A DNA stretch of 64,000 nucleotides, taken from Cardiobacteriaceae bacterium (GTDB lineage Bacteria > Pseudomonadota > Gammaproteobacteria > Cardiobacteriales > Cardiobacteriaceae). The notes under the pieces are model-generated. The model worked only from the letters and a program-made list of their open reading frames with translations, ran no database searches and was not told where the DNA came from. The position numbers and the translations under genes were made by a program. Where the stretch lies: contig JAUMXB010000014.1 in the NCBI GenBank assembly GCA_030529365.1, positions 1 through 64,000 on the forward strand, in the 5' to 3' direction. Positions 1-64,000 of the stretch are shown in pieces (position 1 is the stretch's first letter; each line of letters starts with the position of its first letter).

Positions 1-226
1 GTTGTTTGCTTTCCGGTTGGCTGTTGTCCTGCGGTTGTTTTTCTGCGGACGGGCTTTGATCCTGCGGTGCTACGCGATTGTCAGGCATTGGCGCAGGAGC
101 AGGCTTCTCGGCAATTGGTGCGTTATGTCCGTGATCCGAGCCGCCGCAGGCAGTCAGCGCCAGGGCAATGGTGCTTGCCAACAGCAAAGGCTTGGCAGTT
201 TGCAGGGTAAAAACTGGTTTTCCCAT
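1..226 (-). CDS. putative lipoprotein, N-terminal part only (gene runs off the left edge)
   Basis: The reverse strand carries an open frame from an ATG at 226 to the window edge. GGAG lies 7-8 nt upstream of the ATG. The first 75 residues begin MGKPVFTLQTAKPLLLAS, and a hydrophobic stretch leads to a lipobox LTAC with the acylated cysteine at residue 27. The mature start (GGSDHGHN) is followed by a Pro/Gln/Ala-rich, probably disordered linker, as in surface-exposed or substrate-binding lipoproteins of Neisseria-like bacteria. The functional domain lies outside the window, so only export and lipidation can be called. It is the first gene left of metE, beyond the metE terminator. Confidence 0.75.
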   Translation of the reverse strand, partial: MGKPVFTLQTAKPLLLASTIALALTACGGSDHGHNAPIAEKPAPAPMPDNRVAPQDQSPSAEKQPQDNSQPESKQ

Positions 227-240
227 GTGGAATCTCCGTA

Positions 241-536
241 AGACTGAATTTTATCGATGCACGCACATATCGGATATGCGCGTGATATTGGTTGCGCCAA
301 TAACTCAAAATCATAATTAAAACATTTAATTAGAAGATTCTGAGCAAAATTTCATCTTTGCGTGAGCAGAAATCTACCAAATTCTCATCAAAGGTCAATC
401 TTTTTTGACACTTTTCCACGAAGATATTCTTTATTGTCACACCCAAAATGAGCTTTCCCTCATGTATTAACGGCATTTTCACTTTTTTAAAGTCAGCAGC
501 CGTACCATGCAGAAAAGCATGCGAGCCAAACTGTCA
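241..536. other. intergenic, A+T-rich, no gene seen
   Basis: About 300 bases separate the lipoprotein start from the metE terminator. They are A+T-rich with no convincing open frame on either strand. The promoter of the lipoprotein gene should lie here reading leftward, but I could not pick a convincing -35/-10 pair. Confidence 0.5.
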
Positions 537-560
537 CAAAAAAACCGCCCTCGGGCGGTT
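537..560 (-). terminator. rho-independent terminator of metE
   Basis: A GC-rich hairpin (AACCGCC, loop CTCG, GGCGGTT) is followed on the reverse strand by a run of seven T. It lies about 125 bases past the metE stop codon and points the same way. Confidence 0.8.
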
Positions 561-686
561 GTTTTGTGTGTTGCGAAGCGCTTACATCCGCTTCCCCAAA
601 AATCAGACTGGAATTGATTGACGAGCGGTTGCACAAGAAATTTTATCCGCAGGTTGCCTGTCTGCTTTTTCGGAGGCCCTGCCATG

Positions 687-2969
687 TCACGCCGCGTATT
701 TCTCGCGCAGCACTTTCGCCGCCTGCACCATGTTGGCGAGCGCGGCCTTGGTTTCCGGCCAGGCGCGGGTTTTCAGGCCGCAGTCGGGGTTGACCCACAG
801 GCGCTCCTTGGGAATGCGCTTCAAGGCTTTTTCCATGAGGTCAACCATGGATTCGACGCTGGGCACGTTGGGCGAGTGGATGTCGTAAACGCCGGGGCCG
901 ATTTCGTTCGGGTATTTGAAGGTATCGAAGGCTTCCAAAAGCTCCATGTCCGAACGCGAGGTTTCGATGGTGATCACGTCGGCATCGAGATCGGCGATGG
1001 CCTGCATGATGTCGTTGAATTCGCTGTAGCACATGTGGGTGTGGATTTGCGTTTCGTCGGCCACGCCATTGGCACTGATGCGGAAGGCGCGCACCGCCCA
1101 GTCAAGATAGGCCTGCCATTCGTCGCGCTTCAGGGGCAGGCCTTCGCGCAAGGCGGGTTCGTCGATCTGGATGACAGTCAATCCCGCTTTTTCGAGATCG
1201 AGCACTTCATCGCGAATGGCAAGCGCGATTTGCAGGCAGGTATCGGCGCGCGGCTGATCATCGCGCACGAACGACCAGTTGAGGATAGTCACGGGGCCAG
1301 TGAGCATGGCTTTCATCTTGCGCTCGGTGAGCGTTTGCGCGTATTCGCTCCACGGCACGGTCATCGCTTTCGGGCGCGAGACGTCGCCGAAGATGATCGG
1401 CGGCTTGACGCAGCGCGAGCCGTAGGATTGCACCCAGGCAAAGCGGGTGAAGACGTAACCGTCCAGTTGTTCGCCGAAATATTCGACCATGTCGTTGCGC
1501 TCCGCTTCGCCGTGCACGAGCACATCGATGCCGAGTTCCTTCTGGATGGCCACGCAGCTTTCGATATCGGCGCGCATGGCCGCGACGTAATCGGCCTCGG
1601 AAAGCGCGCCCTTGCGGTAATCGCTTCTGAATTTGCGGATTTCTGCCGTTTGCGGGAAAGAGCCGATGGTGGTGGTCGGGAAAAGCGGCAGCTTCAGCGC
1701 TTCATGCTGTTTTTGCGCGCGTTCGGCGTAAGCGCTTTGGCGGTTGGCCATGTCGGCGGTTACGGCCTTGACGCGCTCGGCCACTTTGGGATTGTGCACG
1801 CGACTGGAGGCTTTGCGGCTGGCAATGGCGTTGGCGTTGGCTTCCAATTCAACCTGTACACTCACCCGGCCTTCGTTGAGCGCTTTTTTCAAGATGCGCA
1901 GTTCTTCCAGTTTCTGCTTGGCAAAGGCGAACCACGATTTGATTTCCGCATCGAGCTCATCTTCCTGCTCGAGATCAACCGGCACGTGCAACAGCGATGA
2001 AGAAGGCGCAATCCACAGGCGATCGCCCAGACGCTCGGCAATTGGCTCGAGCTGATCAAGAATGCGGTTGAGATCGGCTTTCCAGATATTGCGCCCGTCG
2101 ATCACGCCGAGCGACAGCACCTTGGTTTCCGGCAGCCAGTCAACAAGCTGGTTCACTTCCTTCGGCGCATTCACCACATCGAGATGCACGCCGTTTACCG
2201 GCACATCGCGTACCAGATCGAGATTGTCGGCAAGGCTTGAGAAATAAGTGGCGAGCAGAATCTTCGGCGCGCTGCGCTGCAATTCGTGATAGGCGCTCTT
2301 GAAGGCATGGCGCCATTCGGCATCCAAAGTGGTCACCAAGCACGGCTCATCGATCTGCACCCATTCGGCGCCGGCAGCGGCAAGGCGATTGAGCAGATCG
2401 TCATAGACCGGAATCAGCTTCTCGAGCAGATCCAGACGGTTGGAATCATCCTTCTCCTTGCCGAGCCAGAGATAGGTGACGGGGCCGACGATCACCGGCT
2501 TGAAGTTGACGCCCAGCGCTTTCGCCTCGTCAATCTGGTCGAGCAGGCGCTTGGGATTCAAGGTAAAAGTAGTGTCTTTGGTGAATTCGGGCACGATGTA
2601 GTGGTAATTGCTGTTGAACCACTTGGTCATGTCGCTCGCCGCCACGCCGCCTGCGCTTTGGTCGATCGGGCTTCTGCCGCGCGCGGTGCGGAAAAAGGCA
2701 TCAAGCTCGTCGCCACCGCCTTCATAGGCGCGCGCCGGCAGGTTGCCGAGCGTCTGGCTCATGTCAAGAATATGATCGTAAAGGGTAAAATCACCGACCG
2801 GCACCAGATCAAGCCCGGCCTGATCCTTCCAGTGGCGGGCGCGCAGGGCCTTGGCTACAGCCAAAAGCTCTTCGGCGCTTTTTTCGCCTTTCCAGTAAGC
2901 CTCTTGCGCGAATTTCAGTTCGCGTTTGGCGCCCACGCGCGGGAAGCCAAGATTATGAATTTTCGTCAT
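687..2969 (-). CDS. metE: cobalamin-independent methionine synthase
   Basis: MetE (5-methyltetrahydropteroyltriglutamate-homocysteine methyltransferase) transfers a methyl group from methyl-folate to homocysteine in the cytoplasm, the last step of methionine synthesis. The 760-residue product matches the usual length (about 755). The N-terminus [18 protein letters not shown] is typical, and AGGA precedes this ATG, so I use it rather than an in-frame ATG 14 codons upstream. The C-terminal catalytic barrel has IDEPALREG, the zinc-ligand stretch HTHMCYSEF and the late cysteine in [10 protein letters not shown] MetR-like box lies upstream and a strong terminator follows, so it is probably a single-gene transcript under homocysteine-responsive control. 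Confidence 0.97.
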
Positions 2970-3051
2970 GATGATGTCCTGCTTGATGAAGAATGTGCAC
3001 ATCTTACGCAAGATTATTCATGAACAATAATGGTAAATATGCATTGCCTTA

Positions 3052-3064
3052 TGAATGATATTCA
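3052..3064. promoter_or_regulatory. candidate MetR binding site upstream of metE
   Basis: The 13-mer TGAATGATATTCA fits the MetR consensus TGAA-N5-TTCA exactly and is centred about 90 bases upstream of the metE start. A related TTCATGAA palindrome occurs at 3017-3024. MetR is the LysR-type activator of metE in enterics. metR itself is not in the window, so the regulator is inferred. Confidence 0.6.
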
Positions 3065-3117
3065 TGAATAAGGATTGGAGCGGGTTAGGGCATCAATTCT
3101 CATCTTTATACCTGAAA

Positions 3118-3195
3118 TGATAAAAAATATCACAAATAAGCGCTTATGTTGATAAAAATTACCGTAATAAGCGCTTATTATCGATAATAAATGAA
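3118..3195. repeat. AAGCGCTT palindrome locus 1 (two cores)
   Basis: Cores at 3138-3145 and 3169-3176 are 31 bp apart, with GATAAAAA/TTACC-type arms. It lies between divergent metE and parD, so unlike most loci it is not next to a gene end. Confidence 0.85.
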
Positions 3196-3230
3196 TATTT
3201 CTATCCGATTTATAAAAATCATGCTGCGCA

Positions 3231-3260
3231 TTGACGGCGAAAATGGCGCTTCGCCATAAT
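3231..3260 (+). promoter_or_regulatory. promoter of the parDE operon
   Basis: TTGACG (3231-3236) and CATAAT (3255-3260) are 18 bp apart, just upstream of parD. They are immediately followed by a palindromic operator. Confidence 0.6.
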
Positions 3261-3277
3261 AATAGTTAACAACTATT
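3261..3277. promoter_or_regulatory. probable ParD operator
   Basis: AATAGTT-AAC-AACTATT is a perfect 7-bp inverted repeat with a 3-nt spacer, abutting the -10 box and 11 bases before the parD start. The position fits repression of its own operon by the antitoxin, as is usual for ribbon-helix-helix antitoxins. Binding by this protein is inferred. Confidence 0.6.
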
Positions 3278-3288
3278 GGGAGAAACGT

Positions 3289-3546
3289 ATGCCAACCAGC
3301 GTTGCCCTGGGTTCACACTTTGAATCCTTCGTCCGCGAGCAAGTGCAAAGCGGGCGCTTCAATAATGCCAGCGAGGTGGTGCGCGCCGGTTTGCGCCTGC
3401 TCGAAGAACAGGAAACACGCAGGCAAGCGGAGCTGGAAGCCCTGCGTCAGGCCATTGCCGCCGGGCAGACAAGCGGCGCGGGCAGGGATGCGGACAGCGT
3501 GTTCGAGCGTCTGGAAAGAAAATATGCCGACGGAGCATCGCGCTGA
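3289..3546 (+). CDS. parD: ParD-family antitoxin
   Basis: This 85-residue protein has an N-terminal ribbon-helix-helix fold (SVALGSHFESFVREQV, then NASEVVRAGLRLLEEQE) that would bind DNA as a dimer, and a polar C-terminus that would wrap the toxin. GGGAG precedes the ATG at good spacing. The stop shares a base with the toxin start (TGATG), the usual translationally coupled antitoxin-toxin order. It should neutralise the ParE-like toxin and repress the operon through the palindrome upstream. Small chromosomal copies like this are often acquired, but composition does not differ clearly from neighbours. Confidence 0.85.
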   Translation: MPTSVALGSHFESFVREQVQSGRFNNASEVVRAGLRLLEEQETRRQAELEALRQAIAAGQTSGAGRDADSVFERLERKYADGASR

Positions 3547-3845
3547 TGCGCTTGCTGTTCAGCCCGCTTGCCGAGACGGATCTGGAAGATATTGCCGACC
3601 ATATTGCCGCCGACCATGCAACGCACGCCCTGCGTTTTGTGCGTGAGTTGCGCGAGCAATGCCGCCGCATTGCGGATCATCCGCTTGCCTGGCGTTTGCG
3701 CCCGGAACTGGGCGAGCGCATTCGCGCCTGCCCATATCGCCGCTACGTCATCTTCTTCGAGTACCACGGCCACAGCATCATCATTGTGCGCATTTTGCAT
3801 GGTACGCGCGATATGGCGACCATTTGGCATGACGATGAAGGCTGA
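3546..3845 (+). CDS. parE: ParE/RelE-superfamily toxin
   Basis: This 99-residue protein has the ParE pattern: LLFSPLAETDLEDIADHIA near the N-terminus, then FVRELREQCRRIADHPLAW, RPELGERIRACPYRRYVIFF and a C-terminal IIIVRILHGTRD strand. ParE toxins poison DNA gyrase, whereas RelE relatives cut mRNA on the ribosome. The IADHIAADHA and late RILHGTRD pattern favours the ParE branch. It starts within the parD stop codon, so it is translated after its antitoxin. A bidirectional terminator follows. Confidence 0.85.
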   Translation: MRLLFSPLAETDLEDIADHIAADHATHALRFVRELREQCRRIADHPLAWRLRPELGERIRACPYRRYVIFFEYHGHSIIIVRILHGTRDMATIWHDDEG

Positions 3846-3950
3846 TGGCTACTCCCGGGAATCGTTTGCCCATCCGCTCTGACGGTTATGTATGCTGGGT
3901 TCGTACTGCTCCCCCCAAATTGACGACTTCCTGCGGCAATTTCCGAACCA

Positions 3951-3985
3951 TAAAAAAAACCGCAGCCAGGCTGCGGTTTTTTATT
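3951..3985. terminator. bidirectional terminator between parE and the e(P4) gene
   Basis: The hairpin CCGCAGC-CAG-GCTGCGG is preceded by eight A and followed by TTTTTT, so it can stop transcription from both convergent genes. Confidence 0.85.
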
Positions 3986-4001
3986 GTGCAAAAGCGGTAG
4001 T

Positions 4002-4841
4002 TTACGGCTTCCAGGCATCGAGGATGCTGCGGCGCACGTTTTCCTGCTCTTGCGGGGTCAGCTTGTAGTAGCCGTCGGCAAGGCCGCCTTCCCAGTCGCC
4101 ATAGGTCGGGTTGGGCAGCACGACGTATTTCACGCCGAAATCGGCACGGTGCGCATCAACAAAGGCGCGGCGGTCAGCATTGGATTTGCGGTAGGTCGGC
4201 TCGCCGGCGAAGTCGCCGAGGTTGTCGCCCACATAGAGCACCACGGTGTAGCCTTGCGTGGCCGGCACGGCGAAGCGCTCATCCTTGTTGGAGCTTTTTT
4301 CCTTGAGGAGCAGGGTTTGCTCGGTCACGTCGGGGAAGCCCAGCGCTTTCAAGTTGTCCACGGTGGGCTGGTATTCCGCGCCGGTCTTGCGGTTGGAGAC
4401 GTAATAGACCTTGCCGCCGCGGTTGACGACGTGATGGGCAAATTCCACCGCGCCGGGAATGGCGCGCGCCTCTTTGGCTTCCACCCATTTGGTCCAGGTA
4501 TCGGGATTGAAGGTCTTGCCGTTCAGCACTTGCCAGGCGGCATGCGGGCTGTTGTCGATCATGGTTTCATCGAGATCGACAACGACGGCTTTTTTCTGCC
4601 CTTTTTTCACTTTCGCCTGGTCGTAGGCAACGGTGGCGACGTTGAAGGCCTGATAGGCCAGCGCGCGATATTCGCCGGATTGCTGCGTCCACAGCACGCC
4701 AGCGGCGGTTTGCCCGATCAGCGCGCTTTTTGCGGCATCATCGGCAGCTGCCTGCATCTGCTCCGGCGAGGTTTTCGCACAGCCGGACAGCAGCAGGGCA
4801 AGAGCAAGGCCGAAGCCAAGACAAGGGGCGGTTTGCTTCAT
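4002..4841 (-). CDS. hel: lipoprotein e(P4)-like 5'-nucleotidase / acid phosphatase
   Basis: This is an outer-membrane HAD-superfamily phosphatase of the IIIB (OmpP4) class. In Haemophilus, e(P4) dephosphorylates NMN to nicotinamide riboside for NAD salvage. The start at 4841 has AAGGAG upstream. The signal peptide ends in lipobox LLSGC, with Cys21 as the lipid site. The catalytic DLDETMIDNS motif, YYVSNRKTG and GDNLGDFAG (the late acidic motif) are all present. Length is 279 aa (Haemophilus e(P4), about 274). An in-frame upstream ATG at 4910 was not chosen because it would bury the signal peptide. The family call is strong. The NAD-salvage role is transferred from Haemophilus. Confidence 0.9.
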   Translation of the reverse strand: MKQTAPCLGFGLALALLLSGCAKTSPEQMQAAADDAAKSALIGQTAAGVLWTQQSGEYRALAYQAFNVATVAYDQAKVKKGQKKAVVVDLDETMIDNSPHAAWQVLNGKTFNPDTWTKWVEAKEARAIPGAVEFAHHVVNRGGKVYYVSNRKTGAEYQPTVDNLKALGFPDVTEQTLLLKEKSSNKDERFAVPATQGYTVVLYVGDNLGDFAGEPTYRKSNADRRAFVDAHRADFGVKYVVLPNPTYGDWEGGLADGYYKLTPQEQENVRRSILDAWKP

Positions 4842-4970
4842 GGGACTCTCCTTGTGTGAAAGAAACGGATGAACCATAGATGAACAAACCGTCAGTTTAG
4901 CACTTTGCACCGCTGATATTGCGGCAACGTGACGGATTTTCTAAAATTATCATTTTTTGGAATAATATGA

Positions 4971-5012
4971 TTGTTTTTTACCATTAATAAGCGCTTATTG
5001 CGGTAAAAAATA
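4971..5012. repeat. AAGCGCTT palindrome locus 2 (one core)
   Basis: Core 4989-4996 lies between TTTTTTACC and GGTAAAAAA arms. It is between tandem reverse-strand genes, just past the 3' end of the one at 5037-5348. Confidence 0.85.
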
Positions 5013-5036
5013 TCTATTTTTCAGATATTTTTGCAA

Positions 5037-5348
5037 TTATTCTCCGTCATCCGCCTGCGGCAGTTCGAGATGGAAATAGGCGCAAAAATAGCCGGTGGAC
5101 TCGCTGACGTGAAACGTGATGTCGCTGTCGTCGCGGATGTAGCCGGAGGCGACGGCCATGTCGAGCAGTTCCTGGGTGGATTTGTCGTGGCCGCGCGTGG
5201 TGGTGATGATGCATTCCACGGTAAGCCCCTGCTCGGGCACGGTGATTTTCTGGTATTCGCCAGCGAGTTCAAAGAGGGGAAAATCGTGGCGTTCGAGAAT
5301 TTCCGCGCTTTTCAGCGCGCCGGGATGGGAGAAATCGGGAAAGGGCAT
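5037..5348 (-). CDS. conserved hypothetical protein, 103 aa
   Basis: I do not recognise this family. The chosen ATG at 5348 (MPFPDFSHPGALKSAEIL) has AGGAAC upstream. A longer frame to 5462 would run into the divergent DUF368 start and lacks such a site. The product is soluble and acidic, with no signal peptide or membrane segment. It reads as a compact alpha/beta domain with alternating strands (KITVPEQGLTVECIITTTRG, DSDITFHVSES). It is transcribed away from the DUF368 gene and ends just before palindrome locus 2. Confidence 0.6.
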   Translation of the reverse strand: MPFPDFSHPGALKSAEILERHDFPLFELAGEYQKITVPEQGLTVECIITTTRGHDKSTQELLDMAVASGYIRDDSDITFHVSESTGYFCAYFHLELPQADDGE

Positions 5349-5456
5349 GACGGGTTCCTGGCGAAAAGCGCCATTTTGCCATTTGCCCGCGCGTGCGCCA
5401 ATGATGCAGGCCATGCGCGAATGCCCTACACTGCGCGCTTTTTGCAGGAGTGCCGC

Positions 5457-6338
5457 ATGCACGGCTTACGGGAATATTTCCTCATTTTTCTGAAAGGGAT
5501 GGCGATGGGCGCGGCGGATGTGGTGCCGGGCGTATCCGGCGGCACGATTGCCTTCATCACCGGCATTTACGAGCGCTGGATTCAGGCGCTGTCACGCCTG
5601 CCGGGCGCTTTCAAATGGTGGCGCACGCAGGGCTTTGCCGCGATGTGGGCGCATATTCACGGCAATTTCCTGCTGGCGTTGGTGGCGGGCATTCTCACTG
5701 CCATTCTGCTCTTTGCCCGCGGCGTGCGCTGGTTGCTGATGCACGAGCCGATACTGCTCTGGGCGTTTTTCTTCGGGCTGGTGCTGGCCTGCATCTGGTT
5801 TTTGCGTCGCGACATCTCGCGCTGGCATGGCAAGACGGTGACTGCCGCGCTCATCGGCATGGTTGCTGCCATTGCCATCAGCCTGATGCCGGCGCTTGCG
5901 CCCGGCGCGCACGGCCTGCCCTATATCTTTTTTGCCGCGGCGCTTGCGATTTGCGCCATGATTCTGCCCGGCATTTCCGGCGCGTTCGTTCTGGTGCTGC
6001 TCGGCGCCTATGGCACGGTGCTGGACGCTGTGCATCACTGGGATCTGGCGGTGCTGGCCACTTTTGCCTGTGGCGCGCTGGTGGGGCTGCTGTCGTTTGC
6101 GCGCCTGCTGGAATGGCTGTTTGCCACGCACCGCGAAGTGATGCTCGCCCTGCTCACCGGCTTTATTGCCGGTTCGCTGGTGAAGCTGTGGCCGTGGCAA
6201 ACGGCGGAGGGGCATGCCTGGCCCTGGCAACTGGCGGAGCCGCAAATCTTCGCGGCGCTGCTCTGCATGGCAGGCGGCTTTGCGTTGGTATTCGTGCTGG
6301 AAACGGCGGCAGGACGTCTCGCCAGGGCGAAACGGTAA
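5457..6338 (+). CDS. popT: DUF368 polytopic membrane protein (undecaprenyl phosphate translocase family)
   Basis: This 293-residue protein has 8-9 hydrophobic segments and the DUF368 hallmarks: an N-terminal MGAADVVPGVSGGTIAFITG and an internal repeat MILPGISGAFVLVLLGAY. Members of this family were recently assigned as transporters that return undecaprenyl phosphate across the inner membrane. UppP, which makes that lipid carrier, is encoded at 22 kb in this window. AGGAG precedes the ATG. The stop TAA is inside the arm of palindrome locus 3. The family call is firm; the symbol rests on studies in other genera. Confidence 0.85.
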   Translation: MHGLREYFLIFLKGMAMGAADVVPGVSGGTIAFITGIYERWIQALSRLPGAFKWWRTQGFAAMWAHIHGNFLLALVAGILTAILLFARGVRWLLMHEPILLWAFFFGLVLACIWFLRRDISRWHGKTVTAALIGMVAAIAISLMPALAPGAHGLPYIFFAAALAICAMILPGISGAFVLVLLGAYGTVLDAVHHWDLAVLATFACGALVGLLSFARLLEWLFATHREVMLALLTGFIAGSLVKLWPWQTAEGHAWPWQLAEPQIFAALLCMAGGFALVFVLETAAGRLARAKR

Positions 6339-6406
6339 ATTTTCTCACTATTAAGCGCTTGATGCGATAAATTTTATCACAGTAAGCGCTTTATGGTGAG
6401 AAAAAA
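6334..6406. repeat. AAGCGCTT palindrome locus 3 (two cores)
   Basis: Cores at 6353-6360 and 6384-6391 are 31 bp apart, with GGTAAATTTTCTCA and GGTGAGAAAA outer arms. It lies between convergent genes. The left arm contains the stop codon of the DUF368 gene. Confidence 0.9.
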
Positions 6407-6450
6407 CAATTATAAAATAGCAAAAAATAGAATTTCTGCTGTTTTGCAGA

Positions 6451-7431
6451 TTAGGCCGTCGTTGCCATGAAAGTCGTGCTGACCAGATAGACGGTATAAC
6501 CAATATAGCTGGCCAGCAGCAGGCCGCCTTCCAGGCGGTTGATGCGTCCCGTGCTGCGGAAGCCGTAGCCGAAAAGGAAGAGCGACAGGGTGAGCGAGCT
6601 CATGACCAGTATGTCGCGGTTGAAGACTTCGGGGCCGACCGCCAGCGGACTGATGATGCCGGCAATGCCGACTACGGCCAGCGTGTTGAACAGGTTGGAG
6701 CCCAGTACGTTGCCGAGTGCCAGATCATGCTCGCCCTTGCGGATGGCAACCAGCGAGGAGGCTAGCTCGGGCAGGGAGGTGCCAACGGCGACCACCGTCA
6801 GCCCAATCACCAGATCGCTGACGCCAAGATCGCGGGCAATCTCCACCGCACCCCATACCAGCACGCGCGAGCTGACAATGAGCAGCACCAGTCCGATCAC
6901 CAGCCACAGCCACGCCCGCTCCACCGGCATGACGTTCACATCCAGCTCTTCTTCCACATCGCTGGCAAGCGCATCCGGCTTCTTGCGCAGGCCCTGGTAA
7001 ATGGTCCAGCCCATCAGCGCGGCGAATACCAGCAGCAGCACGATGGCATCGAAGCGGGAAAGATTGTTGTCCCACAATTGCCAGGCGGCCAGCGCGGTAA
7101 TCAGGGTGAGGATGGGCAATTCCTTGCGCAGCACCTGCGAATGCACGGCAATCGGGCTGATCAGCGCAGTCAGGCCAAGAATCAGGGCGATATTGGTGAT
7201 ATTCGAGCCATAGGCGTTGCCGAGCGCGATGCCGGGATTGCCCTGGGTGGCGGCGAGCGCGGAAACCACCATTTCCGGCGCCGAAGTGCCGAAGCCGACA
7301 ATCACCATGCCGATCAAAAGCGGCGGCATTTCAAAATAATGGGCAACGGAAGCGGCGCCGCTGACGAAGCGGTCGGCGCTCCATACCAGCACGGCAAGGC
7401 CAACAATCACGGCAACAATGGCCAATAGCAT
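6451..7431 (-). CDS. yrbG: calcium/sodium antiporter of the CaCA family (YrbG-like)
   Basis: This 326-residue inner-membrane protein has about ten hydrophobic segments and two inverted alpha repeats that bind the cation. The first is GFGTSAPEMVVSALAA with GNAYGSNITNIALILG; the second is AVGTSLPELASSLVAI with GNVLGSNLFNTLAVVG. The acidic residue of each (E in SAPE/SLPE) is intact. A short acidic loop (about residues 155-165) joins the halves. Length matches E. coli YrbG (325). GAGG lies upstream of the ATG. Exchange of Ca2+ for Na+ or H+ is the family function; the true ion is not shown by sequence. Confidence 0.9.
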   Translation of the reverse strand: MLLAIVAVIVGLAVLVWSADRFVSGAASVAHYFEMPPLLIGMVIVGFGTSAPEMVVSALAATQGNPGIALGNAYGSNITNIALILGLTALISPIAVHSQVLRKELPILTLITALAAWQLWDNNLSRFDAIVLLLVFAALMGWTIYQGLRKKPDALASDVEEELDVNVMPVERAWLWLVIGLVLLIVSSRVLVWGAVEIARDLGVSDLVIGLTVVAVGTSLPELASSLVAIRKGEHDLALGNVLGSNLFNTLAVVGIAGIISPLAVGPEVFNRDILVMSSLTLSLFLFGYGFRSTGRINRLEGGLLLASYIGYTVYLVSTTFMATTA

Positions 7432-7547
7432 AAATACCTCGTGGGGATAGGGTTCCGCAAAGCGGGAACAGAAAGCGCGCTACTCTACGGGCAGGGCGGG
7501 CGCGAGTCAATTGTTATTATTCATTATTTTATATTTTTGCCAAAAAT

Positions 7548-7627
7548 AATCGTTTTTTATCATGAGTAAGCGCTTATTGCGATAAATTTTCTCACCTTAA
7601 GCGCTTGTTGATGAGAAAATTTCTCAC
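7548..7627. repeat. AAGCGCTT palindrome locus 4 (two cores)
   Basis: Cores at 7568-7575 and 7599-7606 are 31 bp apart. The right-hand arm TGAGAAATTTTCTCA (read on the reverse strand) contains the TGA stop of the tetR gene. Confidence 0.9.
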
Positions 7628-8235
7628 GAGATTTGCCCGTTGCCTTGCAGCATGATGATGGTGCTGCGGATGGTGCGTTCGCTGTAGGCGGGATAATCGG
7701 GACGATGCGGATCATCGAGATAGAGTTCAATCAGGCCACAAAATACTGCCGACAGATGAAAAAACAGGTATTCCGCATCCGCATCGGGCGCAAGCTCGCC
7801 ATTGGCCTTGCCGCGCGCCACGGCTTCGCGGCATTGCTGCTGCCAGCGCGCGTCGTAGCGGTCGCGCAATTGCGCCAGCGTGTCATCGCGGCGCTTTTGC
7901 TGGTGCACGATGCGGAAAAAGCGCAGATAGCTTTCGTTTTGGCCAAGTTCGCGGAAAAAGCGGGTGAAGTTGCCGATGAGGATTTTCCAGGTATCGGGCG
8001 CGGCAATGGCCGCGTCGTTGCGCGCCATCAGGTCGGCAAATTGCGCGTCGGCAAGCGCTTCGAGAATTTCTTCCTTGTTGTGGAAATGCCAGTAGATCGC
8101 ACCGCGGGTCACGCCGGCTGCGCGCGCAATCATGCTCAGGCTGGTTTCCACGTAGCCGGCTTCGTCGAAAAGCACGAGGGCGGTATCGAGAATATGCTGG
8201 CGCGTGGCGGCGGCTTGCGCTTTGGTGCGGCGCAT
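7624..8235 (-). CDS. TetR/AcrR-family repressor of the adjacent efflux operon
   Basis: This 203-residue regulator has a TetR helix-turn-helix near residues 25-55 ([20 protein letters not shown], then [12 protein letters not shown]) and a ligand-binding C-terminal half. It starts at 8235 with AGGAAC upstream and diverges from the RND operon across 138 bases that hold the operon promoter. The layout is that of acrR-acrAB or mtrR-mtrCDE, so it most likely represses the pump and is released by hydrophobic drugs or detergents. The inducer is unknown. Much longer open frames over this gene come from high GC and are not used. Confidence 0.9.
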
Positions 8236-8282
8236 GGATTCGTTCCTGTATTGGAAAAAGTGGCAAGTATAGCAGATGGTTC

Positions 8283-8312
8283 TGGACATACATACAGGGC
8301 TGTCTTTATAAT
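8283..8312 (+). promoter_or_regulatory. promoter and likely TetR operator of the RND operon
   Basis: TGGACA (8283-8288) and a perfect TATAAT (8307-8312) are 18 bp apart, about 60 bases before the operon start. The start of the spacer reads ACATACATAC (8286-8295), which resembles an AcrR operator half-site. This suggests the repressor covers the promoter. Confidence 0.7.
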
Positions 8313-8373
8313 CGCGGCGTTTCGCCCGCTGCCCTGTCTGTGGCGGGTTCTTCGTTGCCTGCAAGGATTTTTT

Positions 8374-9522
8374 ATGGATAGTCGCTGCAAATATGTGATG
8401 GCCACGCTGGCCGGCATGGCCATGGCACAGACCGCTTTCGCCCAGGAAGGTGCGCCGGATGCACAACAACCGCCTCCGCCAGCCGTGGAAGTCATCATCG
8501 CCAAACCACAAACGGTTGTGCTGACCGAAAACCTGCCCGCGCGTCTCGAAGCCTCGCGCGAGGCGGTGATCCAGCCGCAGGTCGGCGGCATTGTGCAGAA
8601 GCGCTTTTTCGAGGAAGGCGCGCAGGTGAAAGCGGGCGAGCAGCTCTACCAGATTGATGACGCCGTCTATCAGGCCAATCTGCTCTCTGCCAAAGCCAAG
8701 CTCGCCCAGGCCGAGGCGAGCAAGGCGCTCGCGCAAAGCACGGCGAACCGCTACGCGCCGCTGGTCAAGGAAAAAGCCGTCTCGCGCCAGACCTATGACC
8801 AGGCGTTGGCGGAAGTGAAAATGGCGGAAGCCAATATCGTCGCCGCCAATGCCGCCATCCAGCAGGCGCAGATCAATGTGGATTACGCGCGGGTGACCGC
8901 TCCGATTGCCGGTTTCATCGGCAAGTCGAACGTGAGCGAGGGTTCGCTTGTCTCGCCCGGCGCGGTGCAGATGGCGAAGATCCAGCAGCTCGATCCGATG
9001 TATGTGAACATCACCCAGTCGGCCGCCGATGTCATGAAGCTGAAGCAGGCTTTTGCCGCCGGTGCGCTCGATGGCGTCGATCTGAAAGTGACGATCACGC
9101 TGGAAGACGGCACCCCCTATCCGCACGCGGGCAAGCTGCTCTTTGCCGACCAGTCGGTGGATGCGGCGACCGGCGAACTGCTGGTGCGCGCCGCCGTGCC
9201 CAATCCCGAACATCTCCTGCTCCCCGGCCTTTATGTGCGCGCCGACATTCCCCAGCACCAATACAAAAACGCCTATCTCGTGCCGCAGAATGCGGTGACG
9301 CGCGGCAAGACGGATACGCTGCGCGTGGTCGACAAGGACGGCGCGTTCGCCCCGCGCGACGTGACCATCGCGCGCGCTTTCAAGGACCAGTGGGTAGTGA
9401 CCGGCGGCCTCAAGGCGGGCGAGATGGTGATGGTCGATACGCTGTCGCAATTCATGGCGGGCACGACGCACGTGACCCCCATGGTGCGCGGCGCTGACGG
9501 CCAACTGGCTCCGGCCAAATAA
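8374..9522 (+). CDS. RND efflux periplasmic adaptor protein (AcrA/MexA/MtrC type)
   Basis: This 382-residue membrane-fusion protein bridges the inner-membrane pump and the outer-membrane channel. The signal peptide ends around FAQEGA; no lipobox cysteine is evident, unlike AcrA. Lipoyl-domain halves ([20 protein letters not shown] and [15 protein letters not shown]) flank an alpha-hairpin rich in Ala, Gln and Lys (about residues 105-175). Beta-barrel and membrane-proximal domains follow. AAGGA precedes the ATG at 8374, and a longer frame is ignored. The pump gene begins 9 bases after the stop. Confidence 0.95.
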
Positions 9523-9531
9523 GGAGGCGGT

Positions 9532-12500
9532 ATGTCACGCTTTTTCATCGATCGCCCGGTATTTGCCTGGGTGGTCGCGATTTTCATCATTCTCGGCGGC
9601 CTGCTCTCGCTCTCGCGCCTGCCCATCGAGCAATATCCCAATATCGGCGCGCCGACCATCCAGATCGGCGTGGTCTATCCCGGGGCGCGCGCCACCGACA
9701 TCGAAGAATCGGTGCTGGCGCTCATCGAGCGCGAGATGAACGGCATCGACGGCCTCGATTACATGAGCGCGTCGGCCAATGCCAACGGCACCGGCTCGGT
9801 ATCGCTCACTTTCAAGGCGGGCACCGATGCCGACATCGCCCAGGTGAACGTGCAGAACAACCTCGCGCAGGTCACTTCACGCCTGCCCAGGGCGGTCACG
9901 CAAAACGGCATCCGCGTCTCGCAGAGCAATGACGGCTTCCTCATGGTGGTGGCGCTCACCGCCAAGGAAGGCTCGAATCTCACCGTGCGCGAGATGAGCG
10001 ATTATGCAGTGCGCAACATTCTGCCGGAATTGCAGCGCGTCGAAGGCGTGGGCGGCATCCAGCAGTTCGGTGCGGAATCGGCAATGCGCATCTGGCTGCT
10101 GCCGGACAAACTGCGCGGCTACGGACTGAACGCCAGCGACATTTCCGCCGCCATTGCCGAGCAAAACCGCCAGATTCCGACCGGCAGCCTCGGCGCCCTG
10201 CCCGCCGTGGACGGCCAGCGCTTTTCCGCGGTCATCAACGTGCCCGGGCAACTGGCGAACGTCGAGGATTTTGAAAACATCGTGGTGAAAAGCACCGCCT
10301 CGGGCGCGACGGTGCGCCTGCGCGATGTGGCGCGCGTCGAACTCGGCCAGGAATCCTATGCCGCCTCCATGCGCCTGAATGGCGAAGTCAGCTCGGGCAT
10401 GGCGATACAGCTCGCGAGCGACGGCAATGCGGTCGCGACCGCCAAGGCCGTGAAAGCGCGCATGACCGATCTCGCGCAATATTTCCCCGCAGGGCTGGAA
10501 TGGAATGTGCCGTATGACACCTCCACTTTCGTCGATCTCTCGATCCAGCAGGTGCTCTATACGCTCGGCGAGGCGATGGCGCTCGTTTTCGTGGTGATGT
10601 TCCTCTTTCTGCAAAACCTGCGCTATACCCTGATTCCGGCGATCGTCGTGCCCATTTCGCTGATGGGCGCGCTCGCCATCATGCTGCCGCTCGGCATGTC
10701 GATCAACGTGCTCACCATGTTTGCCATGGTGCTGGTGATCGGGATTGTGGTCGATGACGCCATCGTCGTGGTGGAAAACGTCGAGCGCCTCATGGCCGAA
10801 GAAGGGCTCACTCCCTATCAGGCAACCGTGAAAAGCATGGGGCAGATTGCCAATGCCATTGTCGGCATCACTTTGGTGAACATCGTGGTCTTCGTGCCGA
10901 TGGCCTTCTTCCCCGGCGCAACCGGCGGCATCTTCCGCCAGTTCGCCCTCGTCATGGCGGGCTCCATCGGCTTTTCCGGCTTTTTGGCGCTTACCCTCAC
11001 CCCTGCGCTCTGCGCCACCATTCTGAAGCCGGTCAAAGCCGGGCATCATGAAAAACGCGGCTTTTTCGGCGCCTTCAACCGCGTGCTGAAAGCGCTCACC
11101 CATGCCTACGAGGCCACGCTCGCCAAATTCATCCGCGTCAGTTATGCCGTCTTCGTCTTTTATCTGGCGCTGGGCGCGGGCGCGTTCTTCATCTTCCAGA
11201 AGCTGCCCACCAACTTCCTGCCCGACGAAGACCAGGGCTTTGTCATCGCCAGCGCGCAACTGCCCGCCGGGGCAACGGCCGAGCGCACGCTCGCCAAGAT
11301 CGGCGAGATGGAAAAAGTGGCGCTCGCCATTCCCGAAGTGGCCAACATGGCGGCGGTGCAGGGCTTCAGCTTCACCGGCCAGGGGCAAAACATGGGCATG
11401 GCCTTCATCACCCTGAAAGACTGGGCGGAGCGCACGCAAGCCGGGCAAAGCGCGGCAGCCGTCGGCCAGAAACTCATGGGCGGCTTCATGCAGATTCGCG
11501 ATGCCACCATCTTTGCGCTCTCCCCGCCTGCAATTCCCGCACTCGGCACATCGAGCGGCTTTTCCCTGCAACTGGAAGACCGCGGCGGCGCCGGTCACGA
11601 AGCGCTTTTGCAGGCGCGCAACCAGCTGATGGGCATGGCCATGCGCGAGCAGGACGTGATTGCCCAGGTGCGCCCGGGCGGCCTTGCCGACGCGCCGCAG
11701 CTGCGCATCGACATCAACCGCGATGCCGCCTACGCCCAGGGCGTGAGTCTCTCCGCCATTGCTGCGACGCTCGGCATGCATTTCGGCTCGGCCTATGTCA
11801 ATGATTTCCCGAACAGCGGACGCCTGCAGAAAGTCACCATCCAGGCCGATGCCGGCTCGCGCATGCAGGAAGACGATTTGCGCACCCTGAACATCCCCAA
11901 CAACAGCGGCGGCCAGGTGCCGCTCGGCGCCATTGCCCAGTTCCACTGGGAAGACGGGCAAATGCAGGCGAGCCGCTACAACGGCTATCCGGCGATGGCC
12001 CTGAGCGGCAGCGCCGTGCCCGGCAAGAGCACCGGCGAAGCCATGCGCAAGATGGAAGAACTGGCGCGGCAGTTGCCGCCCGGCTTTGCCATCGAATGGA
12101 CGGGGCTCTCGCTCGAAGAGCAGCGCGCCGGCAACCAGCAGCTCTATGTTTACGGCTTTACCATTCTCGCCGTTTTCCTCTGCCTCGCCGCACTCTATGA
12201 AAGCTGGTCGATTCCCTTTGCCGTGCTGCTCGTCCTGCCGCTCGGCTTCCTGGGCGTTTCCGGCGGCGTGTTCCTGCGCAACCTGTTCAACGCCAAGATG
12301 GGCCATGCCGAGTTTTTCGCCAACGACATCTATTTCCAGATTGGCATGATTACCGTGATGGGATTGACCGCGAAAAACGCCATTCTCATCATCGAGTTCG
12401 CCAAAGAATTGCAGGAAAGCGGCCTCTCGCGCATCCAGTCGGCGCTTTCCGCCGCGCATTTGCGCTTCCGCCCCATCGTCATGACCTCGATGGCCTTCAT

Positions 12501-12711
12501 CCTCGGCGTCGTGCCGCTTTATCTCGCGAGCGGCGCAAGCTCGGCGAGCCAGCGCGCCATCGGCACCAGCGTTTTCTGGGGCATGAGCGTCGGCACCTTC
12601 CTGGGCCTCGTGATGATTCCCATCTTCTTCGTGATGGTGCGTAAAATCTTCCCCGGACGCATGGGCGTTCTCGACAAATACGCGCAAACCCAATCAGGAG
12701 TGTCGCCATGA
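9532..12711 (+). CDS. RND multidrug efflux pump, inner-membrane transporter (HAE1 family)
   Basis: This 1059-residue AcrB/MexB/MtrD homologue is a proton-driven pump that takes drugs from the periplasm and membrane. [20 protein letters not shown] is the typical first helix. The proton-relay residues are present: D408 and D409 in [11 protein letters not shown] and K948 in [14 protein letters not shown]. Two large periplasmic loops and twelve membrane segments fit the family, and length is standard (E. coli AcrB is 1049). GGAGG precedes the ATG. The stop overlaps the start of the channel gene (ATGA). Substrates cannot be read from sequence. Confidence 0.97.
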
Positions 12712-14162
12712 AAACCGTTTTGAAAACCCTGCCGCTCGCCGTCATGCTCGCGGCCTGCTCCTTCACCCCGGAATACGTCGAGCCGCAGGTCGCCCTGCCG
12801 CAAAGCTGGATGGAAGTGGCGATCGCCGAACAGGATGCCACCGGCGCGCTGGCGGCCGACCTCGGCTGGCGCGACTACTTCCGCGATGCACAGCTGCAAA
12901 CGCTGATTGCCGAAGCGCTTGCCCACAACCACGATCTCAAAAAAGCCGCGCTCAACGTGCAAATCGCCCAGGCGCAATACGGCATCCAGCGCACTGGCGA
13001 ACTGCCGCAGGTGAACGCCAACGGCACCGTTACCCGCTCGCGCACCCCGCGCGATCTGAGCGGCACGGGGCACTCGCGTGTGGGTGAAGCGTACAGCGTC
13101 GGCCTCGGCGCTGCCGCCTTCGAGCTCGACTTCTACGGACGCGTGCAGGCCATGAGCGAACAGGCGCTCAATCGCTATTTCGCCACGCGCGAAGCGCATG
13201 ATGCCGCGCAGCTTGCCATCATCGCGGCCGTTGCCAAAACCTACTATCAGGCGCGCACCGCCCAGGCGCAGCTGGCGCTTGCCGAAGACGTGCTGAAAAC
13301 CCGCGAAGAATCCTACCGCCTCTCCAGGCTGCAATTTGACGCCGGGCTGTTGACCGCCTCGGCGCTGCGCGGCGTCGAAGCGCAAATCGAAAGCGCGCGC
13401 GGCAGCGCGGCGGAAGCGAAACGCGCGCGGCAACAGGCGCTGAACGCGCTCTCCATGCTGGTCGGCAAACCCGTGAGCCAGCTCGCCCTGCCGAGCAGTG
13501 GCGAACTGAAAAAAGCCTTTGCCGACATTCGCCTGCCCGCCGGCATTCCCGCCAGCGTCCTCGTCCATCGCCCCGACATCCGCGAAGCCGAATACCTGCT
13601 GAAAGCAGCCAATGCCAATATCGGCGCCGCGCGCGCCGCCCTTTACCCGAGCGTGGCGCTCACCGGCAGCCTCGGCTTTGGCAGCACCGAACTCAAAAAC
13701 CTCCTCGAACGCCCGAATCTGAGCTGGAATATTGGCCCGAGCGTCATGCTGCCCATCTTCGATCGCAGCAAACTCAAGCGCAACGTGGACATCAGCGAAG
13801 CGCAGCAGCAAATCGCCGTGGAGAACTACCAGTCCGTGGTGCAGGGCGCGTTCTATGAAGTCGCCAATGCCCTCATCGCCCGCGAAACGCTTGCCGAGCA
13901 ATACCAGGCGCAACAGCGCGGCAACAAGTCAGTCGCCGAGCGCATGCGTCTGGAAAAACTGCGTTTCAACGCCGGCGTTTCCACCGCGCTCGACCTGCTC
14001 GACGCCGAACGCGAAAGCTACGCGAGCGAACAGGGACTGCTCGCCACGCAATTGCAGATCCTTGCCAACAACGTCGATCTCTACATCGCCATGGGCGGCG
14101 GCCTCGCCGAATATGGCGCAGGACGCCCTGCGGGCGCGTTGCCGGTCAAAACTGCCAAATGA
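12708..14162 (+). CDS. RND efflux outer-membrane channel lipoprotein (OprM/MtrE, NodT family)
   Basis: This 484-residue TolC-like channel has a signal peptide ending in lipobox LAAC (lipid site Cys17). Two structural repeats each carry outer-membrane strands and long helices. Examples are DLGWRDYFRDAQLQTLIAEA at the start of repeat one and RPDIREAEYLLKAANANIGA starting the second half. It begins inside the pump stop codon (ATGA) with AGGAG upstream, so all three efflux subunits come from one message. Its own TGA stop is the first three bases of palindrome locus 5. Confidence 0.95.
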   Translation: MKTVLKTLPLAVMLAACSFTPEYVEPQVALPQSWMEVAIAEQDATGALAADLGWRDYFRDAQLQTLIAEALAHNHDLKKAALNVQIAQAQYGIQRTGELPQVNANGTVTRSRTPRDLSGTGHSRVGEAYSVGLGAAAFELDFYGRVQAMSEQALNRYFATREAHDAAQLAIIAAVAKTYYQARTAQAQLALAEDVLKTREESYRLSRLQFDAGLLTASALRGVEAQIESARGSAAEAKRARQQALNALSMLVGKPVSQLALPSSGELKKAFADIRLPAGIPASVLVHRPDIREAEYLLKAANANIGAARAALYPSVALTGSLGFGSTELKNLLERPNLSWNIGPSVMLPIFDRSKLKRNVDISEAQQQIAVENYQSVVQGAFYEVANALIARETLAEQYQAQQRGNKSVAERMRLEKLRFNAGVSTALDLLDAERESYASEQGLLATQLQILANNVDLYIAMGGGLAEYGAGRPAGALPVKTAK

Positions 14163-14238
14163 GAAAATTTACCAAGATAAAGCGCTTATGATGAGAAAAT
14201 TTCTCATCATAAGCGCTTTATCGTGGTAAGAAATCACT
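14160..14238. repeat. AAGCGCTT palindrome locus 5 (two cores)
   Basis: Cores at 14180-14187 and 14211-14218 are 31 bp apart. The segment between them is TGAGAAAATTTCTCA, itself nearly palindromic. The left arm TGAGAAAATTTACC supplies the stop codon of the channel gene. Confidence 0.92.
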
Positions 14239-14359
14239 ATTTTCAGAGAATTTTTGTAATTTAATAAACCCTGCGAAACAGGCCGTGATGCCTGCTGCGT
14301 CCCTGAATGACCCAACACCTGCACCTGATTGTTCCGCCGTCGCGCAGGGGTAGAGGCGT

Positions 14360-14436
14360 AGGTTGGGGTGAGGCTTTGCCGAACCCCAACATTTTCCTAT
14401 CTACGCTGGGGTTCACCTTTGCCTCACCAACAGCCT
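14360..14436. repeat. nested GGTTGGGG palindromic repeat, copy 1
   Basis: An outer inverted pair (AGGTTGGGGTGAGGC against GCCTCACCAACAGCCT) encloses an inner pair (GAACCCCA against TGGGGTTC). Related copies lie at 26078-26157 and 52674-52752. The rest of 14239-14667 shows no gene. Confidence 0.65.
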
Positions 14437-14667
14437 ACTGTTATTTCACTGGTTTTCTGGAGAATCGTTGCAGATCTTTTGAGCGGAATGGCTACGGTCG
14501 GCACGACCGCCCGTGCAACACGCCCCGTGGTTTTCGCGGATACCCGGTGGCGCATGTCGTCACCATTCAGCAGGTTCACAAAAACCGCGCAATCATCAAT
14601 CCATGCCCCGTGCGCTTTCCGCGTGATGTCACCGATCGGCATTTTTGCCGCCGCCCAAGAAAAATCC

Positions 14668-14696
14668 TTGACCCTCCCGCGCAAACTCACTACAAT
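14668..14696 (+). promoter_or_regulatory. promoter of the tRNA cluster
   Basis: TTGACC (14668-14673) and TACAAT (14691-14696) are separated by 17 bp, 22 bases before the first tRNA. Confidence 0.75.
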
Positions 14697-14718
14697 GCGC
14701 GACCTTGCTTTGAGGTAT

Positions 14719-14795
14719 CGGAGTATAGCGCAGTCTGGTAGCGCATCTGGTTTGGGACCAGGGGGTCGGGGGTTCAAATCCCTCTACTCCGACCA
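14719..14795 (+). tRNA. tRNA-Pro (anticodon TGG)
   Basis: This is a 77-base cloverleaf with acceptor CGGAGTA/TACTCCG, anticodon loop TTTGGGA giving TGG, T-loop GTTCAAATC and an encoded CCA end. It is first in a three-tRNA cluster and probably co-transcribed. Confidence 0.95.
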
Positions 14796-14811
14796 TCCAA
14801 CGCTTAATGAT

Positions 14812-14888
14812 GTGCCCGTAGCTCAACTGGATAGAGCAACGGCCTTCTAAGCCGTAGGTTACAGGTTCGAGTCCTGTCGGGTGCGCCA
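14812..14888 (+). tRNA. tRNA-Arg (anticodon TCT)
   Basis: This is a 77-base cloverleaf with anticodon loop CTTCTAA (TCT), T-loop GTTCGAGTC and an encoded CCA. The acceptor stem GTGCCCG/CGGGTGC has two G-T pairs near its end. It decodes AGA/AGG, rare codons in this GC-rich DNA. Confidence 0.95.
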
Positions 14889-14941
14889 AATCTTGTGGAA
14901 AGCCATATTGGCAGCCAGACAAAGCGAAGCAAGTTCTCAAT

Positions 14942-15019
14942 GGTGGATATAGCTCAGTTGGTCAGAGCGCTGGATTGTGATTCCGGAGGTCGTGGGTTCG
15001 AGCCCCATTATCCACCCCA
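14942..15019 (+). tRNA. tRNA-His (anticodon GTG)
   Basis: This 78-base cloverleaf includes the extra 5' G (G-1) paired with C73 that marks tRNA-His. The anticodon loop TTGTGAT gives GTG, the T-loop is GTTCGAGCC, and CCA is encoded. It is the last of the cluster. Confidence 0.95.
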
Positions 15020-15061
15020 TCTTACTTTTCCTTTTTTCCCGTATTTTCGCAAAATATCATC

Positions 15062-15100
15062 TGTTTTTATCGCGAGAAGCGCTTGTTCGTGAGAAAAAAC
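15062..15100. repeat. AAGCGCTT palindrome locus 6 (one core)
   Basis: Core 15077-15084 has TTTTTATCGCGAG on the left and GTTCGTGAGAAAAAA on the right. It sits 60 bases after tRNA-His. Confidence 0.8.
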
Positions 15101-15300
15101 GTGCAAAAAAGCTGATTTTGTAATAAATCTCTTTATTCAGCAGCTTGTACAGTCACTCAACCCCAAAAATCTGCCACGATGCTCCAGAAAACCGGCGGAA
15201 CGACGGGAAGCTCGCGCAGATGGCAAAAATATTGGAGGGCGGCAAGGGCCTCACCTCGGCAACTGCTATCACTGCACGACAATGGAACGATTGGGCGTAG

Positions 15301-15364
15301 GGACGTTGCCTGCAACGTCCGCAGTGCACGTGTTTGCTCATTCAACGACATAGCAGGCTACGTC
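15301..15364. repeat. two copies of the GACGT-N-GC palindrome
   Basis: GGACGTTGCCTGCAACGTCC (15301-15320) is a perfect 20-bp palindrome. GACATAGCAGGCTACGTC (15347-15364) is the variant with an A/T exchange on both arms. No gene is visible between 15101 and 15499. Confidence 0.75.
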
Positions 15365-15499
15365 CCTGCGTCTGCGCCATCTGTTTGTCGAAGATTTAGG
15401 TTGAGTGGCTATCAGTCACTGGCCGCGCAGCCGTAAAGCACAATCCCCAAATATCAAACACGATCCGCCTGTGTTGCTGTACGCGCTTTCTTCCGCAGA

Positions 15500-15714
15500 C
15501 TAGGGGCTGTTGACAATTCGCGACTAGGGTTTACACGCGATTAGAAAAGTATTTGAAATTTCGATGGTTTCGTCGCTGCGCGTTTTTTCTATCCCCCTCT
15601 CTGCTCCGCAGCTCTTCGAGTCCCCAACCCCTCCCCCTCAAGGGGGAGGGGCTTTAGTTCCTTGCTTTATTTAAAGTTCATTGTGTTAAAGCATGAATTG
15701 TCAACAGTCCCTAG
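15500..15714. mobile_element. MITE-like element, 215 bp
   Basis: The ends are 20-bp inverted repeats with one mismatch: CTAGGGGCTGTTGACAATTC at 15500-15519, and the complement of CTAGGGACTGTTGACAATTC at 15695-15714. CTAG at both ends resembles the target of IS5-type elements, whose ends often read GG-CTGTTGACAA. No transposase is encoded inside. The interior holds a perfect 11-bp hairpin of C and T runs (15628-15651). A non-autonomous or decayed IS is the simplest reading. Confidence 0.6.
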
Positions 15715-15749
15715 CGACTCCACGCTATCCGCTTTGATGCACCGCTCCG

Positions 15750-17711
15750 CTATTTCTGCCCGTTGCGCATTTTCTGGCGCAATTGCGCCAGCAGGCGCAC
15801 CGCCTCTGGATGCCCTTCCGCCGCCGCGCTTTCCAGCAAATGAAGGGCGCGATCCGTATGCTGGCGCACGGCGCGCCCTTCCGCATACATGTCGCCCAGC
15901 GTGGCCTGCGCTTCGTCGTATCCCTGCTCCGCCGCGCGATTGAGGAGACGCAGGGCTTCCAGCTCGTTGCGCGCCACGCCGCGCCCCAGCAAGTAGAGCA
16001 TGCCGAGGCCATATTGCCCTTCCCTGTCGCCGCGTTGCGCTGCACTGCGGAAATGCTCCTCGGCCAGCGCGTACCATTTTGCCGCTTCCGCCTTTTGCCC
16101 GCGCGCCGCATAATGCTCGCCCAGCGCGTATTCCGCCGGCGCATGGGCCTGGGCGGCGGCAAGGTGCAGCCAGTGCAGGGCCTGGGCATCGTCCTGCTGG
16201 ATGCCCTGCCCCAAACGATAGGCCTGCCCCAGGGCAAACTGGCTGCGCACATGGCCTTGCCGCGCCGCCTTGTGCCACCACACGCTTGCCTGCAACCAAT
16301 CCGCTTCGCCGCCAAGACCGCGTGCGCACATGCGCCCCAGCAGCCATTGCGCTTCCGCATGACCGCGCGTTGCCGCCTGTTGCAGCCAGTCGCGCGCCGC
16401 TTCGCCCTCGCTGTATTGCAACAGGGCGCCGAGGCGCTGCTGGGCATCGGCATGTTGCTGGCGCGCCGCCTGCGCATACCATTCCCGCGCCTGCCTCACG
16501 TCGCCCGCCGCTTCCGCCTGCTGGCCGAGATGGAATTGCGCGTTGGCATGACCTTGCGCTGCCGCCTGCTGATAATGCCCGCTATCGCCCTGCAAACGGG
16601 CAAGACGGTAACGCGCTTCGCCGCTGCCCCAGCTTGCCGCTTCCTGATACCACGGAATGGCGCGCCCGGCATGGTGCAGCGCTTCATAGAGGGCGCCGAG
16701 GGCAAGGGCAGCGTCTTCATGCTGCTGGCGTGCGGCACGCTGCCACCAGAAAATCGCCTGCTCGCGGTCTGCCGTTACGCCTTTGCCCTGCGCGAACAGA
16801 CGTCCCAGTTGCCATTGGCTCTCGCCATCGCCCTGTTCGGCTGCCTGCCGATACCAGTGCACGGCCTGCGGCGGATCGCTGTCGCGATACCATTCGCCCA
16901 GGGCGCGCTGCGCGGGAATGAATTGCTGCTCGGCCGCGCGCGCGTACCATTGCAGTGCCTGACGCTCGTTGCGATGCACGCCTTCCCCGCGCCGGTAATG
17001 TCCGGCCAGCGCAAATTGCGCACCCGCATCGCCCTGCTCCGCCGCCTGCCGGTAGGCGTCCACCGCGGCCTCGGCATCGCCCTGTGCCGCATAGGCTTCG
17101 GCGAGCAGGAAACGGGCATGGGCATGGTTTTGCGCGGCGGCGCGGGCATACCACGCCTGTGCGACAGTGGCATCTTCCGCCTGCTGTCCGAGGGCAATTT
17201 GCGCGGGCGCGTACTGCTGCGCAGCGGCGCGCTCCAGCCAGCGCGTGCCCTGTTCGGCATCGGCTGCCATGCCGAGGCCCTCGCGACAGGCCATGCCGAG
17301 ATTGTATTGCGCGGCGGCATGGCCGCGCTCCGCCGCCTCGCGAAACCAGGCAACGGCGCGCGGCAAATCCTCGCGCACCCCGCGGTTGGCCGCATAGAGC
17401 ACGCCCAGATTGAACTGCGCGCCGCTGTGCCCGCGTCCTGCGGCCTTTTCATACCAGCGTATCGCCTGCCCGTAATCCTGCTCCACTCCCGCGCCCTGAT
17501 GGTAGAGCGCGCCAAGGCGAAACTGCGCGTCTTTTTGCCCCTTGGCCGCCCGTGCTTCCAGCTGGCGCACGGATGCACCCGCGCTTGCGGGAAACTGCGC
17601 TTCCAGCACCAGGCCGCTCTCCGCCGCATGGATGCCGACAGCCAGCAGCAAGCCGCCTGCAAGACACAGGCAGCGGGCAAGCAGCAAGCCACGACGGCAC
17701 GACGCAAACAT
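15750..17711 (-). CDS. exported Sel1-like (TPR-type) repeat protein
   Basis: This 653-residue protein has a signal peptide (hydrophobic core LLLARCLCLAGGLLLAVG, cleavage near IHA-AES) followed by about 18 consecutive Sel1-like repeats of 33-40 residues. Each carries the pattern G-x-A-x-A-Q-x-x-L-G-x-x-Y (for example HSGAQFNLGVLYAAN, DAGAQFALAGHYRRG, EAQATLGDMYAEG). Such alpha-solenoids are scaffolds for protein contacts in the periplasm or at the surface, and partners cannot be predicted. GGGAG precedes the ATG. A same-length open frame on the opposite strand is an antisense shadow of the high-GC repeats. The MITE-like element abuts its 3' end. Confidence 0.9.
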   Translation of the reverse strand: MFASCRRGLLLARCLCLAGGLLLAVGIHAAESGLVLEAQFPASAGASVRQLEARAAKGQKDAQFRLGALYHQGAGVEQDYGQAIRWYEKAAGRGHSGAQFNLGVLYAANRGVREDLPRAVAWFREAAERGHAAAQYNLGMACREGLGMAADAEQGTRWLERAAAQQYAPAQIALGQQAEDATVAQAWYARAAAQNHAHARFLLAEAYAAQGDAEAAVDAYRQAAEQGDAGAQFALAGHYRRGEGVHRNERQALQWYARAAEQQFIPAQRALGEWYRDSDPPQAVHWYRQAAEQGDGESQWQLGRLFAQGKGVTADREQAIFWWQRAARQQHEDAALALGALYEALHHAGRAIPWYQEAASWGSGEARYRLARLQGDSGHYQQAAAQGHANAQFHLGQQAEAAGDVRQAREWYAQAARQQHADAQQRLGALLQYSEGEAARDWLQQAATRGHAEAQWLLGRMCARGLGGEADWLQASVWWHKAARQGHVRSQFALGQAYRLGQGIQQDDAQALHWLHLAAAQAHAPAEYALGEHYAARGQKAEAAKWYALAEEHFRSAAQRGDREGQYGLGMLYLLGRGVARNELEALRLLNRAAEQGYDEAQATLGDMYAEGRAVRQHTDRALHLLESAAAEGHPEAVRLLAQLRQKMRNGQK

Positions 17712-17800
17712 GAACAGTCTCCCGGAGATGAAGCGGCATTATGACATGAATGTCATGTTGCGGCAGGCACACGACAAAAGAATATCGATGCAAATTTGAT

Positions 17801-17877
17801 AGTCATTTTTTCTCATTTCAAAGCGCTTATAGCGAGAAATTTTCTCACCATAAGCGCTTCATAATGAGAAAAACAAG
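17801..17877. repeat. AAGCGCTT palindrome locus 7 (two cores)
   Basis: Cores at 17821-17828 and 17852-17859 are 31 bp apart, joined by GAGAAATTTTCTCA. It is upstream of the Sel1 gene and past the DUF945 terminator. Confidence 0.9.
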
Positions 17878-17950
17878 CTGTTTTTGCGTATTTTTTGTTT
17901 TCTTTCAAGAAAACTCGACCAAATCACAGCCATTGCTGTTCACAGCCAGG

Positions 17951-17980
17951 CACGAAAAAAGCGGCCATTGGCCGCTTTGC
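17951..17980 (-). terminator. terminator of the DUF945 gene
   Basis: The perfect hairpin AAAGCGGCC-AT-GGCCGCTTT is followed on the reverse strand by a T run (TTTTTTCG). It lies about 120 bases past the gene's stop codon. Confidence 0.8.
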
Positions 17981-18021
17981 TGGCAAGATTGCCGGTGATG
18001 CTGTCCGAAAATCCGGTGGCG

Positions 18022-18070
18022 TTGCCTCGCCCGCAGCAAATACCCTTTGCGGGTGTTTGCGGCGAGGCAA
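18022..18070. other. large imperfect hairpin in the DUF945 3' untranslated region
   Basis: TTGCCTCGCC pairs with GGCGAGGCAA, and inside it GCAAATACCC pairs with GGGTGTTTGC around loop TTTGC, with a 4-nt bulge (CGCA) on one arm. It lies between the gene's stop (18098) and its terminator. There is no T run, so it is not itself a terminator. It could be an mRNA-stability structure or a processed small RNA. Confidence 0.55.
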
Positions 18071-18097
18071 TATCCCGTCGCGATTTTGTCTCAGCGC

Positions 18098-19675
18098 TTA
18101 CATGGCGGGCGGGAAGGCCTCGCCATTCAGGGTAATGCCCTTGTCGCTGTTTTTCAGCACGAGTTTGTAGTTGCTGCCGTCCAGTTGAAGGAATCCGGCG
18201 GCCATGCTTTCGACCATGGGAGTCATGCCAGTGGCGTCGGCCAGTGCCTTGGGCAGGGTGAAGTTGACTTCAAAGCGCACGTTCTTGTTGAGAAGCGCGA
18301 TGAAGGTATCGGGACTCCCGGCTTCCAGCGCCGGTTTGATTTCCGCGTAGGTGAGCTGGCTGCCTTTCAGGATTTCCAGCCAGGCATCGAGTTCGGCATT
18401 GCCGTTCTTGGTGTTGAGCGTCAGGTTGAATTTGCCGATGGCGTTATGCTTGCCCGCTTCCGCGAGCACGGTGTCCACGCGCTTGGCAAGCGCCTGCTCG
18501 GCTGCTTCCTGCCCGGCCGGATCATCGGCGCTGCCGGCAAGACTCTGGAATTCACCAGCCAGCTCGTTCAGCTCGGTAAACAGCGTACCGCTCAGGTTTT
18601 TGAGCTCGCCCTTGCCAACGAGAGACTCGATGCCGAGCGCTTCGCTCATGCCGCCGGTAAGGGCGTTGAAGGCTTCGCTGACCGGAATGACTTCAAAGCC
18701 CATTTTGCTGTGGTAGAGCTCGCCGGATTTTTCGTTTTCACCCTTGAAGGTGATGGTTTTCACGTACACGGCTTCCGGCATGTCGGCGCTTGCCACGGCA
18801 ATATCGTTCAGCTTGTATTCGACTTCACCGAGGAAACCGGCCAACACAGGATCATAGACCATGTCCTTGCCTTTGCCTTCGAAGTTTTTCGCCTTGATGA
18901 CGGTGTCGTCGATATGCGCTTCAAGCGGCTCGACGTTGAAGGTCATGTCACCATTTTTGGCAAATTCACCTTCGCCGGCAAAGGGCAGCACGGTAATTTT
19001 TTTCGGCCCGTCGTTGTCAGCCTTGGTGTTGCTGGCTTCGAACTTGCCGGATTTCAGCGTGCTCTTGCCGTAGCCGAATTCGAGATCGGCATCGGTGGTG
19101 TGCACGTTGTACTCAAAGCCTTCGTAGGCGATCTGCACGCCTTCTTCCGGCTTGGCATCGACCGGCTTGATGCGGAAAGTTTGTTCGTATTTGTCGTCAT
19201 CATGGAGCACGCTGACCAGCTCCACGTGCTTCAATATTTCGTTCAGGGTCGCGAAATCCTTGCTGTCTTTGGCGATCTGGAAGCTTTGCGCCAACGCGTC
19301 GGCATCGATTTCGCTCTTGATGACAGCGAGCTTGCCCTCTTTGGCCACGGCATCGCTGTAATCGATGGTGCTGTTCAGCACGATTTCCTTGACCGGCGGC
19401 TCTTCGCCAGTGAAGTAGTTGGCATTCCAGTCGATATTGACGACGGTTTTCTCGGTTGCGCCGCTGTCAGTGCGGGTGTAGTCGCGGATTTGCACGTCGA
19501 TCTTGTCCAGCAGCGGGCTGGCTTGCAGATAGTTCTGATAGGCCTTGCCGATGTTGGCGGTGGTGGCTTCATTGCGCTTTTGCACGAGGTCGGCGCGCTC
19601 GCTGATGTCCGACGGAATGGCGGCATAGACGCTGAGGCTGGCCAGCAGGGCGGAAGCCAGAAGAGTCTTTTTCAT
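18098..19675 (-). CDS. DUF945 (YdgA-like) exported protein
   Basis: This 525-residue protein has a clear signal peptide (MKKTLLASALLASLSVYAAI) and the layout of the YdgA/DUF945 family. That family is large, acidic, beta-rich and periplasmic or membrane-associated, of unknown biochemical role. AAGGAG precedes the ATG at 19675; the much longer open frame upstream overlaps rluA and is rejected. Typical stretches include GFEVIPVSEAFNALTGGMSE and the C-terminal DGSNYKLVLKNSDKGITLNG, close to the family end. It follows rluA by 41 bases on the same strand, so they may share a transcript. Confidence 0.8.
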   Translation of the reverse strand: MKKTLLASALLASLSVYAAIPSDISERADLVQKRNEATTANIGKAYQNYLQASPLLDKIDVQIRDYTRTDSGATEKTVVNIDWNANYFTGEEPPVKEIVLNSTIDYSDAVAKEGKLAVIKSEIDADALAQSFQIAKDSKDFATLNEILKHVELVSVLHDDDKYEQTFRIKPVDAKPEEGVQIAYEGFEYNVHTTDADLEFGYGKSTLKSGKFEASNTKADNDGPKKITVLPFAGEGEFAKNGDMTFNVEPLEAHIDDTVIKAKNFEGKGKDMVYDPVLAGFLGEVEYKLNDIAVASADMPEAVYVKTITFKGENEKSGELYHSKMGFEVIPVSEAFNALTGGMSEALGIESLVGKGELKNLSGTLFTELNELAGEFQSLAGSADDPAGQEAAEQALAKRVDTVLAEAGKHNAIGKFNLTLNTKNGNAELDAWLEILKGSQLTYAEIKPALEAGSPDTFIALLNKNVRFEVNFTLPKALADATGMTPMVESMAAGFLQLDGSNYKLVLKNSDKGITLNGEAFPPAM

Positions 19676-19716
19676 GGGTGCTCCTTGAAGGTTGGGATGT
19701 GAGAAAACCAAAGATA

Positions 19717-20337
19717 TTAAAAGGGCAGAGGCGCTTCGAAGGCAAGCGTTTTGTTGCGAATATCGTTTAATCGCAAGGTATGCGCGTGCAGCAGCAATCG
19801 CGGCTCCTGCAAGTCGGCGGGATAGGCATAGAAATGGTCGCCGACGATGGGATGGCCGATGCCGGCAAGATGCAGGCGCAGTTGGTGGCTGCGTCCGGTA
19901 TGCGGCACCAGCAGCACCCGGCTGCGCCCGTTCTCGAGGCGCGCGAGCACCTGATAATGGGTGAGCGAGGGCTTGCCGCTCTCGAAGCAGATTTTCTGGC
20001 GGGGGCGGTTGGGCCAGTCGGTCATGAGGGGCAGGTCGATGTCGCCGCTGTCGTTTGCCAGATGGCCGTGGCAAATGGCCTGGTAGGTTTTGCCGATTTG
20101 GCGTTCGGCAAAGGCCTGCTTGTAGAAACGCTCGGCGGCCTTGTGGCAGGCAAGCATCATCAGGCCGGAAGTGGCCTGGTCAAGGCGGTGCACGGCAACA
20201 GCACCCGGGCGGTAGAGGCGGGCGCGGTGCTCGATGCTGTCGAGCTTGTCGTCGCCACGTCCGGGCACGGAAAGCAGCCCCGCCGGTTTGTTGACGACGA
20301 GGAGATCATCATCTTCATAAAGAATATCAAGATTCAT
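19717..20337 (-). CDS. rluA: pseudouridine synthase RluA
   Basis: This 206-residue enzyme converts a uridine in 23S rRNA and in several tRNA anticodon loops to pseudouridine in E. coli. The catalytic motif HRLDQATSGLMML (Asp nucleophile) is intact, as are VVNKPAGLLSVPGRG at the N-terminus and HTGRSHQLRLHLAGIGHPIVG near the C-terminus. There is no S4 domain, as expected for the short RluA type (E. coli, 219 aa). The ATG at 20337 has no clear ribosome binding site, so the start is less certain. Palindrome locus 8 lies just upstream. Confidence 0.93.
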   Translation of the reverse strand: MNLDILYEDDDLLVVNKPAGLLSVPGRGDDKLDSIEHRARLYRPGAVAVHRLDQATSGLMMLACHKAAERFYKQAFAERQIGKTYQAICHGHLANDSGDIDLPLMTDWPNRPRQKICFESGKPSLTHYQVLARLENGRSRVLLVPHTGRSHQLRLHLAGIGHPIVGDHFYAYPADLQEPRLLLHAHTLRLNDIRNKTLAFEAPLPF

Positions 20338-20350
20338 TTTTATGGCTTTT

Positions 20351-20431
20351 ATAGTGATTTTATATCGATGATAAGCGCTTATGATAGTGATTTTTTACCG
20401 CAATAATCGCTTATTAATGAGAAAATTTACC
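20351..20431. repeat. AAGCGCTT palindrome locus 8 (two cores, one degenerate)
   Basis: Core 20373-20380 is perfect; the second at 20405-20412 reads AATCGCTT, 32 bp away, but keeps its arms (TTTTTTACC on the left, GAGAAAATTTACC on the right). It lies between the gpsA 3' end and the rluA start. Confidence 0.85.
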
Positions 20432-20443
20432 ATTTGCAATGAA

Positions 20444-21439
20444 TCAAAGCCGTTCGCCCTTGATGGTGCGCGCCATCAGGCTGGCGACGGTGTCGCGCAG
20501 CCCGGTTTTGCCGGAGAGCATGTCGGCCAGATGTTCGGTAATCGGCATGCGGATGCCCAGTTTCTGCGCGAGCACAAAGGTATCGAACACCGCGCCTTCG
20601 CCTTCCACGACTTGGGCAATCTGCTCGCGCGCGGCATCGGCGCTTTGTCCACGCCCGAGAGCGAGGCCGAAACGGCGGTTGCGCGACTGGTCGTCCGTGG
20701 CAGTAAGCACCAGATCGCCGAGTCCGGCAAGTCCGGTGAGCGTATCGGGGCGCGCGCCCAGGGCGATGGCAAGACGCGTGATCTCGCGCAAGCCGCGCGT
20801 GACCAGCGCGGCGCGGGCATTGGCACCGGCGCCGATGCCGTCGGCAATGCCGGTGGCGATGGCGATGACGTTTTTCACTGCACCACCGATTTGCGCACCG
20901 ATCAGGTCGTCACTCAAATAGCAGAGAAAGGCGGAGCCATGAAAATAACGGGCAAACCATTCCGCCTGTTCGAGATCGGGCGCGGCAATGGTAACGGCGG
21001 TCGGCATGTTGGCAGCCACTTCGCGGGCAAAACTCGGGCCGGCCAGCATGGCATGGGGATGGTCGGCGCCGATCACGTCGGCAAACACTTCACTGAGCAG
21101 GCGGCCCGTACCGGCTTCGAATCCCTTGATCGCCCACATCAGCGGGGTATCGCCGAGATGAGGGCGCAGATCGGCGAGCAGTCCGGCAAAGCCGTGGCTG
21201 GGGATAACGGCCAGCACCATTTCCGCGCCGGCCACCGCTTCGGCAAGATCGCTGGTGGGATGAAGATTGCCGGGCAGGGGAACACCAGGCAGGAAGCGCT
21301 GGTTTTCCCGGTTCTGGCGCAGCGCTTCGATATGGCCGTCGCGATGCCCCCAGAGGGCGATTTCATGCTGTTGCCGGGCGAGTTGCAGGGCAAGGGCAGT
21401 CCCCCAGCTGCCGGCGCCCAGCACGGCAAGACGCGCCAC
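20444..21439 (-). CDS. gpsA: NAD(P)-dependent glycerol-3-phosphate dehydrogenase
   Basis: GpsA reduces dihydroxyacetone phosphate to sn-glycerol-3-phosphate for phospholipid synthesis. The 331-residue product has the Rossmann motif GAGSWGTALALQLA, PSHGF, MLAGPSFAREVA, the catalytic-lysine segment GAVKNVIAIATGIADG and the C-terminal LAGLGDLVLTATDDQSRNRRFG. The start is GTG at 21439, with GGAG overlapping the secB stop. secB ends 5 bases upstream, the conserved secB-gpsA pair of gammaproteobacteria. Length is standard (E. coli, 339). Confidence 0.97.
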   Translation of the reverse strand: MARLAVLGAGSWGTALALQLARQQHEIALWGHRDGHIEALRQNRENQRFLPGVPLPGNLHPTSDLAEAVAGAEMVLAVIPSHGFAGLLADLRPHLGDTPLMWAIKGFEAGTGRLLSEVFADVIGADHPHAMLAGPSFAREVAANMPTAVTIAAPDLEQAEWFARYFHGSAFLCYLSDDLIGAQIGGAVKNVIAIATGIADGIGAGANARAALVTRGLREITRLAIALGARPDTLTGLAGLGDLVLTATDDQSRNRRFGLALGRGQSADAAREQIAQVVEGEGAVFDTFVLAQKLGIRMPITEHLADMLSGKTGLRDTVASLMARTIKGERL

Positions 21440-21444
21440 GGGAT

Positions 21445-21987
21445 TTACTCCGCGGCCTGACCGTTGGCTGCGGCCTGTTCTTCGTTCTCCATTTGCGCCC
21501 GCATGCTTTCAATGCGCTCGCGATAGAGCGTTTCAAAGTCGAATTGCGGCAGCAGAACAGGCGGGAAGCCGGTGCGCAGCAGGGCGCTGGACAGCGTTTC
21601 GCGCGCATAGGGGAAGAGGGTGATCGGGCAATAGACATGCAGCAAATGATGAATCTGCGCCTGATCGAAGCCGACGATTTCAAAGACGCCGCACTGGCGG
21701 GTTTCCACCACATATACCGTTTTATCCTCGCCCTGGGCAGTCAGCGTGATGCGCAGGCGGGCAACAAAGTGGTTCTCGATGCTCATCGCGTCGAAATCGG
21801 GATGGATGGCGACATTGACCTCAAACGGCGGCTGGTCGATGAACACTTGCGGGGTGTTCGGCACTTCGACGGAGAGGTTGTCGGTAAACACCTGGCGCAG
21901 GTGCACGGCCGGTGCGGTTCGCTGCTCTGCGCCGGCTGCCGGATCCTGGGCATTGGCTGCGGTATCGTTCTGGGTATTGTCGCTCAT
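21445..21987 (-). CDS. secB: protein-export chaperone SecB
   Basis: SecB binds unfolded precursors as a tetramer and hands them to SecA. This 180-residue homologue has an extended, Gln/Ala-rich N-terminus (about 30 residues before the fold) and an acidic C-terminal tail. The core shows VFTDNLSVEVPNTP, ITLTAQGEDKTVYVVETRQC and HVYCPITLFPYARETLSSAL, where the family has the conserved CP...LFPYAR. GGGAGA precedes the ATG at 21987; the frame upstream of it lacks a site. The tail lacks the usual GG/zinc-binding ending. Confidence 0.95.
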   Translation of the reverse strand: MSDNTQNDTAANAQDPAAGAEQRTAPAVHLRQVFTDNLSVEVPNTPQVFIDQPPFEVNVAIHPDFDAMSIENHFVARLRITLTAQGEDKTVYVVETRQCGVFEIVGFDQAQIHHLLHVYCPITLFPYARETLSSALLRTGFPPVLLPQFDFETLYRERIESMRAQMENEEQAAANGQAAE

Positions 21988-22034
21988 GGGGTCTCCCGCG
22001 CGTTCTGGTTGAATGGAGGCGCGATTGTACCAAA

Positions 22035-22841
22035 TCACGGGAATACCGCCAGCAGCAGCGCCGAGAGCGCCACGCGGTAAATCACATGCGGCCACATGCC
22101 GTAGCGGTTCAGGAAATGCAGGAAATATTTGATGCACAGATACCCGGCCACGGCGGAAACCACAAAGCCCACCGTGAGCGCCGTCCAGTTGAGCGCGGCG
22201 TCGGCGCGCAACATTTTCACGGTTTCCAGCGTGCCCGCCGCCACCGTGATGGGAATCGACATCAAAAAGGAAAAGCGCGCGGCCGCCTGGCGGTCGAAGC
22301 CCATGGCCAGCCCTGCCGTCATGGTGATGCCGGAGCGCGACACGCCGGGAATGAGCGACAGCGCCTGCGCCAGTCCATACACCAGCGCCGCGCGCCAGCC
22401 GGTTTGCGCGAGAGGACGCCGCTTGCGCCCGAACCAGTCGGCAGCGCCCAGCAGCAATCCGAACACCAGACTGGTGATGGCAATGAGGCGCGGCTCGCGC
22501 AGATGGCTATCCACATGATCGCTCAGGAAAAAGCCGACGATAACAGCCGGAATTGTGGCGAGAATCAGCAAGTTGCCCAGGCGCGCGTATTGCTCGGGAT
22601 CGGCCGGACGCGTGGCACGGAACTGGGCAAACCAGTGATAGAAAATGGCCGCCAGATCGCGGCGGAAATAGCTGACCACGGCCGCCAGCGTGCCGAGGGA
22701 AATAAAGGCATCAAAGGCGACGCCCTGATCGGGCCAGCCGAGAAACCTGGGCACCAGAATGAGATGCGCCGAGCTGGAGACCGGCAAAAACTCGGTTGCG
22801 CCCTGCACGAGGGCAAGAATGAAGGCGTGAAAGGTTTCCAA
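22035..22841 (-). CDS. uppP: undecaprenyl-diphosphatase
   Basis: UppP (BacA) dephosphorylates undecaprenyl pyrophosphate to regenerate the lipid carrier for peptidoglycan and O-antigen; loss sensitises cells to bacitracin. The 268-residue polytopic protein has EFLPVSSSAHLILV near the N-terminus and PGVSRSGITMTAGLA, the two active-site motifs. No ATG fits: the reading frame aligns to family N-termini (ETFHAFILALVQGATEFLP) from a TTG at 22841 with AAGAG upstream, so I call a TTG start. The frame stays open for 350 further codons, but this is antisense to the next gene. Confidence 0.93.
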   Translation of the reverse strand: METFHAFILALVQGATEFLPVSSSAHLILVPRFLGWPDQGVAFDAFISLGTLAAVVSYFRRDLAAIFYHWFAQFRATRPADPEQYARLGNLLILATIPAVIVGFFLSDHVDSHLREPRLIAITSLVFGLLLGAADWFGRKRRPLAQTGWRAALVYGLAQALSLIPGVSRSGITMTAGLAMGFDRQAAARFSFLMSIPITVAAGTLETVKMLRADAALNWTALTVGFVVSAVAGYLCIKYFLHFLNRYGMWPHVIYRVALSALLLAVFP

Positions 22842-22910
22842 GGATGGCTCTTGTTGCAGGTGAAAAAGCGGGGTATTGTACGGCTGTTTGAAAGATTTTG
22901 AATCACTTGG

Positions 22911-23909
22911 ATGGAAATGATGCAAGGCATGACAGCAACGGACAACCCGCCAGCGCGCTACCGGCTTTACGTCCGCCTCGGCTGCCATCTTTGCGACGAT
23001 GCCGCGCGGCTCCTGGCCGCTCTCGGCATCCCTTTCCTGCGGGTGGACGTGGATCGCGATGCAACGCTGCGCGAAGAATACGGCGCATTGCTGCCCGTGC
23101 TGCACGATACGCTGCGCGACCGCGAGCTGGTTTACCCCTTCACTGCCGCCGATGTGCTGGCGGCAGCCAACCTTGAGGAGTCTCCCATGAAACATGAAAC
23201 GCTTTCCTATCTCGCCGGACAGGTTCGTCTGGACGGCGCCCTGTACCTGCCTGCCCAGGCTGCGGGCAAAGTGCCCGGCGTTGTGGTCGCTCCCGAATGG
23301 TGGGGAATGACGGATCATGTCAAAACCGCGGCGGCCAGGCTTGCGGAAGCCGGTTATGCCGCCCTGGTGCTCGATCTTTACGGGCAGGGCAATACCACCG
23401 ACCAGGCCGTGCAGGCCAATGCCTGGATGTCGGCGCTGCTCGACAATCCGGCGGAACTCATGGCTCGCGCCAAGGCCGGCATGGAAGCGCTTGCCGCACG
23501 CCCCGAAGTGGACAGCGCCCGCCTCGCCGCCATCGGCTTCTGCTTTGGCGGCAAAGTGGCGCTGGAAATGGCGCGCGCCGGATTGCCCCTGCGCGCTGCC
23601 GTCAGTTTCCACGGCGGCGTCGAAGCCTTTGCGCCAGCCGAGAAAGGCAAGGTACAGGCAGCGTTGCTGGTCGAGCATGGCGAAGCCGACAGCATGGTCT
23701 CGATGGAAGATGTGGCAGCCTTCCGCGCGGAAATGGATGCGGCGCAAGTCACGTATCACATTGATATTTTCCCCGGCGCCCGCCACGCCTTCACCAATCC
23801 GCAGGCCGATGCCAACGCGGCGAAGAATGGCGTTGATCTCGGCTACGACCCGCAGGCTGCCGCGCAAAGCTGGCAGAACATGCTCGACTGGCTGAAACAG
23901 CATCTGTAA
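22911..23909 (+). CDS. fusion: glutaredoxin-like (DUF836) domain plus dienelactone hydrolase
   Basis: One uninterrupted frame of 332 codons encodes two proteins usually separate. Residues 16-90 form a short thioredoxin-fold domain with C25-HL-C28 (RLYVRLGCHLCDDAARLL). From residue 93, MKHETLSYLAGQVRLDGALY begins a complete dienelactone hydrolase. Its Cys-Asp-His triad is intact: C211 (IGFCFGGK), D260 (HGEADSMV) and H292 (GARHAF). A second ribosome site GAGGAG (23175-23180) sits 6 bases before the in-frame ATG at 23187, so a free 240-residue hydrolase can also be made. The fusion's own start at 22911 has no good site. Dienelactone hydrolases open lactone rings; the true substrate is unknown. 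Confidence 0.8.
   Translation: MEMMQGMTATDNPPARYRLYVRLGCHLCDDAARLLAALGIPFLRVDVDRDATLREEYGALLPVLHDTLRDRELVYPFTAADVLAAANLEESPMKHETLSYLAGQVRLDGALYLPAQAAGKVPGVVVAPEWWGMTDHVKTAAARLAEAGYAALVLDLYGQGNTTDQAVQANAWMSALLDNPAELMARAKAGMEALAARPEVDSARLAAIGFCFGGKVALEMARAGLPLRAAVSFHGGVEAFAPAEKGKVQAALLVEHGEADSMVSMEDVAAFRAEMDAAQVTYHIDIFPGARHAFTNPQADANAAKNGVDLGYDPQAAAQSWQNMLDWLKQHL
23175..23189 (+). promoter_or_regulatory. internal ribosome binding site and start for dienelactone hydrolase
   Basis: GAGGAG is followed by 6 bases and an in-frame ATG within the fusion gene. It is a better site than that of the upstream start. Confidence 0.7.
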
Positions 23910-23938
23910 ACGAATTTCTCAAAAATAAAAGAAATATC

Positions 23939-24017
23939 GTTATTTTTTACCATGCACAAGCGCTTATTATGAGAAATATTCCTGCAATAAGCGCTTCATA
24001 ATGAGAAAATTTACCAT
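23939..24017. repeat. AAGCGCTT palindrome locus 9 (two cores)
   Basis: Cores at 23958-23965 and 23989-23996 are 31 bp apart. Outer arms are TTTTTTACC and TGAGAAAATTTACC. It lies between tandem genes, downstream of the hydrolase. Confidence 0.9.
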
Positions 24018-24131
24018 TCTGGTGCGGCAGCCACCTTCTCGTGCCCTTCCGCGAATACGGATATCCTGCCCCCCTTGAAAATCCCGCTTTGGCAACCAGA
24101 AAGCCTTTCTTGCCATCTATCAGGAATCGCC

Positions 24132-24737
24132 ATGAAAAGCCCCGTCATCGCCCGCGCCGGCATTGTGACCTGGAGCGTGCTTGCGCTCTGCCTCGTCCTC
24201 ACCCTGTGGACGAATTTCGGCGAGAACCGCCTGCGCCTTATCGCCTGGCTTTTTGATTGGCCATCGATACGCGACGGCGAACTCTGGCGCATCTGGACGC
24301 CCGCCTTTCTCCATTTTTCCGCGTGGGGATCCGCCATTTTCCACATCCTTTTCAACGGATTGTGGTGGCTGTTACTGGGCGGCCTCATCGAATCCACCCG
24401 TGGCCATCGTCATCTGCTTTTCTTCTTCCTGATCAGCGCCGCCTTTGCCAATGCCGTCGCCTGGTGGGCCTATGGCCCGCTCTTTGGCGGATTGTCCGGC
24501 GTGGTGTATGCACTGGCCGCTTACGTGTGGCTGTGGGGCTTTCGTGTGCCAAGCTGGCGTGCGGCCATGCCGCACAACCTGATGGCCTTTTTCGTCATCT
24601 TCATGCTGCTCGGCTGGACAGGATGGCTCGGCAGCATTGCCAACTGGGCGCACGCCGCCGGTCTTGTGATCGGCCTGCTGCTCGCGGCCCTGGGCATGCT
24701 GCGAACAAAAAATTACCACAAAAACTCATATTATTGA
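24132..24737 (+). CDS. glpG: rhomboid intramembrane serine protease GlpG
   Basis: This 201-residue membrane protein matches the six-helix core of GlpG. WRIWTPAFLHFSAW opens it, HILFNGLWWLLLGG gives the oxyanion His and Asn, GGLSGVVYAL holds the catalytic Ser (GxSG), and NWAHAAGLVIG holds the catalytic His. The N-terminal cytoplasmic domain of E. coli GlpG (276 aa) is absent. AGGA precedes the ATG. Rhomboids cleave single-pass membrane substrates, probably in quality control. Its stop codon TGA (24735-24737) is the first three bases of palindrome locus 10. Confidence 0.93.
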   Translation: MKSPVIARAGIVTWSVLALCLVLTLWTNFGENRLRLIAWLFDWPSIRDGELWRIWTPAFLHFSAWGSAIFHILFNGLWWLLLGGLIESTRGHRHLLFFFLISAAFANAVAWWAYGPLFGGLSGVVYALAAYVWLWGFRVPSWRAAMPHNLMAFFVIFMLLGWTGWLGSIANWAHAAGLVIGLLLAALGMLRTKNYHKNSYY

Positions 24738-24776
24738 GAAAATTTATCGCGATAAGCGCTTATTTGTGATAAAAAT
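24735..24776. repeat. AAGCGCTT palindrome locus 10 (one core)
   Basis: Core 24754-24761 has arms TGAGAAAATTTATC and GTGATAAAAATATTT. The left arm contains the glpG stop codon. Confidence 0.88.
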
Positions 24777-25089
24777 ATTTTATTTATAAAGAAAAAATGC
24801 AAAAATAGCATGATCAATATACAAATAGCAGACCAGGCGCATAAACGGCAATATCCTTTGCAATGTTTCTGCCATAAACTGTTTCTTTTTGCAGAAAATC
24901 AGGTCGCGATACAACATTTTTTCATGCACGGCAATTACCGTTTTATTCTGCGCCAATAATTTGCAAATATTTATCCTCATCAGATATTTATTTAGTAATG
25001 TTCTTATAAAATATTATATATAACATATAATTATAAAAAATTATCATAATATTTTCATTGGAAATTCCCATTGTTCGCATCAAATGAAT
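24777..25089. other. strongly A+T-rich intergenic stretch
   Basis: This is about 310 bases of unusually A+T-rich DNA, unlike the GC-rich surroundings. A 66-codon reverse frame here (24780-24980) lacks a ribosome site and family resemblance. It could be an upstream activating or H-NS-type binding region for the next operon, or decayed foreign DNA. Confidence 0.5.
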
Positions 25090-25118
25090 TTGCAATTTAG
25101 AATATCAACACCTATAGT
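25090..25118 (+). promoter_or_regulatory. promoter of the elaB-like operon
   Basis: TTGCAA (25090-25095) and TATAGT (25113-25118) are separated by 17 bp, about 33 bases before the gene start, in an A+T-rich context. Confidence 0.6.
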
Positions 25119-25151
25119 GGATTTTCCTCAACCGCAACTTAGGAGTTCAAC

Positions 25152-25487
25152 ATGTCTGATGACAAGCGCATTGCCCAATTGGAAAAAGAGCTTCAGGATT
25201 TCCGCAAGGATTTTTCTGATATCAGCAAGAATCTGAAAGAGCTGGCCAGCGAAAAAACCGACGAGCTGCAAGGCCAGGCGCGCAGAATGTATCGCCGCGC
25301 CAGCAACCGTGCCGGCGAAATCTGGGACGACGTCACTTCTGCCGGCCACGATCTGCGCGAGCGCGCTGGTGATCATTATGATGACGCAGTTCGCGCCATT
25401 GGCAGCCAGGTTCGCAGCAATCCGGTGCAAACCCTGGCCATCGTTGCCGGTATCGGTTTCCTGGTAGGATTCCTGAGCCGTCGCTGA
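25152..25487 (+). CDS. DUF883 (ElaB/YqjD-like) membrane-anchored protein
   Basis: This 111-residue protein is mostly amphipathic helix with predicted coiled coil (RIAQLEKELQDFRKDFSDIS) and a C-terminal transmembrane anchor (LAIVAGIGFLVGFLSRR), the DUF883 pattern. ElaB, YqjD and YgaM of E. coli are stationary-phase inner-membrane proteins; YqjD binds ribosomes. AGGAG precedes the ATG. The stop shares a base with the next start (TGATG), as in the yqjD-yqjE operon. Confidence 0.88.
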   Translation: MSDDKRIAQLEKELQDFRKDFSDISKNLKELASEKTDELQGQARRMYRRASNRAGEIWDDVTSAGHDLRERAGDHYDDAVRAIGSQVRSNPVQTLAIVAGIGFLVGFLSRR

Positions 25488-25942
25488 TGTCTCCCCTGCA
25501 ACTCGTTGGCCCGGCGGTGAAGTTCGCGCTTCGCGTCGGGCAGAGAAACCGGGCGCCCAAACATATCGCCCTGAAACTCGTGGCTGCCATCCTGCTTGGG
25601 GTGGCAGTCATTTTCATGCTGATTTCCCTGCACCAGCATTTGCGTCTGCACTTTTCTCCGGTGCTGACCAATGCCTTCTTCGCCGGCGGTTTTGCCGTGC
25701 TGGCGGTCGTGATACTGCTTGGCGTATATATTGCGCAGAAGCGCTATCGCGCGCCATCGTTCAGCGAACAGGTGCAAGAGCAGGTCGGCGAAACCCGGGC
25801 GCAATTTGCAGGCATGCAGCGCGAGCTTTACCGCTCGGTGCTGCGCAACGAAAAAACCTGGATGCTGGGTGCGGCCGTACTTGGCCTGATGCTTGGCGCG
25901 AACACGCGCGGCAAGCGCAGAAAGCCGCCTGCCGGCTCCTGA
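25487..25942 (+). CDS. YqjE-like inner-membrane protein
   Basis: This 151-residue protein has two central membrane helices (VAAILLGVAVIFMLI and FFAGGFAVLAVVILLGVYI), a polar helical stretch and a late hydrophobic segment (MLGAAVLGLMLGAN). The basic tail ends GKRRKPPAGS. Position directly after the DUF883 gene, with overlapping stop and start, matches yqjD-yqjE in enterics; sequence similarity alone is weak. The function of YqjE is not known. A strong terminator follows. Confidence 0.7.
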   Translation: MSPLQLVGPAVKFALRVGQRNRAPKHIALKLVAAILLGVAVIFMLISLHQHLRLHFSPVLTNAFFAGGFAVLAVVILLGVYIAQKRYRAPSFSEQVQEQVGETRAQFAGMQRELYRSVLRNEKTWMLGAAVLGLMLGANTRGKRRKPPAGS

Positions 25943-25956
25943 GATTTTTCATGACG

Positions 25957-25982
25957 ACACCCGGGCAACCGGGTGTTTTTTT
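25957..25982 (+). terminator. terminator of the elaB-yqjE-like operon
   Basis: The perfect hairpin ACACCCGG-GCAA-CCGGGTGT is followed by seven T, directly after the operon. Confidence 0.9.
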
Positions 25983-25995
25983 ATGTCAAATGAAC

Positions 25996-26019
25996 TACCC
26001 CGCAGCTTGCTGCGGGGTA
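25996..26019. repeat. isolated perfect hairpin
   Basis: TACCCCGCAG-CTTG-CTGCGGGGTA is a 10-bp perfect stem with no T run, 14 bases after the terminator. It is probably a dispersed palindromic repeat. Confidence 0.6.
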
Positions 26020-26077
26020 TCTATCGCTATTAAAGTCAGAACTCTTCCGTCACTCTTTCAAAAAACAGGTAGCGGGC

Positions 26078-26157
26078 AGGTTGGTGGTGAGTGCGCAACA
26101 CGAACCCCAACGCAATGATTTGGTCAATGTTGGGGCTCGCCTACGGCTCACCGCCGG
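26078..26157. repeat. nested GGTTGGGG palindromic repeat, copy 2
   Basis: Outer arms GGTTGGTGGTGAG and CTCACCGCC enclose inner arms GAACCCCAA and TTGGGGCTC. The surrounding 25983-26482 has no convincing gene. Confidence 0.6.
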
Positions 26158-26320
26158 GCACCCATGAAAATGCGGCCGTTGTTCATGGGAATCCGCGCCA
26201 ACCTGCGCCTTCTCAGTCGAATTGGGTTTACAGCGTGTTTTTAGCTATTTACGCCGCAAGCAGCGGGGAATGTACCTTTAGAGATTCAACCTGAGAACCG
26301 GCACAATCTCTGATAAGGAG

Positions 26321-26393
26321 AGGTAGAGACGTCGCCTGCGATCTCTCTACCTGAATGACCAAACAAATGCACCACAGACGTTGCAGGCAACGC
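26321..26393. repeat. two copies of the GACGT-N-GC palindrome
   Basis: AGGTAGAGACGTCGCC pairs with the following half TGCGATCTCTCTACCT (26321-26352), the C-G version of the family. AGACGTTGCAGGCAACG (26376-26392) is the T-A version. Confidence 0.65.
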
Positions 26394-26482
26394 CCCTACA
26401 CCTGCTTTTGCCCTCTGCACCGGCAGTGCTTGCCGCGAACCACCGCGCGATCAAACCATGCTGCCACAGGCCGCCCGGCTTT

Positions 26483-27217
26483 TTATGCTTCCTGCCCGCG
26501 CCGCATGTTTTCTGCCGCTTCCGCCATATCGCGATGCCGCGTGACCCATTGCTCGATCTGGCGGTTGAGCTCGGCAGGCGGGGCGCTGTCGATGGCAAAA
26601 GGCGGGCTGACATAGACCTGCACCGTGCCCGGCTTCATCCAGCCGCGTTTCGGCCAGAACTGCCCGGCATTGTGGGCCACGGCAACAATCGGCAGGTTGA
26701 GCGCCTTGGCCAGCCGTATCGCGCCCTGCTTGAAAACAATCGGCACGCCCGGCGGCTGCCGCGTGCCTTCGGGATAGAGGATCACGGAATAGCCGCGCGA
26801 TACCCGCTCCGTGCCCTGCTCGATGATGCGCGCCATCGCTTCCTTGCGTTTGCTGCGGTCGATGGCGATGGGGCGCAGGGATGCCAGCGCCCAGCCCAGA
26901 AAAGGAAGGTGAAGCAGGCTTTTTTTCAGCACCCATTTGTTCTTGTGGTGCAACGTGGGCATGAAGATGGTTTCCCAGTTGGACTGGTGATTGATCATGA
27001 AGATCACCGGCGTAGCGGGCAGATTCTCCGCACCATGCACCTGCCAGCGGATGCCGGCCAGAGCGCGGGCAAGCCAGATGGTGGTATTGGCCCAGCCGAT
27101 GGAATAGCGGTGATGCAGATGTTCCGGCAGCAGGCGCATGACGATGATGGCGATGGACCAGAACAGGGTCGCGATCACGAAAACAACATAAAACAGTATG
27201 GTACGAATTGCATTCAT
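26483..27217 (-). CDS. plsC: 1-acyl-sn-glycerol-3-phosphate acyltransferase
   Basis: This 244-residue membrane-bound enzyme adds the second acyl chain to lysophosphatidic acid. The catalytic motif appears as NHQSNWET, that is H-x4-E instead of the textbook H-x4-D, a form known from other proteobacterial PlsC proteins. IAIDRSKRKEA, LYPEGTRQPPG and a late IVAVAHNAGQFWP are conserved blocks. AAGGAG is 8 bases before the ATG at 27217. The start overlaps the gmhB stop (ATGA), giving the gmhB-plsC pair seen in Pseudomonas and Neisseria. Confidence 0.93.
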   Translation of the reverse strand: MNAIRTILFYVVFVIATLFWSIAIIVMRLLPEHLHHRYSIGWANTTIWLARALAGIRWQVHGAENLPATPVIFMINHQSNWETIFMPTLHHKNKWVLKKSLLHLPFLGWALASLRPIAIDRSKRKEAMARIIEQGTERVSRGYSVILYPEGTRQPPGVPIVFKQGAIRLAKALNLPIVAVAHNAGQFWPKRGWMKPGTVQVYVSPPFAIDSAPPAELNRQIEQWVTRHRDMAEAAENMRRGQEA

Positions 27218-27762
27218 GCCAGCCACTCCTTGACGGCTTCTTCGAGATTGGGATAAACGCAGACATTATCGAGGGTTTTGCGGTGATGGCGGAAGGTGCG
27301 CGCGCCCTTGCCGGTTTTGACGAGCACGGGCACGGCGCCCGCCTGCCGCGCCGCTTCGATATCGACGAGATTGTCGCCGACAAAGGGCACGCCGCCGAGG
27401 TCAGTGCCGAAATAGGCCGACTGATCAAGCAGCATGCCGGGATTGGGCTTGCGCCAGGGATGCGCGGCATCGCCGCTCGGACAATGGACGATGCGCTCGA
27501 TATGGCCGCCGAAATCGGCCACCGCTTTCTGCAACTTGCCGTGAATGCGCGCGAGCATGGCCTCATCGAGACGCCCGCGCGCAAGGCCGCTCTGGTTGGT
27601 GCAAACGCCGACGCGGATGCCTGCCTGCGTCAAACGGGCAATAGCGCGCAAGGCATTGGAGAGCAGGCGCAATTCGTCGGGATGGGTGACAAAATCGCCG
27701 CGATCCTCATTGAGCACGCCGTCGCGGTCGAGCAATACCAGGCGCTTGTCGAGATTGATCAT
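27214..27762 (-). CDS. gmhB: D-glycero-beta-D-manno-heptose-1,7-bisphosphate 7-phosphatase
   Basis: GmhB makes heptose 1-phosphate for the lipopolysaccharide inner core. The 182-residue HAD enzyme has DRDGVLNED (both aspartates), CTNQSGLARG, RKPNPGMLLD and VGDNLVDIEAARQAG. The zinc loop, normally several Cys and His before RKP, is shortened here to CPSGDAAHPW with a single cysteine, so zinc binding is probably lost. It overlaps plsC downstream and shares one base with the lipoprotein gene upstream. Confidence 0.9.
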   Translation of the reverse strand: MINLDKRLVLLDRDGVLNEDRGDFVTHPDELRLLSNALRAIARLTQAGIRVGVCTNQSGLARGRLDEAMLARIHGKLQKAVADFGGHIERIVHCPSGDAAHPWRKPNPGMLLDQSAYFGTDLGGVPFVGDNLVDIEAARQAGAVPVLVKTGKGARTFRHHRKTLDNVCVYPNLEEAVKEWLA

Positions 27763-28214
27763 CAGAAGGGGAAAGGATATTTCCAGCCCTGCGCGGTTTT
27801 CACAAAGGGATAGGCAATCTCGCCGCCCCTGCCGTCGCGGTAATGGACGACGATGGTGCCCGGCGCTTCGCCTTCGGCCATGCCGTGCGCCTTCATTTTC
27901 AGCGTGTCCTGCGCGCGCAGTTCGCGTTCCGGCAGCTCCTCGCAGGCGGCAACCAGCTGCTGCTTGCCGGCGGCGAGCTGCTCGGGCGTGATGCCCTTCG
28001 GGAAGGCGACAAAGGCGAAATAGGGCTCGGGATTGCAGGTCGGCAGGAAATCGCGGCCGATCATCTGCATGAAGGCGTCACCGGCAGCCTGCGGATCGTT
28101 GAGATCAACCGCAGGTGCTGCGACAGGCGCATCTGCCGCAGGCTTGTCATCAGCGGAGCCGAAACAGCCCCCCAGTAAAGCGGCAGCAAAGGCAAGGGGA
28201 AAAAGTGCTTTCAT
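27762..28214 (-). CDS. putative lipoprotein, 150 aa
   Basis: The signal peptide MKALFPLAFAAALLGGC has a lipobox LGGC with Cys17 as the lipid site. An Ala/Pro-rich linker (about residues 20-40) leads to a small domain containing two more cysteines (DFLPTCNPEPYFAFVAFP and LVAACEELPERELR), perhaps disulfide-bonded. The end (HYRDGRGGEIAYPFVKTAQG) looks like a strand-rich fold. I recognise no family. It sits inside the glyQ-glyS-gmhB-plsC neighbourhood and overlaps gmhB by one base, so it is co-translated with it. Confidence 0.7.
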   Translation of the reverse strand: MKALFPLAFAAALLGGCFGSADDKPAADAPVAAPAVDLNDPQAAGDAFMQMIGRDFLPTCNPEPYFAFVAFPKGITPEQLAAGKQQLVAACEELPERELRAQDTLKMKAHGMAEGEAPGTIVVHYRDGRGGEIAYPFVKTAQGWKYPFPF

Positions 28215-28240
28215 GTCGTTTCCTTTGTATTGAAATAATG

Positions 28241-28316
28241 TCTTTTTCTCATCAACAAGCGCTTATCATGAGAAAAAATATCATTACAAGCGCTTCACGA
28301 TGGTAAAAAATTACTA
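28241..28316. repeat. AAGCGCTT palindrome locus 11 (two cores)
   Basis: Cores at 28257-28264 and 28288-28295 are 31 bp apart. It lies between the glyS end and the start of the lipoprotein gene. The end is GGTAAAAAATTACTATT, the extended arm form. Confidence 0.9.
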
Positions 28317-28460
28317 TTTTGGCATTTCAGATGAAATTTATTGCGGGAAGCGCCCAGCGCTGAATACAGGCCACACCCCTCCATTGCGGAACGAAGGCGA
28401 CAAGCCGGGCCATATCGGGCGCCATAAAGCGCTTCCGCACAGCAGACAGTCAGTTCGCCG

Positions 28461-30530
28461 TTATTCCTGCACCAGCGACAAATCGGCAATCTGGTCGAAA
28501 GCCTGCTGCAAGGCAGTCAGCAATGCCAGACGGTTGTCACGCAGGCGCTCGTCCTCGCTCATCACCATCACATCGGTGAAGAAAGCGTCGAGCGGAGACG
28601 CCAATTCACCCAGCACATCCAGCGCCGCACGGTAATCGCTCGCGGCCATGGCACCGGCAAAGCGCGGCTGTAGCTGTTGCCAGCCCTGCCAGAGCGCCTG
28701 CTCGGCGCTTTCGCGCAGCAGCGATGCGTTCACGCCGCGCGGATTGTCGCCGTTTTTCTTCAGGATATTGCGGATGCGCTTGGCGCTTGCCAGCAACTGG
28801 TTGGCGGCGCCGGTTTGCGCAAAGCCGGCGAGCGCCTGGACGCGACGGTCAAAATCGAGCAGATCGCCGCTGTCAAGCACGCGCACCGCCTGATAGATGC
28901 CGGCAGCCACGCCCTGCTCGCGGTAATGCCCCTGCAAGCGCTCGAGAATATAGTCGCGCACGGCTTCCACCTGCTCTGCCGCGTTGAGCCTGGCATCGAA
29001 GGTGGCGGCGCTTTTGCCAAGCCAGGCCTCGAGCGGCAGGGTGAGTTCGTTTTCCATGACGAGACGGATCAGGCCGATCGCCATGCGGCGCAGGGCGTAG
29101 GGATCCTTGCTGCCCGTCGGCTTCGCGCCAATGGCAAAACCGCCGATCAGGGTATCGAGTTTTTCGGCAATGGCGAGGGTGAGGCCGGCGCGGCTTTTCG
29201 GCAGCGCTCCGCCCGCGCCCGCCGGGAAATACTGCTCTTCCAGCGCCGCCGCCACTTCGGAAGAAAGACCTTCCGCCGCAGCATAATAGCGCCCCATCAG
29301 CCCTTGCAATTCCGGGAATTCCATCACCATTTCGGTGAGCAAATCGCATTTGCACAGGCGCGCGGCTTCGGCCACTTCTTGGCTGTCCGCTCCGCAAAGC
29401 GGCGCGAGTTCGCCCGCCACTTTCGCGATGCGCCGCGTTTTTTCGGCAATCGATCCGAGCTTTTCCTGATAAATCACGTTTTCCAGACGCGGCAGATAGT
29501 CTTCCAGCTTGCGCTTCAAATCCTGCTGCCAGAAGAATTCGGCATCGGCGAAACGCGGGCGGATGACTTTTTCGTTGCCACGGCTGACGGACGCCGGATC
29601 CAGCGATTCGAGGTTGGCGACCGCCACGAAATGCGGCAGGATTTTGCCGTTGCCATCAACCACGGCGAAAGTTTTCTGGTTATCCTGCATCGTGGTGATC
29701 AGCACTTCCTGCGGTACTTCCAGATAGCGCTCGTCGAAACTGCCAGCGACAGCCACTGGCCATTCGGTAAGGCTTGCCACTTCGTGCACCAGCGCTTCCG
29801 GCATGACGGCGCGGCCGCCCAGTTCGCGCGCCTTGCCCTGCACCTGTTCGCGGATCATGTCCATGCGCGTCTGGTGATCGGCAATCACATGGGCGCTTTT
29901 CAGCGCCTCCTCATAGGAAAGCGCATGCGGAACCACCACGCTGTCGGGATGATGCACGCGATGGCCGAGAATTTCGTTGTTGGAAGAAATGCCGAACCAG
30001 GCGAGATCCCACACCTTGTCATCGGCGAGCACCATCAGCGTGAGCACCGGACGCACGAAAGACTGCTCGTAATCGCCCCAGCGCATGCGCTTGGCAATCG
30101 GCAATTTGCCCATCACCCACTCGAACATGCCGGGCAACAGCGCTTCCAGCGTCTGCCCAACCTGATAGCCGCGATACATCAGCCACTTGCCCTTGGGCGT
30201 ATCTTCCACGCCGAGCTTTTCCACCTCCACGCCGCACGATTCGGCAAAGCCCAGCGCCGCTTTCGTCCAGTTGCCCCCGGCATCTTTCGCAGCAGCCAGC
30301 GACGGCCCCTTGCGTTCAACCGTCTGCTCGGGCTGCTCAAGCGCCACATCACGGATGCGCCAGGCAAGGCGGCGCGGTGTGGCGAATTTTTCCACGCGGT
30401 CAAACGCAAGCCCCGCCTCATGCAGCGCCTGGCTCCACAATTCGCGCCCGGCCTCGGCGAGATCGGTCACCGCTTTGGTCGGCAATTCCTCGACGCCGAT
30501 TTCGATCAGGAGATTGGTGGTTTCACTCAT
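28461..30530 (-). CDS. glyS: glycyl-tRNA synthetase beta subunit
   Basis: GlyS joins GlyQ in an alpha2-beta2 enzyme that charges tRNA-Gly; the beta chain binds tRNA. The 689-residue product has the standard N-terminus [40 protein letters not shown]-like [30 protein letters not shown], and the C-terminal anticodon-binding region ([20 protein letters not shown]). AAGGAGG precedes the ATG, which overlaps the glyQ stop (ATGA). Length equals E. coli GlyS (689). Confidence 0.98.
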
Positions 30531-31438
30531 GCGGCACCTCCTTGGGCGTCACGGCAAAGGGGAAAGCCCAGCGCCTCGCGGCTCTTGTACCAGGCTTCGG
30601 CGGCAGCTTTGGAAATGGCGCGCACGCGCAGAATGTAGCGCTGGCGTTCCGTCACCGATATGGCGCGGCGCGCGTCGAGCAAATTAAAGAGATGCGAGGC
30701 CTTCAGCGCCTGCTCGTAGGCGGGCAGGGGCAAACGGGCATCGGCCAGTTGCAGCGCCATCTTTTCCGCCATATTGAATTGCGTGAACAAATCCTCGACA
30801 TCGGCATGCTCGAAGTTGTAGGCCGACTGCTCGCGCTCGTTCTGCTGGTGCACATCGCCGTAGGTCACGATGCCCTGCGGCGTTTCCGCCCAGACAAGAT
30901 CATAGACGCTTTCCACGTTCTGCAAATACATGGCAATGCGCTCGAGACCATAGGTCAGCTCGCCCATCACCGGCTTGCATTCCATGCCGCCCGCCTGCTG
31001 GAAATAGGTGAACTGGGAAATCTCCATGCCGTTCACCCACACTTCCCAGCCAAGCCCCCAGGCGCCGAGCGTCGGCGATTCCCAGTTGTCCTCGACAAAG
31101 CGGATATCCTGCACCGCCGGATCGATGCCGATCGCGAACATCGACTGCAAATACAAATCCTGGAAACGCGCCGGCGACGGCTTCATCACCACCTGGAACT
31201 GGTAATAGCGTTGCAGGCGGTTGGGATTTTCGCCGTAACGCCCGTCGGTCGGACGGCGCGACGGCTGCACATAGGCGGCATTCCACGGCTCGGGGCCGAT
31301 GGCGCGCAAAAAAGTGGCTTCATGAAAGGTGCCCGCGCCCACTTCCATATCGTAAGGCTGCATCAGCACGCACCCCTGATCCGCCCAAAAGCGTTGCAGG
31401 GTCAAAATCATATCCTGAAAATTCAATGGATTCGCCAT
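30527..31438 (-). CDS. glyQ: glycyl-tRNA synthetase alpha subunit
   Basis: GlyQ is the class II catalytic subunit. The 303-residue product has [55 protein letters not shown] and [14 protein letters not shown], all hallmarks. I use the ATG at 31438 ([17 protein letters not shown]) with AAGGA upstream rather than an earlier in-frame ATG. It is the first gene of the glyQ-glyS unit; the palindrome cluster of locus 12 lies behind its start. Confidence 0.98.
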
Positions 31439-31532
31439 GGCGTAACTATCCTTCCCGGCAGACAAAGAAAAGCATTTTATAGCGCCCGCCGCATGCGTGC
31501 CAGCGGAAAACCGGGCAAAAGAGGTTTTTGAT

Positions 31533-31644
31533 GGGAATTTTTCTCACATTAAAGCGCTTTGTTCGTTATTTTTTATCAAGATAAGCGCTTATAGGTGAGA
31601 AAATTTCTCATAGAAAGCGCTTATTGGTGAGAAAATTTACCATT
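31533..31644. repeat. AAGCGCTT palindrome locus 12 (three cores)
   Basis: Cores at 31552-31559, 31583-31590 and 31615-31622 are 31 and 32 bp apart, the longest array in the window. It lies between the yggS 3' end and the glyQ start. The arm types change along the array (TTTCTCA, TTTTTTATC, GAGAAAATTT). Confidence 0.93.
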
Positions 31645-31695
31645 TTGAAAATCACGGCAACTGCCTGCTGCCTGATAGGGCGCAAACCGCCCGCC

Positions 31696-32460
31696 TCATC
31701 CATGCTTTTCCGGCCAGTAATGGCTGTCCGGCAGTTTGCGCGCGCCAAAGAGCGCCTGACCGATGCGCACGATGGTCGCGCCTTCTTCGATGGCCATCTC
31801 GAAATCGCCGGACATGCCCATGGAAAGTTCGTCCATGCGCATGCCGTCGGGCAGATCGCGGCGCAGATGCTCGCGCAATTCGCGCAGCACCACGAAGCAG
31901 TCGCGCACCTTGTCTTCCTCGCCGGAAAAGAGCGCCAGCGTCATCAGGCCGATGACGCGGATGTTGGACAGATGGGCAATCTCGCGCAAAAAGGCGTGCG
32001 CGGCGTCCGGCGCCATGCCGTATTTGCTCTCTTCGCCCGAGGTGTTGACCTGCACGAGCACGTCCATCTGCCGCCCTTCGCCAGCCAGACGCGCGTCGAG
32101 CATTTCCGCCACTTTCAGGCTGTCGAGCGCCTGAAATTCGTGCGCAAATTTCACCATGTATTTGATCTTGTTGGTCTGCAAATGGCCGATGACCGACCAG
32201 TGCAAGGGCAGATCGGCCATCGCCTGCGCTTTCGCCTGCGCTTCCTGCACCTTGTTTTCGCCAAAATGGGTATAACCCAGCGAATGCACCATGCGGATGC
32301 GTGCTTCGTCCACGGTTTTGCTGACCGGCAACAGGCGCACGCTGCCCGCTTCGCGTCCGGCGCGGGTGCAGGCGGCGGCGATGCGGCTTTCGATGGCGGC
32401 GAAATTGTCGCGCAGTTCGTCGAGCGTGGTGGCTTGGGGGTAGGCGGGGCGGATGATCAT
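31696..32460 (-). CDS. yggS: pyridoxal phosphate homeostasis protein (YggS/PLPHP)
   Basis: YggS binds PLP through a lysine and keeps B6 vitamers and amino acids in balance; it is not a known enzyme. The 254-residue product has VRLLPVSKTVDEARI (PLP lysine), YTHFGENKVQEAQAK, HWSVIGHLQTNKIKY, VLVQVNTSGEESKYG and the phosphate-binding LSMGMSGDFEMAIEEGATIV, RIGQALFG. GAGGAAA precedes the ATG. It is slightly longer than E. coli YggS (234) because of its N- and C-terminal ends. Confidence 0.95.
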   Translation of the reverse strand: MIIRPAYPQATTLDELRDNFAAIESRIAAACTRAGREAGSVRLLPVSKTVDEARIRMVHSLGYTHFGENKVQEAQAKAQAMADLPLHWSVIGHLQTNKIKYMVKFAHEFQALDSLKVAEMLDARLAGEGRQMDVLVQVNTSGEESKYGMAPDAAHAFLREIAHLSNIRVIGLMTLALFSGEEDKVRDCFVVLRELREHLRRDLPDGMRMDELSMGMSGDFEMAIEEGATIVRIGQALFGARKLPDSHYWPEKHG

Positions 32461-32545
32461 GGCGTTTCCTCAAAAGCAGGGGAGCGGGGATTTTATGCCA
32501 ATTCCGGCGGCAACGTTGGCATTACCATATTTCACTTGAAAATAG

Positions 32546-32594
32546 TTGTTTTTTACCATCATGAAGCGCTTGCTGCGGTAAAAATCAGCTATTT
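32546..32594. repeat. AAGCGCTT palindrome locus 13 (one core)
   Basis: Core 32574-32581 has arms TTTTTTACC and GGTAAAAAT, with outer AATAG and CTATT. The rsmJ stop TGA lies inside the right arm (on the reverse strand TGATTTTTACC). Confidence 0.9.
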
Positions 32595-33229
32595 TCACTG
32601 GTTTGATAGATATCAAAACGGGTATTGGGTGCATGAATCTGGTAGCTCGGCGCGGCATCGGCCAGGAAGGGAGCGCCTTGTGGGCGCTTGACAATGACGC
32701 GCGCTTTTGCGGCAGAACGGGCGCTTGCCAGCAGTTCCTCATGATGGCCGGGGATGTCGGCAAGCAAGGCATGCAGGATTTGCATGTCTTTCTTCACCTT
32801 GCTTTTTTTGTCGCGCACCGGATACATGGGATCGAGATAAACGGCATCAAAGGCATTGCCGCGCAGATACTCGCGGCTGTCGGCATGCACGACGCTGAGC
32901 CGCGCGGCCACGTCAGCAATATGGCGATCTGCACGGGCACGGGCAATGCCCTGTTCAAGCAGGGCAAAAAGCAGGGGATGGCGCTCGATGAGCGTCACGG
33001 TAAAGCCGCGATAGGCGAGCAGCCAGGCATCGCGCGCCCAGCCGGCAGTAGCATCGGCCACATGCGCACCGGTCATGCCGCGCAGGGTTTTCGGCAGGTA
33101 TTCAGTGCCGCCGCGCGCGCGGTAATACGGGTCGATGAAGTCTATGGTGACGGGAGTGAAGGTCTGCTCGGTATCAACGAGATACAGCCAGTCATCTCCC
33201 CGGCGTTCAAGGATGAAGCGTTCGTGCAT
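32585..33229 (-). CDS. rsmJ: 16S rRNA (guanine-N2)-methyltransferase RsmJ
   Basis: RsmJ methylates G1516 of 16S rRNA using SAM. The 214-residue form from MHERFILERRGDDW has the signature VADATAGWARDAWLLAYRG (SAM loop), LIERHPLLFALLEQGIARA, DAVYLDPMYP (catalytic region), KKDMQILHALL and the C-terminal NTRFDIYQTSEN. An alternative ATG 13 codons upstream (33268) would add MAYWWEKLSYSKA; neither has a good ribosome site. The N-terminus is shorter than in E. coli RsmJ (250). Its stop codon is supplied by palindrome locus 13. Confidence 0.88.
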   Translation of the reverse strand: MHERFILERRGDDWLYLVDTEQTFTPVTIDFIDPYYRARGGTEYLPKTLRGMTGAHVADATAGWARDAWLLAYRGFTVTLIERHPLLFALLEQGIARARADRHIADVAARLSVVHADSREYLRGNAFDAVYLDPMYPVRDKKSKVKKDMQILHALLADIPGHHEELLASARSAAKARVIVKRPQGAPFLADAAPSYQIHAPNTRFDIYQTSENS

Positions 33230-33277
33230 GGCTTTTGAATATGATAATTTTTCCCACCAATAAGCCATCTTTAAGCG

Positions 33278-33319
33278 GTTTTTCTCGCGAAAAGCGCTTC
33301 ATGGTGGTAAAAAATCAAT
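33278..33319. repeat. AAGCGCTT palindrome locus 14 (one core)
   Basis: Core 33292-33299 has left arm TTTTTCTCGCG and right arm TGGTGGTAAAAAATCA. A degenerate AAGCGGTT lies 19 bases to the left (33273). It is between the purF end and the rsmJ start. Confidence 0.85.
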
Positions 33320-33327
33320 ATAAATGG

Positions 33328-34809
33328 CTACTTTCTTTCGCGCTCTGCGGCCACCTTGGCGCGGCGCTGTTCAAGGAGGCGGTTCAGATAATCTTCGTCG
33401 ATGTCGCCGGTGATGTAGCAGCCGTTGAACACGGAGCAGTCAAAGTCTTCCGGCAGGCTGTGCTTGGTTTCCATGCAGGCATCGATGAGGTCGGGCAGGG
33501 TTTGGTAGATGACACGGTCGGCGCCGATGGCTTGCGCGACTTCTGCTTCTTCGCGCTGCCAGGCGATGAGTTCTTCGTGGGTGGGCATGTCGATGCCGTA
33601 GACGTTGGGGTAGCGCACCGGCGGCGCGGCGCTCGCGAAATAGACTTTGTTGGCGCCGGCGTCGCGCGCCATCTGGATGATTTGTTCGCTGGTGGTGCCG
33701 CGCACGATGGAGTCATCCACGAGGAGGACGTTTTTCTTGCGGAATTCGAGGTCAAGCGCGTTCAATTTTTGGCGCACGGATTTCTGGCGCAGGGTTTGCC
33801 CGGGCATGATGAAGGTGCGGCCGATGTAGCGGTTCTTCATGAAGCCTTCGCGGAATTTGACGTCGAGGCGGGTGGCGAGTTCGATAGCGGAGCTGCGGCT
33901 GGTGTCGGGGATGGGGATGACGACGTCAATGTCGTGATCCGGCCATTCGCGCAGGATGCGTTCGGCGAGTTTTTCGCCCATGCGCAGGCGCGCTTTGTAA
34001 ACGTTGATGCCGTCGATGGTGGAATCCGGGCGCGCGAAATAGACGTACTCAAAAATGCAGGGCGCGCGGCGGGTGTTGTCGGCGCAGATTTGCGTGAAAA
34101 CTTCGCCGTCGCGCGTGATGATGACGGCTTCGCCGGGAGCGACGTCGCGAATGACTTCAAAGCCTTGCGCATGCAGCGCCACGCTTTCCGAAGCGACCAT
34201 GTATTCCGTGCCGAGTTCGCTCTCGCGCTTGCCGTAGATGAGGGGGCGGATGGCGTAGGGATCACGGAAGGCGACAAGGCCATAGTCACTGATCATGGCA
34301 ATCACGGCATAGGCACCGCGCACACGTTCGTGGGTGCGGCGCACCGCGTTGAAAATGGCGTCCGAGCGCGGATGGCGCTCGTGCTCGGCTTGCAGCTCGT
34401 GGGCGAAGACGTTCAGGAGCGCTTCGGAATCGGAGCGGGTATTGATGTGGCGGTAATCGCTGGCGTAGATGTCGCCGATGAGTTCGTCGGTATTGGTGAG
34501 GTTGCCGTTGTGCGCGAGCATGATGCCGTAAGGCGAGTTCACGTAGAACGGCTGCGCTTCGGCAACGCTCGATGAACCGGCTGTGGGATAGCGCACATGG
34601 CCGATGCCGTAATCGCCGGTGAGCTTGCGCATGTCGTCAGCGGCAAACACATCGCGCACCAGGCCATTGGCCTTGTGCAGGCAGAAGCGCCCCTGATCGC
34701 AAGTGGCAATGCCCGCCGCATCCTGGCCGCGATGCTGCAATACGGTAAGCGCATCATAAAGCGCCTGATTGACCAACCCTTTCCCGACGATGCCGACTAT
34801 TCCGCACAT
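33328..34809 (-). CDS. purF: amidophosphoribosyltransferase
   Basis: PurF catalyses the first step of purine synthesis, moving the glutamine amide onto PRPP. The 493-residue product starts [11 protein letters not shown], whose Cys2 becomes the N-terminal nucleophile after Met removal. [14 protein letters not shown] and AHNGNLTN belong to the glutaminase domain. The PRPP loop [17 protein letters not shown] and [13 protein letters not shown] belong to the transferase half. GGGGAG precedes the ATG at 34809; the longer frame upstream is rejected. The family is usually about 505 residues, so it is full length. Confidence 0.97.
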
Positions 34810-34945
34810 CTTTTTTTCTCCCCAAAAACAGGCGCGGATTATATAGCGCGCCCCCGCCGAATGCCACACGGCGCAGGCACGCGCAACGCCCACCATCCGC
34901 GCGAATCGGGTACAATCGCGCCCTTGACCCGCATCAGGAATCCTC

Positions 34946-35854
34946 ATGTCCGCCATTGCCGCCTTCCAGCAATACGAAGCCATCCGCAACCGCCTGCCGC
35001 AAGAGCCGGTCGGGGATCATACGCCCGTGCAGATCCACAGCCTGCTCGATATTGCCGACCGCTTCGATACTTTCCTGTTCGACGCCTTCGGCGTGCTCAA
35101 TGTCGGCCATGTCGCCATTCCCGGCGCGATAGCGCGGGTGCAGGCCCTGCAAGCGATGGGCAAGCAGTGCCTGGTCGTCTCCAACGGCTCCGGCATGGCC
35201 AAGCCGCAAGTGGTGGAAAAAATCCGCGAGCGCGGCTTCAGCTTCGATGCCGAGCACATCGTCAACAGCCGCGACGCGCTCATCGAAGGCCTGAAAACCT
35301 ATCCCGGCAATATGTTGTGGGGGCGCATCGGCCCGGAAAAATTCCAGGAAGACCTCGCCGAACTCGGCATCCAAAGCGTCGATCAGGATCATCCCGATTT
35401 CGCCCATGCCGACGGCTATCTCTTTTTCAGCCCGCAGCGCTGGCCGGACGAACGCCACCAGGCTTTCCTCGACAGCCTGCATGCCAACCCGCGCCCCGTG
35501 CTGCTCGGCAATCCCGATCTCATCGCCCCCCTTGCCGACAGCATCTCCATCGAAGCGGGCAGCTACATCCTGCCGCTGCACGATACCCTGTTCGAGCGCG
35601 TCAAAGTTTTCGGCAAGCCCTTTGCCGGCATTTTCGATATCGCCGCCAAGCGCCTGCACCATCTTGGCCATGACATCGACCACCACCGCACCCTGATGAT
35701 TGGCGATACCCTGCATACCGACATCCTCGGCGGCAATGCCTATGGCCTTGCGACTTGTCTCGTCACCGGCCACGGTTTCCTGCGCGGCCTCGATCCCGCC
35801 GAATACATCGCAGCCAGCGGCATCACGCCCGACTACCAGCTCGCCAGCATCTGA
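34946..35854 (+). CDS. HAD-superfamily (subfamily IIA) hydrolase
   Basis: This 302-residue NagD-like phosphatase has the nucleophile motif as [12 protein letters not shown]: the first aspartate is present but the usual second aspartate two residues later is Phe, a feature of the TIGR01459 group. [12 protein letters not shown] is motif II, and [18 protein letters not shown] is motif IV with the metal-binding Asp. A C1-type cap lies between. AGGA precedes the ATG. It is divergent from purF and overlaps sanA by one base. The substrate is unknown; nucleotide or sugar phosphates are typical. Confidence 0.85.
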
Positions 35855-36513
35855 TGAAAATCCTCGCGCGCCGCCTGCTCCGCATCGCCGCCATTCTCGG
35901 CGGGCTGGCGCTCGGCATCCCTGCCGCCTGCTATCTGTGGATCAGCCTTGCCAGCCGCCCCTATCTGCATGACGACCTCGCCAGCGTCCCCGAACGCGAT
36001 GTGGCGCTCGTCCTCGGCACTTCCAAATATCTTGCCGGCGGCCGCATCAACCCCTTCTACCGCGCGCGCATCGACGCCGCCGCCGCGCTCTACCACGCCG
36101 GCAAGGCGCGCTACTTCATCGTCAGCGGCGACAACCGCGCCCACAACTACAACGAACCCGCGCAAATGCGCGCCGACCTCATCAAGGCCGGCATTCCCGC
36201 GAGCCACATCCAGCCCGACTACGCCGGCCTGCGCACCCTCGACAGCATCCTGCGCGCCAGGGAAATCTTCGGGCAAAGCGACTACCTCATCGTCAGCCAG
36301 CCTTTCCACAACGCGCGCGCCGTCTTTCTCGCCCGCCATCACGGCCAGTCTCCCATTGCCTACAACGCTGCCGATCCCGTCGCCGCGCGGCATAGCCTGA
36401 AAACCCGCATCCGCGAAATCGGCGCGCGCCTGAAAGCCGTCTGGGATCTCATCAGCAACACCCGCGCCCGCCACTACGGCGACCCCATTCCCTTCCCGCC
36501 CGCGCAGACATAA
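35854..36513 (+). CDS. sanA: SanA-like envelope permeability protein (DUF218)
   Basis: This 219-residue protein has an N-terminal membrane anchor (LLRIAAILGGLALGIPAACY) and a periplasmic DUF218 domain. The domain contains VALVLGTSKYLAGGRINPFY, YFIVSGDNRAHNYNEPAQM and DYAGLRTLDSILRAREIFGQ, closely matching E. coli SanA. In E. coli it supports the barrier against vancomycin and related drugs by an unknown mechanism. The ATG sits in the preceding stop (TGATG), so it is coupled to the HAD gene. The C-terminal tail is shorter than in E. coli (239 aa). Confidence 0.93.
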   Translation: MKILARRLLRIAAILGGLALGIPAACYLWISLASRPYLHDDLASVPERDVALVLGTSKYLAGGRINPFYRARIDAAAALYHAGKARYFIVSGDNRAHNYNEPAQMRADLIKAGIPASHIQPDYAGLRTLDSILRAREIFGQSDYLIVSQPFHNARAVFLARHHGQSPIAYNAADPVAARHSLKTRIREIGARLKAVWDLISNTRARHYGDPIPFPPAQT

Positions 36514-36557
36514 CCGCAAAAAACTGCCACTTTTTCACGTTTCCACCCGACCACACC

Positions 36558-37676
36558 ATGACCACACTCATCGACCACTACCGCCAGGCGCTCGCCGCCA
36601 AAGGCTATCAGGAAGACCCGGCACAGCTCGCCGTGCTGGCCCACATGCAGCGCATCGCCGACGAACTCGCGCAAAAGCCCGCCGCTCCCGCCGCACCGCC
36701 ACCCAAAAAAGGCCTGTTCGGGAAATGGTTCGGCAGCAACGATGCCCCGCAGGCACCGTGGATCAAGGGCCTTTACTGCTGGGGCGGCGTTGGCCGCGGC
36801 AAAACCTTCCTCATGGACCTGTTCATGGCGTATTTGCCCACCGAACGCAAGCGCCGCCGCCATTTCCACCGCTTCATGCTCGAGCTGCACGACGCGCTCA
36901 ATGCCGCTGGCCATATCGAAAATCCGGTGGATCACGTCGTCAAAGCCATGAGTGCGGAAATCGATATCCTCTGCCTCGACGAGTTCTTCGTCTCCGACAT
37001 CACCGATGCCATGCTCCTCTCGCGCCTGCTCGAAGCCATGCAGAAATACGGTATCACCATCGTCACCACCTCCAACGTCATCCCGGAAAACCTCTACAAG
37101 GGCGGTCTGCAACGCGAGCGCTTCCTGCCTGCCATTGCCTGGATAGCGGAAAACCTCGTCGTGCACGCCGTGGATGCCGGCGAAGACTACCGCCGCCGCC
37201 ATTTCTCGCAGGACAACGTCTTCCGCGCTGACAGCGCTGCCAACCGTGCCGCCCTGCAACAGGATCTCCTCGAACTCACCGGCGAACCCGCCACGCCCGG
37301 CCAGCACAGCTACCGCACCGGCAGCCGCGATATTCCCATCGTCAGCCGCAGCGCGCACAGCATCACCTTCGCCTTCGATCCGCTCTGCACCGGCCACTAC
37401 TCGCAGAAAGACTACATCGACATCGGCAAGCGCTTTGCCTACGTCGGCCTCGTCGGCGTGCCGGTTCTCGACGAATTCCAGGAAGACGCCGCGCGCCGCT
37501 TTTTGCTGCTCATCGACGAATTTTATGACCGCGGTGTCAAACTTCTGCTCACCAGCGCGGCGCCGCTCGCCAGCATCTACCAGGGCAAGAAACTCGCCTT
37601 CGAGTACGACCGCCTGCAAAGCCGCCTCTTTGAAATGCAAAGCGAAGCCTACTGGCAAACCCCGCATCGCCCGTAA
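36558..37676 (+). CDS. zapE: cell division ATPase ZapE (AFG1-like)
   Basis: This 372-residue P-loop ATPase of the AFG1 family has Walker A GGVGRGKTFLMDLF, Walker B ILCLDEFFVSDITDAM, a sensor ITIVTTSNVIPENLYKGGLQ and the C-terminal LLLIDEFYDRGVKLLLTSAA. E. coli ZapE binds FtsZ at late stages of division and is needed under heat or low oxygen. The start ATG has no convincing ribosome site, but the N-terminus (TLIDHYRQALAAKGYQEDPAQ) is typical. It follows sanA by 44 bases. Confidence 0.95.
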   Translation: MTTLIDHYRQALAAKGYQEDPAQLAVLAHMQRIADELAQKPAAPAAPPPKKGLFGKWFGSNDAPQAPWIKGLYCWGGVGRGKTFLMDLFMAYLPTERKRRRHFHRFMLELHDALNAAGHIENPVDHVVKAMSAEIDILCLDEFFVSDITDAMLLSRLLEAMQKYGITIVTTSNVIPENLYKGGLQRERFLPAIAWIAENLVVHAVDAGEDYRRRHFSQDNVFRADSAANRAALQQDLLELTGEPATPGQHSYRTGSRDIPIVSRSAHSITFAFDPLCTGHYSQKDYIDIGKRFAYVGLVGVPVLDEFQEDAARRFLLLIDEFYDRGVKLLLTSAAPLASIYQGKKLAFEYDRLQSRLFEMQSEAYWQTPHRP

Positions 37677-37700
37677 ATGCACATCATAAAATATGAAAAA

Positions 37701-37782
37701 ATAGTGATTTTTTACCATCATGAAGCGCTTATTGCGATAAAAAATTACTATATAAGCGCTTATCAATGAGAAAATTTATCAC
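37701..37782. repeat. AAGCGCTT palindrome locus 15 (two cores, 21 bp apart)
   Basis: Cores at 37733-37740 and 37754-37761 are only 21 bp apart, the one exception to the 31-32 bp rule, but still a whole number of helical turns. It lies between the convergent zapE and sensor-kinase genes. Confidence 0.88.
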
Positions 37783-37920
37783 CCTTGTATCGTCTATCGA
37801 GTGATAACGTCATGCCTCTTCAATCCATAGCGGATGCAGATGCAGGAAAGTGGCGCTGAATGCCCAAAGCCATGCAGCACGGCCGTTGCCGGAACGCCCT
37901 GCATCTGGTATGGCAACGGG

Positions 37921-39390
37921 TCAGGCCAGTTTTTCCAGCTGGCGCGCATTGGTTTTTACCAGCCGATCATTGAATTGCGCCACGGTGGGGAACCACAATT
38001 CGATGCGCAGGCCGGGGTTGTTGTTTTCCAGATGGATCATGCCGCCGTGCAGGTTGACGATGGCGCTCACCAGCGAAAGGCCAAGACCGTTGCCCGGCGT
38101 GCTGCGTGCGCTGTCGAGGCGCACGAAGCGCTTCAGCACTTCCTCGCGCTTGTCGTCCGGTATGCCTTCGCCGTTGTCGCCCACGGCGACGACGATGTGC
38201 TGATCATCATGATGCACGGTGAGATCGATCTTGCCGCTTTTCGGCGTGTATTTCACCGCGTTGTCGAGCAAGTTGGTTATGGCCTGGGCAATGAGCTGGC
38301 GGTTGCCCATCACGTGCAGGCCGGGCTGGATGTCGTGCGAAAATTCGTGGTCGCCTTCCTCGGAAAGCACTTCGTACATTTCCGCCAGATCCTCGCAGAT
38401 GGTGGAGACGCTGATTTCCTTGAAATCGTCGCGCGCCCGCGATTCCACCTGGGCGATGTTCATCATCGCGTTGAAGGTGCGCAGCAGGTTTTCCGCATCG
38501 GTGACCGAGGCGGCGATCACTTCGCGCAAGTCGTCGCAGCTGATCTTGCGGTCAAGCAGCGCCACTTCCATGCGGCTGCGCATGCGGTTCAACGGGCTGC
38601 GCAGATCGTGGGCGATGTTGTTGGTGACCTGGCGCTGGCTGGTGATGAGGTTTTCGATGCGGTCCAGCATGTGGTTCAGGTTGCCCGCAAGGCGGCTCAG
38701 CTCCACGGAATCGCGCTCGGTAATCTTGATGCGCTCGGAAAAGTCGCCATCAACGATGAGGCGCGCGGTGCTGCTGATGCGGGCGATGGTGCCGGTGATG
38801 TTGCGGCTCATGAAGAAAGAGCCGAAGAAGGAGGCAACGAGCAGGATGATGGTGACGAAATACACCATGTTGAGCATGCGTTCGAGCAGGCGGCGCTGGG
38901 TGCGCGTGTCGTAGCCGATGGCGAGCGCATGGTGATCGTCCACGGCGGTAATGAGCACGCGGATGGCGTCGCCGCTGCCGCTTTTTGTCTGGAAGGGGTC
39001 GATCTGGCACAGGTCGGACAGCGCGATGTTGAGAAAGAGCAGGCTCTGCATGTCGTTGCGGCGCAGCTGGCTGCTCAGCTCGCGATGGCGGATGAGGCAG
39101 AAGGACATGTCCGGCTCGTTGGGCACGCGCTCGGTGATGCCGGTGGCCGGGCTGTAGAAATCAAGCCCGGAGCGGCTTTGCAGAGCGCGCGTCAGGCGCA
39201 CCGATTCGGAGAAAAGGCGCGAGTCGATTTGTTCGGAAATTTCCTGTTCGGCCGTCTGGTAGATCATCGTCATCGAAATGGCGGTGACAATGCTGATGGC
39301 CACCGTAAAGAGCAACGAGACGCGAAACGCCGTCGCTCTCGTCACTCTTTTCAGGTCGCGGAAGAACTTAGTTGTAAGCGGTCGGATCAT
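37921..39390 (-). CDS. two-component sensor histidine kinase
   Basis: This 489-residue inner-membrane kinase has one membrane segment near the N-terminus (AFRVSLLFTVAISIVTAISM), a periplasmic sensor of about 130 residues, a second membrane segment (MVYFVTIILLVASFFGSFFM) and a HAMP domain. The H-box NNIAHDLRSPLNRMRSRM, N-box LLDNAVKYTP, G1 GDNGEGIPDD and G2 GNGLGLSLV are all intact. The start overlaps the regulator gene by 23 bases. The family does not fix the signal. Position opposite htrA suggests envelope stress, which is inference. Confidence 0.93.
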   Translation of the reverse strand: MIRPLTTKFFRDLKRVTRATAFRVSLLFTVAISIVTAISMTMIYQTAEQEISEQIDSRLFSESVRLTRALQSRSGLDFYSPATGITERVPNEPDMSFCLIRHRELSSQLRRNDMQSLLFLNIALSDLCQIDPFQTKSGSGDAIRVLITAVDDHHALAIGYDTRTQRRLLERMLNMVYFVTIILLVASFFGSFFMSRNITGTIARISSTARLIVDGDFSERIKITERDSVELSRLAGNLNHMLDRIENLITSQRQVTNNIAHDLRSPLNRMRSRMEVALLDRKISCDDLREVIAASVTDAENLLRTFNAMMNIAQVESRARDDFKEISVSTICEDLAEMYEVLSEEGDHEFSHDIQPGLHVMGNRQLIAQAITNLLDNAVKYTPKSGKIDLTVHHDDQHIVVAVGDNGEGIPDDKREEVLKRFVRLDSARSTPGNGLGLSLVSAIVNLHGGMIHLENNNPGLRIELWFPTVAQFNDRLVKTNARQLEKLA

Positions 39391-40057
39391 ACAGGCTGTA
39401 GCCCGCGCCGCGTTCGGTATGAATCAGGGGAGGGTTGAAATCCTTGTCGATCTTGCTGCGCAGGCGCGAGATATGCACGTCGATCACGTTGGTTTGCGGA
39501 TCGAAATGGTATTCCCAGACTTTTTCCAGCAGCATGGTGCGCGTTACCACTTGTCCGGCATTGCTCATGAGATATTCGAGGAGACGGAACTCGCGCGGCT
39601 GGAGGTTGATTTTCTTGCCAGAGCGCGTGACCTTGCGCTTCAGGCGGTCGAGATGCAAATCGGCCACTTCCAGCACCATCTGGTCGTGAATATCGGTATT
39701 GCGGCGGCGGGTCAGCGCCTGCACGCGGGCGAGCAGTTCGGAAAAGGCATAGGGTTTCACCAGATAATCGTCGCCGCCGGCAGCAAGGCCTTCAACGCGG
39801 TCATCCACTTCGCCCAGCGCGGAAAGAATGAGCACCGGCGTGCTGTGCCCTTCCTTGCGCAGGCGCTCGATCACGGAAAGGCCGTCGAGCTCCGGCAGCA
39901 TGCGGTCAACGATGAGAATGTCGTATTGTCCGCTTTGCGCCATGGTCAGGCCTGCGGTGCCGGTGTGTGCGGTATCGGCCACGTATCCGCTTTCACTCAA
40001 GCCCTTGGCAATATAAGTGGCGACGTCTTTGTCGTCTTCGATGATCAGAACGTGCAT
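39368..40057 (-). CDS. OmpR-family response regulator
   Basis: This 229-residue protein has a receiver domain with the acidic pair EDD at residues 7-9, the phospho-acceptor Asp in ILIVDRMLPELDG, Thr/Ser in LILSALGEVDDR and Lys in YLVKPYAFSEL. A winged-helix DNA-binding domain follows (INLQPREFRLLEYLM, HISRLRSKID, ERGAGYSL). AAGGAG precedes the ATG. It is the first gene of the pair with the kinase and diverges from htrA across 103 bases, which may hold its binding sites. Confidence 0.95.
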   Translation of the reverse strand: MHVLIIEDDKDVATYIAKGLSESGYVADTAHTGTAGLTMAQSGQYDILIVDRMLPELDGLSVIERLRKEGHSTPVLILSALGEVDDRVEGLAAGGDDYLVKPYAFSELLARVQALTRRRNTDIHDQMVLEVADLHLDRLKRKVTRSGKKINLQPREFRLLEYLMSNAGQVVTRTMLLEKVWEYHFDPQTNVIDVHISRLRSKIDKDFNPPLIHTERGAGYSLYDPTAYN

Positions 40058-40160
40058 GTGGTCTCCTTCGCACTAATGCTTTTTAATTTTCCGGCCAGTT
40101 TCCGAACGGGAAAGCTAATGTAAAAATAGCGCTCCTATATTAATCGCTAGAGGAAAATAA

Positions 40161-41540
40161 ATGAATAAAACCTTGGTAACGCTTGTTCTCTCGGCTGTTC
40201 TCGCTGCCGCGCCACTGGCGCATGCCGACCCGGCACCGGACTTCACCGCACTGGTTGAAAAAACCAAAGATGCAGTGGTCAGCATCGAAGTGGAAAGCAA
40301 AGTCACGCTGCGCCGCCAGCCCGATATTTTCGAGCAGTTTTTCGGCCTTCCCGATCTTTACGGCTCGCCGTTTCAGGACATGCCGCGCGAGCACATCCGC
40401 GAGAACGCGGGCTCCGGCTTCATCATTGACGGCAGCGGCTATATCCTCACCAACGCCCATGTCGTCGATAACGCCACCACGGTTACCGTGCGCCTGATCG
40501 ACAACCGCGAATACCAGGCGGAAGTGGTGGGCGTTGACGAGCGCACCGACGTGGCGCTGGTGAAAATCGACGCCAAGGATCTGCCCGTCGCCACCCTCGG
40601 CGATTCCGACAACGTGAAAGTCGGCGACTGGGTGCTCGCCATCGGTTCGCCCTTCGGCTTTTCGCATACTGCCACCAAGGGCATTGTCAGCGCCCTCGGC
40701 CGCAGCCTGCCGGAAGGCACCTATGTGCCCTTCATCCAGACCGATGCCGCAGTCAACCCCGGCAACTCCGGCGGCCCGCTCTTCAACAGCCAGGGCGAAG
40801 TGATCGGCATCAACTCGCAAATCTATTCGCGCAGCGGCGCTTTCAACGGCCTCGCCTTTGCCATCCCGATGAACCTTGCCAAAAACATTGCCGACCAGCT
40901 CAAGGACGGCGGCAAGATCCAGCGCGGCTTCCTCGGCATCGGCTTGCAGCACGTGGATCAGAAACTCGCCAAATCCTTCGGCATGGATACGCCGCGCGGT
41001 GCGCTGGTCACGCAGGTGCTGAAAGGCAGTCCGGCGGAAAAGGCGGGCGTAAAAGCCGGCGACGTGGTGCTGTCCTTCAACGGCAAGCCCATCAATAAAG
41101 CCCAGGATCTTCCGCCGCTCGTGGCGCTCAGCGCAATCGACAAGGATGCGGAAATCGCCATCCTGCGCGATGGCAAGGAAATGACGCTGAAAGTGCGCAT
41201 CGGCAATCTCGACGACGCTGACAGCATCGCCTCCACCGGCAGCGACAAAGGCTCGGCCTGGGGCATGGAGCTGAAGGGGCTTGCCAGCGAGGAACGCAGC
41301 GCGCTCAATTTCCACGAGGAAGGCGGCGTGCTTATTGCCAAGATCGCGCCGAAATCGGCAGCGGAAGAAAGCGGCCTGCGCGCGGGCGACATCATTCTCG
41401 CCATTGCCGGCCAGGCGGTCAGCGATGCAGGAGAAGTGACCGACATCCTGCGCCGCGCACCGAAGAACCGTCCGGTGCCGGTACTGGTTTACCGCAACGG
41501 CAATACGGTCTTCCTCGCCTTGGTACCGCCGCAGAAATAA
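40161..41540 (+). CDS. periplasmic serine protease/chaperone of the HtrA (DegP/MucD) family
   Basis: This 459-residue envelope quality-control protease has signal peptide MNKTLVTLVLSAVLAAAPLAHA and an intact trypsin-like triad: H100 (LTNAHVV), D130 (DERTDVALVK) and S203 (NPGNSGGPL). Two PDZ domains follow, the first from about residue 260 (RGFLGIGLQHVD) and the second from about 370 (GVLIAKIAPKSAAEESGLRA). It degrades or refolds misfolded periplasmic proteins. GAGG precedes the ATG. A strong bidirectional terminator follows, so it is a single-gene unit, divergent from a two-component system that may control it. Confidence 0.96.
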   Translation: MNKTLVTLVLSAVLAAAPLAHADPAPDFTALVEKTKDAVVSIEVESKVTLRRQPDIFEQFFGLPDLYGSPFQDMPREHIRENAGSGFIIDGSGYILTNAHVVDNATTVTVRLIDNREYQAEVVGVDERTDVALVKIDAKDLPVATLGDSDNVKVGDWVLAIGSPFGFSHTATKGIVSALGRSLPEGTYVPFIQTDAAVNPGNSGGPLFNSQGEVIGINSQIYSRSGAFNGLAFAIPMNLAKNIADQLKDGGKIQRGFLGIGLQHVDQKLAKSFGMDTPRGALVTQVLKGSPAEKAGVKAGDVVLSFNGKPINKAQDLPPLVALSAIDKDAEIAILRDGKEMTLKVRIGNLDDADSIASTGSDKGSAWGMELKGLASEERSALNFHEEGGVLIAKIAPKSAAEESGLRAGDIILAIAGQAVSDAGEVTDILRRAPKNRPVPVLVYRNGNTVFLALVPPQK

Positions 41541-41554
41541 TGACGCGGCAACCA

Positions 41555-41587
41555 CAAAAAAAGCGCTTCTTTGCAAGCGCTTTTTTT
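41555..41587. terminator. bidirectional terminator between htrA and the AEC transporter gene
   Basis: AAAAAAAGCGCTT and AAGCGCTTTTTTT flank the loop CTTTGC as a perfect 13-bp stem with A and T runs on both sides. It uses the same AAGCGCTT word as the dispersed palindromes but as a true terminator hairpin with a loop. Confidence 0.9.
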
Positions 41588-41594
41588 GTGCCCG

Positions 41595-42530
41595 TCACCA
41601 TCCCATATGCGGCTGGATCAGCAAGATGGCGGAAGTGGTAAAGAAGGAAATGATGGTAACCACAAGCACGGCGGCGGCCGTGCGGCGTTCATGCCCGTAT
41701 GCCTGCCCGATAAGCGGATAGACGCTCGCCATCGGCACGGAAGCAAACATCGCCGCGGCAAAGAGCGTGTGCGATTTCGCGCCGAGCAGGGAAAGCAGGC
41801 CGATCACGATGAGCGGATGGAAGAGGAGTTTTCCCAGCGTAATCTGGATGATGTCTGGCGTGCTGCCGGCCAGTTTCAATCCCATGAGGCGGCCGCCGAT
41901 CACGAAAAGGGCAATTGGCGCGGAAGCGGCGGCGAGCATGGAAGTGGTCTTGCCGAGCACGGTAGGCACGGCGGTGCCGCTCAGGGAAAAGGCCATGCCG
42001 GCGACAATCGCGAGTATCATCGGGTTTTTGACGAGGCCGACGAGAATGCCGCGCACCGTTTCGCCGAGCGGCTTGCCGCGTTTGCCCGCGCTTTCGGCGA
42101 TGATGAGGAAAAGCGGCAGAATCAGGATGTTTTCGATCAGCATGTTCTGCGCCATGAAGATTGCGGCGCTGTCGCCGATGATGGTGACCATCAGCGGATA
42201 GCCGACGAAGCCGGAGTTGGACATGGTCATGCCCAGGCCGTTGATGGCGCTCGCCGTGAGCGTTTGCCCGCGCCATTTGGCGACCAGCAGCCCGCCGGTA
42301 AACACCAGCAGCGAGCCGCCGCCATAGCCGAGCAGATACTTGGGATTGAGGATATCGGCAAAGGGTTGGCTGGACAGCGCCTGGAACAGCAGGGACGGCA
42401 AGGCGAAATTGAGCACGAAGAATCCCATGCCGCGCAGCTGCAAGGGCGCGACGAATCCCAGGCGCGCGCTCAAATATCCCAGGCTGATGAGAATATAAAT
42501 CGGCGCGGTAATGCTGAGAATATCGGTCAT
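41595..42530 (-). CDS. AEC-family transporter (auxin efflux carrier type)
   Basis: This 311-residue membrane protein has about ten hydrophobic segments in two inverted halves, the AEC layout. Conserved stretches include FVLNFALPSLLFQAL in the first half, GLGMTMSNSGFVGYPLMV (the crossover region with Asn-Ser-Gly), and SAPIALFVIGGRLMG opening the second half. Bacterial members export malate, malonate or other small anions, but the substrate cannot be told here. It is convergent with htrA and divergent from the phosphatase-dnaA operon. Confidence 0.9.
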   Translation of the reverse strand: MTDILSITAPIYILISLGYLSARLGFVAPLQLRGMGFFVLNFALPSLLFQALSSQPFADILNPKYLLGYGGGSLLVFTGGLLVAKWRGQTLTASAINGLGMTMSNSGFVGYPLMVTIIGDSAAIFMAQNMLIENILILPLFLIIAESAGKRGKPLGETVRGILVGLVKNPMILAIVAGMAFSLSGTAVPTVLGKTTSMLAAASAPIALFVIGGRLMGLKLAGSTPDIIQITLGKLLFHPLIVIGLLSLLGAKSHTLFAAAMFASVPMASVYPLIGQAYGHERRTAAAVLVVTIISFFTTSAILLIQPHMGW

Positions 42531-42622
42531 GGCGGGAAAAAGGCAGGGAGAAGAAGGGAAGACGAAGTTATCCTACGCCGCAAGCTACGGTAAGTAAATA
42601 GGATTTGGGCAATATTGGCAAT

Positions 42623-42700
42623 GGGAAATTTTCTCATCGATAAGCGCTTCCTGTGAGAAATTTTTGCATACCAAGCGCTTCATGATGGTAAAAAATAACT
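42623..42700. repeat. AAGCGCTT palindrome locus 16 (two cores)
   Basis: Cores at 42642-42649 and 42673-42680 are 31 bp apart. It lies in the divergent gap between the AEC transporter and the phosphatase-dnaA operon, which also holds locus 17. Confidence 0.9.
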
Positions 42701-42970
42701 GTTTTTATCTTTTTTATGGAATAATAGCCAGACCATTTCCGCGATGGCGCGCAATGCCGTGTCGTTGCACATGACAAGCAAACCCGTCGCCCTCTCCGCA
42801 TCCGCCATTGGCAAGGGTTTGCCGCACATGCGGGCAGCGGCGAAAGGGCAATCTGTGCTACACTGCGCGCTGAAAATCCCTTTGAATTACAAATCAATAT
42901 TTAGGTTTATGAAAGACTTGCCCGTATCCGCTTTCACTTTTTCACCGCTGTCATGCCGTCAATCAAAATG
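42701..42970. other. intergenic stretch between palindrome loci 16 and 17
   Basis: These 270 bases show no convincing gene on either strand. TGCTACACT near 42855 resembles an extended -10 box on the + strand and may belong to the phosphatase-dnaA promoter. No DnaA-box cluster is present. Confidence 0.4.
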
Positions 42971-43048
42971 GAATAATTTCTCATCAGAAGCGCTTATTAT
43001 GCGTGTTTTTTACCGCAACAAGCGCTTATTGATGGTAAAAAATCACGA
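42971..43048. repeat. AAGCGCTT palindrome locus 17 (two cores)
   Basis: Cores at 42988-42995 and 43020-43027 are 32 bp apart, 40 bases upstream of the phosphatase start. The position could affect expression of the dnaA operon. Confidence 0.9.
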
Positions 43049-43087
43049 TTTTTGCAGAAAAAATGAAATATTTACCGGAGCATGGGC

Positions 43088-43555
43088 ATGACGGTGCGTG
43101 TCCTTCTCGTCTGCATGGGCAACATCTGCCGCTCGCCGCTTGCCGAAGGCATTCTGCGCCATCATGCCGCGCGTCTGGGCAAGGCCGTTGCAACCGATTC
43201 CGCCGGCACTTACGGCGGCCATCGCGGCGATCCACCGGACAGCCGTGCACGAAAAGTGGCGAAAGCGCACGGCATCAGCATCGATGATCTGCGCGCCCGC
43301 ACCATCCGTGCAGAGGATTTTCACGAGTTTGACCATATTCTTGTTGCCGATGATGTGAATCATGCCGCCGTCAGCGCATTGGCGCCTTCCAAAGCGCGCG
43401 CGCAGATCGCCTACATGCTCGACCGCCATCCCGGCGTACAAAGCGGCAGAGTGCCGCGCGAACTGCCCGATCCCTACTACGGCGACCTGCGTGATTTCGA
43501 ACACGTCCATGCCCTGCTCGACGAGGCGCTTGCCGCCTGGCTGGAGGCGCTATGA
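43088..43555 (+). CDS. low-molecular-weight protein tyrosine phosphatase
   Basis: This 155-residue cytoplasmic phosphatase has the active-site loop VCMGNICRSPLAEGIL (C-x5-R-S) near the N-terminus and the general acid in ELPDPYYGD. In bacteria such enzymes often reverse a tyrosine kinase that controls capsule or exopolysaccharide, but no kinase or sugar genes are near. CGGAG is 7 bases before the ATG at 43088; the ATG two codons earlier is too close to it. Its stop overlaps the dnaA start (ATGA), an unusual pairing. Confidence 0.92.
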   Translation: MTVRVLLVCMGNICRSPLAEGILRHHAARLGKAVATDSAGTYGGHRGDPPDSRARKVAKAHGISIDDLRARTIRAEDFHEFDHILVADDVNHAAVSALAPSKARAQIAYMLDRHPGVQSGRVPRELPDPYYGDLRDFEHVHALLDEALAAWLEAL

Positions 43556-44871
43556 GCAAGCCGGCGAAAGTCATCTGGGAAAACTGCATCGACAACCTGA
43601 GCTACGTCCTCGAAGAAGACGACATCAGCACCCTGCGCGGCGTGCAGCTGCGCGACAACAACGGACAATGGGAGCTGGTCGCGATCAGCAATCCCATCCG
43701 CAGCCAGCTGAAAAAAAAATACATGCCTTTCATCGAAAAGGCGCTGAAAAAGATCGCACCCGAGATCAAGAAACTCAAGATCGTCATGGAAGAGCCGGAT
43801 CTTTTCGGCGTGCCGGCGCGCGGCAAGGGCAAGGCGAGTGAAGAAGTCTTCAAGAGCAACCTCATTCCCGACTACCAGTTCGACAACTTCGTCTCCGGCC
43901 CTTCCAACGACCAGGCCTTCGCCGCCGCCCAGCGCGTAGGCGCAGGCGCGCTCGATTTCAATCCGCTCGTCATCTACGGCGGCACCGGACTTGGCAAATC
44001 GCATCTGATGCACGCCACCGGCAACGCCCTGAAGCGCCTCGGCAACAAGCGCGTGATGTACGTTACCGCGGAAACCTTCGTCAACGACTTTACCCGCACC
44101 CTGCACGACAAAAGCAAAAGCATGGAGGACTTCGCCGCGCAATACCGCAACGTCGATGCCCTGCTCATCGACGACGTGCAGTTCCTCGGCGGCAAGGAGC
44201 GCTCGCAAACCGAGTTCTTCCATACCTTCAACTCGCTTTTCGACCGCAAATGCCAGATCGTGCTCACCTGCGACCGTTTCCCCAAGGAAATCGAAGGGCT
44301 GGAAGAACGCCTCAAATCGCGCTTCGGCTCGGGGCTGAGCGTTTCCGTCACCCCGCCGGAGCTGGAAACGCGCATCGCCATTCTGCAAACCAAGGCGGAA
44401 AAATTCGATTTCCCCCTGCCCGATGACGTGGCCATGTTCATCGCAAGCCATATCGTTTCCAACGTGCGCGAGCTGGAAGGCGCGCTGCGCTCGGTATGGG
44501 CGCGCTGCCTTGCCGTGCACAAGCCGGCGAGCATCGCTATCGCCCGCGAAGCGCTGAAAGACCATATCCGCGCGCAGAGCAAGCAGGTCTCCATCGACGA
44601 CATCCTGAAAACCGTCGCCAAGTATTACAAGATCACCGTGGACGACCTCACCGGCAAAAGCCGCAAGGCCAATATCGCGCACGCACGGCAGGTGGCAATG
44701 ACGCTCGCCAAGGAACTCACCGCGCATTCCCTGACGGAAATCGGCCGGGCTTTTGGCGGACGTGATCATACCACCGTGATGCACGCCTGCCGCAAGGTGG
44801 ACAAAATGCGCGCCGACGACCGCGATTTTGATGAAGAATACAAGGGCTTGCGCATGATGCTCACAGGCTGA
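43552..44871 (+). CDS. dnaA: chromosomal replication initiator DnaA
   Basis: DnaA binds boxes at oriC and opens the duplex. The 439-residue product has an N-terminal domain I (VIWENCIDNLSYVLEEDD), a short linker and an AAA+ domain with Walker A GGTGLGKSHLMHA (K149), Walker B ALLIDDVQFLGGKE and an arginine finger region (LEERLKSRFGSGL). Domain IV has the DNA-binding signature GGRDHTTVMHACRKV. GGAGG lies before the ATG, inside the phosphatase gene. dnaN follows 213 bases later, but recF and gyrB do not. It is full length, if slightly shorter than E. coli DnaA (467). Confidence 0.98.
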   Translation: MSKPAKVIWENCIDNLSYVLEEDDISTLRGVQLRDNNGQWELVAISNPIRSQLKKKYMPFIEKALKKIAPEIKKLKIVMEEPDLFGVPARGKGKASEEVFKSNLIPDYQFDNFVSGPSNDQAFAAAQRVGAGALDFNPLVIYGGTGLGKSHLMHATGNALKRLGNKRVMYVTAETFVNDFTRTLHDKSKSMEDFAAQYRNVDALLIDDVQFLGGKERSQTEFFHTFNSLFDRKCQIVLTCDRFPKEIEGLEERLKSRFGSGLSVSVTPPELETRIAILQTKAEKFDFPLPDDVAMFIASHIVSNVRELEGALRSVWARCLAVHKPASIAIAREALKDHIRAQSKQVSIDDILKTVAKYYKITVDDLTGKSRKANIAHARQVAMTLAKELTAHSLTEIGRAFGGRDHTTVMHACRKVDKMRADDRDFDEEYKGLRMMLTG

Positions 44872-44903
44872 TGCGGATAACCGTCCCGACAGGCTGTGGA
44901 TAG
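44872..44903. promoter_or_regulatory. two DnaA-box-like sites in the dnaA-dnaN gap
   Basis: TGCGGATAA (44872-44880) and TGTGGATAG (44895-44903) each match the DnaA box complement TGTGGATAA at 8 of 9 positions. Two sites do not make an origin; they may tune dnaN expression. The rest of the gap up to 45084 shows nothing further. Confidence 0.4.
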
Positions 44904-45084
44904 CCTGGGCATAACTCGCTGCCATCTGCAAAACCGCGCTTATGCCCATTTCGCCCACCGCCTTTCCCCAGCGTTACCGACTTTTTTCCGCCATTTTTTC
45001 CCAACCATTTCAAAAAGACGATAGACTTTTCCACTTTCCCACAGGCCTTACGTCGAAGACGAAAGAAATAAAAAAGAGGTTTTT

Positions 45085-46194
45085 ATGAAAATCAGCATTT
45101 CCAGACTCTCCCTGCTCGACCCGCTTACCGATCTCGTCGCCATCGTTGACAACAAGACCACCCAACCCATCCTCGGCCACGTATGCCTGAAAGCGGAAGA
45201 TGGGGTGCTGACCCTGAAATCCACCGATACCGAAGTCTCCCTCACCATCCGCATTCCTGTCACCACCCACGAAAACGGCGAAACCACCGTGCCCGGCCAT
45301 AAATTCCTGAACCTCGTGCGCAAGATACCTGGCGACGTCACCATCGACTGCGTGCTGGCCGGCGAGCAGTTCGAAATCAGCGCCGCAGGTTCCACCGTGC
45401 GCCTCTCCACCCTGCCGGCTGCCGATTTCCCCATGGCGGAAACACCCGCGCCCGTCCATTCCCTCACTCTCGACGCGCGTCAGCTGCACCGCATCATGAG
45501 CAAGGTGGAATTTTCCATGGCGCGTGAAGATGTGCGCTTCTACCTGAACGGCCTTTATCTCAACGTGGTGGAAAGCGGCCATGGCCTGCATGCGGTCACC
45601 ACCGACGGCCACCGCCTCTCCTGCGCCGCCATGCCGCTTGCCCATCCCTGTGACGAGAATGTATCCCTCATCCTGCCGCGCAAGGGCGTGCGTGAGCTGA
45701 TCAAGCTGCTGGCGCGCGGTAACGGCGAAGTCACCCTCAACATCAGCGAACGCCAGCTCACCTTGGCGCTTGGCAACCATCATCTTTCCACCCGCCTCAT
45801 CGACGGCCAGTACCCCAATTACCAGCAAGTGCTGCCGCCCAACCAGGACACGCCGGTGCTCATCGGCACCAGCGCCCTGATCAGCGCCCTCGATCGCGCC
45901 AAGGTGCTTCTCGTGGACAAGCACGACGGCATTCGCCTGCGCTTTGAAGGTGCGCAGCTGCATCTCGCCGCGCGCAACCTGGAAAACGAAAGCCTCGATG
46001 ATCACCTCGACATCATCAACCCGGAAAATCTTCATCTCGATACCGGCCTCAACATCAATTACCTGATGGACGCGGTGCGCAACATCGAAGGCGAAAACCT
46101 GCAAATCCATCTCACCGAAGGTGAGCGCCCCTGTTTGCTCACCTCGCAGGAAGACCGCGACGTGCGCTACGTCATCATGCCGATGCGCCTGTAA
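45085..46194 (+). CDS. dnaN: DNA polymerase III beta sliding clamp
   Basis: DnaN forms the ring that holds polymerase III on DNA. The 369-residue product has three repeated domains of about 120 residues, starting MKISISRLSLLDPLTDLVAI. Conserved strands include NKTTQPILGHVCLKA, FYLNGLYLNVVESGHGLHAV, TDGHRLSCA and the C-terminal RDVRYVIMPMRL, where the cleft that binds polymerase peptides ends in MPMRL. AGAGG precedes the ATG. Length matches E. coli (366). The next gene starts 26 bases later, in place of the usual recF. Confidence 0.98.
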   Translation: MKISISRLSLLDPLTDLVAIVDNKTTQPILGHVCLKAEDGVLTLKSTDTEVSLTIRIPVTTHENGETTVPGHKFLNLVRKIPGDVTIDCVLAGEQFEISAAGSTVRLSTLPAADFPMAETPAPVHSLTLDARQLHRIMSKVEFSMAREDVRFYLNGLYLNVVESGHGLHAVTTDGHRLSCAAMPLAHPCDENVSLILPRKGVRELIKLLARGNGEVTLNISERQLTLALGNHHLSTRLIDGQYPNYQQVLPPNQDTPVLIGTSALISALDRAKVLLVDKHDGIRLRFEGAQLHLAARNLENESLDDHLDIINPENLHLDTGLNINYLMDAVRNIEGENLQIHLTEGERPCLLTSQEDRDVRYVIMPMRL

Positions 46195-46220
46195 GGCGGC
46201 GCATCGCCCCAGGACGCGCC

Positions 46221-48068
46221 ATGCTTCTTTTCTCGCGGCGTTTCGGCCCTTTTTTCCTCACCCAGTTCGGCGGCGCGTTCGTGGACAATTTCTACAAGAA
46301 CGCGCTCCTCGTCTTCATGACTTTGCATCTTTCCGGGCAGATGCTGTCGCTCTATTCCAATCTGGCGATGGCGCTGTTCATCCTGCCCTTCTTCATTTTT
46401 TCCGCATGGTCGGGGCTGCTTGCCGACGGCCGCGAGAAGCGCCATCTCATCCTGCGCATCAAGCTGCTGGAAATCGCCATCGTCGCCACCGGCATGCTCG
46501 CCTTCTGGCTGGAAAGCGTGTGGCTGATGCTGGCTGTCATCTTCCTGCTCGGCCTGCAATCGACCTTTTTCGGGCCGGTGAAATACGCCATGCTGCCCGA
46601 GCGTCTCGCCGAGAACGAGCTGATGCTCGGCAATGGCCTCATCGAAGCGGGCACCTTCATCGCCATCATTCTCGGTATGCTGCTTGGCAGCTATCTGTAC
46701 GAAAACCTGCGTGGTGCATTTTATGTGTTCATGGCGCTATCGACGCTGGGCGGCTTTGCCTTTGCCGCCCTGATTCCGCGCGGCGACCAGCCGGCCGCCG
46801 TGCCGCTGCCCGCATTCAAGCCCTGGCGGCAGACGGTCGCATTGCTCAGGGAAACCGCCGCGCAGAAAACGATTTACCAGTGCATTCTCGCCATTTCCTG
46901 GTTCTGGCTGCTGGGCACCGCGCTGATGACGCAGATACCGCTGCTCACCAAGGAATACCTCGTCGCCGGCAACAGCGTGATGATTTACCTGCTGGCGCTC
47001 TTTTCCGTCGGCATCGGCGCAGGCTCGCTGCTTGCCAACGTGCTGGCGCGTGGCCGCGTTGAACCCGGGCTGGTGCCGTTCGGCGCCTTTCTCGTCGCAG
47101 CCGGCATGTTCGCCTTTATCTGCGCCATTCCCGGCAAGGGCGACATTGTGCGCGACATGCCGCTCGATTTTGCCGCGTTCTTCCACGCTGGCGGCTTCTG
47201 GCGCATCACCTTTTCCGTGCTGCTGATTGCCGTCGCTTCCGGGATTTATGTGGTGCCGCTCTATGCCGTGATCCAGGCGCGCGCGGAAAAGGGCAAAAAG
47301 GCGCAGGTGATTGCCGCCAACAACATCATCAATTCCCTGTTCATGGTGGCGGTATCGCTGCTTTCCATCGTGGTGCTGAGCGTTCTCGGGCGCAGCATTG
47401 GCGAGCTGGTCGGCTTGCTTCTTTTCCTGCATATCATTATTTCTTATTACATTTTCAAACGGGTGCCGGAATTCATCCTGCGCCTGATTGTGCTTGTTAT
47501 CACCCGCGTGCTCTACCGTGTGCGCTTTGAAGGCCGCGAGCATGTTCCGCCGCGCGGCGCGGCGGTGCTCATTTGCAACCACGTGAGCTATCTCGATGCC
47601 TTCCTGCTGATGGCCGCCTGCCGCCGCCCTATCCGTTTCATCATGTATTACAAGATCTTCGATATTCCCGGGCTGAAGCAGGTTTTCCGTCTGGCCCGCG
47701 CCATTCCCATTGCCGCGCGCCACGAAAGCGCGCCGGTTTTCCGCCAGGCTTTCATCGATGCGGAAAAGGAACTCGGCAAGGGCCATATCGTCGGCATTTT
47801 CCCCGAAGGCGGGCTGACCCGCGACGGCGCGGTGGCGCCGTTCAAGGGCGGCGTCAATCTCATTCTTGCGAAAACGCCGGTGCCGGTGATACCCGTTGCC
47901 ATCAGCCACATGTGGGGCAGCTTTTTCAGCCACAGCGCGCCGGGCGCGTTTCGCGGCTTTCGCGGCCTGCGCCATCGCGTGACCGTGCGCATCGGTGCGC
48001 CGCTGCCCGCGGACAGCGGCGTGGAAGACCTGCGTGAAGCTGTTTTATCATTGATAGAAGAAAAATAG
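46221..48068 (+). CDS. LplT-like lysophospholipid transporter fused to a PlsC-type acyltransferase
   Basis: This 615-residue protein has two domains. Residues 1-410 are a twelve-helix major-facilitator domain resembling LplT (FFLTQFGGAFVDNFYKNALL, GPVKYAMLPERLAENELM, NNIINSLFMVAVSLLSIV). Residues 425-615 are an acyltransferase with CNHVSYLDAFLL (H-x4-D) and GIFPEGGLTRDG. In enterics, LplT flips lysophospholipids inward and Aas re-acylates them; Aas also carries an acyl-ACP synthetase domain that is absent here. It therefore needs an acyl donor made elsewhere. AGGA precedes the ATG. Palindrome locus 18 follows the stop. Confidence 0.88.
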   Translation: MLLFSRRFGPFFLTQFGGAFVDNFYKNALLVFMTLHLSGQMLSLYSNLAMALFILPFFIFSAWSGLLADGREKRHLILRIKLLEIAIVATGMLAFWLESVWLMLAVIFLLGLQSTFFGPVKYAMLPERLAENELMLGNGLIEAGTFIAIILGMLLGSYLYENLRGAFYVFMALSTLGGFAFAALIPRGDQPAAVPLPAFKPWRQTVALLRETAAQKTIYQCILAISWFWLLGTALMTQIPLLTKEYLVAGNSVMIYLLALFSVGIGAGSLLANVLARGRVEPGLVPFGAFLVAAGMFAFICAIPGKGDIVRDMPLDFAAFFHAGGFWRITFSVLLIAVASGIYVVPLYAVIQARAEKGKKAQVIAANNIINSLFMVAVSLLSIVVLSVLGRSIGELVGLLLFLHIIISYYIFKRVPEFILRLIVLVITRVLYRVRFEGREHVPPRGAAVLICNHVSYLDAFLLMAACRRPIRFIMYYKIFDIPGLKQVFRLARAIPIAARHESAPVFRQAFIDAEKELGKGHIVGIFPEGGLTRDGAVAPFKGGVNLILAKTPVPVIPVAISHMWGSFFSHSAPGAFRGFRGLRHRVTVRIGAPLPADSGVEDLREAVLSLIEEK

Positions 48069-48146
48069 ATGTTTTTTACCAATATGAAGCGCTTATGGTG
48101 AGAAAATTTCTCAGATTAAGCGCTTATGAATGAGAAAATTTCCCAT
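48067..48146. repeat. AAGCGCTT palindrome locus 18 (two cores)
   Basis: Cores at 48087-48094 and 48118-48125 are 31 bp apart, joined by TGAGAAAATTTCTCA. It lies between tandem genes, starting two bases before the end of the upstream stop codon. Confidence 0.92.
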
Positions 48147-48194
48147 GGCAGCCAATATTCCTGCCCATGAACCACCCCGATTGACCGGAGAACG

Positions 48195-50297
48195 ATGATG
48201 AAAAAAGCCCTGATCCTCGCCTGTGGCCTCGCCCTTGGCACTTTGTCGGGCGCGTATGCGCAGGAAGCCATGCTCCACCAGACCGCCAAACCGGAAATGT
48301 ATGTGCGCCTGCCCTCGCAATGGAAGCTGCTGCTGGCCGATGGCGCGCGCGACGAAGCGGCCCTGCGCCCCTACTGGAAACAGGTTCAGGAAAAGCTCGC
48401 GCGGCTGCCCGGCACCCTGCCAGAGCTCTCGGCAGCGGACAAGCTCCTGCTCGACGATCTTCTCACCCGCGTCAACGGCGGGCTGGAACTCGCCTTTTAT
48501 CTCGGCAAGAACGGCGCGGTGACCGTGGCTGGCGTGAGCCATTACGCCTTCCGCGACGAAGCCGAGTTTTTCGCCTGGTGGCAGGCGGCTGCCGAGGCCA
48601 ATGGCTGGATGCTCGCCGGCAACGGCAAGGAAGGCCGCATCACCTTTGACAATGGCGAAACACTGGCCTACCGCTTCGATGCTGGCAGCGGGCGCGTACA
48701 GGCGCTGTTTGCGCCGCAATTGCCGGAAACGCCGGACTGGTCGCCCTTTGCCGGCGAAGGCGATCCTTCCCTGCAAGCGGCGGCGGCAGCGATCGATCCC
48801 AATGGCGATGGCCTGCTGCTGTGGTTGCGCAACAACCCGCTGGTACTCGCTGGCTTGAGCAGCGAACGCGGCGGTGCCTGGGTGCAAGCGCTGCAACTGC
48901 TCAAGCTGAAATCGCTTGCCCTCGGCTATGGTACGGCTGATGACGGCCATCCGCGCCTGCAATTCAACGCGGAAATCTCGCCGGGCGGCCTGCGCGATTT
49001 CCTGCCCATGGCGGCGCCAGCCACGGATCTTGCCGTGCATGGCGAACTGCAAGCGCTCTATGCCTTCACCCTGCCCGATGCCGCGCAAATGCGCAAAATC
49101 CTGCGCATCATCGAGAAAGGCAGCGGTAACCCGGAAAATCTCTATCAAAGCCTGCAAAGCGCTTTGGCCAGCGAATTCCGTATCGATACGGATCTGTTGT
49201 TCGATGCCCTCGGCACGCAATGGACCGTCATCAACGACGACTTCGGCACCGTCTTTGCCGCGCCGCGCCATGAGCGCTTCGACGCCGCCATCGCCATGCT
49301 CGAGCAAGCCGGCGTCGCCACCCTGGAAGACGCGGGCGACAGCGGCATCCGCCATCTGCGCCTCAATATCGTGCCGCTGCTGGAAAAAGATCCAGAATTC
49401 ATCGCAGGAATGGAAAAAGCGCCGATCATCGTCGCCCTTCTCAGCACGCCCTATCATGTTTACTGGCAGGACGAAGGCGATTACCGCGTTTTCGCCACCC
49501 TGCCCCAGCCGCTGATGGACCGCAAGCGCAGCAAGAGCGGCAAGCACGCGGGCAGCTATCTTGCCCAGGGCGGCATTAGCGAGCCGGAAAACAGCGCCTT
49601 TGTCATGGCGCGCATCGACCATCTCGCGCGCAAGCATTACTACACCCGCCTGCACTGGCTGCAATATCTGGCCGATGTCGCCGGCGTCTCCATTCCCATG
49701 GACAGGCTGCCCAGCCCGCAAATGCTGAATTTCCCGGCCAGCGGTCATATTGGCGCAGCCATCAGCGGCGACGCGGAAAACCTGCGCGCGGAAATCCGGT
49801 TTGAAAACAGCCATCTCGATATTCTTCACAGCAGCGGTTACAACGCCTTCACCGGCATGGCCAGCCTTGGCATTCTCTCTGCCATCGTTCTGCCCGCCTA
49901 TCAGGATTATGTGAAGCGCGCCAACGCCATGTCAGGCGACACTTTGATCGCCCCCGATCTCACGGAAGCGGAAAAGGCGGCCATCAGCCAAACCATCGAT
50001 GACGTCTATGACGCCAGTGCACCGCTGCGCGAGAAAATCGGCCGTGGCGAAAAAGTGGAAGATGCCGATATTGCCAGCCTGCAAAACGCCATCCCCGGCA
50101 TCGTTGAACATGCAGAAGATCACGGCCTTTATTTTACTTTCAATGGCGAAGCGCCCGCCTATTTGCAGGAAAGCACCCTCATCCTCTGGCCGGAAAAAGA
50201 CGAGAAGGGAGAAACCCTGTGGTTTTGCTATCTCGAAGATCCCTATCTGCAAGGCGATGTGCTGTTGCCGCCCTCTTGCAGCCCGTATAACCTATAA
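48195..50297 (+). CDS. exported protein of unknown function with a C-terminal type IV pilin-like module
   Basis: This 700-residue protein has a cleavable signal peptide (MMKKALILACGLALGTLSGA, cut near AYA-QEA). A region of about 520 residues that I do not recognise follows. At 552-577 comes a hydrophobic helix whose core GILSAIVLPAYQDYVKRAN is nearly identical to the start of mature type IV pilins (GILAAIALPAYQDY). The remaining 120 residues look like a pilin head, ending in W676-F-C678 and LLPPSC695, as in the C-terminal disulfide loop of PilA/PilE proteins. The prepilin-peptidase glycine, Glu5 and about seven helix residues are missing, so it cannot be processed as a pilin. GGAG favours the second ATG (48198). 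It is probably periplasmic with a membrane-tied C-terminus. Confidence 0.7.
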   Translation: MMKKALILACGLALGTLSGAYAQEAMLHQTAKPEMYVRLPSQWKLLLADGARDEAALRPYWKQVQEKLARLPGTLPELSAADKLLLDDLLTRVNGGLELAFYLGKNGAVTVAGVSHYAFRDEAEFFAWWQAAAEANGWMLAGNGKEGRITFDNGETLAYRFDAGSGRVQALFAPQLPETPDWSPFAGEGDPSLQAAAAAIDPNGDGLLLWLRNNPLVLAGLSSERGGAWVQALQLLKLKSLALGYGTADDGHPRLQFNAEISPGGLRDFLPMAAPATDLAVHGELQALYAFTLPDAAQMRKILRIIEKGSGNPENLYQSLQSALASEFRIDTDLLFDALGTQWTVINDDFGTVFAAPRHERFDAAIAMLEQAGVATLEDAGDSGIRHLRLNIVPLLEKDPEFIAGMEKAPIIVALLSTPYHVYWQDEGDYRVFATLPQPLMDRKRSKSGKHAGSYLAQGGISEPENSAFVMARIDHLARKHYYTRLHWLQYLADVAGVSIPMDRLPSPQMLNFPASGHIGAAISGDAENLRAEIRFENSHLDILHSSGYNAFTGMASLGILSAIVLPAYQDYVKRANAMSGDTLIAPDLTEAEKAAISQTIDDVYDASAPLREKIGRGEKVEDADIASLQNAIPGIVEHAEDHGLYFTFNGEAPAYLQESTLILWPEKDEKGETLWFCYLEDPYLQGDVLLPPSCSPYNL

Positions 50298-50307
50298 ACC
50301 AGAAAAA

Positions 50308-50356
50308 TAATCGTTTTTTACCAACAGCAAGCGCTTTGTGCGGTAAAAAATCACTA
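50308..50356. repeat. AAGCGCTT palindrome locus 19 (one core)
   Basis: Core 50329-50336 lies between TTTTTTACC and GGTAAAAAATCACTAT. It is between tandem genes, 11 bases past the upstream stop. Confidence 0.88.
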
Positions 50357-50370
50357 TAAATATTAAAAAG

Positions 50371-52539
50371 ATGATAAAAATGAGAAAACTCGTAATTTTG
50401 CATACTGTGCTGCTGACAACCGGACTCGCCATGACCCCACTTTACGCCCAAACCCCGCCCGATCTTGAAAAACGCCCGCATACCGTCACGTCGCCGCACG
50501 GCGCGCGCGATGACGAATACTACTGGCTGCGCGACGATACCCGCCAAGACCCCGCAGTGCTCGCCTATCTCGAGGCGGAAAACGCCTACGCCGATGCCGT
50601 CATGCAGCCCCTGAAGCCGCTGGAAGACCGGCTCTATGATGAAATCCTCGCTCGCATCAAGCAGGATGACAGCTCCGTGCCCGCGCTGGAAGACGGCTAC
50701 TGGTATTACAGCCGCTTCGTGAGCGGCAGCGAATATCCCGTTTACGCGCGGCGCAGCGAAGGGGCTGGCGTGGATGCGCAAAGCATCCAGAGCGCCAACG
50801 CCAAAGGCGATTTCGCCGGGGAAACCGTGCTGCTCGACGTCAACACTCTCGCGCAAGGGCATGACTATTACCGCGCCTTCCCCGTCGATATCAGCCGCGA
50901 CAACCGCTTGATGCTGTGGGCGGAAGACTTAAGCGGCCGCCGCCAGTACACCCTGCGCGTCAAGGATTTGTCCAGCGGCGAGAACCTGCCCGACACGCTG
51001 CCCGGCACCAGCGGCAGCGCAGTATGGGCGGATGACGGCAAAACCCTGTTCTACATCGAAAACGATCCCGATACCCTGCTCACCGTGCGCGTGAAAAAAC
51101 ACATCCTCGGCAGCGATGCGGCAGACGACGAAACGGTTTACGAAGAAGCCGACGACAGCTTCTACATGGGCCTCGCGCGCAGCCGCGACGAACGCTATTT
51201 ATTGATTACGCTGGAAAATACCGTCTCCGGCGAAGTGCGCTACACCCCGGCCGACAACCCCGGTGAATTCAAAGTGCTTGCCGCGCGCGAACGCGACGTG
51301 GAATACACCGCCGACCATTTCGACGGCCACTGGGTCATCCACACCAATGCCGACGGCGCGGAAAACTACAAAATCGTCACCGCCAAGGACGACGCCACCG
51401 AACGCAAGCACTGGCAAGACTGGATTGCGCACGATCCCGCCATCCTCATCGAAGATATCGAACTCTTCGACACTTTCACCGCCATCGGCGAGCGCTCCAA
51501 GGGCCTGTCGCGCATCCGCATCGTGAAAAAGGACGGCAGCAGCGACTATCTCGCCGCCGAGGAAAACGCCTACACCATGCACCTCGCCGCCAACCCCGAA
51601 GGCACGAGCCAGCGCCTGCGCTACAGCTACAGCTCGCTCACCACCCCGCCCACCACCTACGAACTCGATCTCGGCACGGGCGAACGCCGCATCCTGAAGC
51701 AGGAGGAAGTGCCCGGCTACGATGCCGGCCGTTACCAGAGCAAACGCGAATGGGTACCGGCGCGCGACGGCACGCAAATCCCCGTCACCCTCGTCTATCG
51801 CAACGATTTGCCGCGCGACGGCAGCGCCGCCCTGCTCCTCTACGGCTACGGCAGCTACGGCGCCAACATCGATCCGTGGTTCGACCCCGACGTCATCAGC
51901 CTCCTTGACCGCGGCATGGTCTATGCCATCGCCCATATCCGCGGCGGCCAGGAAATGGGGCGCAAATGGTACGACCAGGGGAAAATGTTCCACAAACAGA
52001 ACACCTTCACCGATTTCATCGACGTCACCCGCTGGCTCGTGGACAACGGCTATGCCGCGAAAGAACGCGTCGCCGCCATGGGCGGCAGCGCCGGCGGCCT
52101 GCTCATGGGCGCTGTCGCCAACATGGCGGCGCAGGATTATCGGGTCATCCTCGCGCAAGTGCCCTTCGTCGATGTGGTCACCACCATGCTCGATCCCACC
52201 ATCCCGCTCACCACCAACGAATACGACGAATGGGGCAATCCCGAAACCAGCGCGGAAAGCTATGCCTACATGCTCGCCTACTCGCCCTACGACAACCTGA
52301 AAACGCAAGCCTATCCCGCCATGTTCATCGGCACCGGCCTGTGGGATTCGCAGGTGCAGTACTGGGAACCGGCGAAATACGTGGCGCGCCTGCGTGACCG
52401 CAACACCGGCAAGCATCCTGTCATCTTCCGCACCAACATGGATGCCGGGCACGGCGGCAAATCCGGGCGCTTCCGCGCCATCCGCGAACAGGCGGAAATG
52501 TACGCCTTCATGCTCGCGCAGCTGGGCATCCGCGAATAA
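50371..52539 (+). CDS. exported prolyl oligopeptidase-family (S9A) serine peptidase, oligopeptidase B-like
   Basis: This 722-residue peptidase has a signal peptide (KLVILHTVLLTTGLAMTPLYAQ), so it acts in the periplasm, unlike cytoplasmic E. coli oligopeptidase B. A seven-bladed propeller region (about residues 90-430) limits substrates to short peptides. The C-terminal hydrolase domain has the nucleophile in AAMGGSAGGLLMGAV, the Asp in GLWDSQVQYWEPAKY and the His in MDAGHGGKSGRF. RGGQEMGRKWYDQGKM is the family block. The family cleaves after basic residues or proline. The ATG at 50380 is an alternative start. Confidence 0.92.
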   Translation: MIKMRKLVILHTVLLTTGLAMTPLYAQTPPDLEKRPHTVTSPHGARDDEYYWLRDDTRQDPAVLAYLEAENAYADAVMQPLKPLEDRLYDEILARIKQDDSSVPALEDGYWYYSRFVSGSEYPVYARRSEGAGVDAQSIQSANAKGDFAGETVLLDVNTLAQGHDYYRAFPVDISRDNRLMLWAEDLSGRRQYTLRVKDLSSGENLPDTLPGTSGSAVWADDGKTLFYIENDPDTLLTVRVKKHILGSDAADDETVYEEADDSFYMGLARSRDERYLLITLENTVSGEVRYTPADNPGEFKVLAARERDVEYTADHFDGHWVIHTNADGAENYKIVTAKDDATERKHWQDWIAHDPAILIEDIELFDTFTAIGERSKGLSRIRIVKKDGSSDYLAAEENAYTMHLAANPEGTSQRLRYSYSSLTTPPTTYELDLGTGERRILKQEEVPGYDAGRYQSKREWVPARDGTQIPVTLVYRNDLPRDGSAALLLYGYGSYGANIDPWFDPDVISLLDRGMVYAIAHIRGGQEMGRKWYDQGKMFHKQNTFTDFIDVTRWLVDNGYAAKERVAAMGGSAGGLLMGAVANMAAQDYRVILAQVPFVDVVTTMLDPTIPLTTNEYDEWGNPETSAESYAYMLAYSPYDNLKTQAYPAMFIGTGLWDSQVQYWEPAKYVARLRDRNTGKHPVIFRTNMDAGHGGKSGRFRAIREQAEMYAFMLAQLGIRE

Positions 52540-52977
52540 TCCCAGCCACGGACGTTGCAGGCAACGTCCCTGCACCGCATCCTGCAAAGATGTCGGATAT
52601 CCGGCGTGTTTTGTCTTGCACACCAAAACCGCATCCGTAGGGTGGGTGTCAACCCACCATCGCGAAGGATGGCAGGTTGGCGGTGAAGCGTGAGCCGAAC
52701 CCCAACACTGGCAAGCATCGCCTGTTGGGGTTCATCGCGTTCACCTTAACCTGCAAGCACTGTGCATCCGCTTCAAACCTCTATCGTCAACGCAAGTCGG
52801 CCATTCATGGCCGACGCGTAGGGACGTAGCCTGCTACGTCCTGAATCCCCGCCACGGACGTTGCGGGCAATGTCCCTGCACTGCATTCTGCAAAAACGTC
52901 GGTCATCCATGGCCGACCTGCACTATGGCGGGCTGACGCCCACTCTGCAAGTAGATTTTCAAAAAATGCTTAAAAAC
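52540..52977. repeat. non-coding island of mixed palindromic repeats
   Basis: No gene is visible. Present are three GACGT-N-GC palindromes (52550-52569, 52822-52841, 52856-52875), a GGTGGGT/ACCCACC hairpin (52641-52658), the nested GGTTGGGG repeat (52674-52752), two GTCGGCCAT/ATGGCCGAC hairpins (52796-52815 and 52898-52917) and a short GGCGGG/GCCCAC pair near 52925. It lies between the convergent S9 peptidase and gatA genes. Confidence 0.75.
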
Positions 52978-53058
52978 AGTGATTTTTTACCATAAAAAAG
53001 CGCTTATTGCGGTAAAAATCTACCACGATAAGCGCTTCGAATAGTGATTTTTTATCAT
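52978..53058. repeat. AAGCGCTT palindrome locus 20 (two cores)
   Basis: Cores at 52998-53005 and 53030-53037 are 32 bp apart, with GTGATTTTTTACC and AGTGATTTTTTATC outer arms. It is next to the gatA 3' end. A separate hairpin GGAAGCGCA-TGGC-TGCGCTTCC follows at 53061-53082. Confidence 0.9.
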
Positions 53059-53099
53059 TGCGGAAGCGCATGGCTGCGCTTCCTGGCCTTGTTGCCGCC

Positions 53100-54563
53100 T
53101 TATTGGTAGGCGGCGGGGATTTGCCGGTGGAAATCCGTCTCCTGCTGGTAGCGGTGCGCGAGGTTGAGCAGGCGCGGTTCGCTGAAATGCGGGCCGATAA
53201 GATGCGCGCCGACCGGCAGGCCGTCGATAAAACCGCACGGGTGGCTCAGGGCGGGCAGACCGGCAAGGTTGACCGGCACGGTATAAAGATCGCCGAGGAA
53301 CATGGCGACAGGGTCGTCCATCTGGCTGCCGAGCTTGAAGGCGGGTGTCGGCGTGATCGGGCCGAGGAGCACGTCCACGTCGCGGAAAGCGCCCTGGAAG
53401 CCTTCGAGAATGGCGCGGCGCGCGCGCCGCGCCTGCTCGTAGTAGGCGTCGTAATAGCCGGCGGAAAGGGCGTGCGTGCCGATGATGATGCGGCGTTTGA
53501 CTTCGTCGCCGAAGGCTTCGCCGCGGCTGCGCATGTAGAGATCGAGCAGGTCTTTGGGATTGTCGCAGCGGTAGCCGTAGCGCACGCCGTCGTAGCGCGA
53601 GAGGTTGGTGGAGGCTTCCGCCGAGGCGATCAGGTAATAGGTGGCGATGGCGAGTTCGCTGTAGGGCAGGTCAATGTCAACCAGTGTCGCGCCCAGTGTT
53701 TCATAGACTTTGGCCACCGCCTGGACGGCATCGGCCATGCGCGCTTCGAGACCTGCAAAATACTGGCGTGGCAGGCCGATGCGCAGGCCGACGAGCGGGG
53801 CATCGAGTTCGCCATCGAAGCGGGTGTGCGTTTTCGGGCTGGAGGTGGAATCCTTGGGATCATGTCCGCCCATGCCGTTCAGGATGTGGGCGAGGTCTTC
53901 GGCGCTGACGGCAATGGGGCCAGCCTGGTCGAGGCTGGAGGCGTAGGCGATCATGCCCCAGCGCGACAGGGTGCCATAGGTGGGCTTGATGCCGGAGACG
54001 CCGCACCAAGCGGCAGGCTGGCGAATGGAGCCGCCGGTATCGGAGCCGGTGCTGTAGGGCAGAAGACGCGCGCCAACCGCCGCTGCCGAGCCACCGGAAG
54101 AACCGCCGGGGACGTAATCGGCATTCCAGGGATTGTGTACGGCGCCAAAATGGCTGCGTTCGTTGGAAGAACCCATGGCAAATTCGTCCATGGAGAGTTT
54201 GCCGGTCATGACGGCGCCGGCGTTTTCGAGGTTTTCCGCGATGGTGGCGGTGTGCGAGGGGATGAAGGTCTCGAGCATTTTCGAGCCGGCCGTGGTCGGC
54301 ACGCCGCGGGTGCAGAAAAGATCCTTGTGCGCCATGGGGATGCCGTCCAGCAGCGAACGCGCTTCGCCTTTGGCGCGGCGCGCATCGCTTGCCCGCGCCT
54401 GTTCGAGGGCGATGTCCGGCGTAACGCGGATAAAGGCGTTCAAGGCCGGATTGTGCGCAGCGATGCGATCGAGGAAATGGCGGGTGAGCTCTTCGGAAGA
54501 AACGGCCTTGTCGGCAAGGAGTTGCCCGAGTTCGCAGGCCGTGTGGTGGTGCAGGGGTTTCAT
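53100..54563 (-). CDS. gatA: Asp-tRNA(Asn)/Glu-tRNA(Gln) amidotransferase subunit A
   Basis: GatA is the amidase that frees ammonia from glutamine or asparagine for GatB. The 487-residue product has the amidase-signature triad Lys-cisSer-Ser: [20 protein letters not shown] carries the Lys, and [18 protein letters not shown] and [17 protein letters not shown] carry the serines. [31 protein letters not shown]-like [21 protein letters not shown] and the C-terminal [14 protein letters not shown] are conserved. It starts one base after gatC. gatB is not in the window. Confidence 0.97.
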
Positions 54564-54564
54564 G

Positions 54565-54855
54565 TTATTCGATCACTTTCGGTACGGTGAAGAAGCCGTC
54601 TTCGGCATAGGGAGCGTTTTCGGCCATGCTCGGGTGCATGTCGCGGGCGATGGCAACATCATCACGCAGGGGCTGGATGTCGCCCAAGGGATGGGCGAGC
54701 GGCGCTTTGCCGCGGATGGCATCATCATCCAGCACATCAAAGAGTTCGAAAATTTTGCCGAGATCGGCAGCGAGCTGTTTTTCCTGTTCGGGCGAGAGGG
54801 CGAGACGCGCCAGCTTCGCGGTGCGCGCGACGAGTTCTGAATCAAGTGGGCTCAT
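54565..54855 (-). CDS. gatC: amidotransferase subunit C
   Basis: GatC is a small clamp that wraps GatA and GatB. The 96-residue product has the typical helix [35 protein letters not shown], the extended [17 protein letters not shown] and the end [10 protein letters not shown]. It is the first gene of gatC-gatA and diverges from mreB across 105 bases. Presence of gatCA implies that Asn-tRNA or Gln-tRNA is made by the indirect route. Confidence 0.95.
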
Positions 54856-54960
54856 GGGCGGGATTAAAAATACTTCAAAAAAACGGGTGAGAAGGTATCA
54901 TATCCGCCTATTTTTTGCACCCGCCGCCCGTGTTTGCGGCCAGTTTTTTGAGGACGGTTT

Positions 54961-56013
54961 ATGTTCAATCTTTTCAGTGGCATGTTTACCAGCGATTTGT
55001 CCATCGACCTGGGAACGGCCAATACCTTGATTTATGTGCGGGGCGAGGGGCTGGTGCTGGATGAGCCGTCGGTTGTTGCCATTGCCGAAGACCCGCAGGA
55101 CGGGCGCAAGAAAATCGTCGCTTACGGTGCACAGGCCAAACAGATGCTCGGACGCACACCGGGCAATCTCACGACTATCCGCCCTTTGCAGGATGGCGTG
55201 ATTGCAGATTTCAAGATTACTTCGATGATGCTCACCCACTTCATCAAGCGCGCACTTGGGCGACGCGGCTTTTTCATCCGCCGCCCCAGTCCGCGCATTC
55301 TCATTTGCGTGCCTTCCGGGGCGACACAGGTGGAAAAACGCGCGATTCGCGATGCGGCGCGCAGCGCTGGCGCCAAGGAGGAGTTTCTCATCCAGGAGCC
55401 GATGGCGGCGGCGATTGGCGCGGGCATTCCCGTGGATGAAGCCTATGGTTCGATGGTGGTCGATATTGGCGGCGGCACTTCGGAAGTGGCGGTGATTTCC
55501 CTGAACGGCATCGTCTATTCCAATTCGGTGCGCCTTGGTGGCGACAAGTTCGACAGCGCCATCATCGATTATGTGCGCCGCAATGCCGGCATCGTCATCG
55601 GCGTGCCCACCGCCGAGCGCATCAAGAAGGAAATCGGCTGCGCCTATCCGTCTTCGGAAAGCCGGGTGCTCGAAGTGCGCGGCATCAACCAGCGCGAAGG
55701 CGCGCCGCGCAGCTTCACCATCAGTTCCAACGAGGTGCTGGAAGCGCTTCAGGATCCCTTGGATGGCATCGTGCACGCCGTGCGCCAGGCGCTCGAACTC
55801 ACCCCGCCGGAGCTCGCCGCCGACATTGCCGACCGCGGCATCGTGCTCACGGGCGGCGGCGCGCTGTTGCGCGATCTTGACCGTCTCCTCATGGAAGAAA
55901 CCGGGCTCAACGTGATTGTGGCCGATGATCCGCTCACCTGCGTGGCGCGCGGCGGCGGCAAGGTGCTGGATTTGCTCGATCAGCGCGGCGTGGCTTCTTT
56001 CCTGATGTCGTAA
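54961..56013 (+). CDS. mreB: rod-shape actin homologue MreB
   Basis: MreB filaments under the inner membrane guide lateral wall growth. The 350-residue product has the actin ATP-site motifs [15 protein letters not shown] (phosphate 1), [20 protein letters not shown] (phosphate 2) and [15 protein letters not shown] (adenosine). The amphipathic N-terminus [13 protein letters not shown] should touch the membrane. GAGG precedes the ATG. It is the first gene of a seven-gene unit ending with rlpA. Length is standard (E. coli, 347). Confidence 0.98.
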
Positions 56014-56031
56014 GGGTAGGCAGCGCACGCC

Positions 56032-56928
56032 ATGTGGCAGTCTTCCGAGCCGAACCGCACCGCGTTATGGCCGGTGCTGCGTGCGCCATTGCTGCTTGTG
56101 GTGCTGGCGCTGATCCTGATGGTGGCCGACCAGCAGACGCGCTTGCTCGCGCCGCTGCGCAACATGCTGCATGAATGGGTGTACCAGCCGGTGCGCATCA
56201 CCGTGCAATTTCCGCTGGCGCAAAGCAGCGCACTGATGGCGCGCTGGCAGGAGCGCCGCAAGGCGGCTGACCAAGCCTTGCAGCTTGCCACGGAAAACCG
56301 CGAATTGCGCGCCCAGTTGCAGACGCTGGGGCATTTCCAGGCGGAAAACCGCCGCCTGCGCATGTTGATGGATTCCCTGCTCAACGTGACCGATCCGGTG
56401 CTGATTGCCGAAATCCGCAACGATGCCATTGATGGCTACCGCGAAAGCATCACCATCAACAAGGGGGCCCGCGATGGCGTTTTCCTGCATCAGGCCGTGA
56501 TTGATCCCTATGGACTGGTGGGGCAGGTGGTGGAGGTCCACAACAGCGAATCCAGGGTCATGCTGGTGACGGACGCGCGTTCGCGCCTGCCGGTGTATGT
56601 GGCGCGCACCCAGCAGCGTGCGCTGGTATCGGGCACGGCACGGCGCGGCGAGATGACGCTGGACAATCTGCGCGCCGGCAGCGATATCCGCGCCGGTGAT
56701 CTTCTCATCAGCTCCGGCCTCGGCGGCGTCTTTCCGCGCGGTTATCCGGTGGCGACCGTGGCGGGTGTCGAGCGTTCGCCGGAAAGTTCGTTTTTGCAGG
56801 TGACACTGACGCCAGCCGCGCATTTGTCGTCCATGCTGGAAGTCTTGCTCCTCGACAAGCGCGAAGGGATGACGCCGCTGCCGATGGGGCCGCACGTGGA
56901 CATGGAGGATGACGGTGAGCGTGAATAG
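56032..56928 (+). CDS. mreC: rod-shape protein MreC
   Basis: MreC links MreB to PBP2 in the periplasm and activates the elongation machine. The 298-residue product has one membrane helix (APLLLVVLALILMVADQQ), a coiled coil (QERRKAADQALQLATENREL), then a two-barrel periplasmic domain with GARDGVFLHQAVIDPYGLVG, VMLVTDARSRLPVYV and LISSGLGGVFPRGYPVATV. The start is 18 bases after mreB. A Shine-Dalgarno for mreD lies in its last codons. Confidence 0.95.
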   Translation: MWQSSEPNRTALWPVLRAPLLLVVLALILMVADQQTRLLAPLRNMLHEWVYQPVRITVQFPLAQSSALMARWQERRKAADQALQLATENRELRAQLQTLGHFQAENRRLRMLMDSLLNVTDPVLIAEIRNDAIDGYRESITINKGARDGVFLHQAVIDPYGLVGQVVEVHNSESRVMLVTDARSRLPVYVARTQQRALVSGTARRGEMTLDNLRAGSDIRAGDLLISSGLGGVFPRGYPVATVAGVERSPESSFLQVTLTPAAHLSSMLEVLLLDKREGMTPLPMGPHVDMEDDGERE

Positions 56929-57397
56929 CGCGACTTTTTTCACTCTGTTTGTCGCGTGGCTGCTGATGTTGCTGGGCGACTGGTTTTTGCCCTGGTTTGT
57001 GCTGCCCGATCTGGTCATGCTCGCCTGGATTGCCCTGCGCTTTGCGTTTGTTACCGCTCCGCTATGGCCGCCGCTGTTGCTGGTGAGCCTGTTCATGGAT
57101 GTCGGCGCCCAGGTGCCGCTCGGTTTTCATGCTTTGGTGCAAGCGGTGTGTGCCTTGCTGCTGCTGCCGGGCATGGCGCGGCTGCGCCTGAGTTCCGGGG
57201 TGGAACAGCTGACCGTACTGGCCTTTGTGGCCGTGCTCGCCGCGCTGGGCAAGGGCTTGCTGCTCTATGTCATGCTGGGTATGCCCATGCCTACTGGCTG
57301 GCCGCTCGGCGTGTTCGTACAGATTTTCCTGTGGCCGTTTGCCCGCGCCTTGGGTGAAGCGCTGATGCGGCCTTATCTGCCGCGGGATGAAACATGA
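56915..57397 (+). CDS. mreD: rod-shape protein MreD
   Basis: MreD is a small inner-membrane partner of MreC. The product (about 160 residues) has five hydrophobic segments, including LFVAWLLMLLGDWFLPWF, FVLPDLVMLAWIALRFAFV and QIFLWPFARALGEALMRPYL. An ATG at 56909 touches the ribosome site GGAGG (56904-56908) directly and cannot use it. GTG at 56915 lies 6 bases after it, so I choose that start. It overlaps mreC by 14 bases and mrdA by 4 (ATGA). Confidence 0.88.
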   Translation: MSVNSATFFTLFVAWLLMLLGDWFLPWFVLPDLVMLAWIALRFAFVTAPLWPPLLLVSLFMDVGAQVPLGFHALVQAVCALLLLPGMARLRLSSGVEQLTVLAFVAVLAALGKGLLLYVMLGMPMPTGWPLGVFVQIFLWPFARALGEALMRPYLPRDET

Positions 57398-59274
57398 AAC
57401 GGCCTGTCGGTGACGCGCTTTCCGGGCAGCAGGAGGGCGATCTCGAAGCGGCACAGCGGGTGAGTTTTTCCCGCCGTGTGGCATTGGCGGGGGCTGGCGT
57501 GCTTGCCGGATTGCTCACGCTTTTCGGGCGCATGTTTTATCTTCAGGTGGAAAAACACGATTTTTACCGCACGCGCTCGCAAAGCAACCGCGTGCGCATC
57601 AAGGCGCTCATCCCGGAACGCGGGCAGATATATGATCGCCACGGGCAGGCGCTCACTGAAAACATCCTGCGCTACCGCGTGGTCGTCAATCCCGCGCAAT
57701 TGCAGGACACGCAACAAGCGCTGGATGAGTTTGCCGCCATCATTCCCCTGAGCGAGGAAGAACGCGCCGAATTCATGAAGCGCCTCGGCCAGACCCGGCG
57801 CTATGAAAATGCCATTCTCAAGGAAGGGATAGACGAACAGTCGCATTACCGGTTGTCCGTGATGCTGTACCGCCTGCCGGGCTTCGAAATCGAACCCTAT
57901 CATGAGCGCTATTATCCGCTCGGCATTCTGACCGCGCATGTGCTCGGCTACACCAACCGCATCAACGACAAGGATCTGGAAACGCTGGACGAGGCCGATT
58001 ATCGCGGCCTGCAAACCATCGGGCGCGCCGGTATCGAGCGCCAGTACGAGGCGCGCCTGCGCGGCAAGCCGGGTTATCAGCAGGTGGAAACCGATGCCAA
58101 CGGCAATCTCGTGCGTCTTCTGGAAGAAGTGCCGGCGCGGCGCGGGCAGGATATCCATTTGAGCCTCGATGCCGAATTGCAGCGCTTCATTTACGAGGCG
58201 ATGGGCGATTACCGCGGTTCCTGCGTGGTGCTCGAGCCGGAAAGCGGCGAGGTGCTGGCGCTCGTTTCCAAGCCGGGCTATGACGCGAACCTTTTCACCC
58301 GCGGCATCAGCCGCCGCCAGTACCAGCGCCTGCTCGAAGACCCGCACGGCCCGCTCTATGACCGTGCCCTGAAAGGGCGCTATCCGCCGGGTTCGGTGGT
58401 CAAGCCGATGATGAGCCTTGCCGCCTACCATTACGGCATTTTCAATACCCAGACGACGGTGCATTGCCCGGGGCATTATGTGATTGACGGGCAGGGCGGA
58501 CGGCGCTTTCACTGCTGGAACCGGCGCGGCCACGGCAGCATGAATGCCGATCATGCCATTGCCGAATCCTGCGACGTCTATTATTACCAGCTGGGCCACC
58601 GCCTCGGCATCGAGCGCATGAGCGAATATGCCGCGCATTTTTCCCTGGGCAGGCTGACCGGCATCGACATGCCCGAAGAAGGATCGGGCATCATGCCGAC
58701 ACGCGCCTGGAAGGAGAAGCGCTTCAAGCGCCCCTGGTATATCGGCGACACCATCAACGCCAGCATCGGCCAGGGGTTTGTCACCATGACGCCCATCCAG
58801 CTTGCCTACATGACCACACTCATTGCCCGCGACGGGCGTCCGTTCACGCCGCGCCTGCTGCGTCGCGTCTATGATCCGCAAAGCGAAAAATTCCTGCATC
58901 CGGTGACCGACGGCACGCAAACGCCGCTCGACGTGCATCATCCCGAAAACTGGGCATCGGTACGGCAGGCGATGGTCAATGTCGTGCACAGCGCTTACGG
59001 CACCGGGCGCAAGATTGCGCCATCGCGCTACCGCATGGCGGGCAAGTCCGGCACGGTGCAGGTGATTTCCTTCCAGAACGATCGCCGCCTGACCCAGGAA
59101 GAACTGGCCGAAGAGCACCGCGACAACGCCATGTTCATCGCCTTTGCCCCGGCGCAGGCACCGAAAGTGGCAGTGGCCATCGTGGTGGAACGCGGCGGCA
59201 GCGGCAGCAGCACGGCCGGGCCGATTGTGCGCGACATCTGTGATTATTATCTCGACAAGGAAGGGCTGATATGA
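57394..59274 (+). CDS. mrdA: penicillin-binding protein 2 (peptidoglycan transpeptidase)
   Basis: PBP2 cross-links glycan strands during elongation as partner of RodA. The 626-residue class B PBP has one membrane helix (RVALAGAGVLAGLLTLFGRM), the dimerisation region with IPERGQIYDRHGQAL, and the transpeptidase domain. The active-site SxxK is PPGSVVKPMM (S334, K337), followed by ESCDVYYYQL and MAGKSGTVQV (KSG, as in E. coli PBP2). It starts in the mreD stop and ends in the rodA start (ATGA at both ends). The glycine-rich RGGSGSSTAGPIVRDI end is typical. Confidence 0.97.
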   Translation: MKRPVGDALSGQQEGDLEAAQRVSFSRRVALAGAGVLAGLLTLFGRMFYLQVEKHDFYRTRSQSNRVRIKALIPERGQIYDRHGQALTENILRYRVVVNPAQLQDTQQALDEFAAIIPLSEEERAEFMKRLGQTRRYENAILKEGIDEQSHYRLSVMLYRLPGFEIEPYHERYYPLGILTAHVLGYTNRINDKDLETLDEADYRGLQTIGRAGIERQYEARLRGKPGYQQVETDANGNLVRLLEEVPARRGQDIHLSLDAELQRFIYEAMGDYRGSCVVLEPESGEVLALVSKPGYDANLFTRGISRRQYQRLLEDPHGPLYDRALKGRYPPGSVVKPMMSLAAYHYGIFNTQTTVHCPGHYVIDGQGGRRFHCWNRRGHGSMNADHAIAESCDVYYYQLGHRLGIERMSEYAAHFSLGRLTGIDMPEEGSGIMPTRAWKEKRFKRPWYIGDTINASIGQGFVTMTPIQLAYMTTLIARDGRPFTPRLLRRVYDPQSEKFLHPVTDGTQTPLDVHHPENWASVRQAMVNVVHSAYGTGRKIAPSRYRMAGKSGTVQVISFQNDRRLTQEELAEEHRDNAMFIAFAPAQAPKVAVAIVVERGGSGSSTAGPIVRDICDYYLDKEGLI

Positions 59275-60410
59275 ACGCGGTGATGGACGAGGTGCGCCGC
59301 CGCGACCGCCTGCCATGGTTTCTCGGCTGGATGGCGCGGCTCGATATCTGGTTGCTGCTGGTCATGCTGCTGCTGATGGCGGCCAGTCTGGTCATTCTGC
59401 GCAGTGCCGCGGGCAGCGAAGGCATTGTCCTGCGCCAGGGCATCCGCTTTGCCGGTGCGCTGGTGGTGTTTGTCGCGCTGATGATGTTGCCGCCGCCCTT
59501 TCTGCGCAGGATCACGCCGTTGCTGTATGTGGCAACGCTCGGGCTGCTTGTGCTCGTCGAAGTGGCAGGCGTCAGCGCCGGCGGCGCGCAGCGCTGGCTC
59601 AATCTCGGCGTTGCCCGTATCCAGCCTTCGGAGCTTGCCAAGATCAGCGTGCCGATGATGGTGGTGTGGTATCTCACCATTCGCCACACCTTGCCGTCGG
59701 TCAGCGATGTGCTGGCAGCGCTGGCGATCATTGCCGTACCGGTGCTGCTGATCTTGTCGCAGCCGGATTTGGGCACGTCTTTGCTGGTCGGCGCCAGCGG
59801 CGTCATTGCGCTGTTTCTCGCCGGGCTGTCGTGGCGGATGATTGCGCTCGGTTCGGTGCTGGTCGCCATTGCCGCGCCGCTTTTCTGGTTTTTCGGCATC
59901 AAGGACTATCAGCGTGAGCGGGTGCTGACGCTTTTCAATCCCGATGCCGACCAGTTCGGGGCAGGCTGGCACATCATCCAGTCGCAGATTGCCATCGGTT
60001 CGGGCGGCATCAGCGGCAAGGGCTATATGCAGGGCACGCAGTCGCAGCTGGAGTTTCTGCCGGAATCGAGTACGGATTTCATTTTTGCCGTCATCGCCGA
60101 AGAGCTGGGGCTTTTCGGCGTCTGCTGCCTGCTGATTGCCTATGGCATTCTGATTTTTCGCGGCCTGTATTTGTCCACCATGCTGTGCAACCGCTTTGCC
60201 CGGGTCGTTTCCGCCAGCATTTTTCTCACCTTTTTCATCAATATCTTCGTCAATATTGGTATGGTGAGTGGCTTTTTACCGGTTGTCGGCTTGCCGCTGG
60301 CGTTTATCAGCTATGGCGGCAGCTCGATTTTTTCCCTGATGGCAGGATTTGCCATCGCCATGAATCTGATAGGCGGCTACTGGCAGTCGCCGGAACAGGA
60401 ACATTTATGA
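59271..60410 (+). CDS. rodA: RodA, SEDS-family peptidoglycan glycosyltransferase
   Basis: RodA polymerises lipid II during elongation. The 379-residue protein has ten hydrophobic segments and the SEDS marks: GAQRWLNLGVARIQPSELAK, LILSQPDLGTSLL, IGSGGISGKGYMQGTQSQL, the catalytic Asp in PESSTDFIFAVIAEELG and LPVVGLPLAFISYGGSS. It overlaps mrdA and mltB by ATGA at both ends, which fits tight co-translation of the elongation enzymes. Confidence 0.97.
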   Translation: MNAVMDEVRRRDRLPWFLGWMARLDIWLLLVMLLLMAASLVILRSAAGSEGIVLRQGIRFAGALVVFVALMMLPPPFLRRITPLLYVATLGLLVLVEVAGVSAGGAQRWLNLGVARIQPSELAKISVPMMVVWYLTIRHTLPSVSDVLAALAIIAVPVLLILSQPDLGTSLLVGASGVIALFLAGLSWRMIALGSVLVAIAAPLFWFFGIKDYQRERVLTLFNPDADQFGAGWHIIQSQIAIGSGGISGKGYMQGTQSQLEFLPESSTDFIFAVIAEELGLFGVCCLLIAYGILIFRGLYLSTMLCNRFARVVSASIFLTFFINIFVNIGMVSGFLPVVGLPLAFISYGGSSIFSLMAGFAIAMNLIGGYWQSPEQEHL

Positions 60411-61405
60411 AACAGACGCTTCTTGCCGCCCTGTTGCTGGCCAGCCTGCCGGCTGCTGCGGCCAGCTATCTCGACCGTCCCGAGGCCATCGCCCTGATGC
60501 ACGACATCGCCGAAGCGCAGGGCATGGACGAACACTATCTGCAAACCCTGCTCGCCGCCATCCACCGCGATGACAGCGTGCTGGAGAAAATCTCGCGTCC
60601 GGCGGAAAAGACCAAAACCTGGGCGGAATACCGCCCGATTTTTCTTGATGAGGCGCGCATCCAGAACGGCGTCGCCTTCTGGGAGCGTCATGCCGAAGCG
60701 CTCGCGCGCGCGGAACAGGAATACGGCATGGATCCGGCCATCATCGTCGCCATTGTCGGCGTGGAAACGCGCTACGGCAAAGTGACGGGCAGCACGCCGG
60801 TATTGCAGGCGCTTGCCACCCTGTGCTTCGACTACCCCAAGCGCGCCGCCTTTTTCTGCGAACAGGTTGATTATTTCCTGCGCCTTGCCAAGCGCGAGAA
60901 TTTCAATCCGCTGCGCATTCGCGGCTCGTATGCCGGGGCCATGGGCATGGCGCAATTCATGCCGTCGAGCTATTTCAACGATGCCATCGATTATGACGGC
61001 GACGGCGTCATCAATCTCTGGGAAAGCCCGCAAGACGCCATCGGCTCGATTGCCAACTACATGAAGGTGCGCGGCTGGCAGGCGGGCGGCAGTCTGGTTT
61101 ACCGCTTGCCGTCATTGCCGGAAGGACACGCACTGCTGGAAAACCATCAGCCGCACATGGCCTTGGCAGAATTGCGCGTTGACGAGACGCTCAAAAATGA
61201 CGAGAATTTCATCAAATGGACAGCCAATCACCGTGGCGAAAAAGTGGGCGGCCTTGAGTTGACGGGCGTTGACGGAAAAGAGTACTGGTTGACACATAAT
61301 AATTTTTACGTGATCACCCGCTATAATACGTCGCCTTTGTACGCCATGGCAGTGATTGATCTTGCCCGGCGTATTGTTGAAGAACGTCAGAGTAAAACAC
61401 AATGA
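60407..61405 (+). CDS. mltB: lytic murein transglycosylase B
   Basis: MltB cuts peptidoglycan with formation of 1,6-anhydro ends. The 332-residue product has the catalytic Glu in VGVETRYGKVTG (E120), YPKRAAFFCEQVDYFL, SYAGAMGMAQFMPSSY and the calcium-type IDYDGDGVINLW loop. The signal peptide (LLAALLLASLPAAAASYL) lacks a lipobox, so the enzyme should be soluble, like SltB1 of Pseudomonas rather than lipid-anchored MltB. AGGA precedes the ATG. It overlaps rodA and rlpA by ATGA. Confidence 0.93.
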   Translation: MKQTLLAALLLASLPAAAASYLDRPEAIALMHDIAEAQGMDEHYLQTLLAAIHRDDSVLEKISRPAEKTKTWAEYRPIFLDEARIQNGVAFWERHAEALARAEQEYGMDPAIIVAIVGVETRYGKVTGSTPVLQALATLCFDYPKRAAFFCEQVDYFLRLAKRENFNPLRIRGSYAGAMGMAQFMPSSYFNDAIDYDGDGVINLWESPQDAIGSIANYMKVRGWQAGGSLVYRLPSLPEGHALLENHQPHMALAELRVDETLKNDENFIKWTANHRGEKVGGLELTGVDGKEYWLTHNNFYVITRYNTSPLYAMAVIDLARRIVEERQSKTQ

Positions 61406-62487
61406 AAAACTTAACATTAGCGATCAGTTTGAGCTTGTTCGCCCTTGCCGCGCACAGCGCGGAAAAAGCGCCGCTCTTTACCGTCGCCAGTGATGTTGCC
61501 TCATTGCAGGACAGTGACATCGGCAGCGCGAAAAAAACCGGCGAAACCAAACCGGTCAAGCTGAAAAGCAAGGCGAGCAAGCAGGATGGCAAAGCGCTCT
61601 TCCAGATTCATGGTCAACAAGCCGCGCAGCATAAAGCTGCGCCGCTAGCGGCCAAAGACAATGCCAGCAAGAAAGCAGATCAGGCTGGCACGGCGCGAGA
61701 CAATCCCTTGCAGGCGCTTGCGGCTGGCGACAAACCTGCGGAAAGCAAAAAAGCCGTTGCCGACAAAAAAGCGGACAAGGCGGCCGTGAAAGCGTCGGCG
61801 AAAACGGAAAAAACCAAGCCGCAGGCGGCGGATGACAGCGCTGCCAAGGTGAAAACCGTTGTAGCGGCAGACAAATCGGCAACCGAACAGATTGCGGCCA
61901 AAGGCGACAGCCAACCGGCCGTCGAGAATAGCGAAAGCACGCTGTTCAAAATCGCGAGCTATTACGAAGCCGATGAAATGGGTGACAGCGATGATGCCGT
62001 GCGCAAAATCGATCTGAGCAAGCCGCAAGGCAAGCCACAATTGCTGGCCGATGTCAGCGGACGTCGTGCCATTGCCGACAGCAAGGCCATTCAACGCGCC
62101 GCGCCTGTCAGCAAAAAACGCAGTGGCGGTAAAAAAGGTTCATATTCCTATGTGGTGCGCGGCAAGCGTTATCAAACGCTTGCAAGCAGCGATGACTTCG
62201 TGCAGGAAGGCCCGGCTTCGTGGTATGGCCCTGGTTTCCACGGCAAGAAAACCGCGAGCGGCGAAATCTACGATATGCACAAGATGACGGCCGCGCACAA
62301 GCGTCTGCCGCTCGGCACCAAGCTGGAAGTAACCAACAAGCGCACCGGCAAGAGCATCATTGTCACTGTCAACGATCGCGGACCTTTCCACGGCAACCGC
62401 ATCATTGATCTTTCCCATGCCGCCGCCAGCAAGCTGGGCGTTTTGAAAAGCGGTGTGGCGAATGTGACGATTCGCGCCATCAAATAA
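61402..62487 (+). CDS. rlpA: RlpA-like septal ring lytic transglycosylase
   Basis: RlpA digests glycan strands that lack stem peptides. The 361-residue product has a signal peptide (NLTLAISLSLFALAAHSA) without lipobox and a long Lys/Ala-rich disordered region (residues 25-250). The double-psi barrel lies at the C-terminus with GPASWYGPGFHGKKTASGE (catalytic Glu) and VNDRGPFHGNRIIDLS (catalytic Asp). There is no SPOR domain after it, unlike E. coli RlpA, so septal targeting is uncertain. It is the last gene of the mre operon, and a strong hairpin follows. Confidence 0.92.
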   Translation: MKNLTLAISLSLFALAAHSAEKAPLFTVASDVASLQDSDIGSAKKTGETKPVKLKSKASKQDGKALFQIHGQQAAQHKAAPLAAKDNASKKADQAGTARDNPLQALAAGDKPAESKKAVADKKADKAAVKASAKTEKTKPQAADDSAAKVKTVVAADKSATEQIAAKGDSQPAVENSESTLFKIASYYEADEMGDSDDAVRKIDLSKPQGKPQLLADVSGRRAIADSKAIQRAAPVSKKRSGGKKGSYSYVVRGKRYQTLASSDDFVQEGPASWYGPGFHGKKTASGEIYDMHKMTAAHKRLPLGTKLEVTNKRTGKSIIVTVNDRGPFHGNRIIDLSHAAASKLGVLKSGVANVTIRAIK

Positions 62488-62520
62488 GCGGACAACGTTT
62501 TTCGCGATTGCCTTAAAACC

Positions 62521-62560
62521 ATCCGGCCATCCGCACGCTGTGCGGATGGCCGGATTATTT
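62521..62560. terminator. strong terminator at the end of the mre-rlpA operon
   Basis: A perfect 16-bp stem (ATCCGGCCATCCGCAC and its complement, loop GCT) ends in TATTTTAT. It also follows directly the stop of a small reverse-strand frame, so it may work both ways. Confidence 0.85.
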
Positions 62561-62725
62561 TATGTGGTAGAAGGTCTGGTCGCCAGGCCAATCCGGATGG
62601 CATTTCGCTTCCTGCCGGTTGCGGCAGACGCTTGCCCGCGCGATGCGCCGTTCGTGGATGCGAGAAGCGTTTGCGTTATGAAAGAGGATTTTTGTGGTAA
62701 AAAATAACCATAGCAAGCGCTTCAT
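62555..62725 (-). pseudogene. possible small gene or remnant whose 5' end is a palindrome element
   Basis: A 56-codon reverse frame ends exactly at the terminator hairpin. The last 35 residues (SRIHERRIARASVCRNRQEA, then KCHPDWPGDQTFYHIK) look like real coding sequence with two cysteines. The first residues (MKRLLWLFFTTK) are the translation of palindrome locus 21. Either a small secreted protein recruited the repeat as a signal sequence or an older gene lost its start to it. There is no ribosome site. Confidence 0.3.
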
Positions 62726-62744
62726 ATCATAATTTTTTACCATT
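62694..62744. repeat. AAGCGCTT palindrome locus 21 (one core)
   Basis: Core 62715-62722 has left arm GTGGTAAAAAATAACC and right arm TTTTTTACC: arms are oriented inside-out relative to most single-core loci. It is between rlpA and the YeaQ-like gene. Confidence 0.85.
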
Positions 62745-62808
62745 TTTGACGGAGTCTGCTATCATTCGCCGTTGCCTGTTTTTGAGACTTTGATACAAGG
62801 AGAACCCT

Positions 62809-63060
62809 ATGGGATTTATCAGCATGATTGTGATTGGTTTTATTGCCGGCATGGTGGCGCGCGCGCTGCATCCGGGCCAGGACAATCTCGGCTGCGTGAT
62901 GACGACCGCGCTGGGTATCGTCGGTTCCATCGTGGCCGGTTATCTCGGCGTGATGATCGGCTGGTACGATGAGGGCGAACCGGCCGGTTTCGTGATGTCC
63001 ATTCTGGGCGCGATTCTGGTGCTGATGTTTTTGCGGCGCATGGGTAGATCGCGCAAATAA
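62809..63060 (+). CDS. GlsB/YeaQ/YmgE-family stress membrane protein
   Basis: This 83-residue inner-membrane protein has three hydrophobic segments and the family pattern GFIAGMVARALHPGQ, then GIVGSIVAGYLGVMIGW and GFVMSILGAILVLMFLRRM. The family is annotated as transglycosylase-associated, but this is a historical label. Members respond to acid, osmotic or stationary-phase stress. AAGGAG precedes the ATG. It is a single gene, bounded by palindrome loci 21 and 22. Confidence 0.92.
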   Translation: MGFISMIVIGFIAGMVARALHPGQDNLGCVMTTALGIVGSIVAGYLGVMIGWYDEGEPAGFVMSILGAILVLMFLRRMGRSRK

Positions 63061-63070
63061 TCCATATTTT

Positions 63071-63159
63071 TGGTAAAAATAATATCTTTTTACCATCAAT
63101 AAGCGCTTATGGTGATAAATAATTTCTATAAAAGCGCTTATTTTTAGGAAAATTTACCA
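63071..63159. repeat. AAGCGCTT palindrome locus 22 (two cores)
   Basis: Cores at 63101-63108 and 63132-63139 are 31 bp apart. To the left an extra TGGTAAAAA/TTTTTACCA pair without a core looks like half of a third unit. Confidence 0.88.
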
Positions 63160-63327
63160 ATGCGTTTGCCGGACAGGATTTGCGCTCGTGCAGTGATCTG
63201 ACGGATGTTGACAGCCTGGCATCCAGGATGTGGCGCTACGGTTCGGCTGCTTTCCTCTGCATGGTGACGGCAGGCGGCCAGCCGGTGTTGGCAAACGAAG
63301 ACTGCCGCGCTTGTGGCCATCATGATC

Positions 63328-63352
63328 AAACCGGGCATGTCCCGGTTTTTTG
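63328..63352 (+). terminator. orphan terminator
   Basis: AAACCGGG-CATGT-CCCGGTTT followed by T residues points rightward, but no recognised gene lies before it. The 63160-63327 stretch is GC-rich, with a weak 72-codon frame (63180-63398) that runs through the hairpin. A small RNA or gene remnant is possible. Confidence 0.55.
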
Positions 63353-63396
63353 TTGTCCGCCCAGAGAGGTGCAGGGAGGGAGCGGTATAAAAGGAT

Positions 63397-63481
63397 AATA
63401 GTCATTTTTTACCGATATGAAGCGCTTGAATAGCGTTATTTTCTCACAATAAGCGCTTGTTCGTGGTAAAAAATGACTATT
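63397..63481. repeat. AAGCGCTT palindrome locus 23 (two cores, perfect outer ends)
   Basis: Cores at 63420-63427 and 63451-63458 are 31 bp apart. The outer arms AATAGTCATTTTTTACC and GGTAAAAAATGACTATT are perfect 17-bp inverted repeats, which defines the full element ends. It is next to the pepP 3' end. Confidence 0.93.
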
Positions 63482-63491
63482 TTTGCGTATT

Positions 63492-64000
63492 TTATGATTT
63501 CCCTGCCATAAAGGCTTCGATGGCTGCCACGCTCTTGGGCACGTCGCCGCTGAACACTTCCGCGTCGCCGTCGGTAATCAGCACGTCGTCTTCAATGCGG
63601 ATGCCGATGCCGCGCCATTTTTCCGCCACGCTGTCGTCGTAGGTCTGGATATAGAGGCCGGGTTCGATGGTGACGACCATGCCCGGCTGATAGACGCGCG
63701 ATTGCCCGTCCGGCTTGTAAACGCCGACGTCGTGCACGTCCAGCCCCAGCCAGTGTCCGGTGCCGTGCGGGTAGAACTGCTTGAAGCGGTCTTCCGCCAT
63801 CCAGCCGTCGAGCGTGCCCGTGATGACTTTTTCATCGAGCAGGCCCTGGATGAGGATGCGCGCGGTTTTGTCGTGCAATTCCAGATGGCGGATACCGGCG
63901 CGGGCGGCGCGGATGGCTTCTTCTTCGGCATGGAGGACGATTTCATAAAGCGCTTGCTGTTCACGGCTGAACGTGCCGCTGGCCGGGAAGGTGCGGGTGA
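63492..64000 (-). CDS. pepP: Xaa-Pro aminopeptidase, C-terminal part (gene runs off the right edge)
   Basis: PepP removes the first residue from peptides with proline in second place. The last 169 residues of the M24 'pita-bread' domain are present. They include TRTFPASGTFSREQQALYEI, the metal ligands His in YPHGTGHWLGLDVHD, Glu in VVTIEPGLYIQ and Glu in GIGIRIEDDVLIT, and a usual short tail. The N-terminal half lies beyond 64000. The gene ends 11 bases from palindrome locus 23. Confidence 0.93.
   Translation of the reverse strand, partial: TRTFPASGTFSREQQALYEIVLHAEEEAIRAARAGIRHLELHDKTARILIQGLLDEKVITGTLDGWMAEDRFKQFYPHGTGHWLGLDVHDVGVYKPDGQSRVYQPGMVVTIEPGLYIQTYDDSVAEKWRGIGIRIEDDVLITDGDAEVFSGDVPKSVAAIEAFMAGKS

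Follow-up and report, generated by a model that had tools for sequence, protein, structure and literature searches.

A glutaredoxin-like gene and a P91-type dienelactone hydrolase gene in one reading frame of a Cardiobacteriaceae genome, probably joined by a one-base change

The joined frame and its closest described relatives

Proteins of the glutaredoxin-like (Glrx-like) family DUF836 are normally free proteins of about 80 aa. Among the dienelactone hydrolases, P91 has a Cys118/Asp167/His199 catalytic triad, and the account of this enzyme describes an inward-pointing, protected conformation of its nucleophile cysteine (PMC9853848). Overlap of a stop and a start codon in the sequence ATGA is a common, experimentally supported device for the coupled translation of adjacent genes; in the data given in one report, 13 of 14 tested pairs were strictly coupled (PMC6728339). 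Reading-frame transitions, some of them conserved, have also been explained by translational coupling (as presented in PMC3711429). No report of a fusion between a glutaredoxin or glutaredoxin-like domain and a dienelactone hydrolase was found in the literature searched.

In the stretch of Cardiobacteriaceae DNA analysed here (the window, 64 000 nucleotides), an open frame at positions 22911–23909 (frame +1, 332 aa, TAA at 23907–23909) runs without an internal stop through two domains. PF05768 (Glrx-like) matches residues 19–85 (E 6.3e-10; 39.7 bits against a cut-off of 26; profile positions 4–74 of 77) and PF01738 (dienelactone hydrolase) matches residues 108–332 (E 6.9e-53; 179.9 bits against a cut-off of 21; profile positions 2–217 of 217, a complete domain). 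The single frame and the two matches above cut-off bear out the in-frame fusion of a CxxC glutaredoxin-like domain to a dienelactone hydrolase proposed in the first-pass annotation. Coordinates of the features are given in Table 1.

The N-terminal part belongs to the DUF836 family, having both the profile match and a CxxC motif (CHLC, 22983–22994, frame residues 25–28). Its nearest solved relative is XCC2852 (PDB 1xpv/1ttz); the CHLC motif and a PF motif near the end align with this protein and with other DUF836 proteins. Unlike them, the window's Glrx-like part has no stop codon of its own.

The C-terminal part is, by profile and triad, a P91-group dienelactone hydrolase, with a predicted esterase or lactonase activity. 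Its Cys119, Asp168 and His200 (numbered from ATG 23187) are in register with the P91 triad, in agreement with the cysteine nucleophile originally ascribed to it. Matches to the P91/m3DLH group (PDB 4zi5, 7jka, 7jiz, 8vb3 and 9n2w) are near full-length, with E values of 4e-43 to 1e-50; the window frame differs from this group in carrying the N-terminal Glrx-like part. No signal peptide is seen in the hydrolase when read from ATG 23187. Several hydrolase homologues in other families of the class (e.g. L005, L013 and L039) have an N-terminus that resembles a signal peptide by eye. The translation of the whole fused frame contains three cysteines only, the CxxC pair and the nucleophile.

Table 1. 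Features at the Glrx-like/hydrolase locus of the window
Feature	Position	Strand	Basis or remark
Glrx-like (DUF836, PF05768) part	22917..23186	+	Pfam; PDB relatives; separate 83-aa gene in the sister genome
Fused open frame	22917..23909	+	Probable start, chosen by alignment with the sister; first ATG of the frame at 22911
Junction, TTG here and CA in the sister	23173..23175	+	Window one base longer
Ribosome-binding site GAGGAG of the hydrolase	23175..23180	+	Six bases before ATG 23187; AAGGAG in the sister
Dienelactone hydrolase, own start ATG 23187	23187..23909	+	Pfam; alignment with P91
Inverted repeat, one copy of a REP-like family	23945..24009	.	3' of the hydrolase

The fused frame lies between a BacA/UppP gene upstream, on the opposite strand, and a rhomboid gene downstream. 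The minus-strand frame of BacA/UppP (22035–23903, 622 codons) is open antisense across the entire Glrx-like/hydrolase region. The whole BacA profile is already contained in 22035–22838 (267 aa), so an annotator could place the BacA start far too early. A cluster of tRNA genes (Pro, Arg and His; ARAGORN) is present at 14719–15019.

The repeat 3' of the hydrolase belongs to a family of REP-like palindromes with arms AAGCGCTTAT and ATAAGCGCTT and a TGAGAAAWTTTCTCA-like core, found at 35 sites in the window from 3136 to 63458; AAGCGCTTAT occurs 35 times against 0.14 expected. Counts of the two-arm pattern are 463 for the window's genome, 447 for the sister genome described below and 98 for a genome of another genus (G003); each of the remaining nine genomes of the family has it once at most. 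The window's genome has one Y1 transposase gene (C17:35639–35998) and none was found in G003, which nevertheless has the repeats; no link between repeat and transposase is therefore shown.

The sister locus and the junction

The sole same-genus genome compared (G001, Cardiobacteriaceae bacterium isolate S30M_Sa_23; here the sister) is a metagenome-assembled genome, 78% complete at 14x coverage. On its contig C52 (JAUNKJ010000031.1), the two parts match in two different frames at the same place as the window locus. The Glrx-like gene (11412–11663, 83 aa) and the hydrolase gene (11660–12382) are separate, and the TGA of the first overlaps the ATG of the second (11660) in a four-base ATGA. The main Pfam matches of the two proteins are Glrx-like and dienelactone hydrolase, as in the window. 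A stop codon between the domains, suggested at the outset as something to look for in relatives, is thus present in the sister.

This is exactly the arrangement of an ATGA-overlapping coupled pair, with a ribosome-binding site before the second start in both genomes (GAGGAG or AAGGAG, six bases, ATG). The window keeps the ATGA and the ribosome-binding site, but its upstream TGA is out of frame, and so the two frames are joined. Alignment of the junction gives CCAACC-TTG-AGGAG in the window and CCAACC-CA-AGGAG in the sister, a net difference of one base. In the +1 frame relative to the fused one, the window's translation ends in ...TLRSLP, the stop being the TGA (23188–23190) inside ATGA; the joined frame and the two genes of the sister are therefore one base apart. 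Since any ATG followed by A contains TGA in another frame, the overlap does not prove independently which state is ancestral.

Both parts are under protein-level constraint, most differences between window and sister falling at third codon positions (pN/pS 0.235/0.645 for the Glrx-like part and 0.116/0.581 for the hydrolase); at a dS of about 1.1–1.5, the two genomes are highly diverged at synonymous sites. Residues at the junction lack conservation. AGGAG, the six-base spacing and the ATG are common to both genomes while the residues encoded there differ (NLEESP in the window, NPRRPT in the sister). Conservation of the ribosome-binding site and its spacing but not of the residues, in a stretch of five or six bases compared between two genomes, suggests that selection has acted to preserve a start site and not a linker. 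ATG 23187, with GAGGAG six bases upstream inside the fused frame as first described, is thus most likely the ordinary start of the hydrolase. For the upstream start, ATG 22917 is more probable than ATG 22911, as it is the former that aligns with the start codon of the sister's Glrx-like gene.

The Glrx-like gene ends 10–17 residues past a YPF/FPF motif in each of the eight family loci inspected, one of which is that of the sister. The near-constant position of this stop indicates that a free-standing Glrx-like gene is the state of the family.

Distribution of the fusion and of the gene pair

A search for the same fusion in relatives had been proposed as a check; none of the other genomes searched showed it. 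In 57 genomes, 44 of which gave any match, the only match over both domains was in the window's own genome, so that 56 other relatives gave no sign of the fusion. Across the 369 genomes of the class, 195 of which gave a match, that of the window's own genome is the only one of the 150 matches listed to span both domains. A Glrx-like gene was found near none of 32 dienelactone hydrolase loci by a Glrx-like family model that was built with seven of the eight control loci and recovered all eight. A conserved family of such fusions, in the form of the same fusion in independent genomes, was therefore not seen among the relatives, the class matches listed or these 32 loci.

Both families co-occur in at least 62 genomes of the class among the matches listed (150 per family). 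At least 10 pairs share a contig, the nearest being 343 kb apart among the matches listed. Ten unusually long hydrolase frames of the class were considered as candidate in-frame fusions and rejected; by the family model, their N-terminal extensions contain no Glrx-like domain. CxxC spellings in such frames (two in L036 and one in L006) likewise gave no match to the model.

No close relative of the window hydrolase was found in other genera in a search of 12 family genomes, in which matches beyond the genus (G008 and G009) have only 26–27% identity. Besides the sister, a contig search returned two further loci, both Psychrobacter hydrolases with 48% identity. The Glrx-like model matches neither Psychrobacter locus, and no Glrx-like gene is among the listed neighbours of one of them (L032). 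Given the lack of a close hydrolase relative elsewhere in the family, a Glrx-like gene next to a P91-type hydrolase is, as far as seen, limited to this one genus of the Cardiobacteriaceae.

Origin of the joined frame

These observations are probably best explained by a translationally coupled gene pair that became one frame through a one-base change in the window genome. The ancestral unit would have comprised two genes, the first for a Glrx-like thiol-disulfide protein and the second for a P91-type hydrolase, an enzyme probably still made in the sister by termination–reinitiation together with its own ribosome-binding site. The end of the first gene, where the codons are unconserved, would then have changed in length by a net one base, so that its stop fell out of frame and a single open frame ran through both genes. 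The hydrolase start site would be expected to go on producing the free enzyme of 240 aa in the window, mainly or at least partly, while ribosomes that start at the Glrx-like gene are predicted to run through and yield a fusion about 330 aa long. A recent or even accidental merger is the most likely reading, rather than a designed two-part enzyme. That two genes came first and the fusion second is suggested, in a comparison of two genomes, by the free-standing Glrx-like gene in the family and by the retention of the start site where residues differ.

The first-pass annotation had held that the fusion would fall if relatives had two separate genes and a base error had removed the stop here. The first half is borne out by the sister's separate genes and the one-base difference at the junction; the second half, an error, is less likely than a true mutation. 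An organism that truly has two overlapping genes, like the sister, with one spurious base in its assembled sequence, is an unlikely explanation but one to be taken seriously, as a single base is all that separates the two arrangements. The junction site, CCTTGAGG, has no homopolymer run, however, and 37 other gene-sized frames common to window and sister align over 86–100% of the length of the sister's frame with no frame break. This comparison had 40 rows, some of which may be partly antisense frames; two rows in the tRNA cluster and the hydrolase itself were left out, and the gaps in the alignments of window and sister were judged by eye. It excludes a window assembly full of frame errors and indicates that indels within genes are not frequent in either assembly. 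The comparison detects breaks within genes and not small changes at their ends, and it is silent on the junction, since at that point the sister has its two genes in separate frames. The altered codons appear free to vary, so that a true indel could be tolerated in them; together with the high synonymous divergence, this makes such an indel quite possible. A true mutation in the window genome is considered more likely than an assembly error, roughly three times so by our own estimate rather than by computation.

With one same-genus genome for comparison, the ancestor could instead have been fused, with the base lost in the sister's line or in its assembly. That the sister assembly lost a base, the fused gene being the true state of the genus, is distinctly improbable. 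Loss of one base from a fused gene would give an identical picture, and the sister is an incomplete, metagenome-derived assembly at 14x. Against this, both halves are free-standing elsewhere, and a ribosome-binding site and spacing kept where residues differ fit selection on a separate start.

There is very little probability that the Glrx-like domain serves to reduce or protect the hydrolase nucleophile, with long and short forms both made on purpose. Both domains are intact, and the nucleophile, as the only cysteine of the hydrolase, would be the sole thiol target within the protein. The proposed upkeep of a reduced hydrolase by a fused thiol domain nevertheless finds no positive support: the fusion is known from one genome, the free-standing pair of the sister shows that the association needs no fusion, residues near the junction lack conservation, and for the nucleophile of P91 a protected, inward-pointing conformation is described (PMC9853848). 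Equally doubtful is its extended form, a fusion fixed in the species with two products, a free hydrolase and a redox-tethered one that relies on its own Glrx-like domain to regenerate the nucleophile. If true, it would be a redox-tethered fusion seen just after a one-base change in an overlapping pair gave rise to it, and the unfused sister would serve as its control.

Programmed ribosomal frameshifting in one or both genomes is barely credible: the same protein pair does require different frames in the two genomes, but no slippery heptamer was seen by eye at the junction and each arrangement is explicable without recoding.

We return, then, to a coupled pair merged by a one-base change. The two domains, the two frames, the single-base difference and the retained ribosome-binding site are observed directly, whereas the direction of the change, the reality of the base and the protein products are inferred. 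If the base is erroneous, the locus illustrates how a one-base slip at an ATGA overlap can yield a convincing two-domain gene. If it is real, the locus would be a compact natural case of a coupled, overlapping gene pair becoming a fusion protein through a single step, in which the former start site has been retained and a sister species shows the unfused state.
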